64,000 nt of DNA. Origin: Hespellia sp. (lineage in GTDB: Bacteria > Bacillota > Clostridia > Lachnospirales > Lachnospiraceae). The translations under genes were made by a program, and so were the position numbers. Under the pieces are notes generated by a model. It had not been told where the DNA came from, ran no database searches, and saw only the letters and a list, made by a program, of their open reading frames with translations. Positions within the stretch are counted from its first letter, which is position 1. The number at the start of each line of letters is the position of its first letter. This document shows positions 1-64,000 of this stretch, one piece after another. Where the stretch lies: contig JAQUVD010000004.1 of NCBI GenBank assembly GCA_028693555.1, forward strand, positions 1 to 64,000, in the 5' to 3' direction.

Positions 1-66
1 TTTTAACTGTCTTACAGTATAATTATCATTGGTGTTTTTATTTATTCGCATAATTAATTATACCAA

Positions 67-104
67 AAAATTGCTCAGACCTCACGGCCTGAGCAATTTT
101 CTTT
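67..104. terminator. Rho-independent terminator before argH
   Basis: A 15-base arm (67-81) pairs with 86-100 with one mismatch around a TCAC loop. It is flanked by A-rich and T-rich tracts, so it could work in both directions. It ends whatever gene lies to the left of the window. Nothing else is recognised in 1-158. Confidence 0.8.
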
Positions 105-158
105 TAGGAGACTTTTTTTACAGCCCCCTTTTTCTTATTATATTGTATCGATTTTTCA

Positions 159-187
159 TTGCAAATCACACTTTAATGTGCTAAACT
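159..187 (+). promoter_or_regulatory. Probable argH promoter
   Basis: TTGCAA (159-164), a 17-base spacer, then TAAACT (182-187), close to a sigma-A consensus. Transcription would begin near 194. That excludes an in-frame ATG at 188 and supports the ATG at 221. Confidence 0.5.
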
Positions 188-220
188 ATGGAACTATACC
201 GAAAGAAAAGAGGTTACTAT

Positions 221-1600
221 ATGGCACAATTATGGGGTGGACGATTTACAAAAGAGACGGATCAGCTTGTATATAATTTCAATGCATCGATTTCTTTTGA
301 TAAAAAGTTTTATGAACAGGATATTCGGGGCAGTATTGCTCATGTTACAATGCTTGCACGACAAGAGATTCTTACAGAGGATGAGAAGACCGCAATTATA
401 GAAGGATTAAATGGAATCAAGAGCGATGTGGAAGATGGAACGCTCGAGATTACCGACAAATATGAAGATATTCACAGTTTTGTTGAAGCCAATCTGATTG
501 ATCGTATCGGTGAACCGGGAAAGAAATTACACACCGGAAGAAGCAGGAATGATCAGGTAGCATTGGATATGAAACTATACACCAGAGATGAGATTCTGGA
601 AGTGGATGCGCTGCTCAAAGAGTTGCTGCGTGTGATTCTTGATACGATGAAGATGCATACGGAAGACTATATGCCGGGATTTACGCATCTGCAGAAGGCA
701 CAGCCAATTACTTTGGCTCATCACATGGGAGCGTATTTTGAGATGTTTAAGCGTGACAGATCCAGATTAATAGACATTCATGCCCGCATGAACACCTGCC
801 CGCTTGGATCAGGAGCGTTGGCTGGAACGACTTATCCGCTGGATCGCAACTATACCGCACAGCTCCTTGGTTTTGACGGACCGACGCTAAACAGCATGGA
901 CGGCGTATCAGACCGGGATTATCTGATTGAATTTTTATCAGCAATGTCTACGATCATGATGCATTTAAGCAGATTTTCGGAGGAAATTATTATCTGGAAT
1001 TCGAACGAATATCGATTTGTAGAAATTGATGATGCATACAGTACCGGAAGCAGTATTATGCCACAGAAGAAGAATCCGGATATCGCGGAGCTTGTCAGAG
1101 GAAAGACCGGACGCGTCTATGGTGCGCTCATGTCGCTGCTGACAACGATGAAGGGAATTCCGCTTGCATATAACAAAGATATGCAGGAGGATAAGGAATT
1201 TGTATTCGATGCAATTGATACAACAAAAGGCTGTCTGGCACTATTTACAGGCATGTTAAAGACAATGAAATACAATAAAGCGAACATGGAAGCAAGTGCA
1301 AAGAATGGATTTACCAATGCAACAGATGCCGCTGATTATCTGGTAAAGCATGGTGTTGCATTCCGGGATGCTCATGGCATTGTTGGACAGTTGGTTCTCT
1401 ATTGTATAGATAAGAATATTGCATTAGATGATATGTCACTGGAAGAATACAAGGCAATATCGTCTGTGTTTGATGAAGATATCTATGAAGCAATCAGTAT
1501 GAAGACCTGTGTGGATACCAGAAAGACAATTGGTGCACCAAGTAAAGAGGCGATGGACAAGGTCATTGCCCTGCATGAGAAATATATGATTGTGGAATAA
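221..1600 (+). CDS. argH: Argininosuccinate lyase
   Basis: Predicted 459-residue cytosolic enzyme that splits argininosuccinate into arginine and fumarate, the last step of arginine synthesis. It starts MAQLWGGRF as in the family and carries the fumarase/aspartase-superfamily signature [11 protein letters not shown], which holds the mobile catalytic serine loop. HTGRSRNDQ near residue 110 is the substrate-binding segment. I chose ATG 221 because AGAGG lies just upstream and the family N-terminus begins there; an in-frame ATG at 188 overlaps the promoter. No other arginine genes lie beside it. asd follows 35 bases later and may be co-transcribed. Confidence 0.96.
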
Positions 1601-1635
1601 CATTTAGAAAATATGAGAGAAAGAGAGACGAAGCA

Positions 1636-2721
1636 ATGGAAAAGAAATTAAGAGTAGGTATTTTAGGCGCAACAGGAATGGTTGGACAGAGATTTATTTC
1701 TCTGCTTGAGAATCACCCATGGTTTGAGGTGGTAACACTGGCAGCAAGTCCACGTTCCGCAGGTAAAACATATGAAGAGGCAGTTGGCGGAAGATGGAAA
1801 ATGGATACACCGATGCCGGAAGCTGTGAAAAAAATAATCGTGCATAATGTGAATGAAGTAGAGGAAGTTGCAGCAACCGTTGATTTTGTATTCAGCGCAG
1901 TTGATATGACAAAAGAAGAGATCAAAGCAATTGAGGAAGCATATGCAAAGACGGAGACACCGGTTGTATCGAACAACAGCGCACACCGCTGGACACCGGA
2001 TGTACCGATGGTCGTTCCGGAGATCAATCCGCAGCACTTTGACATTATTGCATCACAGAAGAAACGTCTTGGAACAACAAGAGGATTCATCGCGGTGAAA
2101 CCAAACTGTTCTATCCAGAGCTACACACCATGTCTGAAAGCATGGGAGGAATTTGAACCAGTAGAAGTTATTGCAACGACATATCAGGCTATTTCCGGTG
2201 CCGGTAAGACATTTAAAGACTGGCCGGAGATGATTGAAAATGTTATTCCATACATTGGTGGAGAAGAAGAAAAGAGTGAGATGGAGCCGCTTCGTGTTCT
2301 TGGTACAATAGAAGGGGATCACATTGAGAAGGCTGCACTTCCGAAAATTTCATGCCAGTGTCTGCGTGTTCCGGTACTGAACGGACATACGGCTGCCGTA
2401 TTTATCAGATTTGCAAAGAAGCCTACAAAAGAACAGTTGATTGAAAAATTAAGAGCTTACAAGGGATTTCCACAGGAAGCAAACCTTCCGAGTGCTCCAA
2501 AACAGTTCATTCAGTATCTGGAAGAAGACAACAGACCACAGGTTAAGATGGATGTTGATTTTGAAAAGGGAATGGGTGTTTCAATCGGGCGTCTTCGCGA
2601 AGATACGATTTATGATTATAAGTTTGTCGGACTTTCACACAATACGGTCCGCGGCGCTGCCGGTGGAGCTGTTCTCTGTGCAGAGGCATTAACAGAAAAA
2701 GGGTTTATCAACGCAAAATAA
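1636..2721 (+). CDS. asd: Aspartate-semialdehyde dehydrogenase
   Basis: Predicted 361-residue NADP-dependent enzyme that reduces aspartyl phosphate to aspartate semialdehyde, feeding lysine/diaminopimelate, threonine and methionine synthesis. The N-terminal Rossmann motif is GILGATGMVGQRF. The catalytic cysteine lies in PNCSIQ, and the SNNSAHR and SGAGKTFKDWPE segments are typical of the archaeal/fungal branch of Asd rather than the E. coli type. It ends in a terminator at 2734. lysA, also on the diaminopimelate route, lies 31 kb away. Confidence 0.94.
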   Translation: MEKKLRVGILGATGMVGQRFISLLENHPWFEVVTLAASPRSAGKTYEEAVGGRWKMDTPMPEAVKKIIVHNVNEVEEVAATVDFVFSAVDMTKEEIKAIEEAYAKTETPVVSNNSAHRWTPDVPMVVPEINPQHFDIIASQKKRLGTTRGFIAVKPNCSIQSYTPCLKAWEEFEPVEVIATTYQAISGAGKTFKDWPEMIENVIPYIGGEEEKSEMEPLRVLGTIEGDHIEKAALPKISCQCLRVPVLNGHTAAVFIRFAKKPTKEQLIEKLRAYKGFPQEANLPSAPKQFIQYLEEDNRPQVKMDVDFEKGMGVSIGRLREDTIYDYKFVGLSHNTVRGAAGGAVLCAEALTEKGFINAK

Positions 2722-2733
2722 GAAGTGCGAAGG

Positions 2734-2768
2734 GAAACTGTTTCGGTCATTCGGGACAGTTTCTTTTC
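2734..2768 (+). terminator. Terminator after asd
   Basis: GAAACTGT (2734-2741) pairs with ACAGTTTC (2756-2763), followed by TTTTCT. Confidence 0.7.
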
Positions 2769-2800
2769 TGTTTCTGGCTCTTTTAAAACATACGACTTCG

Positions 2801-2809
2801 TGATACAAT
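2801..2809 (+). promoter_or_regulatory. Possible extended -10 for ppk1
   Basis: TG, one base, then TACAAT (2804-2809) lies 34 bases before the ppk1 start. The -35 region is poor (TTTTAA), so this is tentative. Confidence 0.35.
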
Positions 2810-2842
2810 AATTGATAGAATTTGAGTGGGAGGATAAAGGAC

Positions 2843-4951
2843 ATGAGTAAAGAAAAGCTGATTTATACACAAAACAGAGAATTGTCCTGGCTGCGTTTTA
2901 ATAAGCGTGTCTTAGAAGAAGCGCAGGATAGTACAGTTCCACTATTAGAGAGAATGAAATTTGTTGCGATCTTTACGAGCAATTTAGACGAGTTTTTTAT
3001 GATCCGGGTGGGCAGTCTGTATGATATGTCACTTGTGGATGAAAAGACCGTTGACATCAAATCAGGATGGACCATTCGGGAACAACTGGACCAGATCTAT
3101 TCCGTGGTCAGACCGATGTACAAAGAACGTGACAAGACCTATGCAGAGATCAAAAAGCAGTTGAATCCTTACGGGGTCTGCGGACTTGATATGAAAGAAT
3201 TAGAGCCCCAGGAAAAGAAATATGTAAAAAAGTATTTCAAAGAACAGATTCTTCCGATTCTTTCACCACAGATCGTGGATGTGAACCATCCATTCCCACA
3301 TCTTCTGAATAAAGCAGTCTATGTCATTGCGAACCTTAAGATGGAAAACAAGGTCATGCTCGGCATTGTGCCGGTTCCACAATTCATTTCTGATATTTTG
3401 TATCTGCCCGGTACAGATATTCGTTATATCCGTATGGAAAAAGTGATCATGGAATACATGGAACTTGTGTTTGAAAAGTATGCGGTATCGGATAAGAATT
3501 ATATCTGCGTGACTCGAAATGCCGATATTTCTCCGGATGATGATGCCTATGCTGACAATGATGATTTTCGCTTTATTATGAAGCAGACCTTAAGTCGAAG
3601 ACGAAAAATGGCTGTGGTACGTCTTGAAGCAGCATCGCCATTTACAAAAGAAACAGAAGTCTTTTTCTGCGATAAATTTCAGATTACTCCAAATCAGATA
3701 TTTCGAACAAAGATACCAATGAAATTGGATTTCATCTTTGCAGTCGCGGATAAGGTGCCTGTTTCCATGCGCCGCTCCCTGAACTATGAGCCGTTTTCAC
3801 CACAGATATCATCGATGGTTGCGGGTGGGAGTGTGATGAATCAGGTGAAGAAGCATGATATCATTCTGTCTTATCCTTATGAGAGCATGGACCCGTTCCT
3901 TCAGATGATCAAAGAAGCATCTGTAGATCCGAATGTTATGACAATCAAGATTACAATCTATCGTCTTGCCAAGAAGACAAGACTGGTAGAATATCTCTGT
4001 GCAGCTGCAGAAAACGGAAAAGAGGTAACCGCCTTAATTGAGCTGCGGGCGCGTTTTGACGAACAGAATAATATCGACTGGTCAGAGAGAATGGAAGAGG
4101 CCGGATGTCGTGTAATCTATGGCTTTGAAGGATACAAAGTTCATTCGAAGATCTGTCAGATTACATATCGCAGCAGAAATGAGATTAAGTATCTGACACA
4201 GATCGGTACCGGCAATTACAACGAGAAGACAGCGAAAATGTACACTGACTACTCACTGATGACTGGAAATCAGTCGATTGGTGAAGACGGTGTGGAATTC
4301 TTTAAGAACATGTCAATCAGCAATCTGGATGGCGTGTATAAGAACCTGATTGTATCTCCGACGAGCCTGAAGCAGAAGATACTGCGCTGTATGGATGAAG
4401 AGATTGCAAAGGGAGCAGATGGCAGAATCGTGATGAAGATGAACTCTGTGACAGATATGGATTTCATGAAAAAGGTTTCAGAAGCATCGCAGGCAGGTGT
4501 GAAAGTTGATCTGATTGTCCGGGGCATCTGCTGTATTCTGCCCGGCATTAAAGATTATACGGAGAATCTGACAGTTTCCAGTGTTGTAGGACGATACCTG
4601 GAACATCCAAGGATCTTTTCATTTGGAAAGGGGCAGAGTCAGAAGCTGTATATTGGTTCTGCTGATATGATGACACGCAATACAGAAAAGCGTGTAGAAG
4701 TTGCTTGTCCGATTTATGATCCACAGATTAAGTCGAGATTGAACCACGATATTAAAATTATGCTCTCTGATAATGTGAAGCGGAGAGTTTTAGAATCAGA
4801 TGGAACGTATCACAAAGTAAAAAAGAGCGAGGGCAAGGAAATTGATTCACAGAAGGAATTCATGAAGCTTGCGCTCACGGCAGAGCCTGCAATTGCAGTC
4901 GAGAAGAAGAAAACGTTCCTGCAAAGAGTAATTGGATATTTCAAAAAGTAA
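2843..4951 (+). CDS. ppk1: Polyphosphate kinase 1
   Basis: Predicted 702-residue enzyme that reversibly transfers the ATP gamma-phosphate to polyphosphate, usually membrane-associated. The N-terminal domain begins with the family's NRELSWLRFNKRVLEEA. The catalytic core contains EGYKVHSKIC, whose histidine is the expected phosphorylated residue, and GTGNYNEKTAKMYTD. The start was set at ATG 2843 because GGGAGG (2828-2833) sits 9 bases upstream; an in-frame TTG at 2822 precedes that site. galM follows after 21 bases. Confidence 0.94.
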   Translation: MSKEKLIYTQNRELSWLRFNKRVLEEAQDSTVPLLERMKFVAIFTSNLDEFFMIRVGSLYDMSLVDEKTVDIKSGWTIREQLDQIYSVVRPMYKERDKTYAEIKKQLNPYGVCGLDMKELEPQEKKYVKKYFKEQILPILSPQIVDVNHPFPHLLNKAVYVIANLKMENKVMLGIVPVPQFISDILYLPGTDIRYIRMEKVIMEYMELVFEKYAVSDKNYICVTRNADISPDDDAYADNDDFRFIMKQTLSRRRKMAVVRLEAASPFTKETEVFFCDKFQITPNQIFRTKIPMKLDFIFAVADKVPVSMRRSLNYEPFSPQISSMVAGGSVMNQVKKHDIILSYPYESMDPFLQMIKEASVDPNVMTIKITIYRLAKKTRLVEYLCAAAENGKEVTALIELRARFDEQNNIDWSERMEEAGCRVIYGFEGYKVHSKICQITYRSRNEIKYLTQIGTGNYNEKTAKMYTDYSLMTGNQSIGEDGVEFFKNMSISNLDGVYKNLIVSPTSLKQKILRCMDEEIAKGADGRIVMKMNSVTDMDFMKKVSEASQAGVKVDLIVRGICCILPGIKDYTENLTVSSVVGRYLEHPRIFSFGKGQSQKLYIGSADMMTRNTEKRVEVACPIYDPQIKSRLNHDIKIMLSDNVKRRVLESDGTYHKVKKSEGKEIDSQKEFMKLALTAEPAIAVEKKKTFLQRVIGYFKK

Positions 4952-4972
4952 TGATAACGGGAGTGTAAATGT

Positions 4973-6019
4973 ATGAGAAAAATGCAAGAGAGGGATTTTG
5001 GGAGAATAAAATCCGGAGAAGAATCAAAATTATATATCTTAACGAACGACAAAGGAATGAGCATTGCAGTCAGTGATTTCGGAGCAACACTGGTGCGCGT
5101 CATTATCCCTGACAGGGATGGTTATCCGGTCGATGTCGTCCTTGGTTATGACCACGCAGAAGAATATGAGAACGGCGGTGTATTCTTTGGGGCAAGCATT
5201 GGAAGAAATGCCAATCGTATTGGCGGCGCGTCCGTTATGATTGATGGTGTGAAATATGATCTGGAAAAAAATGATGGAAAAAACAATCTTCACAGCGGAA
5301 ATGATTTTTATAATAAGCGTATATGGAGAACCCGATACAAAGGGAACCAAAAGGTGAAGTTTGCGCTTCGAAGCGGGGATAACGATCAGGGATATCCCGG
5401 GATGCTTGATATGGAAGTGACCTATGAATTAACGGAAGAGAATGAGGTGAGAATCTCTTACCACTGTTCTCCAAATAAAAATACAATCATTAACATGACA
5501 AATCATAGTTACTTTAATCTGAATGGTCATGCAATGGGGAACATTCTCAAACATGTAGTGGCAATCAATGCAGATGCATTTACACGTGCAGACAGTCAGT
5601 CGATTCCTACCGGAGAGATTGTGCCGGTAAAAGGCACTCCGATGGATTTCAGAAAAAAGAAAACCGTGGGAAGAGACATTGATGCAGAGTATGAGGCACT
5701 TATATTTGGAGGCGGATATGATCATAACTGGGTACTGAATCAGTCCGGCAGATTCAGAAAAGCCGCGATTGCAATCGGTGATCAGACGGGAATCAGGATG
5801 GAAGTATATACGGATCTTCCGGGAATGCAGTTCTACACGGCAAACTTTGTGGAAAATGAGCCGGGAAAAGATGGTGCAGTCTATCAGAAGCGTGATGCAA
5901 TGTGCTTTGAGACTCAGTATTTCCCGGATGCAGTCCATCATGATAATTTTCAACAACCAATCTATAAGGCAGGAGAAATCTATCAAACTTCTACAATGTA
6001 TAAGTTTATAGTGAAATAA
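4973..6019 (+). CDS. galM: Aldose 1-epimerase (mutarotase)
   Basis: Predicted 348-residue cytosolic enzyme interconverting alpha and beta anomers of hexoses. The family landmarks are GASIGRNANRI, the catalytic-histidine segment NMTNHSYFNLNG, GYDHNWVL, and the late glutamate in FETQYFPDA that would act as general base. Length is normal for GalM. It lies 1 base upstream of topB, so the two are probably co-transcribed. No galactose genes are adjacent, so the substrate range is not indicated by context. Confidence 0.92.
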   Translation: MRKMQERDFGRIKSGEESKLYILTNDKGMSIAVSDFGATLVRVIIPDRDGYPVDVVLGYDHAEEYENGGVFFGASIGRNANRIGGASVMIDGVKYDLEKNDGKNNLHSGNDFYNKRIWRTRYKGNQKVKFALRSGDNDQGYPGMLDMEVTYELTEENEVRISYHCSPNKNTIINMTNHSYFNLNGHAMGNILKHVVAINADAFTRADSQSIPTGEIVPVKGTPMDFRKKKTVGRDIDAEYEALIFGGGYDHNWVLNQSGRFRKAAIAIGDQTGIRMEVYTDLPGMQFYTANFVENEPGKDGAVYQKRDAMCFETQYFPDAVHHDNFQQPIYKAGEIYQTSTMYKFIVK

Positions 6020-6020
6020 T

Positions 6021-8066
6021 ATGGGAAAATCAGTATATATTGCAGAAAAACCGAGTGTCGCACAGGAGTTTGCAAAGGCACTAAAATTGAAAACAAGCAG
6101 AAAAGATGGCTATCTGGAATCAGACGAAGCCATTGTAACGTGGTGCGTCGGTCATCTTGTTACAATGAGTTATCCAGAGGTATACGATCCGGCACTGAAA
6201 AAGTGGAGTCTCCAGACGCTGCCGTTTATACCGGAAGAATTCAAATATGAGGTAATTCCGGCTGTTGCAAAGCAGTTTCAGGTTGTAAAAGGAATTCTGA
6301 CAAGAGAGGATGTCGAGACCATTTATGTCTGTACTGACTCGGGACGTGAGGGAGAATATATCTACCGTCTGGTAGAACAGGAGGCTCATGTTACAGGAAA
6401 GGGCAGGAGGCGCGTCTGGATTGATTCACAGACGGAAGATGAGATTCTGCGAGGAATCAGAGAAGCAAAAGATCTGTCAGAATACGACAATCTGAGCGAT
6501 GCAGCGTATTTGCGCGCAAAAGAAGATTATCTGATGGGAATCAATTTTTCAAGGCTGCTGACACTCAAGTATGGAAATAGTATCTCCAATTATCTTGGAA
6601 GTAAATATTCTGTCATTTCGGTCGGAAGAGTGATGACCTGCGTTCTTGGCATGGTGGTGCGAAGAGAGCGTGAAATTCGTGATTTTCTTAAGACTCCGTT
6701 TTATCGTGTACTTAGTACCGTGGATGCCGGTGGTCAGGTGTTTGAAGGCGAATGGCGCGCAGTCAAGGGATCACGCTATTTTGAATCGTATGATCTGTAT
6801 AAAGAAAATGGATTTAAGACAAAAGAAAAAGCACAGGAACTGATCGATTATCTGAGTGAAGATGAACCGGTAAATGCTGTGATTGCTGCAATGGAAAAGA
6901 AGAAGGAAAAGAAGAACCCGCCACTTTTGTACAACCTGGCAGAACTTCAAAATGAATGTTCCAAGCGTTATAAGATCAGTCCGGATGAGACACTGCGTAT
7001 TGTGCAGGAACTTTATGAGAAAAAGCTAGTTACATATCCGAGAACGGATGCAAGAGTCCTGTCATCTGCGGTTGCAAAGGAGATTTCAAAAAATCTGAAC
7101 GGATTGATGAAATACCAGCCCGCAGTTCCGTTTTTACAGGAAATTGTAAAACTCGGGAGTTATAAAGGTCTTGAAAAGACACGATATGTAAATGATAAAC
7201 AGATTACAGACCATTACGCCATTGTACCAACCGGACAGGGACTGAATGCACTTGGAGCTGTCGCAGAAACGGCACGAAAAGTCTATGATACCATTGTACG
7301 AAGATTTCTCAGTATTTTTTATCCGCCGGCAGTCTATCAGAAGGTAAGTATTACAACACAGGTGAAAAATGAAAATTTCTATTCGAGCTTTAAAGTACTG
7401 GCAGAGGAAGGGTATCTTGCAATTGTAGGTGTGCCCGGAAGCCGGAAGGCAGATACTTCGAACGAGCTGGAAGAGACAGAGGAGAACGATTCGAATTCTC
7501 TGGATACGAATTTCTTCTCCATCATCAATAGCCTGAAAAAGGGTGATGTTTTGCCGGTAAAATCACTGGATATCAAAGAGGGAGAGACCTCCCCTCCAAA
7601 ACGATACAATTCCGGTTCGATTATCCTTGCGATGGAAAATGCCGGACAGTTGATTGAAGATGAGGAGCTCCGTGCACAGATCAAGGGAAGTGGAATTGGA
7701 ACGAGTGCAACGCGAGCCGAGATTTTAAAGAAGCTAATCAACATCAAATATCTGTCTCTAAATAAAAAAACACAGATTATCACACCGGATATTCAGGGGG
7801 AAATGGTATTCGATGTCGTGAACAATTCCATCAAATCCTTATTAAATCCAGAGCTTACAGCCAGCTGGGAAAAGGGATTGAATTATGTTGCGGACGGTGA
7901 CATCAGTTCAGATGAATATATGAAAAAACTGGATCATTTTATTGTGAGCAGAACGCAGGGCGTCATTGGACTGAATAATCAATATCAGCTTCGAAATTGT
8001 TATGATGCAGCAGCAAAATTTTATAAAATGCCGGTAAAACAATATACACCAAGAAAGAAAAAATAA
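6021..8066 (+). CDS. topB: DNA topoisomerase III
   Basis: Predicted 681-residue type IA topoisomerase that relaxes negatively supercoiled DNA and decatenates. The N-terminal Toprim domain has VYIAEKPSVAQEFA and the acidic triad segment TDSGREGEYIYR. The active-site tyrosine is in LVTYPRTDARVLS. GSGIGTSATRAEIL is the conserved late core motif. No C-terminal zinc-ribbon cysteines are visible, so this is a short form. The Firmicutes DxGREGE variant fits a chromosomal TopB; plasmid-borne relatives exist, but no mobile genes are nearby. Confidence 0.93.
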   Translation: MGKSVYIAEKPSVAQEFAKALKLKTSRKDGYLESDEAIVTWCVGHLVTMSYPEVYDPALKKWSLQTLPFIPEEFKYEVIPAVAKQFQVVKGILTREDVETIYVCTDSGREGEYIYRLVEQEAHVTGKGRRRVWIDSQTEDEILRGIREAKDLSEYDNLSDAAYLRAKEDYLMGINFSRLLTLKYGNSISNYLGSKYSVISVGRVMTCVLGMVVRREREIRDFLKTPFYRVLSTVDAGGQVFEGEWRAVKGSRYFESYDLYKENGFKTKEKAQELIDYLSEDEPVNAVIAAMEKKKEKKNPPLLYNLAELQNECSKRYKISPDETLRIVQELYEKKLVTYPRTDARVLSSAVAKEISKNLNGLMKYQPAVPFLQEIVKLGSYKGLEKTRYVNDKQITDHYAIVPTGQGLNALGAVAETARKVYDTIVRRFLSIFYPPAVYQKVSITTQVKNENFYSSFKVLAEEGYLAIVGVPGSRKADTSNELEETEENDSNSLDTNFFSIINSLKKGDVLPVKSLDIKEGETSPPKRYNSGSIILAMENAGQLIEDEELRAQIKGSGIGTSATRAEILKKLINIKYLSLNKKTQIITPDIQGEMVFDVVNNSIKSLLNPELTASWEKGLNYVADGDISSDEYMKKLDHFIVSRTQGVIGLNNQYQLRNCYDAAAKFYKMPVKQYTPRKKK

Positions 8067-8081
8067 AAAGGAGTTTGAAAA

Positions 8082-8756
8082 ATGATGAATGAATTAACAG
8101 TAAAAGAGATGTATGAGAGTCTTGATGAGACAATTGCAAAAGATATTTTTGAGGGGGTTACCTATCCGTGGGAAGTTCTTCCGAAGATCGGCGCTTTCAT
8201 CTTAGACCTCGGAGCATCCCTGAGTGAAGAAGAGTACGATAAAGTAGGAGAAGATGTCTGGATTGCAAAATCAGCCAATGTATTTCCAAGTGCATACATT
8301 CATGGACCGGCTATCATTGGAAAAGAAGCCGAGGTGAGACACTGCGCCTTTATCCGTGGAAATGCAATTGTCGGAGAGGGATGTGTTGTCGGTAATTCCA
8401 CAGAGCTGAAAAATGTTATTCTATTTAACAAAGTACAGGTTCCACATTACAATTATGTCGGCGATTCCGTTCTGGGGTTTAAATCGCATATGGGTGCGGG
8501 ATCAATCACCTCGAATGTAAAGTCGGATAAGAAACTGGTTGTTGTAAAGACTCCGGACCGAAACATCGAGACTGGTATGAAGAAATTCGGAGCAATGCTG
8601 GGCGACCATGTAGAAGTTGGATGCGGTACGGTTCTGAATCCGGGAAGTGTTGTCGGCGCTCATACAGATATTTATCCGCTCTCTATGGTACGCGGCTTTG
8701 TTCCGGCTGGAAGCATCTATAAGAAACAGGGAGAAGTCGTAAAGAAAAGATTGTAA
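8082..8756 (+). CDS. Left-handed beta-helix (hexapeptide-repeat) acyl- or nucleotidyltransferase-like protein
   Basis: 224 residues. The middle and C-terminus show hexapeptide repeats of the left-handed beta-helix type (for example IHGPAIIGKEAEVRHCAFIRGNAIVGEG), resembling the C-terminal half of GlmU-type proteins. The N-terminal nucleotidyltransferase domain of true GlmU is absent, so it cannot make UDP-GlcNAc alone. Substrate unknown; acetyltransfer to a sugar is the likeliest chemistry. An AAAGGAG site precedes tandem ATGs at 8082/8085. It follows topB by 15 bases. Confidence 0.75.
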   Translation: MMNELTVKEMYESLDETIAKDIFEGVTYPWEVLPKIGAFILDLGASLSEEEYDKVGEDVWIAKSANVFPSAYIHGPAIIGKEAEVRHCAFIRGNAIVGEGCVVGNSTELKNVILFNKVQVPHYNYVGDSVLGFKSHMGAGSITSNVKSDKKLVVVKTPDRNIETGMKKFGAMLGDHVEVGCGTVLNPGSVVGAHTDIYPLSMVRGFVPAGSIYKKQGEVVKKRL

Positions 8757-8807
8757 AATAATCTGATTTTATCTAGATTTTACTTTCTTTTCTGTTCATG
8801 TATCGTG

Positions 8808-8813
8808 TATAAT
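8808..8813 (+). promoter_or_regulatory. Possible -10 of mgsA promoter
   Basis: A perfect TATAAT hexamer preceded by TG, 50 bases before mgsA. No convincing -35 at standard spacing. Confidence 0.4.
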
Positions 8814-8863
8814 AAATAAGGAGAAGAATATTCCTGAAAAAGGATAGGAAAGAAGGTAGAAGA

Positions 8864-9340
8864 ATGTTGAATCAAGAATATGTAGATTTTGAAATTCCTG
8901 CAACAAAGCATATCGCATTAATTGCACATGATGGCAAGAAAAAAGAGCTGGTTGCATGGTGTGATAAGAATCAGGAAATCTTAAAAAGCCATTTTTTATG
9001 TGGAACGGGTACAACAGCAAGATTAATTGCTGAAAAGACCGGACTTCCGGTGAAGGGATACAACAGCGGTCCATTAGGCGGGGATCAGCAGGTGGGTGCG
9101 AAGATTGCAGAAGGAGCCATTGATTTTGTCATCTTCTTATCAGATCCGTTAGAAGCACAGCCTCATGACCCGGATGTCAAGGCACTGCTTCGTATTGCAC
9201 AGGTCTATGATATTCCGATGGCGAACAATCTGGCGACAGCGGATTTTATGCTGTTCTCCAAGTTTATGAATGAGCCATATCATCGCAAGGTTGAGAATTT
9301 CCACAAAGTAGTACAGGATCGTGTGGATTCCATGAAATAG
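8864..9340 (+). CDS. mgsA: Methylglyoxal synthase
   Basis: Predicted 158-residue enzyme that converts dihydroxyacetone phosphate to methylglyoxal and phosphate, an overflow valve for triose phosphate. The opening IALIAHDGKKKELVAWC and the central GPLGGDQQVGAKIAEGAID are the family's phosphate-binding and catalytic segments, and DPLEAQPHDPDVKALLR contains the catalytic aspartates. It stands alone between a weak promoter and a possible terminator. Methylglyoxal can be reduced to lactaldehyde and 1,2-propanediol, substrates of the distant BMC locus, but nothing in the sequence ties the two together. Confidence 0.95.
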   Translation: MLNQEYVDFEIPATKHIALIAHDGKKKELVAWCDKNQEILKSHFLCGTGTTARLIAEKTGLPVKGYNSGPLGGDQQVGAKIAEGAIDFVIFLSDPLEAQPHDPDVKALLRIAQVYDIPMANNLATADFMLFSKFMNEPYHRKVENFHKVVQDRVDSMK

Positions 9341-9347
9341 ACAGACG

Positions 9348-9393
9348 CCATATGGAGAAATAAATTGACATTTTTTTCTTCATATGGTATTTT
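9348..9393 (+). terminator. Imperfect terminator-like hairpin after mgsA
   Basis: CCATATGGAGAAA (from 9348) pairs imperfectly with TTTCTTCATATGG (to 9387), followed by TATTTTTA. It overlaps the next promoter, so its role as a terminator is uncertain. Confidence 0.4.
9365..9393 (+). promoter_or_regulatory. Promoter of the sodium:solute symporter
   Basis: TTGACA (9365-9370), 17-base spacer, TATTTT (9388-9393): a strong -35 with a near-consensus -10. Confidence 0.6.
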
Positions 9394-9413
9394 TATGAAA
9401 GAATACTTTGATA

Positions 9414-9436
9414 CTTTAAAGCGTTACGCTTTAAAG
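9414..9436 (+). promoter_or_regulatory. Perfect inverted repeat in the symporter leader
   Basis: CTTTAAAGCG (9414-9423) and CGCTTTAAAG (9427-9436) flank TTA, just downstream of the promoter. There is no T-tract, so it looks more like a repressor site or leader hairpin than a terminator. The binding factor is unknown. Confidence 0.5.
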
Positions 9437-9464
9437 CAAAGGGAATGAGAGGGAATTTTGGAAT

Positions 9465-10994
9465 ATGGCAGTTAAAGTGGTGATGTTAGTAGTGTTTTTT
9501 GCACTGATGGTCGGTGTGGGCGCGTTCTCACATAAGCATACCAAAACGGTCGATGGATTTGTTCTGGGAGGAAGAAGCGTGGGACCGTGGCTGACGGCGT
9601 TTGCGTACGGTACGTCTTATTTTTCGGCAGTTGTCTTTGTCGGATACGCAGGACAGTTTGGCTGGAAGTACGGAGTTGCATCTACCTGGATCGGGATTGG
9701 AAATGCATTGCTAGGAAGTCTTCTGGCATGGGTGGTGCTTGGACGCAGAACCCGGGTGATGAGTCAGCATCTGAAGTCGAGAACCATGCCGGATTTTTTC
9801 GGAAACAGATATCAAAGCAAAGCATTAAAAATCGTTGCATCTCTGATTGTATTTATCTTCCTGATTCCATATACGGCATCGGTATATAATGGATTATCAA
9901 GGCTGTTTGAGATGGCATTTGATATTCCCTATACAGTATGTGTCGTTGTTATGGCGCTGTTTACCGCACTCTATGTTATTCTGGGAGGCTATATGGCAAC
10001 CGCAATCAATGATTTCGTACAGGGGATTATTATGCTGTTTGGCATTGTTGCAGTCATCGCAGCCGTGTTATCCGGCCAGGGAGGCTTCATGGAAGCCATT
10101 CAGAAGATGGCTCAGATCCCAAGTGATGTGGCTGTCACACAGGGACAGCCGGGAGCGTTTACTTCCTTTTTCGGACCGGACCCGCTGAATCTGTTAGGGG
10201 TGGTTATTCTGACATCTCTTGGAACATGGGGACTTCCACAGATGATCGGTAAATTCTATGCAATCAAAGATGAGAAAGCAATCAATACAGGAACGGTGAT
10301 CTCCACATTATTTGCTTTTGTTGTCGCGGGAGGTTCTTATTTCCTCGGAGGCTTTGGACGCCTGTTCGATAATACAGAATTGATTCATGCAGAAACGGGA
10401 GCAATTGTTTATGATGCGATTATTCCGCATATGCTATCGACACTCCCAGATATACTGATTGGAATTGTAGTGGTTCTGGTACTTTCGGCATCCATGTCCA
10501 CATTGTCTTCACTTGTCTTAACATCAAGCTCGACATTGACACTGGATCTGCTAAAAGATAATATTATGAAAAATATGAGCGAGAAAAAACAGGTAATAAC
10601 CATGCAGGTTTTGATTGTGTTCTTTATCGTAGTATCTGTCGTGATTGCGATTAATCCACCAACCTTCATTGCTCAGTTGATGGGAATCTCATGGGGCGCA
10701 TTAGCGGGAGCGTTTCTGGCACCATTCTTATATGGATTGTACTGGAAAGGCGTCACAAAAGCGGCCGTATGGGCAAGCTTTATCTGTGGTGTCGGCATCA
10801 CAGTTTCGAACATGTTCATTGGATATATTGCTTCACCGATTAATGCGGGTGCATTCGCAATGATTGCAGGTTTGGTGGTTGTTCCGGTTGTGAGCGTGGT
10901 TTCGCCGAAGATGAAAAAGGAAGCGGTGGTTGACATGTTTACCTGCTTCGACGAAAAAGTAACGATTGACAAGAAACATTCTTTAGAAGTATAA
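9465..10994 (+). CDS. Sodium:solute symporter (SSS family)
   Basis: Predicted 509-residue inner-membrane transporter with about 13 hydrophobic segments. SSS hallmarks: an N-terminal GGRSVGPWLTAFAYGTSYFSA segment corresponding to the sodium-site helix, and GLPQMIGKFYAIKDEKAI in the middle. The family moves proline, pantothenate, sugars or other organic solutes with sodium; the substrate cannot be fixed from sequence alone. It is monocistronic, with its own promoter, a leader palindrome and a terminator at 11013. Confidence 0.85.
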   Translation: MAVKVVMLVVFFALMVGVGAFSHKHTKTVDGFVLGGRSVGPWLTAFAYGTSYFSAVVFVGYAGQFGWKYGVASTWIGIGNALLGSLLAWVVLGRRTRVMSQHLKSRTMPDFFGNRYQSKALKIVASLIVFIFLIPYTASVYNGLSRLFEMAFDIPYTVCVVVMALFTALYVILGGYMATAINDFVQGIIMLFGIVAVIAAVLSGQGGFMEAIQKMAQIPSDVAVTQGQPGAFTSFFGPDPLNLLGVVILTSLGTWGLPQMIGKFYAIKDEKAINTGTVISTLFAFVVAGGSYFLGGFGRLFDNTELIHAETGAIVYDAIIPHMLSTLPDILIGIVVVLVLSASMSTLSSLVLTSSSTLTLDLLKDNIMKNMSEKKQVITMQVLIVFFIVVSVVIAINPPTFIAQLMGISWGALAGAFLAPFLYGLYWKGVTKAAVWASFICGVGITVSNMFIGYIASPINAGAFAMIAGLVVVPVVSVVSPKMKKEAVVDMFTCFDEKVTIDKKHSLEV

Positions 10995-11012
10995 TTCAGA
11001 TACTGAATCATT

Positions 11013-11037
11013 CGAAGGGCGATTCGCCCTTCGTTTT
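11013..11037 (+). terminator. Terminator after the symporter
   Basis: CGAAGGGCG (11013-11021) pairs perfectly with CGCCCTTCG (11025-11033) across ATT, followed by TTTT. Confidence 0.8.
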
Positions 11038-11182
11038 CAGTTCTATCCTCTATGCCGGTTCGGCAGTATTTCCAACTGATAATTTGAAAAGAAATGAGTT
11101 GATGCGTATGAATGTTTGATTTTAACGGAAAAGTCCGTTTTAAAGTACAGATAAAATTGCATAATAAATGTAGAAAAAGTTG

Positions 11183-11211
11183 TTGACATTTTACAACTTC
11201 TATAATACTAT
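11183..11211 (+). promoter_or_regulatory. recA promoter
   Basis: TTGACA (11183-11188) with TACTAT (11206-11211) at 17-base spacing. Alternative TATAAT hexamers lie at 11201 and 11209. The LexA box follows directly downstream. Confidence 0.6.
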
Positions 11212-11223
11212 AATAACAAGAGA

Positions 11224-11237
11224 CGAACAACTGTTCG
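11224..11237 (+). promoter_or_regulatory. LexA (SOS) operator of recA
   Basis: CGAACAACTGTTCG is a perfect palindrome matching the Firmicutes LexA/DinR box CGAAC-N4-GTTCG. It lies between the promoter and the recA start, so LexA would block early elongation. Confidence 0.88.
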
Positions 11238-11260
11238 GGCGTGAAAAGGAGAATATGATT

Positions 11261-12385
11261 ATGGCAGTAACAAGCAATGAGAATAAACAGAAAGCCCTAG
11301 AGGCTGCTATTTCGAAATTAGAGAAGGATTTTGGCAAGGGAGCAGTGATGAAGCTTGGAGATTCCCATATTAATGATGGAATTGAGACAGTGCCGACGGG
11401 ATCACTCAGTCTGGATCTGGCACTTGGTCTTGGCGGAGTTCCGAAGGGCAGAGTCATTGAGATTTACGGACCTGAGTCGAGTGGTAAGACAACGGTAGCC
11501 TTACATATGGTTGCCGAGGTACAGAAGGCTGGCGGTATCGCAGGATTTGTGGACGCGGAGCATGCTTTGGACCCTGTCTATGCGAAGAATATTGGTGTTG
11601 ATACAGATGAACTTTACATTTCCCAGCCGGACAGCGGAGATCAGGCACTTGAGATTACAGAGACCATGGTGCGTTCCGGGGCAATTGACATTATTGTAGT
11701 CGACTCTGTTGCGGCACTTGTTCCGAGACAGGAGATCGAAGGAGATATGGGTGACAGTCATGTGGGACTGCAGGCAAGACTGATGTCGCAGGCGCTCCGT
11801 AAATTAACGCCTGTTATCAGCAAATCGAACTGTATTGTCATCTTCATCAATCAGTTACGTGAAAAGGTCGGAGTGATGTTCGGAAGTCCGGAGACAACGA
11901 CGGGAGGTCGTGCGCTGAAGTTCTATGCTTCAATTCGTATGGATGTGCGTAGAATTGAAACCTTAAAACAGGGCGGAGAGATGATTGGTAACAGAACACG
12001 TGTGAAGATTGTGAAGAATAAGGTTGCACCACCGTTTAAGGAAGCTGAATTCGATATCATGTATGGAAAAGGTATTTCGAAAGAGGGAGATATTCTGGAT
12101 CTTGCGTCAGGTCTTGATATCATTAATAAGAGTGGCGCGTGGTATGCGTACAATGGAGAGAAGATTGGACAGGGCAGAGAGAATGCCAAGACTTATCTTG
12201 CGGAGCATCCGGATTTCATGAAAGAGATGGACATTAAGATCCGTGAACATTATTTCCCGGAAGATGAGGAAGAGGCAGAGAAAAAAGCAGACAGCAAGGC
12301 AGAAGGAGTTACGGCAGCCAAAACAGCTGCACAGCCGGCAAAAGCTGCGAGAGGCCGCGCAAAAAAGACGAGTGAGGAAGAATAG
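11261..12385 (+). CDS. recA: Recombinase RecA
   Basis: Predicted 374-residue strand-exchange ATPase of homologous recombination and co-protease for LexA. Walker A is GPESSGKTT, Walker B is [10 protein letters not shown], and the DNA-binding loop regions include [22 protein letters not shown]. The C-terminal tail is Lys/Ala/Glu-rich, as in other clostridia. I prefer ATG 11261, nine bases after AAGGAGA, over ATG 11255, which would have only three bases of spacing. Expression should be SOS-controlled through the box at 11224. recX follows immediately. Confidence 0.97.
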
Positions 12386-12387
12386 TG

Positions 12388-13002
12388 ATGGTTGTCACTA
12401 AGATTGAACCGGTTCAGAAGACCAGGTTTAAGGTTTATATAGAGGAACAGTTCGCTTTTGCATTATACAAAGGCGAACTGTCTCGCTATAGAATCAAAGA
12501 AGGCTGTGAGATAGAAGAATCTGTATTTCAGAAGATCAAAACGGAGATCGTTGTAAAAAGAGCAAAGCTTCGTGCGATGCATTTACTGAATGATATGGAT
12601 TACACAGAATCGGGACTCCGGCAGAAATTGAAACAGGGACTTTGCACGGATGATGTGATTGATATCGCAATGGATTATGTGAAAAGCTTTGGATATATTG
12701 ATGATTACCGCTATGCGGTTCATTTTATTGACCGGAAGAAGGAATCCAAAAGCAGAAAAGAAATCTATGCGTCACTTGTTCGAAAGGGAGTTCCTGCGCA
12801 GCAGATTGAACAGGCTATGGAAGAAAGCTATGATTCGAACGGAGAAAAAGAAGCAATTCGTGCGCTGATTGCAAAAAAAAGGTTTGATTTTCATACAGCT
12901 GACCCGGCTCAGATACAAAAAATGTACGCATATTTGGCACGGAAAGGCTTTCGATATGACGATATTCGTCAAGTAGTACAGTATTATGATGAGAATACTT
13001 GA
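12388..13002 (+). CDS. recX: Regulatory protein RecX
   Basis: Predicted 204-residue modulator that binds RecA filaments and restrains them. Three tandem three-helix RecX repeats are visible, including AMHLLNDMDYTESGLRQKL and SFGYIDDYRYAVHFI. It begins two bases after the recA stop, so translation is probably coupled and SOS-induced with recA. A GTG at 12385 overlapping the recA stop is an alternative start. The rny promoter overlaps its last codons. Confidence 0.9.
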   Translation: MVVTKIEPVQKTRFKVYIEEQFAFALYKGELSRYRIKEGCEIEESVFQKIKTEIVVKRAKLRAMHLLNDMDYTESGLRQKLKQGLCTDDVIDIAMDYVKSFGYIDDYRYAVHFIDRKKESKSRKEIYASLVRKGVPAQQIEQAMEESYDSNGEKEAIRALIAKKRFDFHTADPAQIQKMYAYLARKGFRYDDIRQVVQYYDENT

Positions 13003-13027
13003 CATAGTTGTTAAAACAGTATAAAAT
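12999..13027 (+). promoter_or_regulatory. rny promoter
   Basis: TTGACA (12999-13004), 17-base spacer, TAAAAT (13022-13027). The -35 lies across the end of recX. Confidence 0.6.
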
Positions 13028-13040
13028 TTAAGTGTTGTAT

Positions 13041-13093
13041 TTGGGTGGTGACCCAAAATATGTACAATGAAAATTTAATAAGGAGGTGCTCCT
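13041..13093 (+). promoter_or_regulatory. rny leader hairpins, one covering the ribosome site
   Basis: TTGGGT (13041-13046) pairs with ACCCAA (13051-13056). A second small stem pairs AGGAG (13081-13085) with CTCCT (13089-13093), immediately before the GTG start, so the Shine-Dalgarno itself can be base-paired. Confidence 0.45.
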
Positions 13094-14644
13094 GTGCCAA
13101 TAATAAGTATCATTATTGCCATAGCCCTCGCGTTGATAGTCGGAATTGTGACTCGTTTTCTCACGATTTCCAGTCTGAAGAATGATGCAGAGTCTAAGAT
13201 TGGTAATGCAGATGTGAAAGCAAGAGAAATCATTGACGACGCAGTGAAAACTGCAGAGACGGCCAAGAAGGAAGGACTTTTAGCAGTTCAGGAAGAGTCC
13301 ATCAAAGCGAAGAACGAACTCGAGAAAGAAACAAAAGAACGTCGTTCTGAATTGAATCGCTATGAGAAGAGAGTGTTATCGAAAGAAGAGACTTTGGATA
13401 AACGATCTGAGGCAATCGAGCAACGTGAAAGTAAATTCACTGCAAAAGAAGAACAATTAAAGCAGCGAGAAGCGAAGGCAGAGGAATTAAGCAAACAAAG
13501 AGTACAGGAACTAGAAAGAATCTCAGGACTTACCTCCGAGCAAGCAAAAGAATATCTGTTAAAAACTGTTGAAGAAGATGTAAAACATGACACTGCTAAG
13601 ATGATCAAGGAATTGGAGACGCAGGCAAAAGAGACGGCAGACAAGAAAGCGAAGGAATACATCGTGAATGCCATTCAGAGATGCGCTGCAGATCATGTTG
13701 CAGAGACAACTATTTCAGTTGTACAATTACCGAGTGATGAAATGAAAGGCAGAATCATAGGTCGAGAAGGACGTAATATCCGGACACTTGAAACTATGAC
13801 AGGTGTGGAACTGATTATTGATGACACACCGGAAGCTGTTGTTTTATCAGGATTTGATCCAATTCGAAGAGAGGTTGCAAGAATAGCTCTTGAACGATTA
13901 ATCGTAGATGGACGTATTCATCCGGCCAGAATTGAGGAGATGGTAGAAAAAGCGCAGAAAGATGTAGAGACTATGATCCGTGAAGAGGGAGAATCGGCAG
14001 CATTAGAAGTTGGTGTTCCTGGAATCCATCCGGAGCTTACACGTCTTTTGGGACGCATGAAGTTTAGAACAAGCTATGGTCAGAATGCGTTGAAGCATTC
14101 CATTGAAGTTGCTCAGTTATCCGGTTTACTGGCCGGTGAGATGGGTGCAGATGTCAGACTCGCTAAGAGAGCCGGACTGCTTCATGATATTGGTAAATCC
14201 ATTGATCATGACGTGGAAGGATCACACATTCAGATTGGTGCAGATCTTTGTAGAAAGTACAAAGAGTCAGCAACTGTTATCAATACAGTTGAATCACATC
14301 ATGGAGATGTAGAAGCAGAGACATTGATTGCATGTATCGTTCAGGCGGCGGATACTATTTCGGCGGCTCGACCGGGTGCAAGACGTGAAACATTAGAAAC
14401 ATACACAAACAGATTAAAACAGTTAGAAGATATCACCAACCAGTTTAAGGGAGTTGATAAATCTTTTGCAATTCAAGCAGGTAGAGAGATTCGTGTTATG
14501 GTAGTTCCAGAACAAGTATCTGATGCAGATATGGTAGTTATGGCCAGAGAGATTTCTAAGAAGATAGAATTTGAACTAGAATATCCTGGACAGATTAAAG
14601 TAAATGTGATTCGTGAATCACGCGTTTCAGATTACGCCAAGTAA
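13094..14644 (+). CDS. rny: Ribonuclease Y
   Basis: Predicted 516-residue membrane-anchored endoribonuclease that starts mRNA decay in many Firmicutes. In order: one N-terminal transmembrane helix (about residues 2-24), a long charged coiled coil to about 200, a KH RNA-binding domain with [15 protein letters not shown], and an HD phosphohydrolase domain whose metal site is in [12 protein letters not shown]. It starts at GTG 13094 behind AAGGAGG, inside a small hairpin. It has its own promoter and a strong terminator. Confidence 0.96.
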
Positions 14645-14670
14645 GATCAGAGAAATGAACGTATTTATTA

Positions 14671-14698
14671 GCCCTTGTCGAAAGACAAGGGCTTTTTT
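14671..14698 (+). terminator. Terminator after rny
   Basis: GCCCTTGTC (14671-14679) and GACAAGGGC (14684-14692) enclose a GAAA tetraloop, followed by six T. Confidence 0.9.
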
Positions 14699-14721
14699 CA
14701 AAATGTAAGGAGAAAAATAGT

Positions 14722-15267
14722 ATGGCAGAAAAAGTAATCAGACTCAAGAGAGAGCTGGCACATGAAGGTGCAGTGCTGGATATTTACAAGGATACGGTCA
14801 AGGTGCCGGGTGGAAAGATAGAAGAGTGGGATTTTATTCACCATGACGGAGCGGCAGCTGTTGTGCCTGTCACAGCAGAGGGAAAGATTCTGATGGTAAA
14901 GCAGTATCGAAATGCGCTGGACCGAGAGACCTTAGAACTGCCGGCAGGAAAGCTGGATGATCCGAAAGAGCCCGGGTTAGAATGCGCTGCAAGAGAATTA
15001 GAAGAAGAGACTGGATTTCGTTCGGATGATTTAGAGTGGCTTGTTACAATTAGAACTACGGTTGCATTTTGTGATGAACATATCGAGGTGTACGTTGCGA
15101 AAAATCTAATTCCAACAAAACAAAATCTGGATGAGGGCGAATCCATTGATGTAAGTGCCCATTCGATTGAAGAATTGAAGGAGATGATTTTTGCAGGTAA
15201 GATCGAAGATGCAAAGACCATGGCTTCGATTCTTGCTTATGACGCAAAATACTGCCGCCATGAATAA
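14722..15267 (+). CDS. Nudix hydrolase, ADP-ribose pyrophosphatase type
   Basis: Predicted 181-residue hydrolase that probably cleaves ADP-ribose to AMP and ribose 5-phosphate. The Nudix helix is present as REL-E-EE-TGF inside ARELEEETGF, preceded by LPAGKLD, which is typical of the ADP-ribose subfamily. A GGAG site precedes ATG 14722. Specificity is inferred from that subfamily resemblance and is not proven. Confidence 0.87.
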   Translation: MAEKVIRLKRELAHEGAVLDIYKDTVKVPGGKIEEWDFIHHDGAAAVVPVTAEGKILMVKQYRNALDRETLELPAGKLDDPKEPGLECAARELEEETGFRSDDLEWLVTIRTTVAFCDEHIEVYVAKNLIPTKQNLDEGESIDVSAHSIEELKEMIFAGKIEDAKTMASILAYDAKYCRHE

Positions 15268-15318
15268 TCCGCTGTCCCCTTCATATAATGAACTATCATA
15301 AAAAAATGGAGCGGATCA

Positions 15319-15861
15319 ATGAAATTTCCTGAAACAAAGAAAGTTCTTATCGGAAGCATTTTGGCAGGATTCCTTTTGGGGATTCTATTTGCCGATTTTA
15401 TAGCGGACTCGTATGTGGTTCAGACAGATTTATTTAGCGAATATTACTTGAAAGAATTTTTAGGAGAAACTACCTACACGATAGAATATGGAATCTATTT
15501 AACAGTTATGAGAATCGTTCCGATTATCATGCTGATTGCCATACAACACACACGGATTGCAAAAGGTGTTGTATGGCTTTTTCTACTTTGGACGGGCTTT
15601 TCCTGCGGACTGCTCATGTCCGTGGAACTCATGAACCTTGGGTCTGCGGGGGTGCTGTTTTATCTGGCAGGTATTTTCCCGCAAATTATTTTCCTGATTC
15701 CGGCATATGGTATTGTGATCGTGCAAATCACAGAACACCATGGCCAATCCTGGAATCGGGGGAAAATATATGCATTTCTGTTGTTTCTTGTGCTTGCGCT
15801 ATTTGCGGAATTTTTTATAAATCCGATATTAATCAAAGCAATGATTCATTTGTTATATTAG
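15319..15861 (+). CDS. Polytopic membrane protein, SpoIIM-like (tentative)
   Basis: 180 residues with about five hydrophobic segments and a short N-terminal cytoplasmic stretch. The segment GIFPQIIFLIPAYGIVI resembles the conserved proline/glycine region of stage II sporulation protein M relatives, but overall I do not recognise it firmly. A GGAG-like site precedes ATG 15319. Its last 29 bases overlap the 3' end of the opposing SpoVB-like gene, so the two transcripts are complementary at their ends. Confidence 0.65.
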   Translation: MKFPETKKVLIGSILAGFLLGILFADFIADSYVVQTDLFSEYYLKEFLGETTYTIEYGIYLTVMRIVPIIMLIAIQHTRIAKGVVWLFLLWTGFSCGLLMSVELMNLGSAGVLFYLAGIFPQIIFLIPAYGIVIVQITEHHGQSWNRGKIYAFLLFLVLALFAEFFINPILIKAMIHLLY

Positions 15862-17161
15862 ATTTGACAAGATACTTTCTCAGACAGAGATAATAGAGCA
15901 GCGAGATGATCATCTGACTCAGGAGCAGGCCCCACAGATATCCTTTCAAATCAAAGACCGGTATCAGACAAAAGATACTTAGAATTCGGATGGATATGCC
16001 CAGAATATTAACAAGAAACGTTGTCGAGGTTTTCCCCAGTCCGTTTAGGATGCTTGACAGCGTGGTGTTGAGGTAAAAAAAGGGACAGATCCATGCGAGC
16101 GTGATGATAAAATAGCCGGCAAGTGTGCTGTGAAAAAGGTGGCTGCCAACTGCCGTTCCGAACAGCAGAAAGAAAACGCATGCCATCATTCCGAGTGTAA
16201 AGCACAGAAAAGAGGAACGTTTGATGACGGCTGAAAGATGCTTCGTATCGGAAGCTGATTGAATTCCTGCAACGGTTGGTGTTAAGAGGAGCGAAAATGA
16301 ATTGGTGATGGCGGAAGGGAAAAGTATGCAGGGAAGTGCCATTCCGGTCAGAACTCCGTAAATACTCAGCGATTGTGCGGCAGTATAATGGCAGCGTTGG
16401 AGCTGCGATGGGATGGAGACTGCTTCGATGCTCTGAAAAACAGTTAAAACAATTCGATTTGATGTAAGGGGAACTGACAGAGATGCCAGTTCTTTTAAAT
16501 TTGTGAAAAAGCCGGTCAGATGATGTGTGTGTGATACTTTTTTTAAGGAAAGAACTGTACACAGGGAGGAGGCAGCCTCGCCGATTACGATTCCGGCAAC
16601 AGCAAATGTAATACGAAGCGGAATATTCTTCTTTTGCGCTGCCACGCACAAAAAGACAACGCACAAAATTCGAAATATCTGTTCCAGGAGCTGTGATACG
16701 GCAGGAATTGCAGCTTGCTTTAATCCGAAATAGTAGCCGGAAATACAGCTATGTACTGTTGCAAAGGGGAGTGCATACGTCATAATGATTAATAAATCTA
16801 CACAGCGGATATCCCCGATAAAATGTTCAGAAATCAATACGGCATTCTGCTGGACGATTAGAAGTGTAAAGAAAGAGAGCAGCACAGAAAAGAAAAGTGC
16901 TGTTTTCAATGAATTCATTGCCCCTTCCCTGTCATTCTTTTGGAGCTTATATGCAATGATGCGGGAGAGCGCAGTTTGGATGCCGGAAACTGAAAAAGCA
17001 AGGCAAAGAGAAAAGATAGGAAAAATAAGCTGATAGAGTCCTACATTTTCTTCTCCGAAAGTACGGCTGAGATAGATTCGGTAAAAAAAGCCCATGATAC
17101 GTGTGAGAAAGCTAATAGCAGTGAGCAGAAAAGCACCTTTGACAAGAGCGTTATGTTTCAT
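15833..17161 (-). CDS. SpoVB-like lipid/polysaccharide flippase (MOP superfamily)
   Basis: 442-residue integral membrane protein with about 12-14 hydrophobic segments. The N-terminus (LVKGAFLLTAISFLTRIMGF-FYRIYLSRTFG) is typical of stage V sporulation protein B and related flippases of the MATE/PST fold. SpoVB relatives move lipid-linked precursors during spore-cortex or envelope polymer synthesis; this copy's cargo is not known. It is transcribed away from the divergent Rrf2/Fe-S operon and overlaps the gene at 15319 tail-to-tail. Confidence 0.82.
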   Translation of the reverse strand: MKHNALVKGAFLLTAISFLTRIMGFFYRIYLSRTFGEENVGLYQLIFPIFSLCLAFSVSGIQTALSRIIAYKLQKNDREGAMNSLKTALFFSVLLSFFTLLIVQQNAVLISEHFIGDIRCVDLLIIMTYALPFATVHSCISGYYFGLKQAAIPAVSQLLEQIFRILCVVFLCVAAQKKNIPLRITFAVAGIVIGEAASSLCTVLSLKKVSHTHHLTGFFTNLKELASLSVPLTSNRIVLTVFQSIEAVSIPSQLQRCHYTAAQSLSIYGVLTGMALPCILFPSAITNSFSLLLTPTVAGIQSASDTKHLSAVIKRSSFLCFTLGMMACVFFLLFGTAVGSHLFHSTLAGYFIITLAWICPFFYLNTTLSSILNGLGKTSTTFLVNILGISIRILSIFCLIPVFDLKGYLWGLLLSQMIISLLYYLCLRKYLVKSNITNESLL

Positions 17162-17208
17162 GTTTTGAACCTGATAAATGATTTATAAAAGATATTCAGA
17201 ATACTGTC

Positions 17209-17237
17209 TTGACAGAACAAAAGAGCGGTGTTATTCT
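17209..17237 (+). promoter_or_regulatory. Promoter of the Fe-S/thiolation operon
   Basis: TTGACA (17209-17214), 17-base spacer, TATTCT (17232-17237). Confidence 0.6.
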
Positions 17238-17252
17238 ATCAATGTAATAAAT

Positions 17253-17284
17253 CCTAGTAAAGTTGTAGGGAATGAAATACTAGG
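17253..17284 (+). promoter_or_regulatory. Candidate Rrf2/IscR-type operator
   Basis: CCTAGTAAAGTTGTAGG (17253-17269) is an imperfect palindrome (CCTA...TAGG), followed by TACTAGGG (17278-17284), which mirrors the first half. It lies just downstream of the promoter of an Rrf2 gene, fitting autoregulation. Confidence 0.5.
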
Positions 17285-17317
17285 GATTAAAACACGAGGG
17301 ATGAAAGAAGGTGAAAA

Positions 17318-17777
17318 TTTGAAATTATCTACAAAAGGACGGTATGGACTTCGGGCGTTAATAGATCTTGCACAATACAGTGAAAACGAACCTGTCTCGA
17401 TCACGAGTATCGCATCAAGACAGGGGATATCGGAACGGTATCTGGAACAACTGATGTCTATGCTCAAAAAGGCAGGACTGATTCAGAGTATCCGAGGTGC
17501 GGGCGGAGGATATGTACTCGACAAAGATGCGAAAGATATTTCTGTCGGAGATGTGCTCAGGGCATTAGAGGGCAGTCTTGAGCCTGTGGAGTGTTCAGGT
17601 CTTCACCCGGAAGAAGGATGCAGTTCATCCGGTGAATGTGTCACAAAATATGTATGGAAAAAGATTAATGACAGTATTAATAAAACGGTCGATGAGATCA
17701 AGCTGGATCAACTGGTTGCAGAAAGCAAAGAGATGCAGACAGGAAGTACCGGTGGACAGATAAAATGTAATCAATAA
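17318..17777 (+). CDS. Rrf2-family transcription regulator (IscR-like)
   Basis: About 152 residues. It begins MKLSTKGRYGLRALIDLA, the usual Rrf2 N-terminus, with a winged helix (SITSIASRQGISERYLEQLM) and wing GAGGGYVL. Three cysteines (C-x8-C-x5-C in the 100-115 region) are placed like the Fe-S ligands of IscR, so it probably senses Fe-S status. I chose TTG 17318 because AAGGTG lies 5 bases upstream and the family begins here; an in-frame ATG at 17300 lacks a site. It heads an operon with the desulfurase, scaffold and mnmA. Confidence 0.88.
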
Positions 17778-17790
17778 ACAGGAGGACATC

Positions 17791-18972
17791 ATGAACAAAC
17801 TTATTTATTTAGATAATGCAGCAACAACAAAAACGGCGCAGGAAGTTGTAGATGCAATGCTTCCGTATTATACAGAGCAATTTGGTAATCCGTCCAGCAT
17901 CTATGGAATCGGGGCGGCAAATAAAGACGTGATCACAAAAAATCGTGACATCATTGCCGGGTCACTCGGCGCAAAGACAAATGAAATTTATTTCACGGCA
18001 GGCGGATCAGAGGCTGACAACTGGGCACTAAAAGCAACCGCAGAAGCTTACGAGAAAAAAGGCAATCACATTATTACAAGTAAAATCGAGCACCACGCAA
18101 TTCTTCATTCCTGTCAATATCTGGAAAGTAAGGGATTTGAGGTAACTTACTTAGATGTAGATGAAAATGGAGTGGTTGACATAGAGGAACTGAAGGCTTC
18201 TATTCGTCCAACGACAATTTTGATCTCAATCATGTTTGCGAATAATGAGATTGGAACCATCCAGCCAATCAAAGAAATTGGGGCGATCGCTCATGAGCAT
18301 GAAATCTTATTCCATACGGATGCGGTTCAGGCCTTTGCACAGGTTCCAATTAATGTGGATGAATATCATATCGACATGCTCAGCTCAAGTGCTCACAAAC
18401 TAAACGGTCCGAAGGGAATCGGATTTCTTTATATCCGCACCGGAGTAAAGATTCGTTCCTTTGTCCATGGCGGCGCACAGGAAAGAAAACGCCGCGCCGG
18501 AACAGAGAATGTTCCCGGAATCGTCGGATATGGGACAGCAGTGGCAAGAGCGATGAGAACTATGGAGAAGCGCACTGCGAAAGAAGTCGAACTGCGTGAT
18601 TATCTGATTGAACGCATTGAAAATGAGATTCCATACTGCAGACTGAATGGACATAGAACGCTGCGACTGCCAAATAATGTGAATTTCAGCTTTCAATTTG
18701 TAGAGGGCGAGTCTATGCTGATTAATTTAGACTTGAAGGGTATCTGTGCTTCCAGTGGCTCTGCCTGTACATCCGGGTCATTAGATCCTTCTCATGTGCT
18801 CCTTGCAATCGGGCTGCCTCATGAAATTGCACACGGATCACTTCGTTTGACATTGAGTGAAGAAATTACAAAAGAAGATCTTGATTATGTAGTGGATCAA
18901 TTGAAAGAGATTGTGGCATTAATCAGAAGTATGTCGCCACTTTATGAGGATTTTTTGAAAAAGAACAAATAA
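17791..18972 (+). CDS. nifS: Cysteine desulfurase (NifS/IscS type)
   Basis: Predicted 393-residue PLP enzyme that takes sulfur from cysteine as persulfide for Fe-S clusters and tRNA thiolation. It opens LIYLDNAATTK. The PLP lysine is in SSAHKLNGPKGIGF, and the active-site cysteine loop is SGSACTSGSLDPSHVL, the longer group I form. AGGAGG precedes ATG 17791. The neighbours are a NifU-like scaffold and mnmA, so it likely serves both cluster assembly and 2-thiouridine formation. Confidence 0.95.
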   Translation: MNKLIYLDNAATTKTAQEVVDAMLPYYTEQFGNPSSIYGIGAANKDVITKNRDIIAGSLGAKTNEIYFTAGGSEADNWALKATAEAYEKKGNHIITSKIEHHAILHSCQYLESKGFEVTYLDVDENGVVDIEELKASIRPTTILISIMFANNEIGTIQPIKEIGAIAHEHEILFHTDAVQAFAQVPINVDEYHIDMLSSSAHKLNGPKGIGFLYIRTGVKIRSFVHGGAQERKRRAGTENVPGIVGYGTAVARAMRTMEKRTAKEVELRDYLIERIENEIPYCRLNGHRTLRLPNNVNFSFQFVEGESMLINLDLKGICASSGSACTSGSLDPSHVLLAIGLPHEIAHGSLRLTLSEEITKEDLDYVVDQLKEIVALIRSMSPLYEDFLKKNK

Positions 18973-19008
18973 TGAATCGATATAGAAAGAGCATAAAGGA
19001 GAAAAGTT

Positions 19009-19449
19009 ATGTATACAGAAAAAGTAATGGATCATTTCCAGCATCCAAGAAATGTTGGCGAGATTGAAAATGCAAGTGGAGTTGGAACAGTAGGAAATGC
19101 AAAATGCGGAGACATCATGCGTATTTATTTAGATATTGATGAGAACCAGGTGATTCGCGACTGCAAATTCAAGACATTTGGCTGTGGAGCAGCAATTGCA
19201 ACAAGCAGCATGGCAACAGAACTTGTCAAAGGAAAAAATATTCAGGATGCATTAGAAGTTACGAACAAAGCAGTTATGGAAGCTTTAGATGGACTTCCAC
19301 CTGTAAAAGTACATTGTTCACTTCTTGCAGAAGAAGCAATTCATGCAGCATTGTGGGATTATGCAGAAAAACATGATATCAAAATCGAAGGTCTGGAAAA
19401 GCCGAAGAATGATATCAGTGAGGATGAAGAAGACGAGGATGAATACTAA
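19009..19449 (+). CDS. nifU: NifU/IscU-like Fe-S cluster scaffold
   Basis: 146 residues. The three cluster-ligand cysteines are visible in NAKCGD, FGCGAAIA and VHCSLLAEEAI, at the usual IscU spacing. The C-terminus is an acidic tail (EDEEDEDEY) beyond the normal fold. It receives sulfur from the desulfurase encoded just upstream. Its last 11 bases overlap the mnmA start, implying translational coupling. Confidence 0.93.
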   Translation: MYTEKVMDHFQHPRNVGEIENASGVGTVGNAKCGDIMRIYLDIDENQVIRDCKFKTFGCGAAIATSSMATELVKGKNIQDALEVTNKAVMEALDGLPPVKVHCSLLAEEAIHAALWDYAEKHDIKIEGLEKPKNDISEDEEDEDEY

Positions 19450-20518
19450 AAAAACAGTTGTAGTTGGAATGTCCGGAGGTGTAGATTCATCTGTTGCGGC
19501 CTATCTACTGAAACAGCAGGGGTATGATGTGATTGGTGTTACCATGCAGATCTGGCAGGATGAGGATGAACTGAAGGTTCAGGAGAATGGCGGATGCTGC
19601 GGACTCAGTGCAGTGGATGATGCGAGAAGGGTCGCCTCAGACCTTGATATTCCATATTATGTAATGAATTTTAAAGAAGAGTTTCAAAAGTCTGTCATTG
19701 ACTATTTTGTAAAAGAATATCAGCAAGGGCGCACACCGAATCCCTGTATCGCATGCAATCGTTATGTGAAGTGGGAATCCCTTTTGCAGAGAAGCATGTC
19801 AATCGGTGCTGATTATATTGCGACGGGTCACTATGCAAGAGTGGAAAAACTCCCAAATGGAAGGTATTCGCTCCGCTGCTCAAAAACGGCTGCCAAGGAT
19901 CAGACCTATGCTCTTTACAATCTGACGCAGGAACAGCTCTCAAAAACTTTGATGCCTGTCGGTGAATATACGAAGGATGAAGTGAGAAAAATTGCAGATG
20001 ATATTCATTTGATGGTTGCAAACAAACCGGACAGTCAGGATATCTGTTTTGTACCGGATGGTGATTATGCTTCTTTTATTGAGCAGGAGTCCGGCACTGC
20101 AATTCCAAAAGGAAATTTTGTTCTGCAGGATGGAACTGTTCTTGGACAACACAAGGGAATTACACATTATACAGTGGGACAAAGACGCGGACTGGGACTT
20201 GCGCTTGGATATCATGCTTATGTGATTGAAATAAGACCGGAGACGAATGAAGTCGTATTGGGGACCAAAGAAGAATCACTCATCACACAGGTGAAAGCCA
20301 ATCACCTCAACTTTATGTCGGTTGCAGATTTAAAGGAACCAATGCGCGTGTTCGCAAAGGTCCGCTACAATCACAGGGGGGCATGGTGCACGGTCCAAAA
20401 GACGGCAGAGGATGAAATTCTCTGTACATTTGAAGAAAGACTCGGACCGTCATCCCCCGGTCAGGCGGTAGTCCTTTATGACGGTGAATACGTATTAGGT
20501 GGAGGTACGATTCTATGA
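19439..20518 (+). CDS. mnmA: tRNA-specific 2-thiouridylase MnmA
   Basis: Predicted 359-residue enzyme that thiolates U34 of Lys, Glu and Gln tRNAs using ATP and persulfide sulfur. The PP-loop is GMSGGVDSSVAA. Catalytic cysteines sit in NPCIACNRYVKW and DSQDICFVP, and TGHYAR is also conserved. The start is placed at ATG 19439 inside the end of nifU because the family N-terminus begins there. Its stop overlaps the next gene by four bases (ATGA). Confidence 0.95.
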   Translation: MNTKKTVVVGMSGGVDSSVAAYLLKQQGYDVIGVTMQIWQDEDELKVQENGGCCGLSAVDDARRVASDLDIPYYVMNFKEEFQKSVIDYFVKEYQQGRTPNPCIACNRYVKWESLLQRSMSIGADYIATGHYARVEKLPNGRYSLRCSKTAAKDQTYALYNLTQEQLSKTLMPVGEYTKDEVRKIADDIHLMVANKPDSQDICFVPDGDYASFIEQESGTAIPKGNFVLQDGTVLGQHKGITHYTVGQRRGLGLALGYHAYVIEIRPETNEVVLGTKEESLITQVKANHLNFMSVADLKEPMRVFAKVRYNHRGAWCTVQKTAEDEILCTFEERLGPSSPGQAVVLYDGEYVLGGGTIL

Positions 20519-21336
20519 TTTTATCAGACTCACATATGCATACATGCTTTTCAACGGACAGCGAGTCTACGCCGGAATCCATGATTCAGGCGTCTATAAA
20601 AAGAGGTTTGAAATCAATCTGCATTACGGATCATAATGACAAAGATTATCCTCACCCGGAATTTTTTGACGAGGAGGAACCTTTTGTATTCGATGTACAG
20701 CAATATTTCAATCAACTTTCTTCATTCAAAGAAACCTATAAAAATGCGATTGATGTTCGGATTGGGATTGAAATAGGAATGCGGGAGCATTTGGTCGCTT
20801 ATTATCAAAAGCTCGTTGATGAGAATGCGTTTGACTTTGTTATCGCATCTATGCATACGATTCATGGAATGGACCCCTATTATCCAAAGTATTTCGAAGG
20901 AAAGACTGACGAAGAAGGATATCAGGAGGTGTTTGCAGAGACAATTCATATGCTGAAGCTGTATGATAATTTTGACGTGCTGGGACATATGGATTATATT
21001 GTCCGCTACGGAAGACATCAGGCACAGGAATATTCTTACCTTCGGTTTGCAGATTATTTCGATGAGATTCTAAAACTGATCATCGAAAAAGGAAAAGGGA
21101 TTGAAGTGAATACTTCAGGATTTAAGTATGGACTTGGATTTGCACATCCGCATCCGGATATTCTGCGCAGATACAAAGAACTGGGTGGAGAAATTATTAC
21201 AATCGGAGCCGATGGGCATAAACCGGAGCATATTGCTTATGATTTTGAAAAGGTTTCTGCCCTTTTGGAAGCCTGCGGTTTTAAATATTACACAGAATTT
21301 CGCGCAAGAGAGCCAATTTTTCAACAACTTCCATAA
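20515..21336 (+). CDS. PHP-domain histidinol-phosphatase family protein
   Basis: 273 residues. PHP metal-binding motifs are present: DSHMHTCFSTDS at the N-terminus, ITDHND, a glutamate in GIEIGMRE, ASMHTIHG, LGHMDYIVRYG, and IGADGHKPEHI near the end. The HisJ/HisK branch removes phosphate from histidinol phosphate. No other his genes are nearby, so a different phosphoester is possible. The start overlaps the mnmA stop as ATGA. Confidence 0.82.
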   Translation: MILSDSHMHTCFSTDSESTPESMIQASIKRGLKSICITDHNDKDYPHPEFFDEEEPFVFDVQQYFNQLSSFKETYKNAIDVRIGIEIGMREHLVAYYQKLVDENAFDFVIASMHTIHGMDPYYPKYFEGKTDEEGYQEVFAETIHMLKLYDNFDVLGHMDYIVRYGRHQAQEYSYLRFADYFDEILKLIIEKGKGIEVNTSGFKYGLGFAHPHPDILRRYKELGGEIITIGADGHKPEHIAYDFEKVSALLEACGFKYYTEFRAREPIFQQLP

Positions 21337-21351
21337 ATATACAAATTTCAC

Positions 21352-21380
21352 TTGAATTTTTGTCCTTGATTTAGTACAAT
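21352..21380 (+). promoter_or_regulatory. gap promoter
   Basis: TTGAAT (21352-21357), 17-base spacer, TACAAT (21375-21380). Confidence 0.6.
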
Positions 21381-21396
21381 AAATCGTAGTTGATGA

Positions 21397-21418
21397 AGCT
21401 TTAACAATGTTTAAAGCT
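21397..21418 (+). promoter_or_regulatory. Inverted repeat in the gap leader
   Basis: AGCTTTAA (21397-21404) and TTAAAGCT (21411-21418) across six bases, just after the promoter. It could be an operator for a glycolytic regulator or a leader hairpin. No regulator gene is adjacent. Confidence 0.45.
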
Positions 21419-21478
21419 ATATCATAAATGACTGTGTAACCCAGTTAAAATTTAATTCATTTTAGGAGGATTTAAAAC

Positions 21479-22492
21479 ATGGCAGTAAAAGTAGCAATTA
21501 ATGGATTTGGACGTATTGGACGTCTTGCATTCAGACAGATGTTCGGAGCAGAAGGATATGAAGTAGTAGCAATCAACGACTTAACTTCACCTACAATGCT
21601 TGCTCATTTATTAAAGTATGATTCATCACAGGGTAAATATGCATTAGCTGATAAAGTAACAGCTGGTGATGACTCTATCACAGTTGATGGACAGACTATC
21701 AAAATTTATGCAGAAGCAGACGCAGCGAACCTTCCTTGGGGAGACTTAAAAGTTGATGTAGTTCTTGAATGTACAGGATTCTATACATCAAAAGCAAAAG
21801 CTGAAGCTCACATCAAAGCAGGCGCTAGAAAAGTTGTTATCTCTGCACCAGCAGGAAACGATCTTCCTACAGTCGTTTACAATGTAAACCATGATGTATT
21901 AAAAGCTGAAGACACAGTTATCTCTGCAGCTTCTTGTACAACAAACTGTTTAGCACCTATGGCTGATGCTCTTAACAAATTAGCTACAATCAAATCTGGT
22001 ATCATGTGCACAATCCATGCTTACACAGGTGATCAGATGACTCTTGACGGACCACAGAGAAAAGGTGATTTAAGAAGATCCCGTGCAGCAGCAGTTAATA
22101 TCGTTCCTAACTCAACAGGAGCTGCAAAAGCAATCGGACTTGTTATCCCAGAGCTTAACGGAAAATTAATCGGATCTGCTCAGCGTGTACCTACACCAAC
22201 AGGATCTACAACAATCTTAACAGCAGTTGTTGAAGGAACAGTTACAGTTGATGAGATCAACGCAGCTATGAAAGCAGCAGCTACAGAATCATTCGGATAC
22301 AACACAGACGAGATCGTATCTAGCGATATCGTTGGTATGAGATTTGGTTCATTATTTGATGCTACTCAGACAATGGTTTGCCCACTTGACAATGGAACAA
22401 CAGAGGTTCAGGTTGTATCTTGGTATGACAATGAGAACTCTTACACAAGCCAGATGGTTAGAACAATCAAATACTTCTCAGAATTGGCATAA
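21479..22492 (+). CDS. gap: Glyceraldehyde-3-phosphate dehydrogenase
   Basis: Predicted 337-residue glycolytic enzyme that oxidises glyceraldehyde 3-phosphate to 1,3-bisphosphoglycerate with NAD. The Rossmann motif is [14 protein letters not shown]. The catalytic cysteine is in [12 protein letters not shown], with the histidine partner in [16 protein letters not shown] precedes ATG 21479. Codon choice is strongly restricted (ACA, GCA, GTT), as in a highly expressed gene. A terminator separates it from pgk. Confidence 0.97.
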
Positions 22493-22523
22493 GAACTTCA
22501 TTATTTAATAATAAGTTGAACTA

Positions 22524-22556
22524 CAGGTTCGGTCTACTGGACCGAACCTGTTTTTT
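22524..22556 (+). terminator. Terminator between gap and pgk
   Basis: CAGGTTCGGTC (22524-22534) pairs with GACCGAACCTG (22540-22550), followed by six T. It probably lets gap be made in excess over pgk if read-through is partial. Confidence 0.88.
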
Positions 22557-22588
22557 AGCGAAACAAAACATTTTAGGAGGCTATATAC

Positions 22589-23782
22589 ATGCTTAACAAA
22601 AAATCAGTTGATGACATCAATGTAAAAGGCAAGAGAGTTCTTTGCAGATGTGACTTTAATGTTCCGTTGATTGACGGAAAAATCACAGATGAGAATCGTC
22701 TTGTGGCTGCACTTCCAACAATTAAAAAATTAGTTGCAGATGGTGGAAAGGTAATTCTTTGCTCACATCTTGGTAAACCAAAAGGGGTTGCTGTTCCAGA
22801 ATTGTCTTTGGCACCGGTTGCTGTGAGATTATCGGAATTACTTGGACAGGAAGTAAAATTTGCTGCTGACGATGTTGTTGTCGGACCAAATGCGAAAGCT
22901 GCCGTAGAAGCTATGAATGACGGAGACATTGTGCTTCTTGAAAACACACGTTACAGAGCAGAAGAGACAAAGAACGGAGAAGCTTTCAGCAAAGATCTCG
23001 CATCACTCTGTGATGTATTTGTAAATGATGCATTTGGTACAGCTCATAGAGCACACTGTTCTAATGTTGGAGTTACACAGTTCGTTGATACAGCAGTGGT
23101 TGGATACTTAATGCAGAAGGAGATCGATTTCCTTGGTAATGCAGTTAACAATCCGGAGAGACCATTCGTTGCAATCTTAGGTGGAGCGAAAGTTTCAAGT
23201 AAAATCTCTGTTATTGAGAATTTATTAGATAAAGTAGATACATTGATCATCGGTGGTGGAATGTCTTACACATTCAGCAAAGCACTTGGTGGAAATGTTG
23301 GTAATTCACTTTTAGAAGCAGATTACTGCGATTACGCATTAAAGATGCTTGACAAAGCAAAAGAAAAAGGCGTTGAATTATTACTTCCAATCGATAACTT
23401 GATCGCGGATGATTTCTCAAACGATGCAAATACACAGATTGTTGGTCGTGGCGAGATTCCTGACGGATGGGAAGGTCTTGATATCGGACCAAAGACTGCT
23501 GAATTATTTGCAAATGCTGCCAAAACTGCAAAAACAGTTGTATGGAACGGACCAATGGGCTGCTTTGAGATGCCTAAGTTTGCTGCAGGAACAGAGACAG
23601 TAGCAAAAGCATTAGCTGAGACGGATGCAGTTACAATCATCGGTGGCGGTGACTCTGCAGCAGCAGTTAACCAGCTTGGATACGGGGATAAGATGACTCA
23701 TATCTCTACAGGTGGTGGAGCATCACTTGAATTCCTGGAGGGAAAAGAACTCCCAGGCGTAGCAGCAGCAAACGATAAGTAA
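22589..23782 (+). CDS. pgk: Phosphoglycerate kinase
   Basis: Predicted 397-residue enzyme that makes ATP from 1,3-bisphosphoglycerate. The signature [12 protein letters not shown] lies near residue 16. Also visible are SHLGKPKG, the hinge segment around ENTRYR, the nucleotide-binding GGAKVSSKI, and the late glycine-rich [15 protein letters not shown] precedes ATG 22589. It is followed by an unusual 155-base spacer before tpiA. Confidence 0.97.
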
Positions 23783-23808
23783 AAGTAGAGCACTTAATGA
23801 GGTCTTTA

Positions 23809-23898
23809 CGAATTTAGTGCGAACTTTGTTCGAAGGAACTTAGCGAGGTGTTTTCGAGCTTAGTGAATCGAACTACCTTGTTCTATCGAACTTAGGGC
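23809..23898 (+). repeat. Short degenerate repeats between pgk and tpiA
   Basis: Four variants of a CGAA/CTTAGTG unit occur at 23809-23823, 23835-23847, 23855-23872 and 23887-23898 (cores AATTTAGTG, AACTTAGCG, AGCTTAGTG, AACTTAGGG). Spacing is irregular (about 20-32 bases). There is no coding potential, and no terminator or promoter is obvious. Confidence 0.6.
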
Positions 23899-23937
23899 AA
23901 TGAGAACACCAAATAACAGAAAGAGAGATAATATAAA

Positions 23938-24687
23938 ATGGCAAGAAAGAAAATTATTGCAGGAAACTGGAAAATGAACAAAACTCCAAGTGAGGCAGTC
24001 GCACTCATCAATGAGTTAAAACCATTAGTAGCGAACGATGATGTTGACGTAGTATTCTGTGTACCGGCAATCGATATCATTCCAGCTATGGAAGCAGCAG
24101 AAGGAAGCAACATCTGCATCGGAGCTGAGAACATGTACTTCGAAGAGAGCGGAGCATATACAGGAGAAATTTCTCCGGCAATGCTTACAGATGTAGGCGT
24201 GAAATATGTAGTACTTGGACATTCTGAGAGAAGAGAATACTTCGCAGAGACATCTGAGACTGTAAACAAAAAGATGTTAAAAGCTTACGAGCATGGAATT
24301 ACACCAATTATGTGCTGTGGAGAGACATTAGAGCAGAGAGAACAGGGCGTTACAATGGACTTCATCCGTCAGCAGGTAAAAGTTGGATTCTTAGGAATTA
24401 CAGCAGATCAGGCTAAGACAGCAGTCATTGCTTACGAACCAATCTGGGCAATCGGAACAGGTAAAGTTGCTACAACTGAGCAGGCTCAGGAAGTATGCGC
24501 AGGAATCCGTGCATGTATCGCTGAAATCTACGATGACGCTACAGCAGAAGCAATCCGCATCCAGTACGGCGGATCTGTATCAGCAGGATCTGCACCGGAA
24601 TTATTTGCACAGGCAGATATCGACGGCGGACTTGTTGGTGGAGCAGCATTAAAACCAGATTTTGGTAAAATTGTTAATTATAAATAA
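23938..24687 (+). CDS. tpiA: Triose-phosphate isomerase
   Basis: Predicted 249-residue TIM barrel that interconverts DHAP and glyceraldehyde 3-phosphate. It begins [13 protein letters not shown] (catalytic Lys). The electrophilic His is in LGHSERR, the catalytic Glu in [12 protein letters not shown] (loop 6), and IQYGGSV near the C-terminus binds phosphate. It would receive the DHAP released by the fuculose-phosphate aldolase at 50421. Confidence 0.97.
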
Positions 24688-24701
24688 ACCCATATGAAGA
24701 T

Positions 24702-24732
24702 AAGGGGTGTGGAACATTCCGCATCCCTTTTT
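24702..24732 (+). terminator. Terminator between tpiA and gpmI
   Basis: An AAGGGGTGTGGAA arm pairs with TTCCGCATCCCTT using two G-U pairs, followed by TTT. Confidence 0.7.
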
Positions 24733-24755
24733 GACTGATTAGAGGAGATAGTAGA

Positions 24756-26297
24756 ATGAGTAAAAAACCAACCGTATTAATGATTTTAGATGGTTACGGA
24801 TTAAACCCAGAGACAAAAGGAAATGCTGTGGCAGAAGCAAATACCCCTGTAATGGATCAATTGATGGCTGAGTGCCCATTTGTTCAGGGACAGGCAAGTG
24901 GAATGGCAGTCGGTCTTCCGGACGGTCAGATGGGCAATTCTGAAGTGGGACATTTGAATATGGGCGCAGGCCGTATCGTATATCAGGATCTTACCAAGAT
25001 TACAAAAGCAATTCAGGATGGAGATTTTTTTGAAAACGAAGCATTGCTTGCAGCATGTGAGAATGCAAAGAAAAATCAATCTGACCTGCATTTGTTTGGT
25101 CTTGTATCTGATGGCGGAGTACACAGCCATAACACACATATCTATGGGCTGTTAGAGCTTGCCAAAAAACAGGGCATTGAGAATGTTTATGTACACTGTT
25201 TCCTTGACGGAAGAGATACACCTCCGTCGTCTGGAAAAGAATATGTTGAAGAACTGATATCTAAGATGAAGGAAATCGGTGTAGGACAGGTTGCAAGCGT
25301 GATGGGCCGTTATTATGCGATGGACCGTGACAATCGCTGGGATCGTGTTGAATTGGCTTACAATGCAATTGTAAAAGGACAGGGAAACACAGCAACAGAC
25401 GCAGCGGAAGCAATTCAGGCATCTTATGATGATGGAAAAACAGATGAATTTGTTGTCCCAACTGTTGTTGTAAAAGATGGAAAAGCACTTGCAAGCGTGA
25501 AAGAGAACGATTCTGTCATTTTCTTTAACTTCCGTCCTGACAGAGCAAGAGAAATCACAAGAACATTCTGTGATGATAATTTTGAAGGCTTTGATCGCGG
25601 AGCACGTGTTAAGACAACGTTTGTCTGCTTTACAGACTATGATGTAACAATTCAGAATAAATTAGTTGCATTCTATAAGACAGAGATTACGAATACGTTT
25701 GGCAAGTTCCTTGCTGATCATGATATGACACAGGCAAGAATCGCTGAGACAGAGAAGTATGCACATGTTACATTCTTCTTTAATGGTGGAGTTGAAGAAC
25801 CAAATAAAGGTGAGGATAGAATCCTTGTAAAATCACCGAAGGTTGCAACCTATGATCTGCAGCCAGAGATGAGCGCATACGAAGTAGATGATAAACTGGT
25901 TGAGGCGATTAAGTCTGATCAATATGATGTGATTATCATCAACTTTGCAAACCCTGATATGGTCGGCCATACAGGAATTGAAAAAGCAGCAGTAGAAGCC
26001 GTGGAAGCAGTAGATACATGTGTGAAAAAAGCAGTGGATGCAATCAAAGAGGTGAATGGACAGATGTTCATCTGTGCAGATCATGGTAACGTAGAGCAAT
26101 TGATTGACCCTGAAACTGGAGCACCATTTACAGCCCACACAACGAATCCGGTACCATTCATACTTGTGAATGCAGACCCATCCTATGGATTACGTGAAGG
26201 TGGATGCCTTGCAGATATTGCACCTACATTGATTGAGCTGATGGGAATGACGCAGCCATCAGAGATGACAGGAAAATCACTTTTGATTAAAAAATAA
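24756..26297 (+). CDS. gpmI: Cofactor-independent phosphoglycerate mutase
   Basis: Predicted 513-residue Mn-dependent enzyme that converts 3- to 2-phosphoglycerate. The alkaline-phosphatase-like domain starts VLMILDGYG and has the catalytic serine in GQMGNSEVGH. Other landmarks are HCFLDGRDTPP, FNFRPDRAREI, NFANPDMVGHTG and ICADHGNVEQ. AGAGGAGA precedes ATG 24756. It closes the glycolytic run before a bidirectional terminator. Confidence 0.97.
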   Translation: MSKKPTVLMILDGYGLNPETKGNAVAEANTPVMDQLMAECPFVQGQASGMAVGLPDGQMGNSEVGHLNMGAGRIVYQDLTKITKAIQDGDFFENEALLAACENAKKNQSDLHLFGLVSDGGVHSHNTHIYGLLELAKKQGIENVYVHCFLDGRDTPPSSGKEYVEELISKMKEIGVGQVASVMGRYYAMDRDNRWDRVELAYNAIVKGQGNTATDAAEAIQASYDDGKTDEFVVPTVVVKDGKALASVKENDSVIFFNFRPDRAREITRTFCDDNFEGFDRGARVKTTFVCFTDYDVTIQNKLVAFYKTEITNTFGKFLADHDMTQARIAETEKYAHVTFFFNGGVEEPNKGEDRILVKSPKVATYDLQPEMSAYEVDDKLVEAIKSDQYDVIIINFANPDMVGHTGIEKAAVEAVEAVDTCVKKAVDAIKEVNGQMFICADHGNVEQLIDPETGAPFTAHTTNPVPFILVNADPSYGLREGGCLADIAPTLIELMGMTQPSEMTGKSLLIKK

Positions 26298-26300
26298 TGG

Positions 26301-26347
26301 ACGAAAAAAAGAAGCCGTGCATAATGCATAGCTTCTTTTTTTTTCGT
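26301..26347. terminator. Bidirectional terminator between gpmI and the dehydratase activator
   Basis: ACGAAAAAAAGAAGC (26301-26315) pairs with GCTTC plus T-tract and CGT (26331-26347), with A and T runs on the two sides. A second hairpin (26361-26368 with 26374-26381) lies just beside the minus-strand gene's stop. Confidence 0.85.
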
Positions 26348-26386
26348 CATAGCATACAAGGAAAGATCTTGTGGATCTTTCTCTTG

Positions 26387-29300
26387 TTACATGTTTTCTT
26401 CTAAATGTTTGTTGGCAGTTGAAAGCATTAATTTGATACGATTCAACTGGTTTACTTCGCTGGCACCCGGATCAAAGTCGATGGCAACCACATTTGATTC
26501 TGGATGACGTCTTCTTAATTCCTTGATGACACCTTTCCCTACGACGTGATTCGGCAGACATGCAAATGGCTGTGTACATACGATATTTGGAGCACCTGTA
26601 TGAATCAGCTCAAGCATCTCGCCTGTCAGGAACCATCCCTCACCGGTCTGGTTTCCAAGAGAAACAATCTCAGAAGCCATCTTTGCCAGATCTTCAATCC
26701 TGGCTGGCGGATCAAAGTGAACACTTTGCTCAAATGCTTTTGTTGCAGGCTTACGGAGCCATTCAATCCCCTTAATTCCAAGGTTTGCGTAAACTGCACT
26801 GGAATGTTTCATGCCAAGTTTTTCTGCCTTGAAATTCTGATTATAGAAACAGTAATTTATGAAATCAAGAAGATCTGGAACAACTGCTTCCGCGCCTTCC
26901 TGTTCTAAGAGTTCAGCAAGATGATTGTTGGCAGCCGGAAGGAATTTTACAAGGATCTCTCCAACGACTCCGACTCTAGGCTTTTTAATATCCAAGGTTG
27001 GAATATGGTCAAACTCATCTATCATCTCGGCGCACATTTTATTGAATTTGTGGCGGGATGGATAACCGTGGGTGAGGAAACTGATACATTTTTGTTTCCA
27101 TTTTTCGTGAACTGCATTTGTAGTTCCCGTTTCCGCTTCATAAGGTCGCATTCTATTGATACATTTCATGAAGATATCACCAAATACAGCACCATAAACG
27201 CCACGGATAATCAGCGGCAACGACAACTTGAAGCCGGGATTTTCTTCCAGACCGCTCAGGTTAATTGAGATGACCGGGATATGTCCATAACCGGCTTTCT
27301 TAAGTGCCCTTCGAATGAATCCAATATAGTTAGAGGCGCGGCATCCGCCGCCGGTCTGGCTCATAATGACTGCGGTCTTATCTAAATCATATTTCCCGGA
27401 AAGAATGGCATCCATGATCTGCCCGACAACCATCAGAGAAGGATAGCATGCGTCATTATTTACATACTTCAGTCCGACATCAACGGCTGCTTTATTATCA
27501 TTGGGTAATACCTCCAGATGATATCCGCTTGCGTTAAATGCAGGCTCAATCAACTCAAAATGAATCGGTGACATCTGTGGACAGAGAATGGTATAGGTCT
27601 CTCTCATTTCTTTCGTGAAAATCACTTTTTCAATGTTGGCAGGTTTTATTTCTCGCTGGACTTTTCTTGTCTCGCGAACCCGGATTGCTGCCAAAAGAGA
27701 GCGGACACGAATTCGGGCAGCACCAAGGTTGTTGACCTCATCAATCTTCAATGAGGTATAAATCTTATCAGAACCAGTCAGAATATCGGACACCTGGTCT
27801 GTTGTAACAGCATCAAGACCGCATCCGAAGGAGTTGAGCTGAATCAAATCAAGATTATCTTTTGTTTTCACATAATTCGCAGCAGCGTACAAGCGCGAAT
27901 GGTACATCCACTGGTCCATTACAATCAATGGACGCTCAACAGGTGCCAGGTGAGAGATGGAATCTTCCGTCAATACAGCGCAATTATAAGAATTAATCAG
28001 CTCCGGAATACCGTGGTTGACCTCCGGATCAAAATGGTAGGGACGTCCTGCGAGTACAATACCGCGATTTCCTGTCTCATCGAGGAATTTGATGACCTCT
28101 TCCCCTTTGCGGCAGATATCCTCGCGGCACTGGGCAAGTTCCATCCATGCCTCATGTACAGATGCCTTGATGTCTGCAGCCGGGATGGAGAACTTATCAC
28201 CCAGTTCTTCAATCAGGCGGACACATAATGTCTCCTCACTTTTAAAAGAAAGGAATGGATTCATAAAATCGATTTCCCCGGACACGATGGCATCCATGTT
28301 GTTCTTGATATTCTCCGGATATGAGGTTACAATCGGACAATTATAATGGTTGTTCGCATCGTCAAATTCCTGACGCTCGTAAGGAATACAAGGATAGAAG
28401 ATGAAAGATACGCCCTCCTTAATCAGCCACTCGATATGTCCGTGTGCTAATTTGGCAGGGTAACATTCGGATTCACTTGGAATCGAATCAATTCCCAATT
28501 CATAAATCTTTCGTGTGGAAGAAGGAGATAAGACAACTTTAAATCCCAAACGATTGAAAAATGTGAACCAGAAAGGATAGTTCTCATACATATTCAGTAC
28601 ACGCGGCAGACCAACGGTTCCGCGGAATGCTTCTTCATCTGTCAATGGAGTATACCCAAAGTATCTTTCGTTCTTGTACTCGAAAAGATTTGGCAGATTA
28701 TTCTTTGATTTTTCTTTCCCGAGACCACGTTCACAGCGGTTACCGGAAATGTAACGGCGTCCGTCATTAAACTTATTGATGGTAAGGCGACAGTTATTGG
28801 TACAGCCCTGACATTTTGCCATGCTTGTCCCATATGTGAATTTTTCGATGTCTTCAATAGAAAGCATCGTTGTGCCTTCGCATTCCACATAACGTTCTCT
28901 TGCAATCAAAGCGGCACCGAATGCGCCCATGATACCGGCAATATCAGGACGTATTGCCTGACAGCCTGCGATCATCTCAAAGCTTCGAAGAACAGCCTCG
29001 TTATAGAAGGTTCCACCCTGAACAACAATGTGTGTACCGAGCTCGGATGCATCTGATACTTTGATTACTTTAAATAAAGCATTTTTGATAACGGAATAAG
29101 CAAGTCCTGCTGAAATATCAGCGACTTCCGCGCCTTCTTTCTGCGCCTGCTTTACCTTTGAATTCATAAAAACAGTACATCTCGTTCCAAGATCAATGGG
29201 ATTGTGTGCATACAATGCCTCGTGAGCAAAATCTTCCACTGAATAATTCAGACTCTTGGCAAATGTTTCGATAAAGGAGCCACAGCCGGAAGAACACGCT

Positions 29301-30634
29301 TCATTCAACTGTACGCTGTCTACTGACTGGTTCTTGATTTTGATACATTTCATGTCCTGACCACCGATATCGAGGATACAGTCCACATCCGGTTCAAAGA
29401 AAGAGGCAGCGTAATAATGTGAAACCGTCTCAACCTCCCCGTCATCTAACATAAGAGCAGCCTTAATCAAAGCCTCCCCATAACCGGTAGAACAAGAGTG
29501 GACAATCTCTACCTCTTCTGGAAGCTGGCTGTAAATATCCTTGATTGCTGAAATAGTGGTTCCAAGTGGATCACCATCGTTACCGTGATAGAAAGAGTAG
29601 AGCAGTGTTCCGTCTTCTCCGACGAGAGCTGCTTTTGTGGTGGTAGAACCCGCATCAATTCCAAGGAATGCCTTGCCCTTGTATGTTGCAAGATCCTTTA
29701 CCGGTACCTGGTGTTTTGCATGGCGTTCCTTGAATTCCGTATAATCGGCTTCCGTTGCAAACAACGGTTCCATACGGTCTACTTCGAATTCCATCTTAAT
29801 CTTACCTGCAAGACGTTCCTGCATCTCAACAATGGAAACATTCAGATCCTTTTTCGAGTTGAGTGCAGAGCCGACAGCGGCAAACAGATGTGAATATTTA
29901 GGGGCAATGATATGCTCATCGTCTAATTTGAGTGTACGGATAAAGGCTTCACGAAGCTCCGGCAGGAAATGCAACGGCCCACCCAAAAAGGCAACGTGTC
30001 CGCGGATTGGTTTTCCGCATGCAAGCCCGCTGATTGTCTGATTGACGACTGCCTGAAAAATGGAGGCGGCAAGATCTTCTTTTGTGGCACCTTCGTTGAT
30101 TAGTGGCTGGATGTCAGATTTTGCAAAGACGCCGCATCGTGCAGCAATTGAATACAATGCCTTGTAGTCATGTGCGTAATTGTTTAGACCAAGTGCATCT
30201 GTCTGAAGGAGAGAAGCCATCTGGTCGATAAACGAACCTGTACCGCCGGCACAGACACCATTCATGCGCTGCTCTACATTTCCACCTTCGAAATAAATGA
30301 TTTTGGCATCTTCACCGCCAAGCTCAATTGCAACGTCTGTCTGAGGCGCGTAATCCTGAAGGGCAGTCGAAACGGCAATTACCTCCTGGACAAATGGAAC
30401 GCCGAGATGCTTTGCAAGTGTAAGTCCGCCGGAACCAGTGATGACTGGCGAAACGCTGATTGATCCAAGCTTATAGATAGATCGGCCAAGAAGGTCCGAA
30501 AGTGTTTCCTGGATATTTGCAAAATGTCGTTCGTAATCGGAAAATAGAACCTCATTGTCGGAGTTTAATATTGCGATCTTAACTGTCGTAGAACCAATAT
30601 CAATCCCCAAAGTATGTAATTCTTTTAAACTCAT
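26387..30634 (-). CDS. Giant 2-hydroxyacyl-CoA dehydratase activator-type protein
   Basis: 1415 residues. Two ASKHA-fold ATPase modules of the BadF/BcrD/HgdC type are visible: [12 protein letters not shown] at residue 10 with its Cys motif [13 protein letters not shown] near 128, then [15 protein letters not shown] near 325 with a second motif [15 protein letters not shown] Cys-rich linker ([11 protein letters not shown]) and a DUF2229/HgdB-like half follow, with [15 protein letters not shown] and [11 protein letters not shown]. Activators of this kind use ATP to inject an electron into a dehydratase. In this fused form the partner and substrate are unknown. It stands alone on the minus strand. 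Confidence 0.82.
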
Positions 30635-30776
30635 ATGTATATACCTCTCAATTAATGAAAATGATTTTATCGTATTGTTTCTTACTTATTTATAATAAAA
30701 ATCGTATCAGGAATCATTATACGCCAATGTTTGGAAAAACACAATTGTAAAAAAGTTGTAAACTGATGGGATTAAT

Positions 30777-30805
30777 TTGACAAACGTCTGTGGGGAAGTT
30801 ACAAT
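30777..30805 (+). promoter_or_regulatory. Promoter of the rhomboid-fold gene
   Basis: TTGACA (30777-30782), exactly 17 bases, TACAAT (30800-30805). Confidence 0.65.
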
Positions 30806-30843
30806 AATCACGTATGTAAAAAGAAAAAAGGAGTCCTTCATGT

Positions 30844-31722
30844 ATGAACTGGATTAATAAACTGGAAAAGAAATTTGGAAAATATGCAATATCGAATCTG
30901 ATGTGGTATATTATTATCCTGTATGGCGTGGGATTTGTCATTCAAATGATGATGCCTGCATTTTATTCAAACTATCTGGCACTGGATGCCAGAGCAATTC
31001 TTCACGGACAGGTCTGGCGTATCGTGACATTCTTAATACAGCCTCCAACCGGAAGCATCTGGTTTATCATTTTTTCTTTATATCTTTACTACATGATAGG
31101 CACACAGCTGGAACGCAGCTGGGGAGCATTTCGATTCAATCTGTATTTCTTTATGGGAGTTATATTCCATGTGATTGCAGCAATTATCGTGTATCTGGTT
31201 ACGGGACTTTCCCTGCCACTGGGCACTTCGTATCTGAATTTATCCCTGTTCTTTGCATTTGCAATGCTGTATCCGGATGTGGAATTTCTGCTGTTCTTTG
31301 TGATTCCTATCAAGGTAAAATACCTTGCATGGCTTAATGGAGCATTTTTCGGGTATACAGTTCTTCAGGCATTCTTACCGGCATATGGTGGTAATGCGAT
31401 TTATGGTCTTGTATACAAAGCACAGGCGGTAGCAGTAGTTGTTTCTGTTTTGAATTTCCTTGTATTTTATTTTTCTTCCAGAAATTTCAAAGCACATTCA
31501 CCCAAAGAAGTGAAGCGGCGCAAACAGTATCATGAAGCAGTAAAGATGGCAAAAAGATCAAATGGAAATGCAAACGCCCCGGAAGGCGCAAAACACATCT
31601 GCGCAATCTGCAAGCGTACTGAATTAGACGATCCGGGACTGGAATTTCGCTATTGCTCGAAATGCAATGGAAATTATGAATATTGTCAGGATCATTTGTT
31701 TACACATACACATGTTAAGTAA
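30844..31722 (+). CDS. Rhomboid-fold membrane protein lacking the catalytic serine motif, with a zinc-binding tail
   Basis: 292 residues. About six hydrophobic segments (roughly residues 18-210) have the rhomboid-like arrangement, including the QVWRIVTFLIQP loop. The place where active rhomboid proteases carry GxSG reads TSYLNLSLFF, so proteolysis is doubtful. The cytosolic tail is basic and then Cys/His-rich (CAICKR, YCSKCNGNYEYC, DHLFTHTH), suggesting a zinc ribbon. It may be a chaperone- or adaptor-like pseudoprotease. pyk follows after 28 bases. Confidence 0.72.
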   Translation: MNWINKLEKKFGKYAISNLMWYIIILYGVGFVIQMMMPAFYSNYLALDARAILHGQVWRIVTFLIQPPTGSIWFIIFSLYLYYMIGTQLERSWGAFRFNLYFFMGVIFHVIAAIIVYLVTGLSLPLGTSYLNLSLFFAFAMLYPDVEFLLFFVIPIKVKYLAWLNGAFFGYTVLQAFLPAYGGNAIYGLVYKAQAVAVVVSVLNFLVFYFSSRNFKAHSPKEVKRRKQYHEAVKMAKRSNGNANAPEGAKHICAICKRTELDDPGLEFRYCSKCNGNYEYCQDHLFTHTHVK

Positions 31723-31750
31723 TGAGAGACGAGATAATAGGAGAAGCAAA

Positions 31751-33187
31751 ATGAAAAAAACAAAAATCATTTGTACAATGGGACCAAATACAAACGACAG
31801 AAATGTAATGAAAGAATTGATGGTGAATGGAATGGACATTGCCAGATTCAATTTTTCGCATGGAGATCATGCAGAGCAGAAGATGCGCATGGACATGATC
31901 AAGCAGCTTCGTGAAGAGACAGAAAAACCAGTTGCCATTCTTCTTGATACAAAAGGACCGGAGATTCGTACCGGGGTATTAGAAGGCGGAAAGAAAGTAT
32001 ACCTTGAGGATGGAGCTACATTTATCCTCACAACGGAAGAAATCACGGGCAATGCGGAAAAAGTATTCATCACATATGACGGACTTGTACAGGATGTTGA
32101 TAAAGATAAAAAGATTCTGATTGATGACGGGTTGATTGAGTTAACAGTAGTGGATAAAACAGCAACCGATATTATCTGCCGCGTTGACAACGGCGGAGAA
32201 CTCGGTGAGAAAAAAGGTGTCAACGTGCCAAATGTTCCGGTTCGACTTCCGGCAATCACAGATAAGGATAAAGATGACATTCGTTTCGGAGCTCAGCAGG
32301 ATATTGATTTTATCGCGGCCTCTTTTGTGCGAAATGCAGAATGTATTTTAGAAATCAAAGCGTTGTTAAAAGAATGTGGTACACCGAACATTCCGATTAT
32401 TGCAAAGATCGAGAATGCCGAAGGAATCAAAAATATTGATGAAATTATTCGCGCTGCAGATGGAATCATGGTTGCGCGTGGAGATCTCGGGGTAGAGATT
32501 CCGGCAGAAAAGCTCCCTTACCTTCAGAAGATGATGATTCAAAAATGTAATGATAACTTTAAACCGGTTATTACCGCAACACAGATGCTTGATTCTATGA
32601 TGAGAAATCCACGTCCGACAAGAGCCGAGGTTACAGATGTTGCCAACGCAATCTATGATGGAACGGATGCTGTCATGTTATCAGGAGAGACTGCACAGGG
32701 AAAATACCCGATAGAAGCACTTCAGATGATGGTTCATATTGCAGAGAACACAGAGAAACATTTGGATTATGATATTATCATGGAAAAATCCGGAGCAAAT
32801 AGAAAAAGCAATATTTCAAATGCAATCGGATACGCATCCGTTTCTGCGGCTGTCAATCTGGAAGCAAAATGCATCTTAACACCAACGGTATCCGGTGCGA
32901 CTGCAAGAGTGGTATCAAAGTTTAAGCCACAGGCAGAGGTTATAGGAATTTCTCCAAACGAATCAACACTGCGTAAGATGCAGATTTACTGGGGCGTGCG
33001 TCCACTGAAGTCAATTGAACTTCACACCACAGAAGATATCTGCAATGGAGCTATTGAACTCGCAAAAGTAAAACAGTTTATAGATGAGGGGGATGTGGTA
33101 ATCCTCACAGCAGGTATTCCTTCACCAAATGTCACCAAAGCAAAAGAAGGTGTCAGCAATATGATGAGAATTGCAGTTGTGAATTAA
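31751..33187 (+). CDS. pyk: Pyruvate kinase
   Basis: Predicted 478-residue glycolytic enzyme that makes pyruvate and ATP from phosphoenolpyruvate. It opens KKTKIICTMGPNTND. The active-site segment is IIAKIENAEGIKN, followed by MVARGDLGVEIP and ITATQMLDSMMRNPRPTRAE. It lacks the extra C-terminal PEP-utiliser domain found in Bacillus enzymes, so it is the short form. I chose ATG 31751 behind AGGAGA; upstream in-frame starts lie inside the preceding gene. Confidence 0.96.
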   Translation: MKKTKIICTMGPNTNDRNVMKELMVNGMDIARFNFSHGDHAEQKMRMDMIKQLREETEKPVAILLDTKGPEIRTGVLEGGKKVYLEDGATFILTTEEITGNAEKVFITYDGLVQDVDKDKKILIDDGLIELTVVDKTATDIICRVDNGGELGEKKGVNVPNVPVRLPAITDKDKDDIRFGAQQDIDFIAASFVRNAECILEIKALLKECGTPNIPIIAKIENAEGIKNIDEIIRAADGIMVARGDLGVEIPAEKLPYLQKMMIQKCNDNFKPVITATQMLDSMMRNPRPTRAEVTDVANAIYDGTDAVMLSGETAQGKYPIEALQMMVHIAENTEKHLDYDIIMEKSGANRKSNISNAIGYASVSAAVNLEAKCILTPTVSGATARVVSKFKPQAEVIGISPNESTLRKMQIYWGVRPLKSIELHTTEDICNGAIELAKVKQFIDEGDVVILTAGIPSPNVTKAKEGVSNMMRIAVVN

Positions 33188-33210
33188 TTGAATCACAGAT
33201 TAACATACAG

Positions 33211-33242
33211 GAGACAAAGCTGTCATGGCTTTGTCTCTTTTT
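33211..33242 (+). terminator. Terminator after pyk
   Basis: GAGACAAAGC (33211-33220) pairs with GCTTTGTCTC (33228-33237), then a T-run. Confidence 0.88.
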
Positions 33243-33254
33243 ACGCAAATGATA

Positions 33255-33292
33255 TTGACAAATAGTGCAGTATCCATTATAGTGTTTCTATA
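33255..33292 (+). promoter_or_regulatory. trmB-lysA promoter with overlapping palindrome
   Basis: TTGACA (33255-33260), 17 bases, TATAGT (33278-33283). TATAG and CTATA (33278-33292) form a small palindrome over the -10, a plausible site for the TrmB protein itself. Confidence 0.5.
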
Positions 33293-33320
33293 AAGAACTA
33301 CTAATAGAAAGAGTGATGGA

Positions 33321-34031
33321 ATGGGAAACGAGCAATTCATTATAGAGTTAATGAACATGGGACTGACCAGACAGGAAGCAATTATCTATTGTAAACTCTT
33401 AGAATGCGGGAAACAGACCGGTTATGAGATAGCGAAAGCGACAGGAATATCCAGATCCAATGCGTACACAACCTTATCCGCTCTGGTGGATAAGGGGGCA
33501 GCGTATCTGATTGAAGAATCAGCAAAGCGATATATTCCGGTTGCGGTGGAAGAATTCTGCGACAACTATCTTCACAAAATAGAAAAAGCGAAGGACTGGC
33601 TGCTTTTGAATCAACCGCAGATAAAACAGGACGAAGAAGGATACATCACAATCGACGGTTTGGAACACATTTTAAATAAAGCGAAGACACTTGTTGCAAA
33701 TCTTGAGTCAAGAGTATATATTACAGGAAAGCCGGAATTTTTAAATCTATTGAGACCGGATCTTGAGAACGCAGTAAATGCGAAAAAAAAGGTCGTGATT
33801 GTTACGGATGCGTCATTCGTCTTAAAGGGTGCGAAAATCTATGTGAGTGATGATCATGGCAGCCAGGTAGGCGTCATTGCAGATTCAAAATTCACGCTGA
33901 CAGGTGAATGGGGCAACGGCTCCACAAATACATGCCTGTATTCCGGTCAGAAAAATTTGGTCACGCTATTCAAAAATGCATTAGCAAATGAAATAAAACT
34001 AATTAGTATACGGAGGAATATAAAACGATGA
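33321..34031 (+). CDS. TrmB-family transcription regulator
   Basis: 236 residues. The N-terminal TrmB winged helix is clear (MGLTRQEAIIYCKLLECGKQ, then TGYEIAKATGISRSNAYTTL). A linker helix and a C-terminal phospholipase-D-like effector domain follow, in which TrmB relatives bind small ligands. Its stop overlaps the lysA start as ATGA, so it is co-translated with lysA and probably controls it. The effector is unknown; lysine or diaminopimelate would fit. Confidence 0.85.
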   Translation: MGNEQFIIELMNMGLTRQEAIIYCKLLECGKQTGYEIAKATGISRSNAYTTLSALVDKGAAYLIEESAKRYIPVAVEEFCDNYLHKIEKAKDWLLLNQPQIKQDEEGYITIDGLEHILNKAKTLVANLESRVYITGKPEFLNLLRPDLENAVNAKKKVVIVTDASFVLKGAKIYVSDDHGSQVGVIADSKFTLTGEWGNGSTNTCLYSGQKNLVTLFKNALANEIKLISIRRNIKR

Positions 34032-35299
34032 AAAAAGAAACATTTGTAACAAAAGCACAGTTGGATGCCATTGTAGAAGAGTATCCAACACCATTTCATC
34101 TTTATGATGAAAAAGGAATCCGAAAAAACATGCAGGCACTTAAGAGCGCCTTTGCATGGAACAAAGGGTATAAAGAGTATTTCGCAGTAAAAGCAACACC
34201 AAATCCATTTTTGATTGATATTTTAAGAGATTATGGATGTGGATGTGACTGTTCTTCTTATACAGAACTGATGCTGTCGGATGCGATGGGTATACATGGT
34301 TCAGATATCATGTTCTCATCGAATGATACTCCGGCAGAGGAATTTGTACTGGCGGATCAGCTCGGTGCAATCATCAATCTGGATGATTTTACACACATTG
34401 ATTTTCTGGAAGAGACGATCGGCCATATTCCGGAAACAATCAGTTGTCGTTATAATCCGGGCGGACTTTTTAAAATCAGCAACGATATCATGGACAATCC
34501 GGGAGATTCTAAATACGGTATGACAACAGAGCAGCTCTTTGAAGCATTCAAGGTTCTGAAAAGCAAAGGTGCGAAAGAATTTGGTATCCATGCATTCTTA
34601 GCCAGCAATACGGTGACCAATGATTATTATCCGATGCTTGCAAAGCTTCTGTTTGAAGTAGCAGTAAAGCTGCAGAAGGAGACAGGCGTTCATATCAAAT
34701 TCATTAACCTTTCCGGTGGAGTCGGCATTCCTTATACTCCGGATCAGGAGCCAAATGATATCCGTGCGATCGGTGACGGCGTCCGAAGAGTCTATGAAGA
34801 AGTGCTTGTTCCTGCAGGAATGGGAAATCTCGAAATCTATACAGAACTTGGACGATTCATGATGGGACCATATGGATGCCTTGTAACAAAAGCAATTCAT
34901 GAGAAACATACCCACAAAGAGTATATTGGAGTAGATGCATGTGCAGTGAATCTTATGAGACCTGCGATGTATGGCGCATACCATCACATTACGGTTATGG
35001 GTAAAGAAAATGCACCGTGCGAGCATCAGTACGATGTAACAGGTTCATTATGTGAGAATAACGATAAGTTTGCGATTGATCGTATGCTTCCGGAGATTGA
35101 GATGGGTGATTTGCTTGTGATTCATGATACAGGTGCACATGGCTTTTCTATGGGATATAATTACAATGGTAAATTAAAATCAGCAGAGGTCCTGTTAAAA
35201 GAAGATGGAAGCACGCAGCTGATTCGCCGCGCTGAAACGCCGGCAGATTATTTTGCGACCTTCGATTGTTTTGATATCGGAAAGAAATTGACAAAATAA
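34028..35299 (+). CDS. lysA: Diaminopimelate decarboxylase-type PLP enzyme
   Basis: 423 residues of the fold-type III (alanine racemase-like) decarboxylase family. YFAVKATPNP holds the PLP lysine, NLSGGVGIPY the glycine loop, and ELGRFMMGP the PLP phosphate contact. GAHGFSMGYNYNGKLKSAEVL near the end matches LysA. It would convert meso-diaminopimelate to lysine and CO2. Related ornithine- or carboxynorspermidine-type decarboxylases are the alternative. It is coupled to the TrmB regulator upstream; tRNA-Leu follows. Confidence 0.85.
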   Translation: MKKETFVTKAQLDAIVEEYPTPFHLYDEKGIRKNMQALKSAFAWNKGYKEYFAVKATPNPFLIDILRDYGCGCDCSSYTELMLSDAMGIHGSDIMFSSNDTPAEEFVLADQLGAIINLDDFTHIDFLEETIGHIPETISCRYNPGGLFKISNDIMDNPGDSKYGMTTEQLFEAFKVLKSKGAKEFGIHAFLASNTVTNDYYPMLAKLLFEVAVKLQKETGVHIKFINLSGGVGIPYTPDQEPNDIRAIGDGVRRVYEEVLVPAGMGNLEIYTELGRFMMGPYGCLVTKAIHEKHTHKEYIGVDACAVNLMRPAMYGAYHHITVMGKENAPCEHQYDVTGSLCENNDKFAIDRMLPEIEMGDLLVIHDTGAHGFSMGYNYNGKLKSAEVLLKEDGSTQLIRRAETPADYFATFDCFDIGKKLTK

Positions 35300-35357
35300 T
35301 CTTGCAATCATTCTCTGGATGTGATAATATTAGATTCGGCTTGAAAAAGCCGAGTGC

Positions 35358-35440
35358 GCGGCTGTGGCGGAATGGCAGACGCACAAGACTCAAAATCTTG
35401 CGGGGGTGACCTCGTGTGGGTTCAAGTCCCACCAGCCGCA
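35358..35440 (+). tRNA. tRNA-Leu (anticodon CAA)
   Basis: 83 bases. Acceptor arm GCGGCTG (35358-35364) pairs with CAGCCGC (35433-35439), with discriminator A at 35440. Anticodon stem CAAGA/TCTTG encloses the loop CTCAAAA, giving CAA at 35391-35393 (reads UUG). The long variable arm and a GTTCAAG T-loop fit a class II tRNA. The CCA end is not encoded. Confidence 0.95.
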
Positions 35441-35448
35441 CTTAACCT

Positions 35449-35493
35449 ATATAGCAGAATCCCATGAATACTGAGGTTCTGCTATATTTTTTT
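35449..35493 (+). terminator. Terminator after tRNA-Leu
   Basis: ATATAGCAGAA (35449-35459) pairs with TTCTGCTATAT (35477-35487), followed by seven T. Confidence 0.88.
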
Positions 35494-35561
35494 GAGCTAT
35501 TTAATAGAAAAAGGGAGAAAATAAAAGAACCCATTTGTAACTTTTGGTTTTATATGTAATG

Positions 35562-35570
35562 TGATATAAT
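35562..35570 (+). promoter_or_regulatory. Extended -10 for the asparagine synthetase gene
   Basis: TG, one base, TATAAT (35565-35570). A -35 at the usual distance is weak. The ribosome site AGGAGAGG lies near 35598. Confidence 0.5.
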
Positions 35571-35612
35571 AAAATGAAAACGTTATATGGAATAATCAGG
35601 AGAGGACAAAAG

Positions 35613-37142
35613 ATGAAATTACAAGAGTACAGAGGACATATCAGAAACTGGCAGCCGCTCTGCAAAGAATTGAATATTGACAGTTCTTTACCTAGAGAAG
35701 AGAGAGAAGCCGCGATTATTGAAAAAGCTTATGACACTTGGGGCGGTGAAATGGGCAATCATATCTACGGAATGTTTGCGTTTGCGCTGTGGGATGAAGA
35801 GACCAACACTGTATTTTGCATGAGAGATCAGTTTGGTACAAAACCGTTCTATTATTATGAGACACAAGATGGTGAATTATTATATGGCACAACGATTCAG
35901 AAGATCATGCAGCAGACGGGCTTCCATAAGGAATTGAATGAAGAGATGCTGCAGCTATATTTAAGTCTGACCTATGTTGCCGGTGAAAACACATTTTTCC
36001 GTGGTGTGAAGAAATTACTGCCGGGAAGATATCTGATCTGGCAAAACGGCAGAATTGAGATTCATCGTTACTGGACACCAACCTTCCATCCGGATGAGAC
36101 AAAGTCCATCGAATCATATGCAGATGAGATCCATGCTACGCTCCAGAATATTATGAAAGAAGTAAAAACTGATGATGAGACGGCAGAATCCTTCTTATCA
36201 GGCGGTGTGGATTCTTCTTATGTACTTGCAATGTCGGATGCTCAGATGTCTAATTCGTGTGGATATGAAGAGGAACGGTTTGACGAATCAAAGCTTGCAA
36301 AAAAGACTGCAGACCTTCTTGGAGTTGGACATTCTACCTGTTATATCTCACCTGAGGAGTATTTTGCTGAGGTGCCATATGTCATGAAACACATGGAGCA
36401 GCCTCTTGGAGATGCTTCTGCAATTGTCTTCTCGCTTGGCTGCAAAGCAACTGCCAAACACACAAAGCTCTGTTATTCAGGAGAGGGTGCGGATGAATTT
36501 TTTGGCGGATATAATATGTACCGCAACGCAGAACGCTATGGCGAGAATCTAAAGACATTCTACGTTGGAAATACGAACATCATGAAAGAGGACGAGAAGA
36601 AGAAAATTCTGAAAAAATATGATCCGGATGTACTGCCGATTGAGATAGCAGCTCCAATCTATGAAGAAACAGAAGGACTGGATCCACTGACAAAAATGTC
36701 GGACGTAGACATTCAAATCTGGCTGGAAGGCGATATTTATCTCAATGTCGATAAAATGAGTGAGGCTGCAGGTCTTGAGATTCGTATGCCTTTGACAGAC
36801 CGCAGAATTTTTGATATCGCATCCCGTATGCCATCCAAATATAAAGTGAACGAAGAGCAGAACAAGGTTGCATTCCGCATGGCGGCTGCCAAAGTGCTAC
36901 CGGATGAAATCGCATTCCGTAAGAAGCTTGGATTTATTGTGCCAATCCGAATCTGGATGGCAGATGAGAGATACAATCAGGATGTGCAGGCGAAGCTTCG
37001 CAGTAAAAATGCAGAGAAGTTCTTCAATATGGAAGAAATTCAGAATATTTTTGATGCATATATCGGTGGAGATTCTGATCTGTGGAGAAAAATCTGGACA
37101 ATCTATACATTTTTAGTTTGGTATGAAGAATATTTTGATTAA
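35613..37142 (+). CDS. asnB: Asparagine synthetase B-like protein with a truncated glutaminase domain
   Basis: 509 residues. The C-terminal synthetase domain has the PP-loop SFLSGGVDSSYVLAMS and YSGEGADEFFGGYNMYR, which bind ATP and aspartate. The N-terminal half keeps the end of the class II glutamine amidotransferase fold (GMFAFALWDEETNTVFCMRDQFGTKPFYYY). It begins MKLQEYRGHIRNWQ instead of MCGI, so the nucleophile Cys2 and the first ~60 residues of that domain are absent. It probably uses free ammonia. ATG 35613 has AGGAGAGG 8 bases upstream; no in-frame MCG lies upstream. Confidence 0.85.
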   Translation: MKLQEYRGHIRNWQPLCKELNIDSSLPREEREAAIIEKAYDTWGGEMGNHIYGMFAFALWDEETNTVFCMRDQFGTKPFYYYETQDGELLYGTTIQKIMQQTGFHKELNEEMLQLYLSLTYVAGENTFFRGVKKLLPGRYLIWQNGRIEIHRYWTPTFHPDETKSIESYADEIHATLQNIMKEVKTDDETAESFLSGGVDSSYVLAMSDAQMSNSCGYEEERFDESKLAKKTADLLGVGHSTCYISPEEYFAEVPYVMKHMEQPLGDASAIVFSLGCKATAKHTKLCYSGEGADEFFGGYNMYRNAERYGENLKTFYVGNTNIMKEDEKKKILKKYDPDVLPIEIAAPIYEETEGLDPLTKMSDVDIQIWLEGDIYLNVDKMSEAAGLEIRMPLTDRRIFDIASRMPSKYKVNEEQNKVAFRMAAAKVLPDEIAFRKKLGFIVPIRIWMADERYNQDVQAKLRSKNAEKFFNMEEIQNIFDAYIGGDSDLWRKIWTIYTFLVWYEEYFD

Positions 37143-37188
37143 GGCTGGTATATCGTATATACATGTCGATCTATGAAAGGATCAGTTG

Positions 37189-39807
37189 ATGATGAGAGAA
37201 AAAATTGTGTTAATAGATGGACACAGTATATTAAATCGTGCATTTTATGGAGTGCCGGATCTGACAAACGCAGACGGGCTTCATACGAATGCAATTTATG
37301 GTTTTCTAAATATCATGTTTAAGATATTAGAGACAGAAAAACCGGAATATATAATTGTGACCTTTGATGTGCATGCACCGACATTTCGCCACAAGATGTT
37401 CGCGGAATATAAGGGAACCAGAAAGCCGATGGCGGAGGAGCTGCGCCAGCAGGTACCTGTGATCAAGGAAGTTTTACAGGCCATGAATATTGCAATGATC
37501 GAAAAGGCAGGATTAGAAGCGGATGACCTTTTGGGAACCATCTCTAAGAGATGTGAAGAGAAAGGGATGGATGTCTCTATTATTTCTGGAGATCGTGATA
37601 CACTGCAGCTCGCAACGGACCATGTGAAGATTCGTATTCCAAAGACAAAACAGGGGAATACTGAGGTAGAGGATTACATGGCGGCAGATGTGAAAGAACG
37701 CTATCAGGTCACACCGAAAGAATTTATTGATGTGAAAGCCCTCATGGGTGATACAGCGGATAACATTCCGGGCGTACCGGGCATTGGAGAGAAGACAGCA
37801 ACGAAAATCATCGTAGATTATGGCTGTATTGAAAATGCATATGCGCATGCGGATGAGTTAAAACCACCAAGAGCAAGCAAGAACATTGTGGAATTCTGGG
37901 AACAGGCACAGTTAAGTAAGGTACTTGCAACGATTGACGTAGATGCAGATATTGAAATTGATTTGGAATCTGCCAGACACGGGAATCCATATACAAAAGA
38001 AGCTTATGATTATTGTCAGAAGCTTCAGTTCAAGAATCTTTTGAATCGTTTTGATGTAGAGGCATCTTCGAATGATGTAGAAGATAAATTTAAATCCATT
38101 CACGAGAAGCAGGACGTACTTCGGGTACTGGAACGAGCGAAAAAAGCGAAGGTTGTCGGTGTATCCTTTTCAGAGGAGAATGAGTATGTGTTGCCATTAT
38201 TCGCACATGAGTCCGGAATTGGTAAGATTGGAATCGCCTTTTCACAGGAAGATATTTACACCATCTCTGCTACAGATGAAGTCGGCATGGAATTTTTGTT
38301 TGAGGCTCTATCTGAGATTGAAGCAGCAGCCGGAACATTTGCGATGATGAATATCAAGAATGCCAGCAAGCAGATTGTGATGTCCAATCAAAAGAAAGCT
38401 TATGATGTGACGGTTGCGGCGTATCTGCTGAATCCGCTGAAAAATGATTATGACTTTAAAGATGTGGCGAGAGAACATCTCGGCATTTTGATAGATGAAC
38501 AGATTCAGGGCGATGCACTGGTGTGTTATGAGGCCTATACAGCTTTTGCGGCGGTAGAGCCTCTTGATGACAAATTGACGGCTGCGGGAATGAAACATCT
38601 GTTTACGGATATAGAGATGCCTCTGGTATTCTCGTTGTTTGATATGGAACAGGCGGGGGTGAAGGTGGCGGCAGATGAGCTTCGCGTATACAGCCAGCAG
38701 CTTGGTATCAAGATTACTGAGCTTGAAAAAGCAATCTATGATATGGCAGGAGAAACATTTAATATCAATTCGCCGAAACAGTTGGGAGTGATTCTATTTG
38801 AAAAAATGGGGATGGAAGGCGCAAAGAAGACGAAAACCGGTTATTCCACGGCTGCGGGGGTTCTCGAGAAACTGGCACCGGATTATCCGATTGTATCGAA
38901 AATACTGGAATACCGGCAATTAGCAAAACTGAAATCCACATATGCAGATGGACTTTCTAATTATATCAGTCTGGATGGGAGAATTCACGGAACATTTAAT
39001 CAGACGATTACGGCTACGGGGCGTATCAGCTCAACAGAGCCGAATCTGCAGAATATTCCAATTCGAACGGAATTGGGAAGGCTGTTTCGCAAGGTTTTTA
39101 TTCCGGAAGAAGGATATGTGCTCGTAGATGCAGATTACTCGCAGATTGAGCTGCGGATTCTGGCGCATTGTTCGGAGGATGATCACTTGATACAGGCGTA
39201 TAAAGATGCAAAGGATATTCATCGCATGACGGCATCACAGGTGTTTCACATTCCGTTCGATGATGTGACGGATCTGGAACGACGGAATGCAAAAGCGGTC
39301 AATTTTGGAATTGTATATGGAATCAGTTCGTTTGGATTGAGTCAAAATATCAGCATTACACGAAAAGAGGCTGCAAAATACATTGATAGTTACTTTGAGA
39401 CATATCCCGGAATCAAGAGATTTTTGGATGATGCAGTTTCGCAGGCAAAAGAGCATGGATATGTAACAACCTTGTTTGGAAGACGGCGTCCGGTCCCGGA
39501 ACTGAAATCAAGCAACTTTATGCAGCGTTCCTTTGGTGAGCGTGTTGCGATGAATGCACCGATTCAGGGAACGGCGGCTGATATTATTAAAATTGCCATG
39601 ATTCGTGTTGCAGAAGAATTAAAAGAAAAGAAACTGAAATCCAGATTGATTCTTCAGGTTCATGATGAACTGCTTGTGGAGGCATACGAGCCGGAGGTTG
39701 ATCAGGTGAAAGAGATACTGGAAAGAAATATGATGGAAGCTGCAAACCTGCGTGTTCCGCTTTCCGTTGATATGAATGTTGGAAAGAACTGGTTTGAGGC
39801 ACATTAA
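37189..39807 (+). CDS. polA: DNA polymerase I
   Basis: About 872 residues. N-terminal 5' nuclease (LIDGHSILNRAFYG, EADDLLGTI, SGDRDTLQL, GDTADNIPGVPGIGEKTA), then a vestigial 3'-5' exonuclease domain, then a family A polymerase with DADYSQIELRILAHCS, RRNAKAVNFGIVYG and LILQVHDELLVEA. The exonuclease section lacks the DxE and YxxxD motifs, as in Bacillus-type enzymes, so proofreading is not expected. GAAAGGA precedes tandem ATGs at 37189/37192. coaE follows after 11 bases. Confidence 0.96.
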   Translation: MMREKIVLIDGHSILNRAFYGVPDLTNADGLHTNAIYGFLNIMFKILETEKPEYIIVTFDVHAPTFRHKMFAEYKGTRKPMAEELRQQVPVIKEVLQAMNIAMIEKAGLEADDLLGTISKRCEEKGMDVSIISGDRDTLQLATDHVKIRIPKTKQGNTEVEDYMAADVKERYQVTPKEFIDVKALMGDTADNIPGVPGIGEKTATKIIVDYGCIENAYAHADELKPPRASKNIVEFWEQAQLSKVLATIDVDADIEIDLESARHGNPYTKEAYDYCQKLQFKNLLNRFDVEASSNDVEDKFKSIHEKQDVLRVLERAKKAKVVGVSFSEENEYVLPLFAHESGIGKIGIAFSQEDIYTISATDEVGMEFLFEALSEIEAAAGTFAMMNIKNASKQIVMSNQKKAYDVTVAAYLLNPLKNDYDFKDVAREHLGILIDEQIQGDALVCYEAYTAFAAVEPLDDKLTAAGMKHLFTDIEMPLVFSLFDMEQAGVKVAADELRVYSQQLGIKITELEKAIYDMAGETFNINSPKQLGVILFEKMGMEGAKKTKTGYSTAAGVLEKLAPDYPIVSKILEYRQLAKLKSTYADGLSNYISLDGRIHGTFNQTITATGRISSTEPNLQNIPIRTELGRLFRKVFIPEEGYVLVDADYSQIELRILAHCSEDDHLIQAYKDAKDIHRMTASQVFHIPFDDVTDLERRNAKAVNFGIVYGISSFGLSQNISITRKEAAKYIDSYFETYPGIKRFLDDAVSQAKEHGYVTTLFGRRRPVPELKSSNFMQRSFGERVAMNAPIQGTAADIIKIAMIRVAEELKEKKLKSRLILQVHDELLVEAYEPEVDQVKEILERNMMEAANLRVPLSVDMNVGKNWFEAH

Positions 39808-39818
39808 AAGGTGATGAT

Positions 39819-40427
39819 ATGAAGATTATTGGTGTGACAGGTGGTGTGGGGTCCGGCAAGAGCAAAATTCTTGATTATCTGGAAGAAGAGTACGGTGCTG
39901 TTATATACAAAGCAGATGAAGTAGCAAAAAGACTGCAGCAGCCGGGACAATTTGTCTATCGTGAGATGCTGGAACATTTCGGAATAGAGATTTTAAAGAC
40001 CGATGGTGAACTGGATCGTGCCAAAATTGCCGATATTGTATTCAAAGAGGAAGCACAGCTATTTTATCTGAATCAACTCATTCACCCACAGGTGAAAGAA
40101 TACCTGATGCGTGCAATTGAAATAGAAGGGGATCGGGGAACAGATATCTTTGTGATAGAAGCAGCACTCCTTTTAGAAGACCGATATGATGAAATCTGCG
40201 ATGAATTGTGGTATATTTACACAGAAGAGTCTGTGCGCAGGGAACGTTTGAAAAGTTCACGCGGATATACAGACGATAAGATATCGGAAATGATAAAAAA
40301 TCAGCGTTCGGAAGAAGAATTTCGATCGAACTGTACAAGGACAATTGATAATAGTGGAATGTTTGCTTCTACGATTTCGCAGATTAGAAATGCACTAGAA
40401 ACAAAACAAGATGACATTCTGGAATAG
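39819..40427 (+). CDS. coaE: Dephospho-CoA kinase
   Basis: Predicted 202-residue enzyme that phosphorylates the 3' hydroxyl of dephospho-CoA, the last step of CoA synthesis. The P-loop is GVTGGVGSGKS, and the conserved acidic segment YKADEVAKRLQ follows near residue 32. The LINQLIHPQVKEYL-type helix and RLKSSRG LID-like motif fit. It is in a polA-coaE arrangement frequent in Firmicutes. Confidence 0.94.
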   Translation: MKIIGVTGGVGSGKSKILDYLEEEYGAVIYKADEVAKRLQQPGQFVYREMLEHFGIEILKTDGELDRAKIADIVFKEEAQLFYLNQLIHPQVKEYLMRAIEIEGDRGTDIFVIEAALLLEDRYDEICDELWYIYTEESVRRERLKSSRGYTDDKISEMIKNQRSEEEFRSNCTRTIDNSGMFASTISQIRNALETKQDDILE

Positions 40428-40465
40428 CAGATTGCAATTACATAGAGAAAAATGGAGAATTACAA

Positions 40466-41263
40466 ATGAGATTATGCAGCATTGCCAGTGGGAGCAGCGG
40501 CAACTGTATCTACGTTGGAAATGAGAATACACATTTACTCGTGGATACCGGAATCAGTAAGAAAAGAATTGAAGCGGGACTGACAGAACTTGAGATTAAA
40601 GGAGACGAATTGGATGGGATACTTGTGACGCATGAACATTCGGATCACATTCAGGGGCTGGGCGTGTTCAGCCGAAAATATGAAATACCAATCTACGCGA
40701 CAAAAGGAACCTTGGAAGGAATCAAGAAATCTTCCAGCATAGGAAAAATGCCGGAGGGGCTTTATCATGAAATTGAGGTAGATCACACATTTACACTTGG
40801 AGACATTGAAATTAATCCATTTCGAATTTCGCATGATGCGAATGAACCTTCCGCCTATCGATTTGATTGTGCCGAGAAATCCATTGCGGTCGCGACAGAT
40901 TTGGGAATGTACGACGAATATACGGTTTCGAAGCTGCAGCAGCTCGATGCAATATTGCTGGAAGCGAATCACGATATACATATGCTTGAGGTCGGAGGAT
41001 ATCCCTATCCGTTAAAGAGAAGAATCCTTGGAGAAAAAGGACATTTGTCAAATGAATTGTCAGGGCACCTTCTTTGTGATATACTACATGATAATTTGAA
41101 AAACATTGTCCTTGGACATTTGAGCAAAGAAAATAATTATGCCAGATTAGCCTATGAGACTGTCAAGCTTGAAGTTACATTGGGAGACAATGATTACAAA
41201 GGGGAAGACCTTGATATGTTTGTTGCAAAGCGTGATGAGATATCGAAAATTATAGAAGTATAA
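40466..41263 (+). CDS. Metallo-beta-lactamase-fold hydrolase (YycJ/WalJ-like)
   Basis: 265 residues. It begins RLCSIASGSSGNCIYVG and carries the di-metal motif THEHSDHIQG, a later DLGMYDE and LGHLSKENN. Members of this branch act as 5'-3' single-stranded DNA exonucleases or are linked to the WalK/WalR signalling locus. No walKR genes are here, so only the hydrolase fold is secure. Confidence 0.85.
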   Translation: MRLCSIASGSSGNCIYVGNENTHLLVDTGISKKRIEAGLTELEIKGDELDGILVTHEHSDHIQGLGVFSRKYEIPIYATKGTLEGIKKSSSIGKMPEGLYHEIEVDHTFTLGDIEINPFRISHDANEPSAYRFDCAEKSIAVATDLGMYDEYTVSKLQQLDAILLEANHDIHMLEVGGYPYPLKRRILGEKGHLSNELSGHLLCDILHDNLKNIVLGHLSKENNYARLAYETVKLEVTLGDNDYKGEDLDMFVAKRDEISKIIEV

Positions 41264-41282
41264 TAGAAAAGAGGATGAAAAG

Positions 41283-41555
41283 ATGAGAAAATGTGTAGTA
41301 ACAGTACTTGGAAAAGACACGGTTGGAATTATAGCAAAGGTCTGCAGTTATTTAGCAGAGAATAATATCAATATCTTAGATATTTCCCAGACAATCGTTC
41401 AGGGATATTTTGATATGATGATGATTGTTGATGTTACGAATATTGAGAAGGATTTTGGCGATATTGTAGAAGAAATGAATCACCTCGGAGAAGATATTGG
41501 AGTCAATATCCGTTGCCAGAGAGAAGAAATTTTCGCAAAAATGCATAGATTATAA
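41283..41555 (+). CDS. ACT domain protein (UPF0237)
   Basis: 90 residues, a single ACT domain ([32 protein letters not shown]) with no enzyme attached. Stand-alone ACT proteins bind small ligands such as amino acids and tune a partner. It sits 29 bases upstream of the UPF0210 gene, a pairing conserved in many bacteria that suggests a joint function. Confidence 0.88.
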
Positions 41556-41584
41556 AAGAATCGAAGGAAGACGGGGTAAGATGT

Positions 41585-42949
41585 ATGATTAACATGATGG
41601 AAGTATCAGAGACGAATAAAATGATCGAACATGAGAATCTCGATGTCCGAACAATTACATTGGGAATCAGCCTTATGGATTGTATCGACTCGGATCTTGA
41701 TACATTGAATAAAAAAATATATGATAAAATCACAACGGTTGCCAAAGATCTGATTTCCACAGGACAGGAGATTGAGAAAGAATTTGGAATTCCAATCGTA
41801 AATAAGCGAATTTCAATCACGCCGGTCTCATTGGTAGGTGCTTCGGCCTGCAAGACTTCTGAGGATTATGTGGAAGTTGCAAAAACACTGGATCGAGCAG
41901 CACATACAGTGGGTGTGAACTTTATCGGTGGATATTCTGCACTTGTATCAAAGGGAATGACAAAGAGTGATGAGCTTTTGATTCGCTCGATTCCACAGGC
42001 AATGGCGCAGACGGAGAGAATCTGCAGCTCTGTAAACGTGGGCTCTACAAAATGCGGAATCAATATGGATGCTGTGCGTCTGTGCGGCGAGATTGTAAAA
42101 GCTACAGCAGAAGCAACGGCGGATAACGATTCTTTGGGCTGCGCAAAGCTTGTAATTCTCTGCAACGCACCTGATGATAATCCGTTTATGGCGGGTGCAT
42201 TCCTTGGTGTTACCGAGGCAGATGCCATCATTAATGTGGGTGTCAGTGGTCCGGGCGTTGTGAAAAAAGCGATTGAAAAAGCACGTGGAAAAGGATTCGA
42301 AGAATTATGTGAGACAATTAAAAAGACAGCCTTTAAGATTACCCGTGTTGGACAGCTTGTTGCAAACGAAGCATCACAGCGCATGGGCATTCCATTTGGT
42401 ATTATTGATTTATCTTTGGCACCTACGCCCGCTATTGGTGACAGTATTGCAGAGATTCTGGAAGAGATTGGTTTAGAGAGAGTTGGCGCACCGGGCACAA
42501 CGGCAGCACTTGCAATGTTGAATGATCAGGTAAAGAAGGGCGGCGTAATGGCTTCCTCTTATGTTGGCGGATTAAGTGGAGCATTTATTCCGGTCAGTGA
42601 AGATCAGGGTATGATTGATGCTGTGAATGCAGGCTCACTTACAATAGAAAAATTAGAAGCAATGACCTGTGTCTGCTCGGTAGGACTTGATATGATCGCG
42701 ATTCCGGGAAAGACAAGTGCCGCAACAATCGCAGGTATTATTGCAGATGAGATGGCAATCGGAATGGTAAACCAGAAGACCACTGCTGCCAGACTGATAC
42801 CGGTCATTGGAAAAGATGTGGGAGATACGGCTGAATTTGGAGGGCTTCTCGGTTATGCACCGATTATGCCGGTCAATGAATTTGCATGTGATGCATTTAT
42901 CAATCGTGAAGGACGTATGCCTGCACCAATCCACAGCTTTAAAAACTAG
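41585..42949 (+). CDS. UPF0210 / DUF711 family protein
   Basis: 454 residues. The segment [21 protein letters not shown] and the late [13 protein letters not shown] are typical of UPF0210. The family is often labelled PFL after structural resemblance, but no glycyl radical motif (RVxGY) is present, so it is not a glycyl radical enzyme itself. The biochemical role is not established. The paired ACT protein just upstream may regulate it. Confidence 0.85.
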
Positions 42950-42959
42950 GGGGAGCTAT

Positions 42960-43814
42960 ATGAAAAAAATTGCAATTGTAACGGACAGTAACAGTGGAAT
43001 TACACAGGCTGAAGGAAAAGAACTGGGAATTTTTGTTCTTCCAATGCCGTTTTATATTGATGGAGAGCTCTTCTTTGAGGATATTACATTGTCTCAGAAA
43101 GAATTCTATAACCGTCTGGGTGCGGATTCTGATATTTCTACGTCACAGCCTTCACCCGGAGATGTGATGGATTTGTGGAAGAAAGTGCTGGAAGAATATG
43201 ATGAAATTGTTCATATTCCAATGTCGAGTGGACTGAGCAGCTCATGTGGTACCGCGAGGGCACTTGCAATGGAGTTCGATGAAAAAGTCGAAGTTGTAGA
43301 TAATCAGAGAATTTCTGTCACACAGAAACAATCTGTACTTGATGCAATTAAATTAAGTCAGACAGGACGCAGTGCCAAGAAGATTAAAGAAGCACTTGAA
43401 ATCGAAAAATCATTATCCAGCATTTATATTACCGTTGATACCATGAAATATTTAAAGAAGGGTGGCAGAGTTACACCGGCTGCCGCAGCACTTGGAATGG
43501 CTTTGAATATTAAGCCGGTTCTTCAGATTCAGGGTGAAAAGCTTGAGGCCTTTGCAAAGGTACGGGGAATGAAGGCGGCAAAGAAGACGATGCTCAAAGC
43601 CATTGAGAAAGATCTCAAGGATCGCTTCAAGGGCATCGACAATATGAAACTTGGTATGGCATATACCTGCAGCAAGGAAGAAGCAGAGACATGGAAAGGG
43701 GAGATTATGGCAAAATTCCCGAACCATGAAATTGTAGAAGGTCCTTTATCACTGAGTGTTGCCTGCCATATCGGACCCGGTGCGATTGCGATTACATGTA
43801 TGAAACCGTATTAG
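42960..43814 (+). CDS. DegV family fatty-acid-binding protein
   Basis: 284 residues. DegV landmarks: IVTDSNSGITQAEGKELGIFVLP, STSQPSPGD, MSSGLSSSCGTA and YLKKGGRV. Proteins of this family bind a fatty acid; some are FakB subunits that present exogenous fatty acids to the FakA kinase. No fakA is nearby. ATG 42960 follows GGGGGAG. Its stop codon overlaps that of the opposing tmcAL gene. Confidence 0.9.
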   Translation: MKKIAIVTDSNSGITQAEGKELGIFVLPMPFYIDGELFFEDITLSQKEFYNRLGADSDISTSQPSPGDVMDLWKKVLEEYDEIVHIPMSSGLSSSCGTARALAMEFDEKVEVVDNQRISVTQKQSVLDAIKLSQTGRSAKKIKEALEIEKSLSSIYITVDTMKYLKKGGRVTPAAAALGMALNIKPVLQIQGEKLEAFAKVRGMKAAKKTMLKAIEKDLKDRFKGIDNMKLGMAYTCSKEEAETWKGEIMAKFPNHEIVEGPLSLSVACHIGPGAIAITCMKPY

Positions 43815-45055
43815 ATATGAATCACCTGCTTCTGATATTCGTTTATAAATGGAGTTAGATATAATTCCGATACAGCAGACTGATAAAGGTCGGAAGCAAA
43901 ACAATCCGTTTGGAGCATAGAGCGTGCACAGTTGTCTGTGGGATCTATGTTTGTCAGCTTTGTCAATAATGGAAGTCGACTGCGATGTTTGATTTCGGAT
44001 AAAAGATCAGCCTCGTCTTTTCGGAAACCAAGCAGGTGCGCATAAAAATGAATCTTGTTTTTTAGATAATGCTCTGTGTCACATTCTGTGATACGGAGCA
44101 TTATGTGCGTTAAAGCGCGACTGATCCGTGTATAAGTGATTTCTTTTGTCTTGAGTAATTCGCAAAATTGTGTGAAGCTCTGATATTGATTGCGCAGATT
44201 CAAAATCCGGTTCGAAAGTTCTGCCGATACATCCTGATATTGTTCAAAGTGATCCTCTGTTAGGAGACAATATTTCAAAACAAGTGAAAAGGTATCCATG
44301 TATACAGGAAAAGATTTTTGAAAACCGTCATTTAATAGATCTAGAGAATTGGTCGGGACATGCTCTGATAAATGACAGGACAATTCAAAAGGAGACGTGT
44401 GTTGCTCCCATTTTTCCAAATAATGACGAATGGAAGATGCAGAACTGTTATACTCTGAAAGAGCCGTATCGTGGTAGTCTGCGCCTTGCCGCGTGATTTG
44501 GACCGGAGCCATATGGCTCTTACATTTTGACAGTGCCTTCAGATATTCGATTGCGAGAATATTATTCGGCTGATTCATAACTTCTTCGTCGCAGCTGTTG
44601 CCTGTGAATGCAGAGAGTGCGCGCGCGCGTGCACTCGGAAATGAGAGTCCGTTTTGCAAAAGACTCTTTAAGTTCCGTACATATGGATCTGGTTCCTCCG
44701 TCAGAATCCGTGCAATAGCCTGTAAGGTGGAAAGTTCGCTGCATTCGCTGCCAAAGCAGAAGGCATCAACAACACCCAATTGGTCTAAAAACGTAACAGC
44801 TCCGGTTGCAAATAATTCTGCACTGCCTGTAGCGTAACAGACTGGCAGTTCAAAGACAGCACTTGCTCCGCAGCGCAGTGCAATTTCGGCACGAAGGTGC
44901 TTTGGCATGATTGCCGGCTGTCCACGCTGGACAAAATCGCCGCTCATAATTACGACGACACGGTCTGCACCTGTGATTTCTTTTGCTTTTTGAATGTGAT
45001 AGAAATGACCGTTATGAAACGGATTGTATTCTGTGATAAGTCCAACTGTCTTCAT
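43811..45055 (-). CDS. tmcAL: tRNA(Met) cytidine acetate ligase
   Basis: 414 residues, YlbM family. It starts MKTVGLITEYNPFHNGHFYHI, where NPFHNGH is the HxGH nucleotidyltransferase motif, followed by MSGDFVQRGQPAIM. The B. subtilis homologue makes N4-acetylcytidine at C34 of elongator tRNA-Met using acetate and ATP. The start at 45055 follows GAGGGAGA; a longer start at 45094 has no such site. Confidence 0.9.
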   Translation of the reverse strand: MKTVGLITEYNPFHNGHFYHIQKAKEITGADRVVVIMSGDFVQRGQPAIMPKHLRAEIALRCGASAVFELPVCYATGSAELFATGAVTFLDQLGVVDAFCFGSECSELSTLQAIARILTEEPDPYVRNLKSLLQNGLSFPSARARALSAFTGNSCDEEVMNQPNNILAIEYLKALSKCKSHMAPVQITRQGADYHDTALSEYNSSASSIRHYLEKWEQHTSPFELSCHLSEHVPTNSLDLLNDGFQKSFPVYMDTFSLVLKYCLLTEDHFEQYQDVSAELSNRILNLRNQYQSFTQFCELLKTKEITYTRISRALTHIMLRITECDTEHYLKNKIHFYAHLLGFRKDEADLLSEIKHRSRLPLLTKLTNIDPTDNCARSMLQTDCFASDLYQSAVSELYLTPFINEYQKQVIHI

Positions 45056-45137
45056 GAGATTCTCCCTCAAATTATATTTACTTCTATTATACACATGTGT
45101 TAAACTGAAGAAAAGAAAAACCTTAGAGGTGAATGAA

Positions 45138-45911
45138 TTGAAATTAATTATAAGTGATCTGGACGGAACATTGTTAATGCAGGGAGAGAAGGCTCTTCCG
45201 AGAGAATTATTTAAATTAATAGCCGAATTAAAGCGTTATGGGATTACATTTGCAGTTGCAAGTGGTAGACCTTATATTGAATTAAAGAAGTTTTTTGCGC
45301 CGGTATTATATGATATTTATTTTATCTGCGAGAATGGAGCGGTCGTGATCTATCAGGGGAAAACCCTGAGAAAGCTGCCTTTGCCAATTCAAAAAAATAA
45401 TAGAGAAATTGTAAGAGCATTTTCGGAAGAACTGGGTTCTCTTGCAATTGCCGGAACGCACACAATTTACACCATCAAGGACAACCCTATGGTAAGTGAT
45501 TATTATAAAAGCAAGCACTTGTCTATCATGAAGATTCCATCTATTGGAGCATTGCCCGAGGAGTGTATCCGGCTGTCTATCTGCAGACTGAGTCAGACAC
45601 AGTCAGAAAACACCCTTTTGGAACAAATCAGACGCAGCATTGGCGATGCAGTTCACATTATCTATGAGGATGAAAAATGGATTGACATCGTTGCAAAAGG
45701 TGTCAACAAAGGAAGTGCCGTGCAGTGGCTTCAAAATTTAGTAAACGCCACAAAAGAAGATACACTGGTGTTCGGTGACAATGTGAATGACAGAGAATTA
45801 TTTGAAACATCAAACCATAGTTATGCCATGGAATGGGCATCGGAAGACGTCAAAACCAGAGCAAAATACACGACGGACTGTGTGATCAGCGCAATTCGCG
45901 GATATTTGTAA
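45138..45911 (+). CDS. Cof-type HAD-superfamily phosphatase
   Basis: About 257 residues. HAD motif I is ISDLDGTLL (nucleophile Asp), motif II is AVASGRPY, and motif IV is VFGDNVNDRELF, with a C2B-type cap between. These are cytosolic sugar-phosphate or flavin-phosphate phosphatases of broad specificity. TTG 45138 has GAGGTG six bases upstream, and the family N-terminus begins there. It ends at a terminator that marks the left edge of the microcompartment locus. Confidence 0.85.
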   Translation: MKLIISDLDGTLLMQGEKALPRELFKLIAELKRYGITFAVASGRPYIELKKFFAPVLYDIYFICENGAVVIYQGKTLRKLPLPIQKNNREIVRAFSEELGSLAIAGTHTIYTIKDNPMVSDYYKSKHLSIMKIPSIGALPEECIRLSICRLSQTQSENTLLEQIRRSIGDAVHIIYEDEKWIDIVAKGVNKGSAVQWLQNLVNATKEDTLVFGDNVNDRELFETSNHSYAMEWASEDVKTRAKYTTDCVISAIRGYL

Positions 45912-45917
45912 AAAGCA

Positions 45918-45943
45918 TAAAACAACACAAAACCACATATATG
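45918..45943 (+). promoter_or_regulatory. AC-rich element upstream of BMC promoter 1
   Basis: AAAACAACACAAAACCACAT (from 45919) then ATATGA closely matches the A/C-rich stretch at 50297-50312 before BMC promoter 2. A candidate binding region for the locus DeoR regulator; its position before a terminator stem is unusual. Confidence 0.4.
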
Positions 45944-45949
45944 ATTTTT

Positions 45950-45987
45950 AAAAACCACGAAAAGCGCAAATTATTTTCGTGGTTTTT
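45950..45987 (+). terminator. Terminator at the left edge of the BMC locus
   Basis: AAAAACCACGAAAA (45950-45963) pairs perfectly with TTTTCGTGGTTTTT (45974-45987). It insulates the BMC operon from the HAD gene. Confidence 0.88.
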
Positions 45988-45988
45988 A

Positions 45989-46017
45989 TTGACTTCTGAC
46001 ATCATACAACATATAAT
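45989..46017 (+). promoter_or_regulatory. BMC promoter 1
   Basis: TTGACT (45989-45994), 17-base spacer, perfect TATAAT (46012-46017). ACAACATATA (46006-46015) overlaps the -10 and recurs at promoter 2, so it is a likely operator half-site. Confidence 0.7.
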
Positions 46018-46094
46018 TAATGATAAGTTGACTTCAATGTGTAGTTTTGATGAGAATCAACGAATTTTACATCAATGTGGAAGAAAGGAGAATT

Positions 46095-48620
46095 ATGAAG
46101 AAATATAACAGTACGGATATTCCAAAGACAGATCGAATTACACGGCTGGTAGACAATCTGTATGCGAAGATGCCAGAGATTGAATCGGCAAGAGCAGTTC
46201 TGATTACAGAGTCTTATAAAGAAACAGAAGGATTGCCCGTTATTCTTAGACGTGCGAAGGCGTTTGAGCATATCCTGAAGAATATCCCAATTATTATTCG
46301 TGACGAAGAACTGATTGTAGGAAGTTCGACCATTGCTCCAAGAGGATGTCAGACTTTCCCGGAATACTCATATGAGTGGCTGGAGGAAGAGTTTGACACC
46401 GTTGAACATCGAAGTGCCGATCCTTTCTATATTGCCGATCAGACAAAGGAAGAAATAAAAAAAGCCGATGCTTATTGGAAGGGAAAGACAAACATTGAGC
46501 TTGCGACTTCTTATATGGCACCGGAAGCCATCAAAGCGATGGAACACAACATGTTTACCCCTGGAAACTATTATTACAATGGTGTCGGACATGTAACTGT
46601 GAAGTATGATGAGGTTATGGCAATCGGTTTTGAAGGAATTGCAGCAAAAGCACAGGCTGAACTGGATTCATGCAATGTAGGCGACGCGGATTATGCAACA
46701 AAATCTCGCTTTCTGCAGGCGTCAATCATCAGCTGTAACGCAGCGATTGCATATGCTCAGCGTTATATGGTTCTGGCAAAGCAGGAGGCAGATGCGTGCA
46801 AAGATCCGAAGCGAAAAGAAGAACTCCTTACAATCGCGAGAAACTGTGGAAGAGTTCCGGCAAAGGGCGCGACCACATTTTATGAGGCGATGCAGAGTTT
46901 CTGGTTTGTACAGCAGCTTCTGCAGATGGAATCGAGCGGACACTCTATTTCGCCCGGACGTTTTGACCAGTTCCTATACCCGTATTATAAGGCAGATAGG
47001 AATGCCGGCATCCTGACAAGAGAATTCGCACAGGAATTGCTGGATTGCTTCTGGGTAAAATTAAATGATCTGAATAAATGCCGCGATGCAGCAAGTGCAG
47101 AAGGCTTTGCAGGCTACAGCCTGTTCCAAAATCTGATCGTTGGCGGACAGAACGAAGAGGGAATTGATGTGACGAATGATTTATCGTTCATGTGCATTCA
47201 GGCTTCCAAACATGTCTTTTTACCAATGCCTTCTTTATCCATTCGTGTATGGAACGGATCACCTCATGAACTGCTTATGAAAGCAGCTGACTTGACAAGA
47301 ACCGGAATCGGACTTCCTGCTTACTATAATGATGAAGTGATTATTCCTTCTCTGATGAGCCGTGGACTTACTTTAGAAGAGGCTAGAAATTATAACATTA
47401 TCGGCTGCGTGGAACCTCAGATTTACGGAAAGACAAATGGATGGCATGATGCAGCGTTCTTTAACATGTGCCGGCCACTTGAGATGGTATTTTCAAATGG
47501 TATGGACAAGGGGGAACAGATTAGCATTCAGACTGGCCGCGTGGAAGACATGAAGACATTTGAAGAATTTTTTGATGCATATAAAGCACAGATGAAGTAT
47601 CAGATTTCTCTGATGGTAAATGCAGATAATGCAATTGATGTCGCACATGGTGAACGCGTACCACTTCCTTTCCAGTCAAGTATGGTAGATGACTGTATGA
47701 AACGTGGAAAGACAATGGAACAGGGTGGAGCGGTTCATAACTTTACTGGTCCGCAGGGCTTTGGAATCGCCAATGTTGCTGATTCACTCTATGCAATTAA
47801 ACAGCTTGTGTTTGATCAGAAAAAATTTACTCTCACGCAGTTTAAAGAAGTACTGGCATTGAACTATGGAAGTGGTTTTGACCGGATTACAGCCTCTGAA
47901 ATGACAGTTGAGATTGTTAAGAACCTGGAAGCGCAGGGTAAACATGTATCTTCGGATGAGATTGCAAAGATTATTTCCGGAGTGATGAATGCAAAACCTT
48001 CCGCAGAAGAACAACGGTTGTGTGATGAACTGAAGAATGCAATCGACGAGATACCGAAATTTGGAAATGATAATGATGAAGTGGATGCATTTGCAAGAGA
48101 AGCGGCCTATACATATACGAAGCCATTGCTTGATTTTCATAATCCAAGAGGAGGACAGTTCCAGGCGGGTCTGTATCCGGTATCAGCGAATGTTCCACTC
48201 GGAGCACAGACAGGTGCAACTCCGGACGGACGACTTGCGCATACACCTGTTGCAGATGGTGTTTCACCGTCAGCAGGAAAAGATGTTAAGGGACCGACCG
48301 CTGCAGCAAATTCAGTTGCAAAATTAGATCATGGGATTGCTTCCAACGGTACGTTGTTTAATCAAAAGTTCCATCCATCTGCTTTGAGCGGAGAGAGAGG
48401 ACTTGACAATTTTGTGAACCTGATTCGTGCTTATTTTGATCAAAAAGGAAGTCACATGCAGTTTAATGTTGTGGATCGTGCAACACTTCTTGATGCACAG
48501 GAGCATCCGGAGCAGTATGCACATCTGGTTGTCCGGGTTGCTGGATACAGTGCGCTCTTTACAACATTATCAAAATCATTGCAGGATGATATTATCCGCA
48601 GAACAGAGCAGGGGTTTTAA
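46095..48620 (+). CDS. Glycyl radical diol dehydratase (probable B12-independent 1,2-propanediol dehydratase)
   Basis: 841 residues. The thiyl-radical cysteine is Cys438 in GCVEPQ, and the glycyl radical site is Gly817 in VRVAGYSA. GCVEP is the diol/glycerol dehydratase and choline-lyase type, unlike PFL's paired cysteines. With an aldolase that yields lactaldehyde, CoA aldehyde dehydrogenase and PduL in the same locus, the substrate is most likely (S)-1,2-propanediol, giving propionaldehyde; glycerol is the main alternative. AAAGGAG precedes ATG 46095. No clear extra N-terminal targeting extension is seen. It is oxygen-sensitive and activated by the product of the next gene. Confidence 0.9.
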   Translation: MKKYNSTDIPKTDRITRLVDNLYAKMPEIESARAVLITESYKETEGLPVILRRAKAFEHILKNIPIIIRDEELIVGSSTIAPRGCQTFPEYSYEWLEEEFDTVEHRSADPFYIADQTKEEIKKADAYWKGKTNIELATSYMAPEAIKAMEHNMFTPGNYYYNGVGHVTVKYDEVMAIGFEGIAAKAQAELDSCNVGDADYATKSRFLQASIISCNAAIAYAQRYMVLAKQEADACKDPKRKEELLTIARNCGRVPAKGATTFYEAMQSFWFVQQLLQMESSGHSISPGRFDQFLYPYYKADRNAGILTREFAQELLDCFWVKLNDLNKCRDAASAEGFAGYSLFQNLIVGGQNEEGIDVTNDLSFMCIQASKHVFLPMPSLSIRVWNGSPHELLMKAADLTRTGIGLPAYYNDEVIIPSLMSRGLTLEEARNYNIIGCVEPQIYGKTNGWHDAAFFNMCRPLEMVFSNGMDKGEQISIQTGRVEDMKTFEEFFDAYKAQMKYQISLMVNADNAIDVAHGERVPLPFQSSMVDDCMKRGKTMEQGGAVHNFTGPQGFGIANVADSLYAIKQLVFDQKKFTLTQFKEVLALNYGSGFDRITASEMTVEIVKNLEAQGKHVSSDEIAKIISGVMNAKPSAEEQRLCDELKNAIDEIPKFGNDNDEVDAFAREAAYTYTKPLLDFHNPRGGQFQAGLYPVSANVPLGAQTGATPDGRLAHTPVADGVSPSAGKDVKGPTAAANSVAKLDHGIASNGTLFNQKFHPSALSGERGLDNFVNLIRAYFDQKGSHMQFNVVDRATLLDAQEHPEQYAHLVVRVAGYSALFTTLSKSLQDDIIRRTEQGF

Positions 48621-48623
48621 CTT

Positions 48624-49415
48624 ATGGATTACATGAAGACGAAAGGACGTATATTTGATATTCAAAGATACTCCATTCATGATGGGAATGGAATCCGAAC
48701 AATCGTTTTTCTAAAAGGATGTGTTCTCCGATGTCGCTGGTGTTGTAATCCGGAATCACAGTCGTTTGATATTCAGACGATGAAGGTTCTTGGAAAGCCG
48801 AAGGTGATTGGTGAGGATGTGACCGTGGAAGAGGTTATGGAGACGGTTGAAAAGGACAGGCCTTATTATCGGAGAACCAAAGGCGGACTTACACTTTCCG
48901 GTGGGGAGAGTCTTTGTCAGCCGGAGTTCGCAAGAGATTTGCTTCACGCAGCAAAAAGCGCAGGCATTTCAACCGCAATGGAGAGTATGGCTTGTGCAGA
49001 TTACAGCGTGATTGAAACGCTCCTTCCTTATCTGGATCAGTATTTAATGGATATCAAGCATATGAATCCGGAAAAGCATAAAGAATTCACCGGGAAATCG
49101 AATGAATTGATGCTAGAGAATGCAAGAAAGGTAGCAGAGTCCGGAATGACAGAACTCAGTATCCGAGTTCCGGTAATTCCGACTTTCAATGATACACTGG
49201 AAGAGATGAAGGCGATTGCAGTATACGCGGATTCACTTCCGGGAGTAAACAGAATTCATTTACTTCCGTATCATAGGCTTGGTCAGGATAAATATGCCGG
49301 ACTGAACCGTCCATATCTGATGGGAGATTTTCTTCCACCGACGAATGAATTTATGGAAGAATTAAGAACGATGGTTGAGGCAGAGACAAGTCTTGTCTGT
49401 CAGATTGGAGGTTGA
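48624..49415 (+). CDS. Radical SAM glycyl radical enzyme activase
   Basis: 263 residues. The radical SAM cluster motif is Cys33-x3-Cys37-x2-Cys40 (GCVLRCRWC), followed by CNPES and the GGE segment LSGGESL. It would abstract hydrogen from Gly817 of the dehydratase. Between CNPES (residue 45) and YYRR (about 74) there is only a short cysteine-free linker, so the eight-cysteine ferredoxin insert seen in many diol-dehydratase and choline-lyase activases is missing. It starts 3 bases after the dehydratase stop. Confidence 0.92.
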   Translation: MDYMKTKGRIFDIQRYSIHDGNGIRTIVFLKGCVLRCRWCCNPESQSFDIQTMKVLGKPKVIGEDVTVEEVMETVEKDRPYYRRTKGGLTLSGGESLCQPEFARDLLHAAKSAGISTAMESMACADYSVIETLLPYLDQYLMDIKHMNPEKHKEFTGKSNELMLENARKVAESGMTELSIRVPVIPTFNDTLEEMKAIAVYADSLPGVNRIHLLPYHRLGQDKYAGLNRPYLMGDFLPPTNEFMEELRTMVEAETSLVCQIGG

Positions 49416-49420
49416 TTACA

Positions 49421-49798
49421 GTGGGATATACAGACGGGATGTCTGAAGAGACGAAACAGCGAATTGTTCAGGAGCTTGTTCCAGGCAAGCAGATCACACT
49501 GGCCCATATTATTGCGAATCCGGACAAAGAGCTTTATATCAAGCTCGGCATGAATCCAAATATTGATTATGCAAAATCCGCCATCGGAGTTATGACAATC
49601 AGCCCGGCAGAGACGGCAATCATCATCGCGGACATTGCAATAAAAGCGGCGGGGATTGAAATTGGTTTCGTGGACCGCTTCAGCGGTTCTCTGATTGTGA
49701 CAGGAACTGTTTCGGAAGTAGAGGCGTCCACGAACGCTATTCTTGATTATGTTGACCGCAAGCTTGGATTTACAATTTGTGAAATCACAAGGACGTAA
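49421..49798 (+). CDS. BMC-H shell protein, circularly permuted PduU/EutS type
   Basis: 125 residues. It reads QELVPGKQITLAHIIANPDKELYIKLG then IGVMTISPAETAIIIADIAIKAAGIEIGF, the permuted order seen in PduU and EutS hexamers, whose N-terminus forms a small barrel over the pore. There is no cysteine in the pore region, so it is not the Fe-S GrpU variant. GTG 49421 lies 9 bases after GGAGG; a TTG at 49412 would overlap that site. Confidence 0.87.
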   Translation: MGYTDGMSEETKQRIVQELVPGKQITLAHIIANPDKELYIKLGMNPNIDYAKSAIGVMTISPAETAIIIADIAIKAAGIEIGFVDRFSGSLIVTGTVSEVEASTNAILDYVDRKLGFTICEITRT

Positions 49799-49803
49799 AA
49801 AGA

Positions 49804-50277
49804 ATGAAAAAGATTATTTTGATTGGCAGGAGCGAAAGTGGCAAGACAACATTGACGCAGGCACTAAAAGGGAAGAAAATCAAATATCACAAAACACAGT
49901 ATGTCAATTATCTGGATGTGATTATTGATACGCCCGGGGAATATGTACAGACACAGGGGCTGGGCGCGGCGCTTGCCGTGTATACCTATGAAGCAGATAT
50001 TGTAGGGCTGCTCGTAGCAGCGACGGAGCCCTACTGTTTGTTTCCACCCAATATCACATGCATGGCGAACCGAGAGGTGATCGGCATTGTGACAAAGATT
50101 GACAAGCCTGATGCGGATGTGGATCAGGCAACCAGATGGTTACAACTTGCAGGCTGTAAGAAGATTTTCTACGTGAATTCAAAGAATAATGACGGCGTCA
50201 TTGATATTCTAGAATATCTAAGAGAAGAAGGCGATGTCATGCCGTGGGAAGTCGACAAACAGAGTGCAGGCAAGTAA
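49804..50277 (+). CDS. EutP/PduV-type small GTPase-like protein
   Basis: 157 residues. P-loop GRSESGKTTL, switch segment DTPGEYVQ, and base-recognition TKID fit the EutP/PduV family. PduV has been linked to microcompartment dynamics and EutP to acetate kinase activity, but the role is not settled. It closes the first BMC transcription unit; a new promoter follows at 50345. Confidence 0.85.
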   Translation: MKKIILIGRSESGKTTLTQALKGKKIKYHKTQYVNYLDVIIDTPGEYVQTQGLGAALAVYTYEADIVGLLVAATEPYCLFPPNITCMANREVIGIVTKIDKPDADVDQATRWLQLAGCKKIFYVNSKNNDGVIDILEYLREEGDVMPWEVDKQSAGK

Positions 50278-50284
50278 TAAGTTG

Positions 50285-50347
50285 TGAAAAACAACAAAAA
50301 CAACACAAAACTTTCAAAATCACACAAAAAACAACATATATATGTTG
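50285..50347 (+). promoter_or_regulatory. Operator region of BMC promoter 2
   Basis: A-rich direct repeats of ACAAC/ACACAAA type (50289-50331) lead into the perfect 16-base palindrome CAACATATATATGTTG (50332-50347), which overlaps the -35. DeoR-family repressors commonly bind ACAAA-type repeats, and a DeoR gene lies in the operon. Confidence 0.55.
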
Positions 50348-50374
50348 ACAGATGATGTGGTATGGGAGTACAAT
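50345..50374 (+). promoter_or_regulatory. BMC promoter 2
   Basis: TTGACA (50345-50350), 18-base spacer, TACAAT (50369-50374). Confidence 0.65.
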
Positions 50375-50420
50375 GTGTTAAGAAACAACAAAATTCAAAC
50401 AATTTCAGGAGGAAATGAAA

Positions 50421-51233
50421 ATGCAAAACGAATTTGAAATCAAAAAACAAATGTGTGAGATCGGCAAAAGAGTTTATGGAAGAAACATGGTTGCTGCAAA
50501 TGATGGTAACTTCTCTGTAAAATTGAACGACAATGAGTTTTTATGTACACCTACAGGTGTTTCAAAAGGGTTCATGACACCAGAGTATATTTGTAAAGTA
50601 GATGCTCAGGGTAATACAATTCAGGCAAACAAAGGATTCAAACCATCCTCAGAGATTAAAATGCATATGCGTGTATATGCAAAGAGACCTGATGTAGGTG
50701 CTGTTGTGCATGCTCATCCTACGTTTGCAACAAGTTTTGCAATTGCTGGTATTCCGCTTACACAGCCAATCATGCCAGAGGCAGTTATTGCTCTTGGATG
50801 TGTTCCAATCGCTGAGTATGGTACTCCTTCTACAATGGAAATCCCAGATAACCTTGAGAAATATTTACCATATTTTGATGCAGTATTATTGGAGAGCCAC
50901 GGCGCACTTACATGGTCTACAGATCTTTTAGCTGCATACCACAAAATGGAATCATTAGAATTCTATGCTGAGTTATTATACAAATCAAAACAGCTTGGCG
51001 GACCAAAAGAATTCGACAAAGAGCAGATCAAAAAATTATACGAGATCAGAAGACAGATGGGACTGCCAGGAAAACACCCTGCAGATCTTTGCCAGAACAA
51101 GACAGAGTTAAACTGCCATAATTGTGGTGGCTGTGCAATCGCTCACAGTGATGCTGCTCCAGCTATTAATTCTGCTGATGCTGATACAGTTGCTGAGATC
51201 ACTAAGAAAGTTATGGCTCAGTTAGGTTTATAA
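50421..51233 (+). CDS. Class II aldolase, probable L-fuculose/rhamnulose-phosphate aldolase, with C-terminal BMC-targeting helix
   Basis: 270 residues. The class II aldolase/adducin fold (first ~215 residues) includes MVAANDGNFSVKL, zinc-ligand VVHAHPTFA and LLESHGALTW. It would split L-fuculose 1-phosphate (or rhamnulose 1-phosphate) into DHAP and lactaldehyde. After a Cys-containing linker (NCGGCAIAHSDAAP) comes the amphipathic helix ADTVAEITKKVMAQLGL, typical of encapsulation peptides. I chose ATG 50421, eight bases from AGGAGG, over ATG 50415. It leads the second BMC operon. Confidence 0.87.
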   Translation: MQNEFEIKKQMCEIGKRVYGRNMVAANDGNFSVKLNDNEFLCTPTGVSKGFMTPEYICKVDAQGNTIQANKGFKPSSEIKMHMRVYAKRPDVGAVVHAHPTFATSFAIAGIPLTQPIMPEAVIALGCVPIAEYGTPSTMEIPDNLEKYLPYFDAVLLESHGALTWSTDLLAAYHKMESLEFYAELLYKSKQLGGPKEFDKEQIKKLYEIRRQMGLPGKHPADLCQNKTELNCHNCGGCAIAHSDAAPAINSADADTVAEITKKVMAQLGL

Positions 51234-51271
51234 TCTGAGAAAATCATAACATTTGAGAAGGAGGTAATCTC

Positions 51272-52660
51272 GTGCCTGTTAATGAGAATATGGTACAAGA
51301 CATTGTACAAGAAGTATTAGCAAAGATGCAGATTGCAGAGGCTCCTACTGGTAAACACGGCGTGTTTACTGATATGAACGACGCAATAGCAGCAGCAAAA
51401 AAATCTCAGAAGATTCTGAGAAACATGACGATGGACCAGAAAGAGAAAATTATTTCTAATATTCGTAGAAAAACAAAAGAAAATGCAGAAATTTTTGCTC
51501 GTATGGGTGTGGAAGAAACCGGAATGGGAAATGTTGGAGATAAAATCTTAAAGCATCACCTGGTTGCAGAGAAGACACCCGGAACAGAAGATATTAAGAC
51601 AGAAGCACTTTCCGGAGACAGAGGATTGACATTAGTTGAGATGGGACCGTTTGGAGTAATCGGAGCCATCACACCATGTACAAACCCTAGCGAGACCGTC
51701 CTATGTAATTCAATGGGCATGATTGCAGGAGGCAATACGGTTGTATTTAATCCGCATCCTGCAGCCATTAAGACTTCTATCTATGCAATTAATCTTGTGA
51801 ATGAGGCTTCACTGGAGGCTGGCGGACCTGACAATATTGTCTGTACAGTTGAAAAGCCAACATTGGAATCAAGCAATGTCATGATGAAGCACAAAGACAT
51901 TCCACTGATTGCCGCAACAGGTGGTCCCGGAGTTGTCACAGCAGTTTTATCCTCAGGCAAACGTGGTATTGGAGCCGGAGCCGGCAACCCGCCAGCGCTT
52001 GTTGATGAGACGGCGGATATCCGCAAAGCGGCAGAAGACATTGTAAATGGCTGTACATTTGATAACAACCTTCCATGTATCGCTGAGAAGGAGATTGTTG
52101 CAGTGGATTCGATCGCAGATGAACTGATGCATTACCTTGTGAATGAACAGGGATGCTACGCGGTGAATGAAGACGAGCAGCAGCGACTGATCGATGTTGT
52201 ATTAGCAAATGGAAAACTGAATAGAAAATGTGTTGGCCGTGATGCAAAGTCGTTACTTGGAATGATTGGTATTAATGTGCCATCGAATATTCGCTGCATT
52301 ACATTTGAAGGAGCAAAAGAACATCCGCTGATTGCAACAGAACTTATGATGCCAATTCTTGGCGTTGTAAGAGTCAAAGATTTCGAGGCAGGTGTGGAAG
52401 CAGCTTTATGGTTAGAACATGGCAATCGCCATTCTGCACACATTCACTCTAAGAATGTGGATCGTATTACTACATATGCAAAGGCATTAGATACAGCAAT
52501 TTTAGTAAAGAATGGTCCTTCTTACGCAGCGTTAGGTTTCGGTGGAGAAAGCATCTGTACATTTACAATTGCAAGTAGAACTGGCGAAGGCCTTACAAGC
52601 GCAAGCACATTCACAAAGAGAAGAAGATGTGTAATGTCAGACAGCTTGTGTATTCGATAG
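51272..52660 (+). CDS. pduP: CoA-acylating propionaldehyde dehydrogenase (PduP type)
   Basis: 462 residues. It would oxidise propionaldehyde to propionyl-CoA with NAD inside the shell. The catalytic cysteine is Cys269 in FDNNLPCIAEKE; the GAGAGNPPALVD and VVFNPHP segments are typical of PduP/EutE. The first ~20 residues (ENMVQDIVQEVLAKMQI) form an amphipathic helix like the known PduP encapsulation peptide, separated by a short linker. It starts at GTG 51272 behind AAGGAGG. Confidence 0.92.
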   Translation: MPVNENMVQDIVQEVLAKMQIAEAPTGKHGVFTDMNDAIAAAKKSQKILRNMTMDQKEKIISNIRRKTKENAEIFARMGVEETGMGNVGDKILKHHLVAEKTPGTEDIKTEALSGDRGLTLVEMGPFGVIGAITPCTNPSETVLCNSMGMIAGGNTVVFNPHPAAIKTSIYAINLVNEASLEAGGPDNIVCTVEKPTLESSNVMMKHKDIPLIAATGGPGVVTAVLSSGKRGIGAGAGNPPALVDETADIRKAAEDIVNGCTFDNNLPCIAEKEIVAVDSIADELMHYLVNEQGCYAVNEDEQQRLIDVVLANGKLNRKCVGRDAKSLLGMIGINVPSNIRCITFEGAKEHPLIATELMMPILGVVRVKDFEAGVEAALWLEHGNRHSAHIHSKNVDRITTYAKALDTAILVKNGPSYAALGFGGESICTFTIASRTGEGLTSASTFTKRRRCVMSDSLCIR

Positions 52661-52673
52661 GAGGAAAAGACAC

Positions 52674-53903
52674 ATGGATATGAATTCAACAAATATTGAA
52701 GAGATTGTAAAGCAGGTCTTATCTAATATGACAGGCGGAGCTTCTCAGACAGCAGCCCCTGCTGCAAGTGCTCCAAAGGCACAGGGAAATATCCCGGCAA
52801 CAGCCAGAGTGGCAATGCTTACAGAATTAGAACATTATGAAATCAAAGAATTCCCAATGCCGGAAGTTGGCGATGACGATATTCTTGTGAAAGTAGAAGG
52901 CTGTGGAATCTGTGGAACAGATGCTCACGAATTCAAGAGAGATCCATTTAGCCTGATCCCGGTTGCACTCGGACATGAGGGTACCGGAGAAATCGTTAAG
53001 ATGGGTAAGAATGTAACAAAGGACAGTGCCGGCAAACCAGTTACAATTGGCGATAAAGTCGTAACATGTATGATTTTTGCTGATGATCCGGACATTACAA
53101 TGTATGATTTAAACAAACAGAATGTTGGAGCTGCTTCTGTATACGGATTACTCCCGGACGATGATGTTCATTTGAACGGATGGTTTTCTGATTACATCTT
53201 AATCCGTGGCGGATCCTTCGGATCAACATTCTTCAACGTAAGTGACTTAGACTTAGAGTCAAGAATCTTAATTGAGCCTTGTGCAGTATTAATTCACGCT
53301 GTAGAGAGAGCAAAGACAACAGGAATCCTTCGTTTCAACTCAAGAGTTGTTGTTCAGGGATGTGGACCAATCGGTCTGATCTGTATCGCAGTTCTTCGCA
53401 CAATGGGAATCGAGAATATCGTAGCTGTTGACGGAAATGCTCAAAGACTTGAATTTGCTAAGAAGATGGGTGCTGAGAAATCAGTGAACTTCATGGATCA
53501 CAAAGGAATTGAAGCATTGACAGCAGGTGTAAAAGATGCATTCGGCGGAAACCTTGCAGACTTCGCTTTCCAGTGTACCGGAAATCCAATGGCTCATGCT
53601 AACATTTACAAATTCATCAGAAACGGTGGCGGACTTTGTGAGTTAGGATTCTTCATCAATGGTGGAGATGCTACAATCAATCCTCACTTTGATATCTGTT
53701 CAAAAGAGATCACAACAGTAGGTTCTTGGGTGTACACATTAAGAGATTACGCTACAACGTTTGATTTCCTGAAGAGATCTCAGGCAATTGGTCTTCCAAT
53801 GAAGGAATTAATCACAGATAAATTCCCATTAGAACAGATCAACGAAGCACATCAGACAAACCTGGCAATGACAGGATTAAAGATTGCTATCATTAATAAA
53901 TAG
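52674..53903 (+). CDS. Zinc-dependent alcohol dehydrogenase with N-terminal BMC-targeting helix
   Basis: 409 residues. Medium-chain dehydrogenase fold: catalytic zinc site around Cys80 (CGICGTDAHE) and GHEGTGEI at residue 100, with a nucleotide-binding GCGPIGLICIAVL. The four-cysteine structural zinc lobe is absent. About 45 extra N-terminal residues hold the amphipathic NIEEIVKQVLSNM and an Ala/Pro linker, resembling an encapsulation peptide. It could reduce lactaldehyde to 1,2-propanediol or propionaldehyde to propanol and recycle NADH from PduP. AGGAGG precedes ATG 52674. Confidence 0.85.
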   Translation: MDMNSTNIEEIVKQVLSNMTGGASQTAAPAASAPKAQGNIPATARVAMLTELEHYEIKEFPMPEVGDDDILVKVEGCGICGTDAHEFKRDPFSLIPVALGHEGTGEIVKMGKNVTKDSAGKPVTIGDKVVTCMIFADDPDITMYDLNKQNVGAASVYGLLPDDDVHLNGWFSDYILIRGGSFGSTFFNVSDLDLESRILIEPCAVLIHAVERAKTTGILRFNSRVVVQGCGPIGLICIAVLRTMGIENIVAVDGNAQRLEFAKKMGAEKSVNFMDHKGIEALTAGVKDAFGGNLADFAFQCTGNPMAHANIYKFIRNGGGLCELGFFINGGDATINPHFDICSKEITTVGSWVYTLRDYATTFDFLKRSQAIGLPMKELITDKFPLEQINEAHQTNLAMTGLKIAIINK

Positions 53904-53925
53904 GATGTTCGTTAGGAGATAAATC

Positions 53926-54240
53926 ATGGGAGAAGCAGTAGGAATCTTAGAAGTGTTCGGTCTTACAACTGCGTTTATGGCGGCAGATGCCGGATGTAAA
54001 GCGGCGAATGTATGGCTTGAAAAATTCGATAAGAACAAACCGGGTAATGCTGATGCACTCCCTGTACCACTCCTCGTTACGATTAAGTTCAGAGGAAGTG
54101 TAACGGATGTTGAAGCAGCAGTCGAGGCTGGAAAAAAAGTAGCGGATTCACTGACGGGTGTCGTACAGAGCTACGTCATCGCACATCCAACTGCGGATTG
54201 CGAGAAGATGCTGAAAATCAGCGCTTTCGATAAGGACTAA
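53926..54240 (+). CDS. BMC-H-like shell protein with enlarged pore loop
   Basis: 104 residues. The single BMC fold is recognisable (GILEVFGLTTAFMAADAGCKAANV...IKFRGSVTDVEAAVEAG). Where the paralogues have the pore loop EKIGSG, this protein has FDKNKPGNADALPVP, about nine residues longer and rich in Pro/Asn. The pore would therefore differ in size or be capped. It is the first of four BMC-H genes in a row and starts 22 bases after the alcohol dehydrogenase. Confidence 0.82.
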   Translation: MGEAVGILEVFGLTTAFMAADAGCKAANVWLEKFDKNKPGNADALPVPLLVTIKFRGSVTDVEAAVEAGKKVADSLTGVVQSYVIAHPTADCEKMLKISAFDKD

Positions 54241-54301
54241 TCTATGATAAACTAGTAACAGACAATTAATCAAATAATTCATAATTCAGGAGGAAATAAA
54301 A

Positions 54302-54577
54302 ATGGCACAGGAAGCATTAGGAATGGTAGAAACAAGAGGACTTACAGCAGCAATCGAAGCAGCAGACGCAATGACAAAAGCAGCAGAAGTAACATTAGTA
54401 GGAACAGAGAAAATCGGTTCCGGATTAGTAACAGTTATGGTTCGTGGAGATGTTGGAGCTGTAAAAGCAGCAGTAGAGAGCGGATCAACAGCGGCAAGCA
54501 GACTTGGAGAATTAGTAGCAACACATGTAATCCCAAGACCACACAATGATGTAGAAAAAATCCTTCCTACTGTATAA
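54302..54577 (+). CDS. BMC-H major shell protein (PduA/PduJ type), copy 1
   Basis: 91 residues, one BMC domain, typical hexamer-forming shell tile: [20 protein letters not shown], pore loop EKIGSG, and the C-terminal [17 protein letters not shown]. By eye 76 of 91 positions match the second copy at 54938. AGGAGG lies just before ATG 54302. Codon choice is strongly biased to GCA/ACA/GTA, fitting high expression. Confidence 0.95.
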
Positions 54578-54609
54578 GTTGAAGTAGCACAGGAAAAAGG
54601 AGCATCCTT

Positions 54610-54894
54610 ATGAGCAAATCATATGGCTTTATTGAAATAACAGGTGTGTCAGCAGCAGTAGATGCGTTGGACATCATGTGTAAAACGTCAAGCGTCGAAC
54701 TTGAGACCTGGGAAAGAAAGCTAGGTGGAAGGCTTGTAACAATTGTTGTCGGCGGTGATGTTTCGGCAGTAACAGAAGCAGTGGAAGCGGCAAAAGCAAA
54801 TGCAATCAAGAAGCCTGTTGCCACAGGTGTGATTGCCAGTCCACATGAAGAGATTGTCAAATTGATTGAATTTAGCGCAAGTCGTTTCAAATAA
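54610..54894 (+). CDS. BMC-H shell protein, divergent
   Basis: 94 residues, single BMC domain ([19 protein letters not shown], pore loop [20 protein letters not shown]). It differs clearly from the two PduA-like copies and may form a minor hexamer with different pore chemistry, because the pore loop has KLGG in place of KIGSG. It lies between the two near-duplicate copies. Confidence 0.92.
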
Positions 54895-54937
54895 ACGATA
54901 CGGTACTAATAACATTTTATTTAAGGAGGAAAACATT

Positions 54938-55216
54938 ATGTCACAGGAAGCATTAGGAATGGTTGAAACAAGAGGTTTAGTAGCAGCAATCGAAGCAGCA
55001 GATGCAATGTGCAAAGCAGCGAATGTAACACTTGTAGGAACAGAGAAAATCGGTTCTGGATTAGTAACAGTCATGGTTCGTGGAGATGTTGGAGCAGTAA
55101 AATCTTCAGTTGAAGCAGGCGCAGCAAGTGCAGCAGCTCTCGGAGAGATGATTGCAACACATGTTATCCCAAGACCACACACAGATGTAGAGAAGATTTT
55201 ACCAACAGTAAAATAA
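54938..55216 (+). CDS. BMC-H major shell protein (PduA/PduJ type), copy 2
   Basis: 92 residues, near-duplicate of the gene at 54302, with the same pore loop EKIGSG and the same C-terminal [13 protein letters not shown]. Differences cluster in the second half (residues 56-72), on the helix that follows the pore strand. AAGGAGG precedes ATG 54938, which excludes a longer in-frame start. A strong hairpin follows before pduL. Confidence 0.95.
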
Positions 55217-55233
55217 TTTTTAAATGATGGTCA

Positions 55234-55260
55234 GGCCTTATGATGACAAGTCATAAGGCC
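55234..55260 (+). promoter_or_regulatory. Perfect hairpin between the shell genes and pduL
   Basis: GGCCTTATGA (55234-55243) and TCATAAGGCC (55251-55260) flank TGACAAG. No T-tract follows. It may stabilise the 3' end of the shell-gene mRNA or act as a processing site. It also buries an in-frame ATG at 55240. Confidence 0.6.
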
Positions 55261-55308
55261 GAAAGGCTATCAGAATTTGCTCATTACGAGGAAAGAGTAG
55301 GTGTCGAT

Positions 55309-55953
55309 TTGGAGACAAAAAATATTGAATTGATTACTCGCATGGTCATGGAGGCTGTTGCGAAAGAAGATACGTCTGATTCTGGGTTTTTGGTGCCAAT
55401 CGGTGTATCAGCAAGACATATCCATCTCACGCAGGAGCATGTAGAAGCTCTTTTTGGATCTGGATATCAATTAACGAAGAAAAAAGAACTTATGGGTGGG
55501 CAGTTTGCATCAAATGAGACTGTGACCATTGTAGGTTTAAAGCTTAGAGCTATAGAAAATGTCAGAATCTTAGGACCTGTAAGAAAAGCTTCTCAAGTTG
55601 AAATCTCAGCGACAGATGCTGTTAAATTAGGAGTCAAAGCTCCAATCCGCGAATCAGGTAAGATCGCGGGCTCCGCACCGGTTGCAGTTGTCGGACCAAA
55701 AGGTGCACTCTACTTACAGGAAGGCTGCATTATCGCAATGAGACATATTCACATGTCGCCAAAAGATGCACAGGCAGCCGGAGTACACGATGGTGACATC
55801 GTATCAGTAAAGGCAGATAACGAAAGAGGAACCATCTTTAATCACGTAAAGATCAGAGTGGATGACAGTTTCACGTTAGAGATGCATATTGATACAGATG
55901 AGGCGAATGCATGTAAGATTTCAACAGGACAGACAGTAACAATTATCAAATAG
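55309..55953 (+). CDS. pduL: Phosphate propanoyltransferase (PduL)
   Basis: About 214 residues from TTG 55309 (237 if ATG 55240 is used). Two PduL domains: VPIGVSARHIHLTQEHVEALFG and AMRHIHMSPKDAQAAGVHDGD supply the zinc-binding histidines. It converts propionyl-CoA and phosphate to propionyl phosphate and recycles CoA inside the shell. The N-terminal NIELITRMVMEAVAKE is an encapsulation-type helix. The TTG has AGGTG five bases upstream, while ATG 55240 lies within a stable hairpin without a ribosome site, so the shorter start is favoured. Confidence 0.88.
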   Translation: METKNIELITRMVMEAVAKEDTSDSGFLVPIGVSARHIHLTQEHVEALFGSGYQLTKKKELMGGQFASNETVTIVGLKLRAIENVRILGPVRKASQVEISATDAVKLGVKAPIRESGKIAGSAPVAVVGPKGALYLQEGCIIAMRHIHMSPKDAQAAGVHDGDIVSVKADNERGTIFNHVKIRVDDSFTLEMHIDTDEANACKISTGQTVTIIK

Positions 55954-55985
55954 ACAGTAAATGATGAAGGTAGATGGAGGAAGAT

Positions 55986-56249
55986 ATGGTTATTGGTAAA
56001 GTAGTGGGAAGCATTGTTTCCACAAGAAAAAGTGAGAAACTGGTTGGCAACAAATTTATGATTGTAGAGCCACTGGATCATATGAAAGCATCTACTACAT
56101 CTACAAATCAATTTGTTGCAATTGATAATATCGGAGCAGGCATTGGAGAAATTGTTCTGGTGGCACAGGGCAGCGCAGCAAGAATCGGTTGTGGATGCGA
56201 GAATGCCCCAGTTGATGCAGCTATCGTAGGAATTGTAGACCAAGCATAG
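55986..56249 (+). CDS. eutN: BMC-P pentameric vertex protein (EutN/CcmL type)
   Basis: 87 residues: MVIGKVVGSIVSTRKSEKLVGNKFMIVEP, then GIGEIVLVAQGSAAR and PVDAAIVGIVD, the standard EutN/CcmL barrel. Pentamers close the vertices of the polyhedral shell. ATG 55986 has GGAGG five bases upstream; an in-frame ATG at 55974 lies before that site. It is the only vertex gene seen in the window. Confidence 0.94.
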   Translation: MVIGKVVGSIVSTRKSEKLVGNKFMIVEPLDHMKASTTSTNQFVAIDNIGAGIGEIVLVAQGSAARIGCGCENAPVDAAIVGIVDQA

Positions 56250-56256
56250 GAGTGAA

Positions 56257-57597
56257 ATGAAAAGCATGAACATTAAGGAATTGAGCAATGTCATCCGTGA
56301 AGCAGGTGTTGTCGGAGCCGGTGGAGCCGGATTTCCAACATATGTGAAAATGGATGAAAGAGCAAATACCATAATCATGAACTGTGCAGAATGTGAGCCT
56401 TTATTGAAGCTGCATAGACAGCTATTAGAGCAGTATGCATATGAGATCATGAAAACATTTAATCTGATTGCTGAAACTGTAAAAGCAGACGAAGCAATTA
56501 TCGGAATTAAAAAAGAGTATAAGGCAACGGTTCAGGCATTGAATAAATATATCGACGAATTTCCAAAAGTTCGCATCCATTTATTAGATGGTGTTTATCC
56601 AATGGGTGATGAAGTTGTATTGATTTATGAAGCAACAGGAAGAGTTGTTCGTCCGGGTGGACTTCCAATCGAGGAAGGCATCGCTGTATTTAACGTAGAG
56701 ACAATCTACAACGTATACAGAGCGTTGGAACAGAATACACCTGTTGTAGACAAAGTTGTATCCATTGTTGCTGAAGTAGAGCATCCTGTTACAGTAAGAG
56801 TACCGATTGGATGTACCATCGAAGAAGTCGTAGCTTTAGCCGGAAAAACAACGGTCAAAGACCCTGTATATCTTGTTGGCGGACCTATGATGGGAAACAT
56901 TGGAACCGGATCACAGCCAGTTACTAAGACAACAAATGCAATCTTAGTATTGCCACCGGATCACTATCTGGTTAAGAAGAAAAACAGTAATCCATCCATC
57001 GAGATGAATCGTGCAGCTTCTATTTGCTGTCAGTGTCAGATGTGTACAGATCTTTGTCCAAGACATGCACTGGGACATCCAATTCAGCCACATCTCTTTA
57101 TGAGAGCGGCATCGAACAAGGATTTCCGTGATGTGAATCCATATATCAATACCATGTTCTGTTCTTCTTGCGGATTATGTGAATTATTCTCATGTCCACA
57201 GGGACTTTCACCGAGATCGCTTATGGCAGTATACAAAGGCGGCCTTCGCAAAGCCGGTGTAAAACCACCGCAGGGTGTTGTACCGTCTCCTGTAAAAGAA
57301 TCAAGAGAGTACAGAAAAGCACCGGAAGAGAGACTGGAAGCGCGTTTGGGATTACATAAATACAATGTAGATGCTCCACTTAGTGATACCGTTGTTTCAA
57401 TGGATAAAGTAAAAATCCTTTTAGGACAGCATATCGGAGCGCCTGCGAAAGCAATCGTGAAAAAAGGCGATATGGTAACAACAGGGCAGATGATTGGACA
57501 GCCTGCAGATGGTCTAAGCGTTGGAATTCACGCTTCCATCAGTGGTAAGGTAACAGATGTAGGCGATTCATATATTGTGATCAGTAAGACAAAGTAG
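56257..57597 (+). CDS. PduS/RnfC-type flavin and Fe-S electron-transfer protein
   Basis: 446 residues. N-terminal GVVGAGGAGFPTYVK and NCAECEP fit the RnfC/Nqo1-like flavin/NADH domain, followed by a SLBB-like region. Two [4Fe-4S] ferredoxin motifs come next: Cys257/258, 260, 263, 267 (CCQCQMCTDLC) and Cys302, 305, 308, 313. A C-terminal barrel-sandwich-like end (VGIHASISGKVTDVGDSYI) follows. In pdu systems PduS reduces cobalamin, but this locus has no B12 enzyme. It more likely moves electrons across the shell through the adjacent PduT-like protein. Confidence 0.85.
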   Translation: MKSMNIKELSNVIREAGVVGAGGAGFPTYVKMDERANTIIMNCAECEPLLKLHRQLLEQYAYEIMKTFNLIAETVKADEAIIGIKKEYKATVQALNKYIDEFPKVRIHLLDGVYPMGDEVVLIYEATGRVVRPGGLPIEEGIAVFNVETIYNVYRALEQNTPVVDKVVSIVAEVEHPVTVRVPIGCTIEEVVALAGKTTVKDPVYLVGGPMMGNIGTGSQPVTKTTNAILVLPPDHYLVKKKNSNPSIEMNRAASICCQCQMCTDLCPRHALGHPIQPHLFMRAASNKDFRDVNPYINTMFCSSCGLCELFSCPQGLSPRSLMAVYKGGLRKAGVKPPQGVVPSPVKESREYRKAPEERLEARLGLHKYNVDAPLSDTVVSMDKVKILLGQHIGAPAKAIVKKGDMVTTGQMIGQPADGLSVGIHASISGKVTDVGDSYIVISKTK

Positions 57598-57610
57598 GAG
57601 GACGTAACTG

Positions 57611-58159
57611 ATGAGTAAAGCAATAGGAATGATAGAATTTAAAACGGTAGCGTCTGGTATCACGGCTGCAGATGCCATGGTTAAGACAGCACAAGTTGAG
57701 ATTGTGGAAGCACAGACCGTTTGTCCTGGAAAATACATTGCAATTGTAACCGGTGATTTAAGTGCAGTAAAGGCCGCAGTTGACGCTGCGAAGGCAATGT
57801 ATCCGGAACATTTGATTGACAGCTTTGTTTTGGGTAATCCTCACGAGGATATTTTCCCGGCAATTTATGGAGCTTCTAATGTTGAGGATGTCAGTGCGTT
57901 AGGTATTCTCGAGACATATGATGCTGCTTCAATTATCGTAGCGGCAGATATGGCAGCAAAGACTTCGATTGTACAGTTAATCGAATTACGTATTGCAAAA
58001 GGTATGTGTGGTAAATCATATATGTTATTGACAGGTGAAGTGTCAGCAGTACAGGCTGCGATTGATAAATCCAAAGCAGCGATTGCAGATGATGGTATGT
58101 TCCTGGATTCTTCTGTCATCGCACATCCGGACAAACAGATGATTCAATCAATCTTGTAA
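57611..58159 (+). CDS. BMC-T tandem-domain shell protein (PduT type)
   Basis: 182 residues with two BMC domains (about 3-85 and 96-182), forming a pseudohexameric trimer. Cys38 in AQTVCPGKY occupies the position of the Fe-S ligand cysteine in PduT, so a [4Fe-4S] cluster in the pore is plausible. It directly follows the PduS-type gene, the expected electron-transfer partner. A second cysteine (GMCGKSY) lies in the second domain's pore region. Confidence 0.92.
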   Translation: MSKAIGMIEFKTVASGITAADAMVKTAQVEIVEAQTVCPGKYIAIVTGDLSAVKAAVDAAKAMYPEHLIDSFVLGNPHEDIFPAIYGASNVEDVSALGILETYDAASIIVAADMAAKTSIVQLIELRIAKGMCGKSYMLLTGEVSAVQAAIDKSKAAIADDGMFLDSSVIAHPDKQMIQSIL

Positions 58160-58198
58160 TGAGATTTGCTAATTTATCCGAAAGGAGCGACAGATATT

Positions 58199-58960
58199 AT
58201 GCTTGCATTAGAAAGACGAAATCTTATCTTAGAAAAGTTGCAGGAAGATAAGCGCGTTGTAGTCAGTGAACTCAGTCAGTTATATGGCGTATCTGAAGAA
58301 ACGATCCGAAGAGACCTGGACAAATTAGATAAAGATGGATTAGCAATTAAAAGTTATGGCGGAGCGGTAATCGATGAGAATAATAACATCGATATGCCGT
58401 TCAACGTCAGAAAGAAAAGTAACGTGACCGGCAAACAGAAGATTGCAGATCTTGTTGCATCCCTTGTAGAGGATGGAGACCATGTGATGATGGATGCCAG
58501 TTCTACCAGTGTTTTTGTTGCTAAAGCATTAAAGAATAAAGAGCGGCTTACGATTATTACAAATTCCATAGAAATTATCATCGAACTCTCAGATGTATCC
58601 GGCTGGAATATCATTTCCTCCGGTGGAAGTCTCAAGGAAGGTTATCTTGCGTTGGTTGGACCAAAGGCCGTAGCCGGAATTAGTTCGTATAATGTGGAAA
58701 AGACAATTATATCTTGTAAAGCTTTCGATCTAAAAAAAGGATTTTCCGATGCAAACGAAGAATTGTCACAGGCGAAGCAGACCATGCTTCATGCTGGAAA
58801 AGAATGCATTTTGGCAGTCGATTCAAAGAAATTTGAAAAATTTGCATTTGCTAAAGTCGGAGATTTAAATGATATTGATATTTTGGTGACAGATATGAAG
58901 CCATCAGAAAAGTTTCTGAAGTTATGTAAAGAGAAGAATGTAAAATGTATGTATCCGTAA
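58199..58960 (+). CDS. DeoR-family transcription regulator
   Basis: 253 residues. The N-terminal DeoR helix-turn-helix is clear (VVVSELSQLYGVSEETIRRDLDKL, then GGAV). The C-terminal sugar-phosphate sensor resembles ribose-5-phosphate isomerase (MMDASSTSVFVAKAL, SGGSLKEGYLALVG). It probably represses both BMC promoters and responds to a pathway phosphate such as fuculose or rhamnulose 1-phosphate, or DHAP. ATG 58199 follows AAAGGAG. Confidence 0.88.
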   Translation: MLALERRNLILEKLQEDKRVVVSELSQLYGVSEETIRRDLDKLDKDGLAIKSYGGAVIDENNNIDMPFNVRKKSNVTGKQKIADLVASLVEDGDHVMMDASSTSVFVAKALKNKERLTIITNSIEIIIELSDVSGWNIISSGGSLKEGYLALVGPKAVAGISSYNVEKTIISCKAFDLKKGFSDANEELSQAKQTMLHAGKECILAVDSKKFEKFAFAKVGDLNDIDILVTDMKPSEKFLKLCKEKNVKCMYP

Positions 58961-58983
58961 GCGGATAATAGGGAGTAAGTCAT

Positions 58984-60129
58984 ATGAAGACATTTAAGTT
59001 AGATACAGTAATACATTATGGAGACAATGCCCTTGGACGATTGAGTGAGATTCCATACAAGAGAGTACTGATTATTACAGATCCTTTTATTGCAAAAGGA
59101 CCAATGATTAGTATGATTACAGCTCCATTAAAAAAAGGTGGAATCGAATATGATATTTTCTTTGACGTCGTGCCTGATGCACCGATTGAAAAGATTATCG
59201 TAGGTGTTAAGAAATTCCTAGAATATGAGCCGGAAGCAGTGATTGCAGTCGGTGGTGGCTCTGCAATCGACTCGTCAAAATCAATTCGTGAATTTGCATT
59301 TAAGGCGAATCCTTACGGGGAAGTTGGACTGATTGCAATTCCAACGACAAGTGGAACGGGATCAGAAGTGACATCATTTGCAGTTGTGAATGATACAAAA
59401 GCACAGATCAAGTATCCGTTGGTTTCGGACAGTCTGACCGCAGATGAAGCAATTCTCGATGCAGAATTAGTAAAGAGTGTACCGCCTTCTATTACAGCAG
59501 ATACGGGAATGGATGTGTTCACGCATGCACTTGAGGCATATGTGAGCTCCGAGCATAATGAATTTGCTTCTGCTTTGGCAGAAAAGGCAATTGAAATCTG
59601 TGGAGTATTTTTACTTCGTGCATATCTGGATGGATCAGATACGCATGCGAGGCAGAAGATGCATGTTGCATCCTGTCTGGCCGGTATATCATTTAATTCT
59701 GCTTCGTTAGGAATCACACATAGCATGGCGCATCAGTTAGGTGCTCAATTCCATATTCCACACGGACGTGCAAATGCCATGTTACTGCCACTGATTATTG
59801 AATTCAATTCAGATATTCATACATCAAGTAAGAGCAAGAAAGAATATGATCCGGTCGTAAAGAGATATGCAACGGTCGCACATACATTGGGACTTAGCAG
59901 TTATAATAAGATTATGAGTGTACGTTCTCTTGTGAACTGGGTACAGTTCATGTTGAAAGAAATGAAGATTCCACAGCATATTTCGGAAATCGGAACGATT
60001 ACGGTGGATCAATATATGAGCAAAGTAAGCGTTATGGCAGATGCTGCATTAGCAGATGCATGTACAGTAACGAATCCAAGAGTCCCTACAAAAGAGGACA
60101 TTATGAAACTATATCAGAAGCTTTGGTAG
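58984..60129 (+). CDS. Iron-dependent alcohol dehydrogenase (PduQ/EutG type)
   Basis: 381 residues of the group III alcohol dehydrogenase family. NAD-binding GGGSAIDSSKS is followed by PTTSGTGSEVTSFAVV, and metal-ligand segments DVFTHALEAYVS, HSMAHQLGAQFHIPHGRAN are intact. Likely 1-propanol dehydrogenase, or lactaldehyde reductase as in FucO. Unlike the zinc enzyme at 52674 it has no obvious targeting extension. GGAG precedes ATG 58984; the ParA gene follows by 23 bases. Confidence 0.9.
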   Translation: MKTFKLDTVIHYGDNALGRLSEIPYKRVLIITDPFIAKGPMISMITAPLKKGGIEYDIFFDVVPDAPIEKIIVGVKKFLEYEPEAVIAVGGGSAIDSSKSIREFAFKANPYGEVGLIAIPTTSGTGSEVTSFAVVNDTKAQIKYPLVSDSLTADEAILDAELVKSVPPSITADTGMDVFTHALEAYVSSEHNEFASALAEKAIEICGVFLLRAYLDGSDTHARQKMHVASCLAGISFNSASLGITHSMAHQLGAQFHIPHGRANAMLLPLIIEFNSDIHTSSKSKKEYDPVVKRYATVAHTLGLSSYNKIMSVRSLVNWVQFMLKEMKIPQHISEIGTITVDQYMSKVSVMADAALADACTVTNPRVPTKEDIMKLYQKLW

Positions 60130-60152
60130 GTTTTAAACGAGGTGTGGAACGT

Positions 60153-60938
60153 ATGACAACAACGATTTGTTTTGCAAACAATAAAGGCGGAAGTGGAAAA
60201 TCCACTTCCTGTTCTAATATAGGATATGCACTCTCGGCGATGGGAAAAAAGGTACTCATGATTGATGGCGATATGCAGCTCAATTTGTCACTTTCGTTCT
60301 TTGATGAGGATGATGTACTTGCGTATGCCAGCAGTGGTGAGAATCTATATGAAGCAATCAAGAATCAAAAAGATCTGACGGATTATATCATCCATACGAA
60401 ATATGAGAATCTTGATTTGATTCCGTCTTCAACGCTGATGAGTTCTATTGAATATGAATTATTTACAAAATGGCAGAGAGAATTCATCCTAAAAAAATGT
60501 TTAAAATCAATTCAGGAATCAGAAGTTTATGATTATATATTGATTGACGCACCGCCGACACTTGGTGGATGGGTGATGAATATTCTGATTGCATCTGATT
60601 ATCTGATCATTCCGGTCGAGGCGAGCCCATGGGGGTTGTTCGGTCTTGCGAATATGTTTGAATATTTCAGGGCGGTTCAAGAGATGGCACCGAATCTGAA
60701 ATTGATGGGAATTGCAGTCACAAAGGTTGACATGAGAAAGAGCTACTTTAAGCAGACAATCGAGACGCTGCATGAACTGGAAGGGGTTCATATCTTTGAT
60801 TCATGTATTCGCGTAGACAGTTCGGTGGAATGGTCACAGGATAACAGTGCACCAGTTGTTGCATATAAAAAAAGCAGTAGAAGCGCAAAAGAGTATATGG
60901 AATTAGCCAAGGAGGTAGAAAACTATGGCAGTAGGTAA
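60153..60938 (+). CDS. ParA/MinD-family ATPase in the BMC operon
   Basis: 261 residues. Deviant Walker A NNKGGSGKST near residue 11 with the signature lysine, LMIDGD (Walker A'), and DYILIDAPPTLGG (Walker B) define a ParA-type dimerising ATPase. There is no N-terminal DNA-binding extension. Its place in the BMC operon suggests nucleoid-based positioning of shells, as McdA does for carboxysomes. ATG 60153 follows GAGGTG. Its 3' end overlaps the next gene by 14 bases. Confidence 0.87.
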   Translation: MTTTICFANNKGGSGKSTSCSNIGYALSAMGKKVLMIDGDMQLNLSLSFFDEDDVLAYASSGENLYEAIKNQKDLTDYIIHTKYENLDLIPSSTLMSSIEYELFTKWQREFILKKCLKSIQESEVYDYILIDAPPTLGGWVMNILIASDYLIIPVEASPWGLFGLANMFEYFRAVQEMAPNLKLMGIAVTKVDMRKSYFKQTIETLHELEGVHIFDSCIRVDSSVEWSQDNSAPVVAYKKSSRSAKEYMELAKEVENYGSR

Positions 60939-61221
60939 AGGAAGCATCAATCGTGTATCAAAAGCGGTAGACGAAAAAATCGTTACACCGGTAGAAGCAA
61001 AATCGGTGGAAGAAAAGAAAGAGGCTGCTGTAAAAGCGACAGCAGTAAAGAAGCCTGCAGCAAAGGCCACAGCGAAAACTCCAGCTAAGAAAACTACATC
61101 GCGAAAACCGGCAGCTAAAAAAACTGTGGTTTCAAAACCAAGTGCTCAGGTTGAAAAAATAATCGGTAAAAAAGAGGTACATTATGGTGTGGGATCTACA
61201 CTTCCGACATTCCTGATGTAA
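60925..61221 (+). CDS. Lys/Ala-rich small protein, putative ParA partner
   Basis: 98 residues, no recognised family. Residues 27-75 are low-complexity and strongly basic, with repeated KPAAK/TAKTPAKK/RKPAAKK blocks, similar in style to histone-tail-like DNA- or polyanion-binding segments and probably disordered. A short non-repetitive tail (VHYGVGSTLPTFLM, 85-98) may be a docking motif. A strong AAGGAGG lies before ATG 60925 inside parA, so it is certainly translated with it. It may link BMC cargo or shell to ParA, as McdB does, but it has no tryptophan and no McdB likeness. Confidence 0.75.
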   Translation: MAVGKGSINRVSKAVDEKIVTPVEAKSVEEKKEAAVKATAVKKPAAKATAKTPAKKTTSRKPAAKKTVVSKPSAQVEKIIGKKEVHYGVGSTLPTFLM

Positions 61222-61244
61222 TTAAAGTCAAACAGTTATGAATC

Positions 61245-61291
61245 AAAGCTGTATTTATGTATAGAATTTTCTAGCATAGATACAGCTTTTT
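61245..61291 (+). terminator. Terminator at the right edge of the BMC operon
   Basis: AAAGCTGTAT (61245-61254) pairs with ATACAGCTTT (61280-61289) with further inner pairing, followed by TT. Confidence 0.8.
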
Positions 61292-61303
61292 GTTTGCCAA
61301 TCA

Positions 61304-62158
61304 TTAAAAATTATTGCGATACTCCGTTGGTGTCATATGCATGGAGTCTTTGAAGCAGCGAATATAAGTTAATGAATTATTAAAGCCCACCTCAGAGGAA
61401 ATTGCATTGATAGACAATTTCGAATAAGTTAAGAGTTCCTTTGATTTATTTACTCGATATTCATTTAAATATTTGTGAACAGGTATTCCAATGTGTGCGG
61501 TAAATATTTTACAAAAATAGTATTTTGATAAATTAACCTCCTGACATATTTTATCAATTGTCAAATCGTGTTTATAATTCGCTGCTATATATTTCAATGC
61601 ATTATTGATATCTGTTTCCTGCACTGGAGTATAAGTTTTTGCTTTGGCAACATCAAAAGTCACTTCGTAAAGTTCATGAAACAGCATATGAATCAATAAG
61701 CAGGCATCCATATTAAATTTTTCTCCGGCATTGATGTCCATATTTGCAAATTCTATAAAATTACTTAGAATATTAGTTAATGGATTAATGGTTAATACAT
61801 TATTTTTGGTTCGAATCAGATTATAAAATAGTTTTGTATAGGATCCGGAAACAATGATATAAAAATACTCCCATGCTGCACTGGAACGGGAAAAGTATAA
61901 TGGAGTATTGCAGGCTGAAATGATGATGTGATGGGGTTGAATAAATTTTGTCGAGGTGTGTTTTGAAAAACGTGTCACCCCGGAATAGGAATATAAAATT
62001 AAAATATCGGAATAAGATCGATCTAATCCAAAAGATAATTTCTTATCGTTACCAAATCCATACTCCTTTAAATACAACGGATATTTTTCTAATGTATTGG
62101 GAGAGGGATTTATATAGTGTATATAATTTTCTGGCATGTCCTGTTTCGGAATTAACAT
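61304..62158 (-). CDS. AraC-family transcription regulator
   Basis: 284 residues. The N-terminal cupin-like sugar-binding region (about 1-160) is followed by a C-terminal double helix-turn-helix: LTIDKICQEVNLSKYYFCKIF and LSINAISSEVGFNNSLTYIRCFKDSMHMTPTEYR. Divergent from the sugar ABC importer, it probably activates it in response to the sugar. The start at 62158 is eight bases from AAGGAG; the ATG at 62164 is too close. The gene is notably AT-rich (many Asn, Ile, Lys codons) compared with its neighbours. Confidence 0.88.
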   Translation of the reverse strand: MLIPKQDMPENYIHYINPSPNTLEKYPLYLKEYGFGNDKKLSFGLDRSYSDILILYSYSGVTRFSKHTSTKFIQPHHIIISACNTPLYFSRSSAAWEYFYIIVSGSYTKLFYNLIRTKNNVLTINPLTNILSNFIEFANMDINAGEKFNMDACLLIHMLFHELYEVTFDVAKAKTYTPVQETDINNALKYIAANYKHDLTIDKICQEVNLSKYYFCKIFTAHIGIPVHKYLNEYRVNKSKELLTYSKLSINAISSEVGFNNSLTYIRCFKDSMHMTPTEYRNNF

Positions 62159-62241
62159 TGTCATTCTCCTTTTGTTGAATTTACAAATAAGCACAATAAA
62201 AGTATAACATTATAGGAAAAAATGTCAATAATATATAAAAT

Positions 62242-62270
62242 AGCAAGAACTATATGCGATAAAGCAAGAA
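62242..62270 (+). promoter_or_regulatory. Candidate AraC operator (direct repeat)
   Basis: AGCAAGAA occurs at 62242-62249 and again at 62263-62270, exactly 21 bases apart (two helical turns), between the AraC gene and the ABC operon. That geometry suits an AraC-type dimer. No clear -35/-10 was assigned for the ABC operon. Confidence 0.5.
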
Positions 62271-62368
62271 ATGATATTGATTAACGCTGGATGATAGATG
62301 AAAATGTGCTTAAGCATTTCGAGAAAAGCGAACGAAATTTAGTTAAATTTATTAGGAGAGGAGACATT

Positions 62369-63874
62369 ATGGAAGATTACATTTTGGAATTGAAAGATGT
62401 GGTGAAAACATTTGGCGGTGTAACTGCTTTAAATGGTGTACACTTTCAATTAAAAAAAGGTGAAATTCATGCCCTAATGGGTGAGAATGGAGCTGGTAAA
62501 TCAACATTTATTAAAGTCATTACAGGTGTGCATCAGCCCGATAGTGGTACGATGTTACTTGAAGGCGAAAGAGTTACATTTCGTAATACACAAGATTCCG
62601 CTAAAATGGGAATTGCTGCCATCTATCAGCATGTTACAGCCTTCCCGGACTTATCCGTCACAGAAAACATTTTTATGGGACAGGAAATCAAAAACAAACT
62701 AGGTGTATATAATTGGAGGCTCATGACAAAGCGGGCAAAAGAATTGATTTCACCTCTGAGTTCGGAAATCAATGTAAGTAAACCGATGAGTGCTTTGAGT
62801 GTAGCACAGCAGCAGCTTGTGGAGATTGCCAAAGCATTATCAAGGGATGCCCGCATTCTGATCATGGATGAGCCGACCGCTTCTTTAACAAAGCATGAAT
62901 GTGAAGAATTATACCGTATCGCTGAAGAATTAAGAGATAATGGTGTTTCTATTATATTTATCACTCATAAATTTGAGGATATGTATCGCTTAGCAACGCG
63001 AGTAACCGTATTTCGAGATTCGCAATACATAGGCGCATGGGATGTCGACAAAATTTCAAACCAGAAACTGATTGCTGAGATGGTTGGTCGTGAATTAAGC
63101 CAGATGTACCCGGAAAAAACAGCGCAAATAGGCGAAACTGTATTATCTGTCAATCATCTTTCAAAAGAAGGATATTTCCGAGACATTTCATTTGATGTAA
63201 AAAAAGGAGAGATTCTTGCATTGACCGGTTTGGTTGGTGCCGGAAGAACAGAAGTTGTACAAAGTGTATTCGGTATTATGAAGCCAGATGAAGGCTCCAT
63301 CACCTTAGAAGGAAAAGAAATTAAAATCAATAGTCCAATTGATGCATTAGCATATGGAATCGGGTTACTTCCGGAGGATAGACAAATTCAGGGACTGGTA
63401 AATGAATTACCGATCTATGAGAATGTTTCTTCTGCCTCTTTGAAAAAATTCCAGAAAAACAGCATCATTGATGTAAAAGCGGAGATGCTCAATGCGATTG
63501 ATTTATGCCAGAAAATCCAATTGAAAGCAAAAGATATCGCAGCTCCACCGTCATCATTATCCGGTGGTAACCAACAGAAGGTTGTATTTGCGAAAATGCT
63601 TAGCTGTGATTTGAAGGTATTGATTATGGATGAGCCAACAAAGGGTATTGATGTTGGTGCAAAGAATTCTATTTATGAAATTATGAATGAGTTAGCTGCA
63701 AGTGGATATGCAATTATTATGATTTCATCTGAGATGCCGGAAGTCCTAGGTATGGCCGATAGAATCGTAGTTATGAAATCTGGACGTGTCACAGGTGAAT
63801 TTGACATCAAAGAAGCAACACAGGAAATCTTATTAGAGGCTTCATTGATGAATGCGAAAAAGGAGGAGGCTTAA
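62369..63874 (+). CDS. Sugar ABC transporter ATPase (RbsA/MglA type, two nucleotide-binding domains)
   Basis: 501 residues. First domain: Walker A GENGAGKST, DEPTAS; second domain: degenerate Walker A GLVGAGRTE, signature LSGGNQQKVV, Walker B LIMDEPTKGID. This arrangement is specific to the monosaccharide CUT2 importers (ribose, galactose, rhamnose, autoinducer-2). Next to a fuculose/rhamnulose-type BMC, uptake of fucose or rhamnose is likely, but specificity lies in the unseen binding protein. AGGAGAGGAG precedes ATG 62369. It uses an earlier in-frame ATG at 62291 only if that site is ignored. Confidence 0.92.
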   Translation: MEDYILELKDVVKTFGGVTALNGVHFQLKKGEIHALMGENGAGKSTFIKVITGVHQPDSGTMLLEGERVTFRNTQDSAKMGIAAIYQHVTAFPDLSVTENIFMGQEIKNKLGVYNWRLMTKRAKELISPLSSEINVSKPMSALSVAQQQLVEIAKALSRDARILIMDEPTASLTKHECEELYRIAEELRDNGVSIIFITHKFEDMYRLATRVTVFRDSQYIGAWDVDKISNQKLIAEMVGRELSQMYPEKTAQIGETVLSVNHLSKEGYFRDISFDVKKGEILALTGLVGAGRTEVVQSVFGIMKPDEGSITLEGKEIKINSPIDALAYGIGLLPEDRQIQGLVNELPIYENVSSASLKKFQKNSIIDVKAEMLNAIDLCQKIQLKAKDIAAPPSSLSGGNQQKVVFAKMLSCDLKVLIMDEPTKGIDVGAKNSIYEIMNELAASGYAIIMISSEMPEVLGMADRIVVMKSGRVTGEFDIKEATQEILLEASLMNAKKEEA

Positions 63875-63875
63875 A

Positions 63876-64000
63876 ATGAAAAAAATAACAGGATATAAAA
63901 ATTTTGGCCTCTTAGTCGGGCTTGTAGGTTTACTTATTATAGCAGCAATCATTACACCATCTATGTACTCACCGAGTTCTTTAATCTCTATGCTAAGAAA
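63876..64000 (+). CDS. Sugar ABC transporter permease, 5' part only
   Basis: The first 41 residues are present, starting MKKITGYKNFGLLVGLVGLL, with one hydrophobic helix and ITPSMYSPSSLISMLR, typical of CUT2 permeases. AGGAGGAG lies just before ATG 63876, and the stop of the ATPase gene is one base upstream. The gene runs off the end of the window. Confidence 0.8.
   Translation, partial: MKKITGYKNFGLLVGLVGLLIIAAIITPSMYSPSSLISMLR

Follow-up and report, generated by a model that had tools for sequence, protein, structure and literature searches.

The window, a stretch of 64,000 nucleotides from Hespellia sp., contains a GRM5-type operon followed by a gene for a ParA/Soj-type ATPase, a gene for a small Lys/Ala-rich protein and a terminator (Table 1). 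The operon encodes a GRE, an activase, BMC-H proteins, EutP/PduV, a class II aldolase, AldDH, Zn-ADH, PduL, EutN, PduS, PduT, DeoR and Fe-ADH. According to the GRM5 definition of PMC6325248, the GRE, activase, class II aldolase, PduS/PduT and shell genes place the locus in this group, and with the GRM5 fucose/rhamnose loci of that review it shares a GRE with an aldolase, aldehyde and alcohol dehydrogenases, PduS and PduT. The review makes no mention of ParA.

Table 1 Features in and around the ParA gene pair of the window
Feature	Position	Strand	Description
GRM5-type operon upstream of ParA	46095-60129	+	assigned by gene content
ParA/Soj-type ATPase	60153-60938	+	261 aa, deviant Walker A KGGSGKS
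Small adaptor (ParA partner)	60925-61221	+	98 aa, Lys/Ala-rich
N-terminal box MAVGKGSINRVSKA of the small protein	60925-60966	+	identified by conservation; candidate ParA-contact peptide
Variable middle of the small protein	60967-61176	+	Lys/Ala-rich; in relatives, ParB_N or a short linker takes its place
C-terminal tail VHYGVGSTLPTFLM of the small protein	61177-61218	+	six C-terminal residues form the family motif; candidate BMC-contact motif
Intrinsic terminator at the operon end (hairpin and U-run)	~61245-61291	+	A/T-rich; -26.5 kcal/mol, z -5.8

The sequence-only reading had described a ParA and an overlapping basic, low-complexity protein of 98 residues ending a BMC operon before its terminator, and the coordinates, the hairpin and the GRM5-like genes all bear this out. 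The ATPase matches Pfam AAA_31 (E=1.3e-53) and has the deviant Walker A of the ParA/MinD-type ATPases that characterize McdAB systems. The partner gene follows immediately within the operon, also as in McdAB; it has a strong ribosome-binding site (AAGGAGG) and shares 14 nt with the end of the ParA gene. The small protein contains 20 Lys and 15 Ala residues, with a net charge of +14 and a pI of 10.2; the composition also confirmed that it lacks Trp, as had been stated. No Pfam domain scored over the cut-off in this protein. A EutP/PduV-type GTPase, a protein likewise proposed for BMC positioning, is encoded within the same operon (49804-50277), so that two candidate positioning systems coexist there. 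The genome of the window has two BMC gene neighbourhoods beyond the GRM5 locus (G000:C41:16782-18736 and G000:C19:11595-12208), and thus the ParA pair might act on compartments of more than one type. A defence reading of the window was rejected, as PADLOC gave one weak ATPase-motif match only.

When the window ParA was compared with PDB profiles, ParA (8ray, 6e-37) and Soj (5e-30) matched better than McdA (6noo, 1e-15), and Foldseek with a predicted model of moderate confidence (pLDDT 77) gave the same order. Judged by its sequence, the ATPase is therefore a Soj-type ParA and not a carboxysome McdA. Among 295 genomes of the order, drawn without selection, those positive for ParA encoded proteins with 59-100% identity to the window ParA, and no other match was better than E 1e-40. 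A protein-pattern scan of GTDB contigs yielded 80 more ParA loci at 67-95% identity.

The gene following ParA was subsequently examined in these loci. It encoded a small protein with both family ends in 11/11 ParA-positive genomes of the order draw, and a partner was recognized in 61 of 93 ParA loci, overlapping the ParA stop in every one of the 61, by 10-26 nt. The recurrence of this arrangement and of the conserved protein ends in relatives indicates that the pairing is more than chance. Many of the partner genes begin with GTG or TTG. The family signature consists of MxVGKxSIxRA at the N-terminus and LPx(Y/F/H)LL at the C-terminus. In the N-terminal box, S7, I8 and R10 are near-invariant and G4 and K5 are strongly conserved, the K5/R10 box giving the partner the basic N terminus expected from McdAB; the first 20 residues of the window protein have a net charge of +2. 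At the other end, P at -5, L at -2 and an aromatic-type residue at -3 are near-invariant, the last being Y in 47, H in 8, F in 3 and W in 1 of 59 partners. Because the count of 61 loci had selected on the tail, including P at -5 and L at -2, the selection was repeated on the 80 scanned loci with the N-motif alone. This gave 50 genes, one of them cut by a contig end, and the C-motif was present in 49/49 complete partners. The small protein of the window had been credited with a distinct tail of 14 residues; a conserved C-terminal motif does exist, but it comprises only the last six residues, LPTFLM in the window, with Phe at -3.

The middles between these constant ends do not align with one another and are interchangeable: they are Lys/Ala-rich, or reduced in short forms of 51-70 aa in total, or replaced by a ParB_N domain. 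ParB_N (PF02195) scored above the cut-off in four partners and more weakly in others, which ties the family to ParA partners. Partners of this type (L048, L035, L092, L097, L087, L235 and L014) have both end motifs and lack the DNA-binding part of ParB. In a low-confidence model of one ParB_N-type partner, a folded core resembling ParB has a helix on its N-terminal side, and the C-terminal helix and tail are separate from it. Adaptors containing a ParB domain have apparently not been reported so far.

We then compared the distribution of the pair with that of BMC shell genes, scored as PF00936. Shell genes were found in 74/295 genomes of the order draw and in 11/11 of those carrying ParA (Fisher 1.4e-7, a value inflated because relatedness among the ParA-positive genomes, which fall in six genera, is ignored). 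In one genus (g6), G214 has both ParA and BMC genes, and G073 and G199 have neither. Indeed, all 80 genomes from the independent, protein-only ParA scan carry shell genes, comprising 50/50 chosen for having no shell gene in the ParA flank and 30/30 of the remainder, as do two ParA-containing genomes of another order. Of the 80 scanned loci, some of which are on short contigs, only about 23 had BMC-operon genes within 10 kb of ParA, and the distance from ParA to the nearest listed BMC gene was tens to more than 100 kb in G173, G269 and G131. Since all ParA-positive genomes are BMC-positive though the genes are mostly unlinked, the pair is tied to BMCs in trans, and this co-occurrence supports an McdAB-like positioning system that acts in trans. 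The sequence-only reading had counted occurrence mainly away from BMC loci as evidence against positioning; the pair is indeed mainly away from them by neighbourhood, but not by genome content. Scanning BMC operons alone accordingly misses most copies of the pair. BMC-positive genomes without this ParA are common (63/74), and BMCs thus do not require it.

The type of compartment served is broader than first supposed. Four of the 11 ParA-positive genomes of the draw (G050, G190, G203 and G208) have BMC loci and no close propanediol-dehydratase GRE, in which the distribution of the pair differs from that of GRM5 loci. Of the loci in G050, one is propanediol-type and contains an adenosyltransferase-like gene and another is ethanolamine-type, with identities judged by eye; the BMC loci examined among the GRE-less genomes look B12-type or ethanolamine-type. 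Hence, of the proposal that the pair distributes glycyl-radical microcompartments, the unity of the gene pair and its co-occurrence with BMC shell genes stood, but its specificity for glycyl-radical compartments did not.

The presence of ParA in BMC loci had been noted earlier (PMC4207490; PMC8262871), and Basalla et al. 2024 described 'McdB-like' proteins with a C-terminal Tyr or Phe at GRM and PDU loci (PMC11321042). The window pair shares with McdAB and the McdB-like proteins (PMC8262871, PMC11321042) the gene order, in which a small partner comes after an ATPase of the ParA family, the association with BMC genomes, and a partner with a basic N terminus, a low-complexity middle and an aromatic residue within the last five positions. 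The absence of any resemblance to McdB, stated from the sequence, and the suggestion that the adaptor may be undescribed are therefore not supported. In PMC11321042, McdB-like proteins are encoded near BMC operons and have Tyr or Phe among their five final residues; LPTFLM at a GRM5 operon agrees with this, the 8/59 relatives with His departing from it. The kind of pair is thus already known; the partner family is likely identical with the GRM group of that study, and the function of the window pair is presumed by analogy. There are also differences. Compared with carboxysome McdA, the ParA here is nearer to Soj/ParA by sequence and fold; the window partner has Phe at -3 in place of the invariant C-terminal Trp of carboxysome McdB; and the present family has a specific LPxYLL ending and some members that contain ParB_N.

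Taken together, we consider it probable that ParA and its small partner position bacterial microcompartments in the manner of McdAB. In such a system, ParA-ATP dimers would bind the nucleoid non-specifically, and the small protein would coat compartments via its C-terminal LPx(Y/F)LL tail. Contact of its basic N-terminal box with ParA would stimulate ATP hydrolysis and release ParA locally, and the compartments would follow the resulting ParA gradient in a diffusion ratchet, becoming spaced over the length of the nucleoid and passed to both daughter cells. The middle, rich in Lys and Ala, would serve as a flexible, basic spacer and may make DNA contacts as well. Both proposed contacts have precedents. 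ParA/MinD partners contact their ATPase via a basic N terminus (PMC10241942), and an alpha-McdB needs its first 20 residues, which also suffice, for contact with McdA (PMC12204374); by analogy with McdB and ParB, the N-terminal box is proposed to be the ParA-contact peptide. A C-terminal aromatic residue is needed for the association of McdB with carboxysomes (PMC11321042), from which the tail is proposed to be a shell-binding motif. Several findings count against positioning: the pair is near BMC genes in only about a quarter of loci, the tail aromatic is Phe in the window and sometimes His in relatives, and 31/93 ParA loci have no following partner gene, which indicates that ParA can do without a partner gene in some cases. 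The spacing and inheritance of metabolosomes other than carboxysomes is an open question (PMC8262871), for which the family provides a clear candidate, amenable to testing, in gut Lachnospirales, with two conserved ends that can be mutated separately, natural variants of the middle and one clade with ParA and no adaptor gene.

Other explanations were weighed against positioning. The Lys/Ala-rich protein could be a passive nucleoid tether or condensate factor, binding DNA like histone H1-type tails and pinning the compartments, with ParA only modulating. The net charge of +14 agrees with this, as do weak matches, below the threshold, to histone H1-like families (HC2 E=2e-4); however, the Lys/Ala middle is dispensable, as partners of 51-61 aa and those of the ParB_N type keep the same ends, and conservation sits in these two ends, as expected of an adaptor. 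We therefore regard a tether as improbable. A role of the pair in regulating expression or assembly of the fucose/rhamnose operon, not compartment position, is brought to mind by the partnerless clade described below, in which the gene after ParA is that of an AraC-type regulator, with rhamnose genes next and then a GRM5 operon. This seems decidedly improbable, given that in most loci the pair stands apart from any such operon, that Pfam recognized no sequence-specific DNA-binding domain in either protein, and that the design of the small protein is adaptor-like.

An ordinary ParAB partition system of a plasmid or integrated element, lying beside the operon by chance, was also considered. Like ParABS/Soj-Spo0J, the pair has a classical ParA fold with the catalytic motifs and an adjacent partner with a basic N terminus, in a minority with ParB_N; the ParA fold is closest to Soj/ParA, and the nearest plasmid relatives (42% identity) are paired with full ParB partners. 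In contrast to ParABS, the partners lack the ParB DNA-binding part (the window partner has no ParB domain, and some relatives have ParB_N only), plasmid linkage is absent, and the genomic companion is a set of BMC genes, whose complete co-occurrence a partition system would leave unexplained. Furthermore, no ortholog of the ParA was found in plasmid and phage records, where the best identities were 42% and 36%, and viral contigs contained no relative above 36%. As viral contigs, phages and plasmids together hold only 26-42% relatives, the partition reading was rejected as very unlikely.

Positioning by ParA and an adaptor also has to accommodate the 31 partnerless loci; in one further locus (L047), the contig stops within the partner gene. 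Only three changes are needed to account for the partnerless loci on the ParA tree: 28 of the 31 form one clade (SH-aLRT 95), mainly of Mediterraneibacter and relatives, and the others are two Acetatifactor MAGs and G419. When a partner encoded in trans was sought in nine of these genomes by the tail pattern, which covered Tyr only, the portion of the candidate places that was examined held short or unrelated ORFs; a His- or Phe-tailed partner in trans is possible. All 26 partnerless genomes examined have one BMC-H with a Lys/Ala/Thr-rich N-terminal extension of approximately 35-91 aa. In the main clade, the block AKAPAK(T/A)VxRV(R/K) is constant within this extension and the surrounding linkers vary. 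Extended BMC-H proteins with the KTVxRV box are encoded, for example, at L252 17879-18376 (G300) and in L276, L278, L284, L289 and others. The RV box was found in 25/26 partnerless genomes versus 0/42 partner-containing genomes, with the KTVxRV and the later box regex both written after the sequences had been viewed. A Lys/Ala-rich extension alone is not diagnostic, as it occurs in 14/42 partner-containing genomes of a sample enriched for long frames. ParA-negative BMC genomes picked for long frames likewise had long Lys/Glu-rich N-terminal extensions of BMC-H (L309-L327, e.g. L320 and L321).

The score matrix of the partner N-box gave values on the BMC-H extensions far below those of true partners (shuffle p 0.01-0.7), so that the match is not convincing, and the independent-pairs test of partner loss against the BMC-H box had three pairs only, too few to reach significance. 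The link between adaptor loss and extended BMC-H, with three independent losses, is thus suggestive only. It is conceivable, if rather unlikely, that the shell took over after adaptor loss, the basic box of the BMC-H extension contacting ParA directly and the compartment carrying its own ParA partner. If so, the partner-containing relatives would mark a route on which a ParB-domain partner gave way first to a minimal adaptor with two ends and then to a tail built into the shell. The adaptor-less clade with Lys/Ala-extended BMC-H has apparently not been reported so far.

Two observations on gene order in partnerless loci were also made. At L252 670-9135 of Mediterraneibacter glycyrrhizinilyticus, ParA, an AraC-type regulator, rhamnulokinase-like and rhamnose-isomerase-like genes are followed by a GRM5 operon, all genes but one being on one strand. 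Several partnerless loci (L042 9285-9989, L058 9233-9949 and L051 8365-8925) have, upstream of ParA, a gene that by eye resembles HD-type (p)ppGpp hydrolases; in L042 and L058 it is directly upstream.
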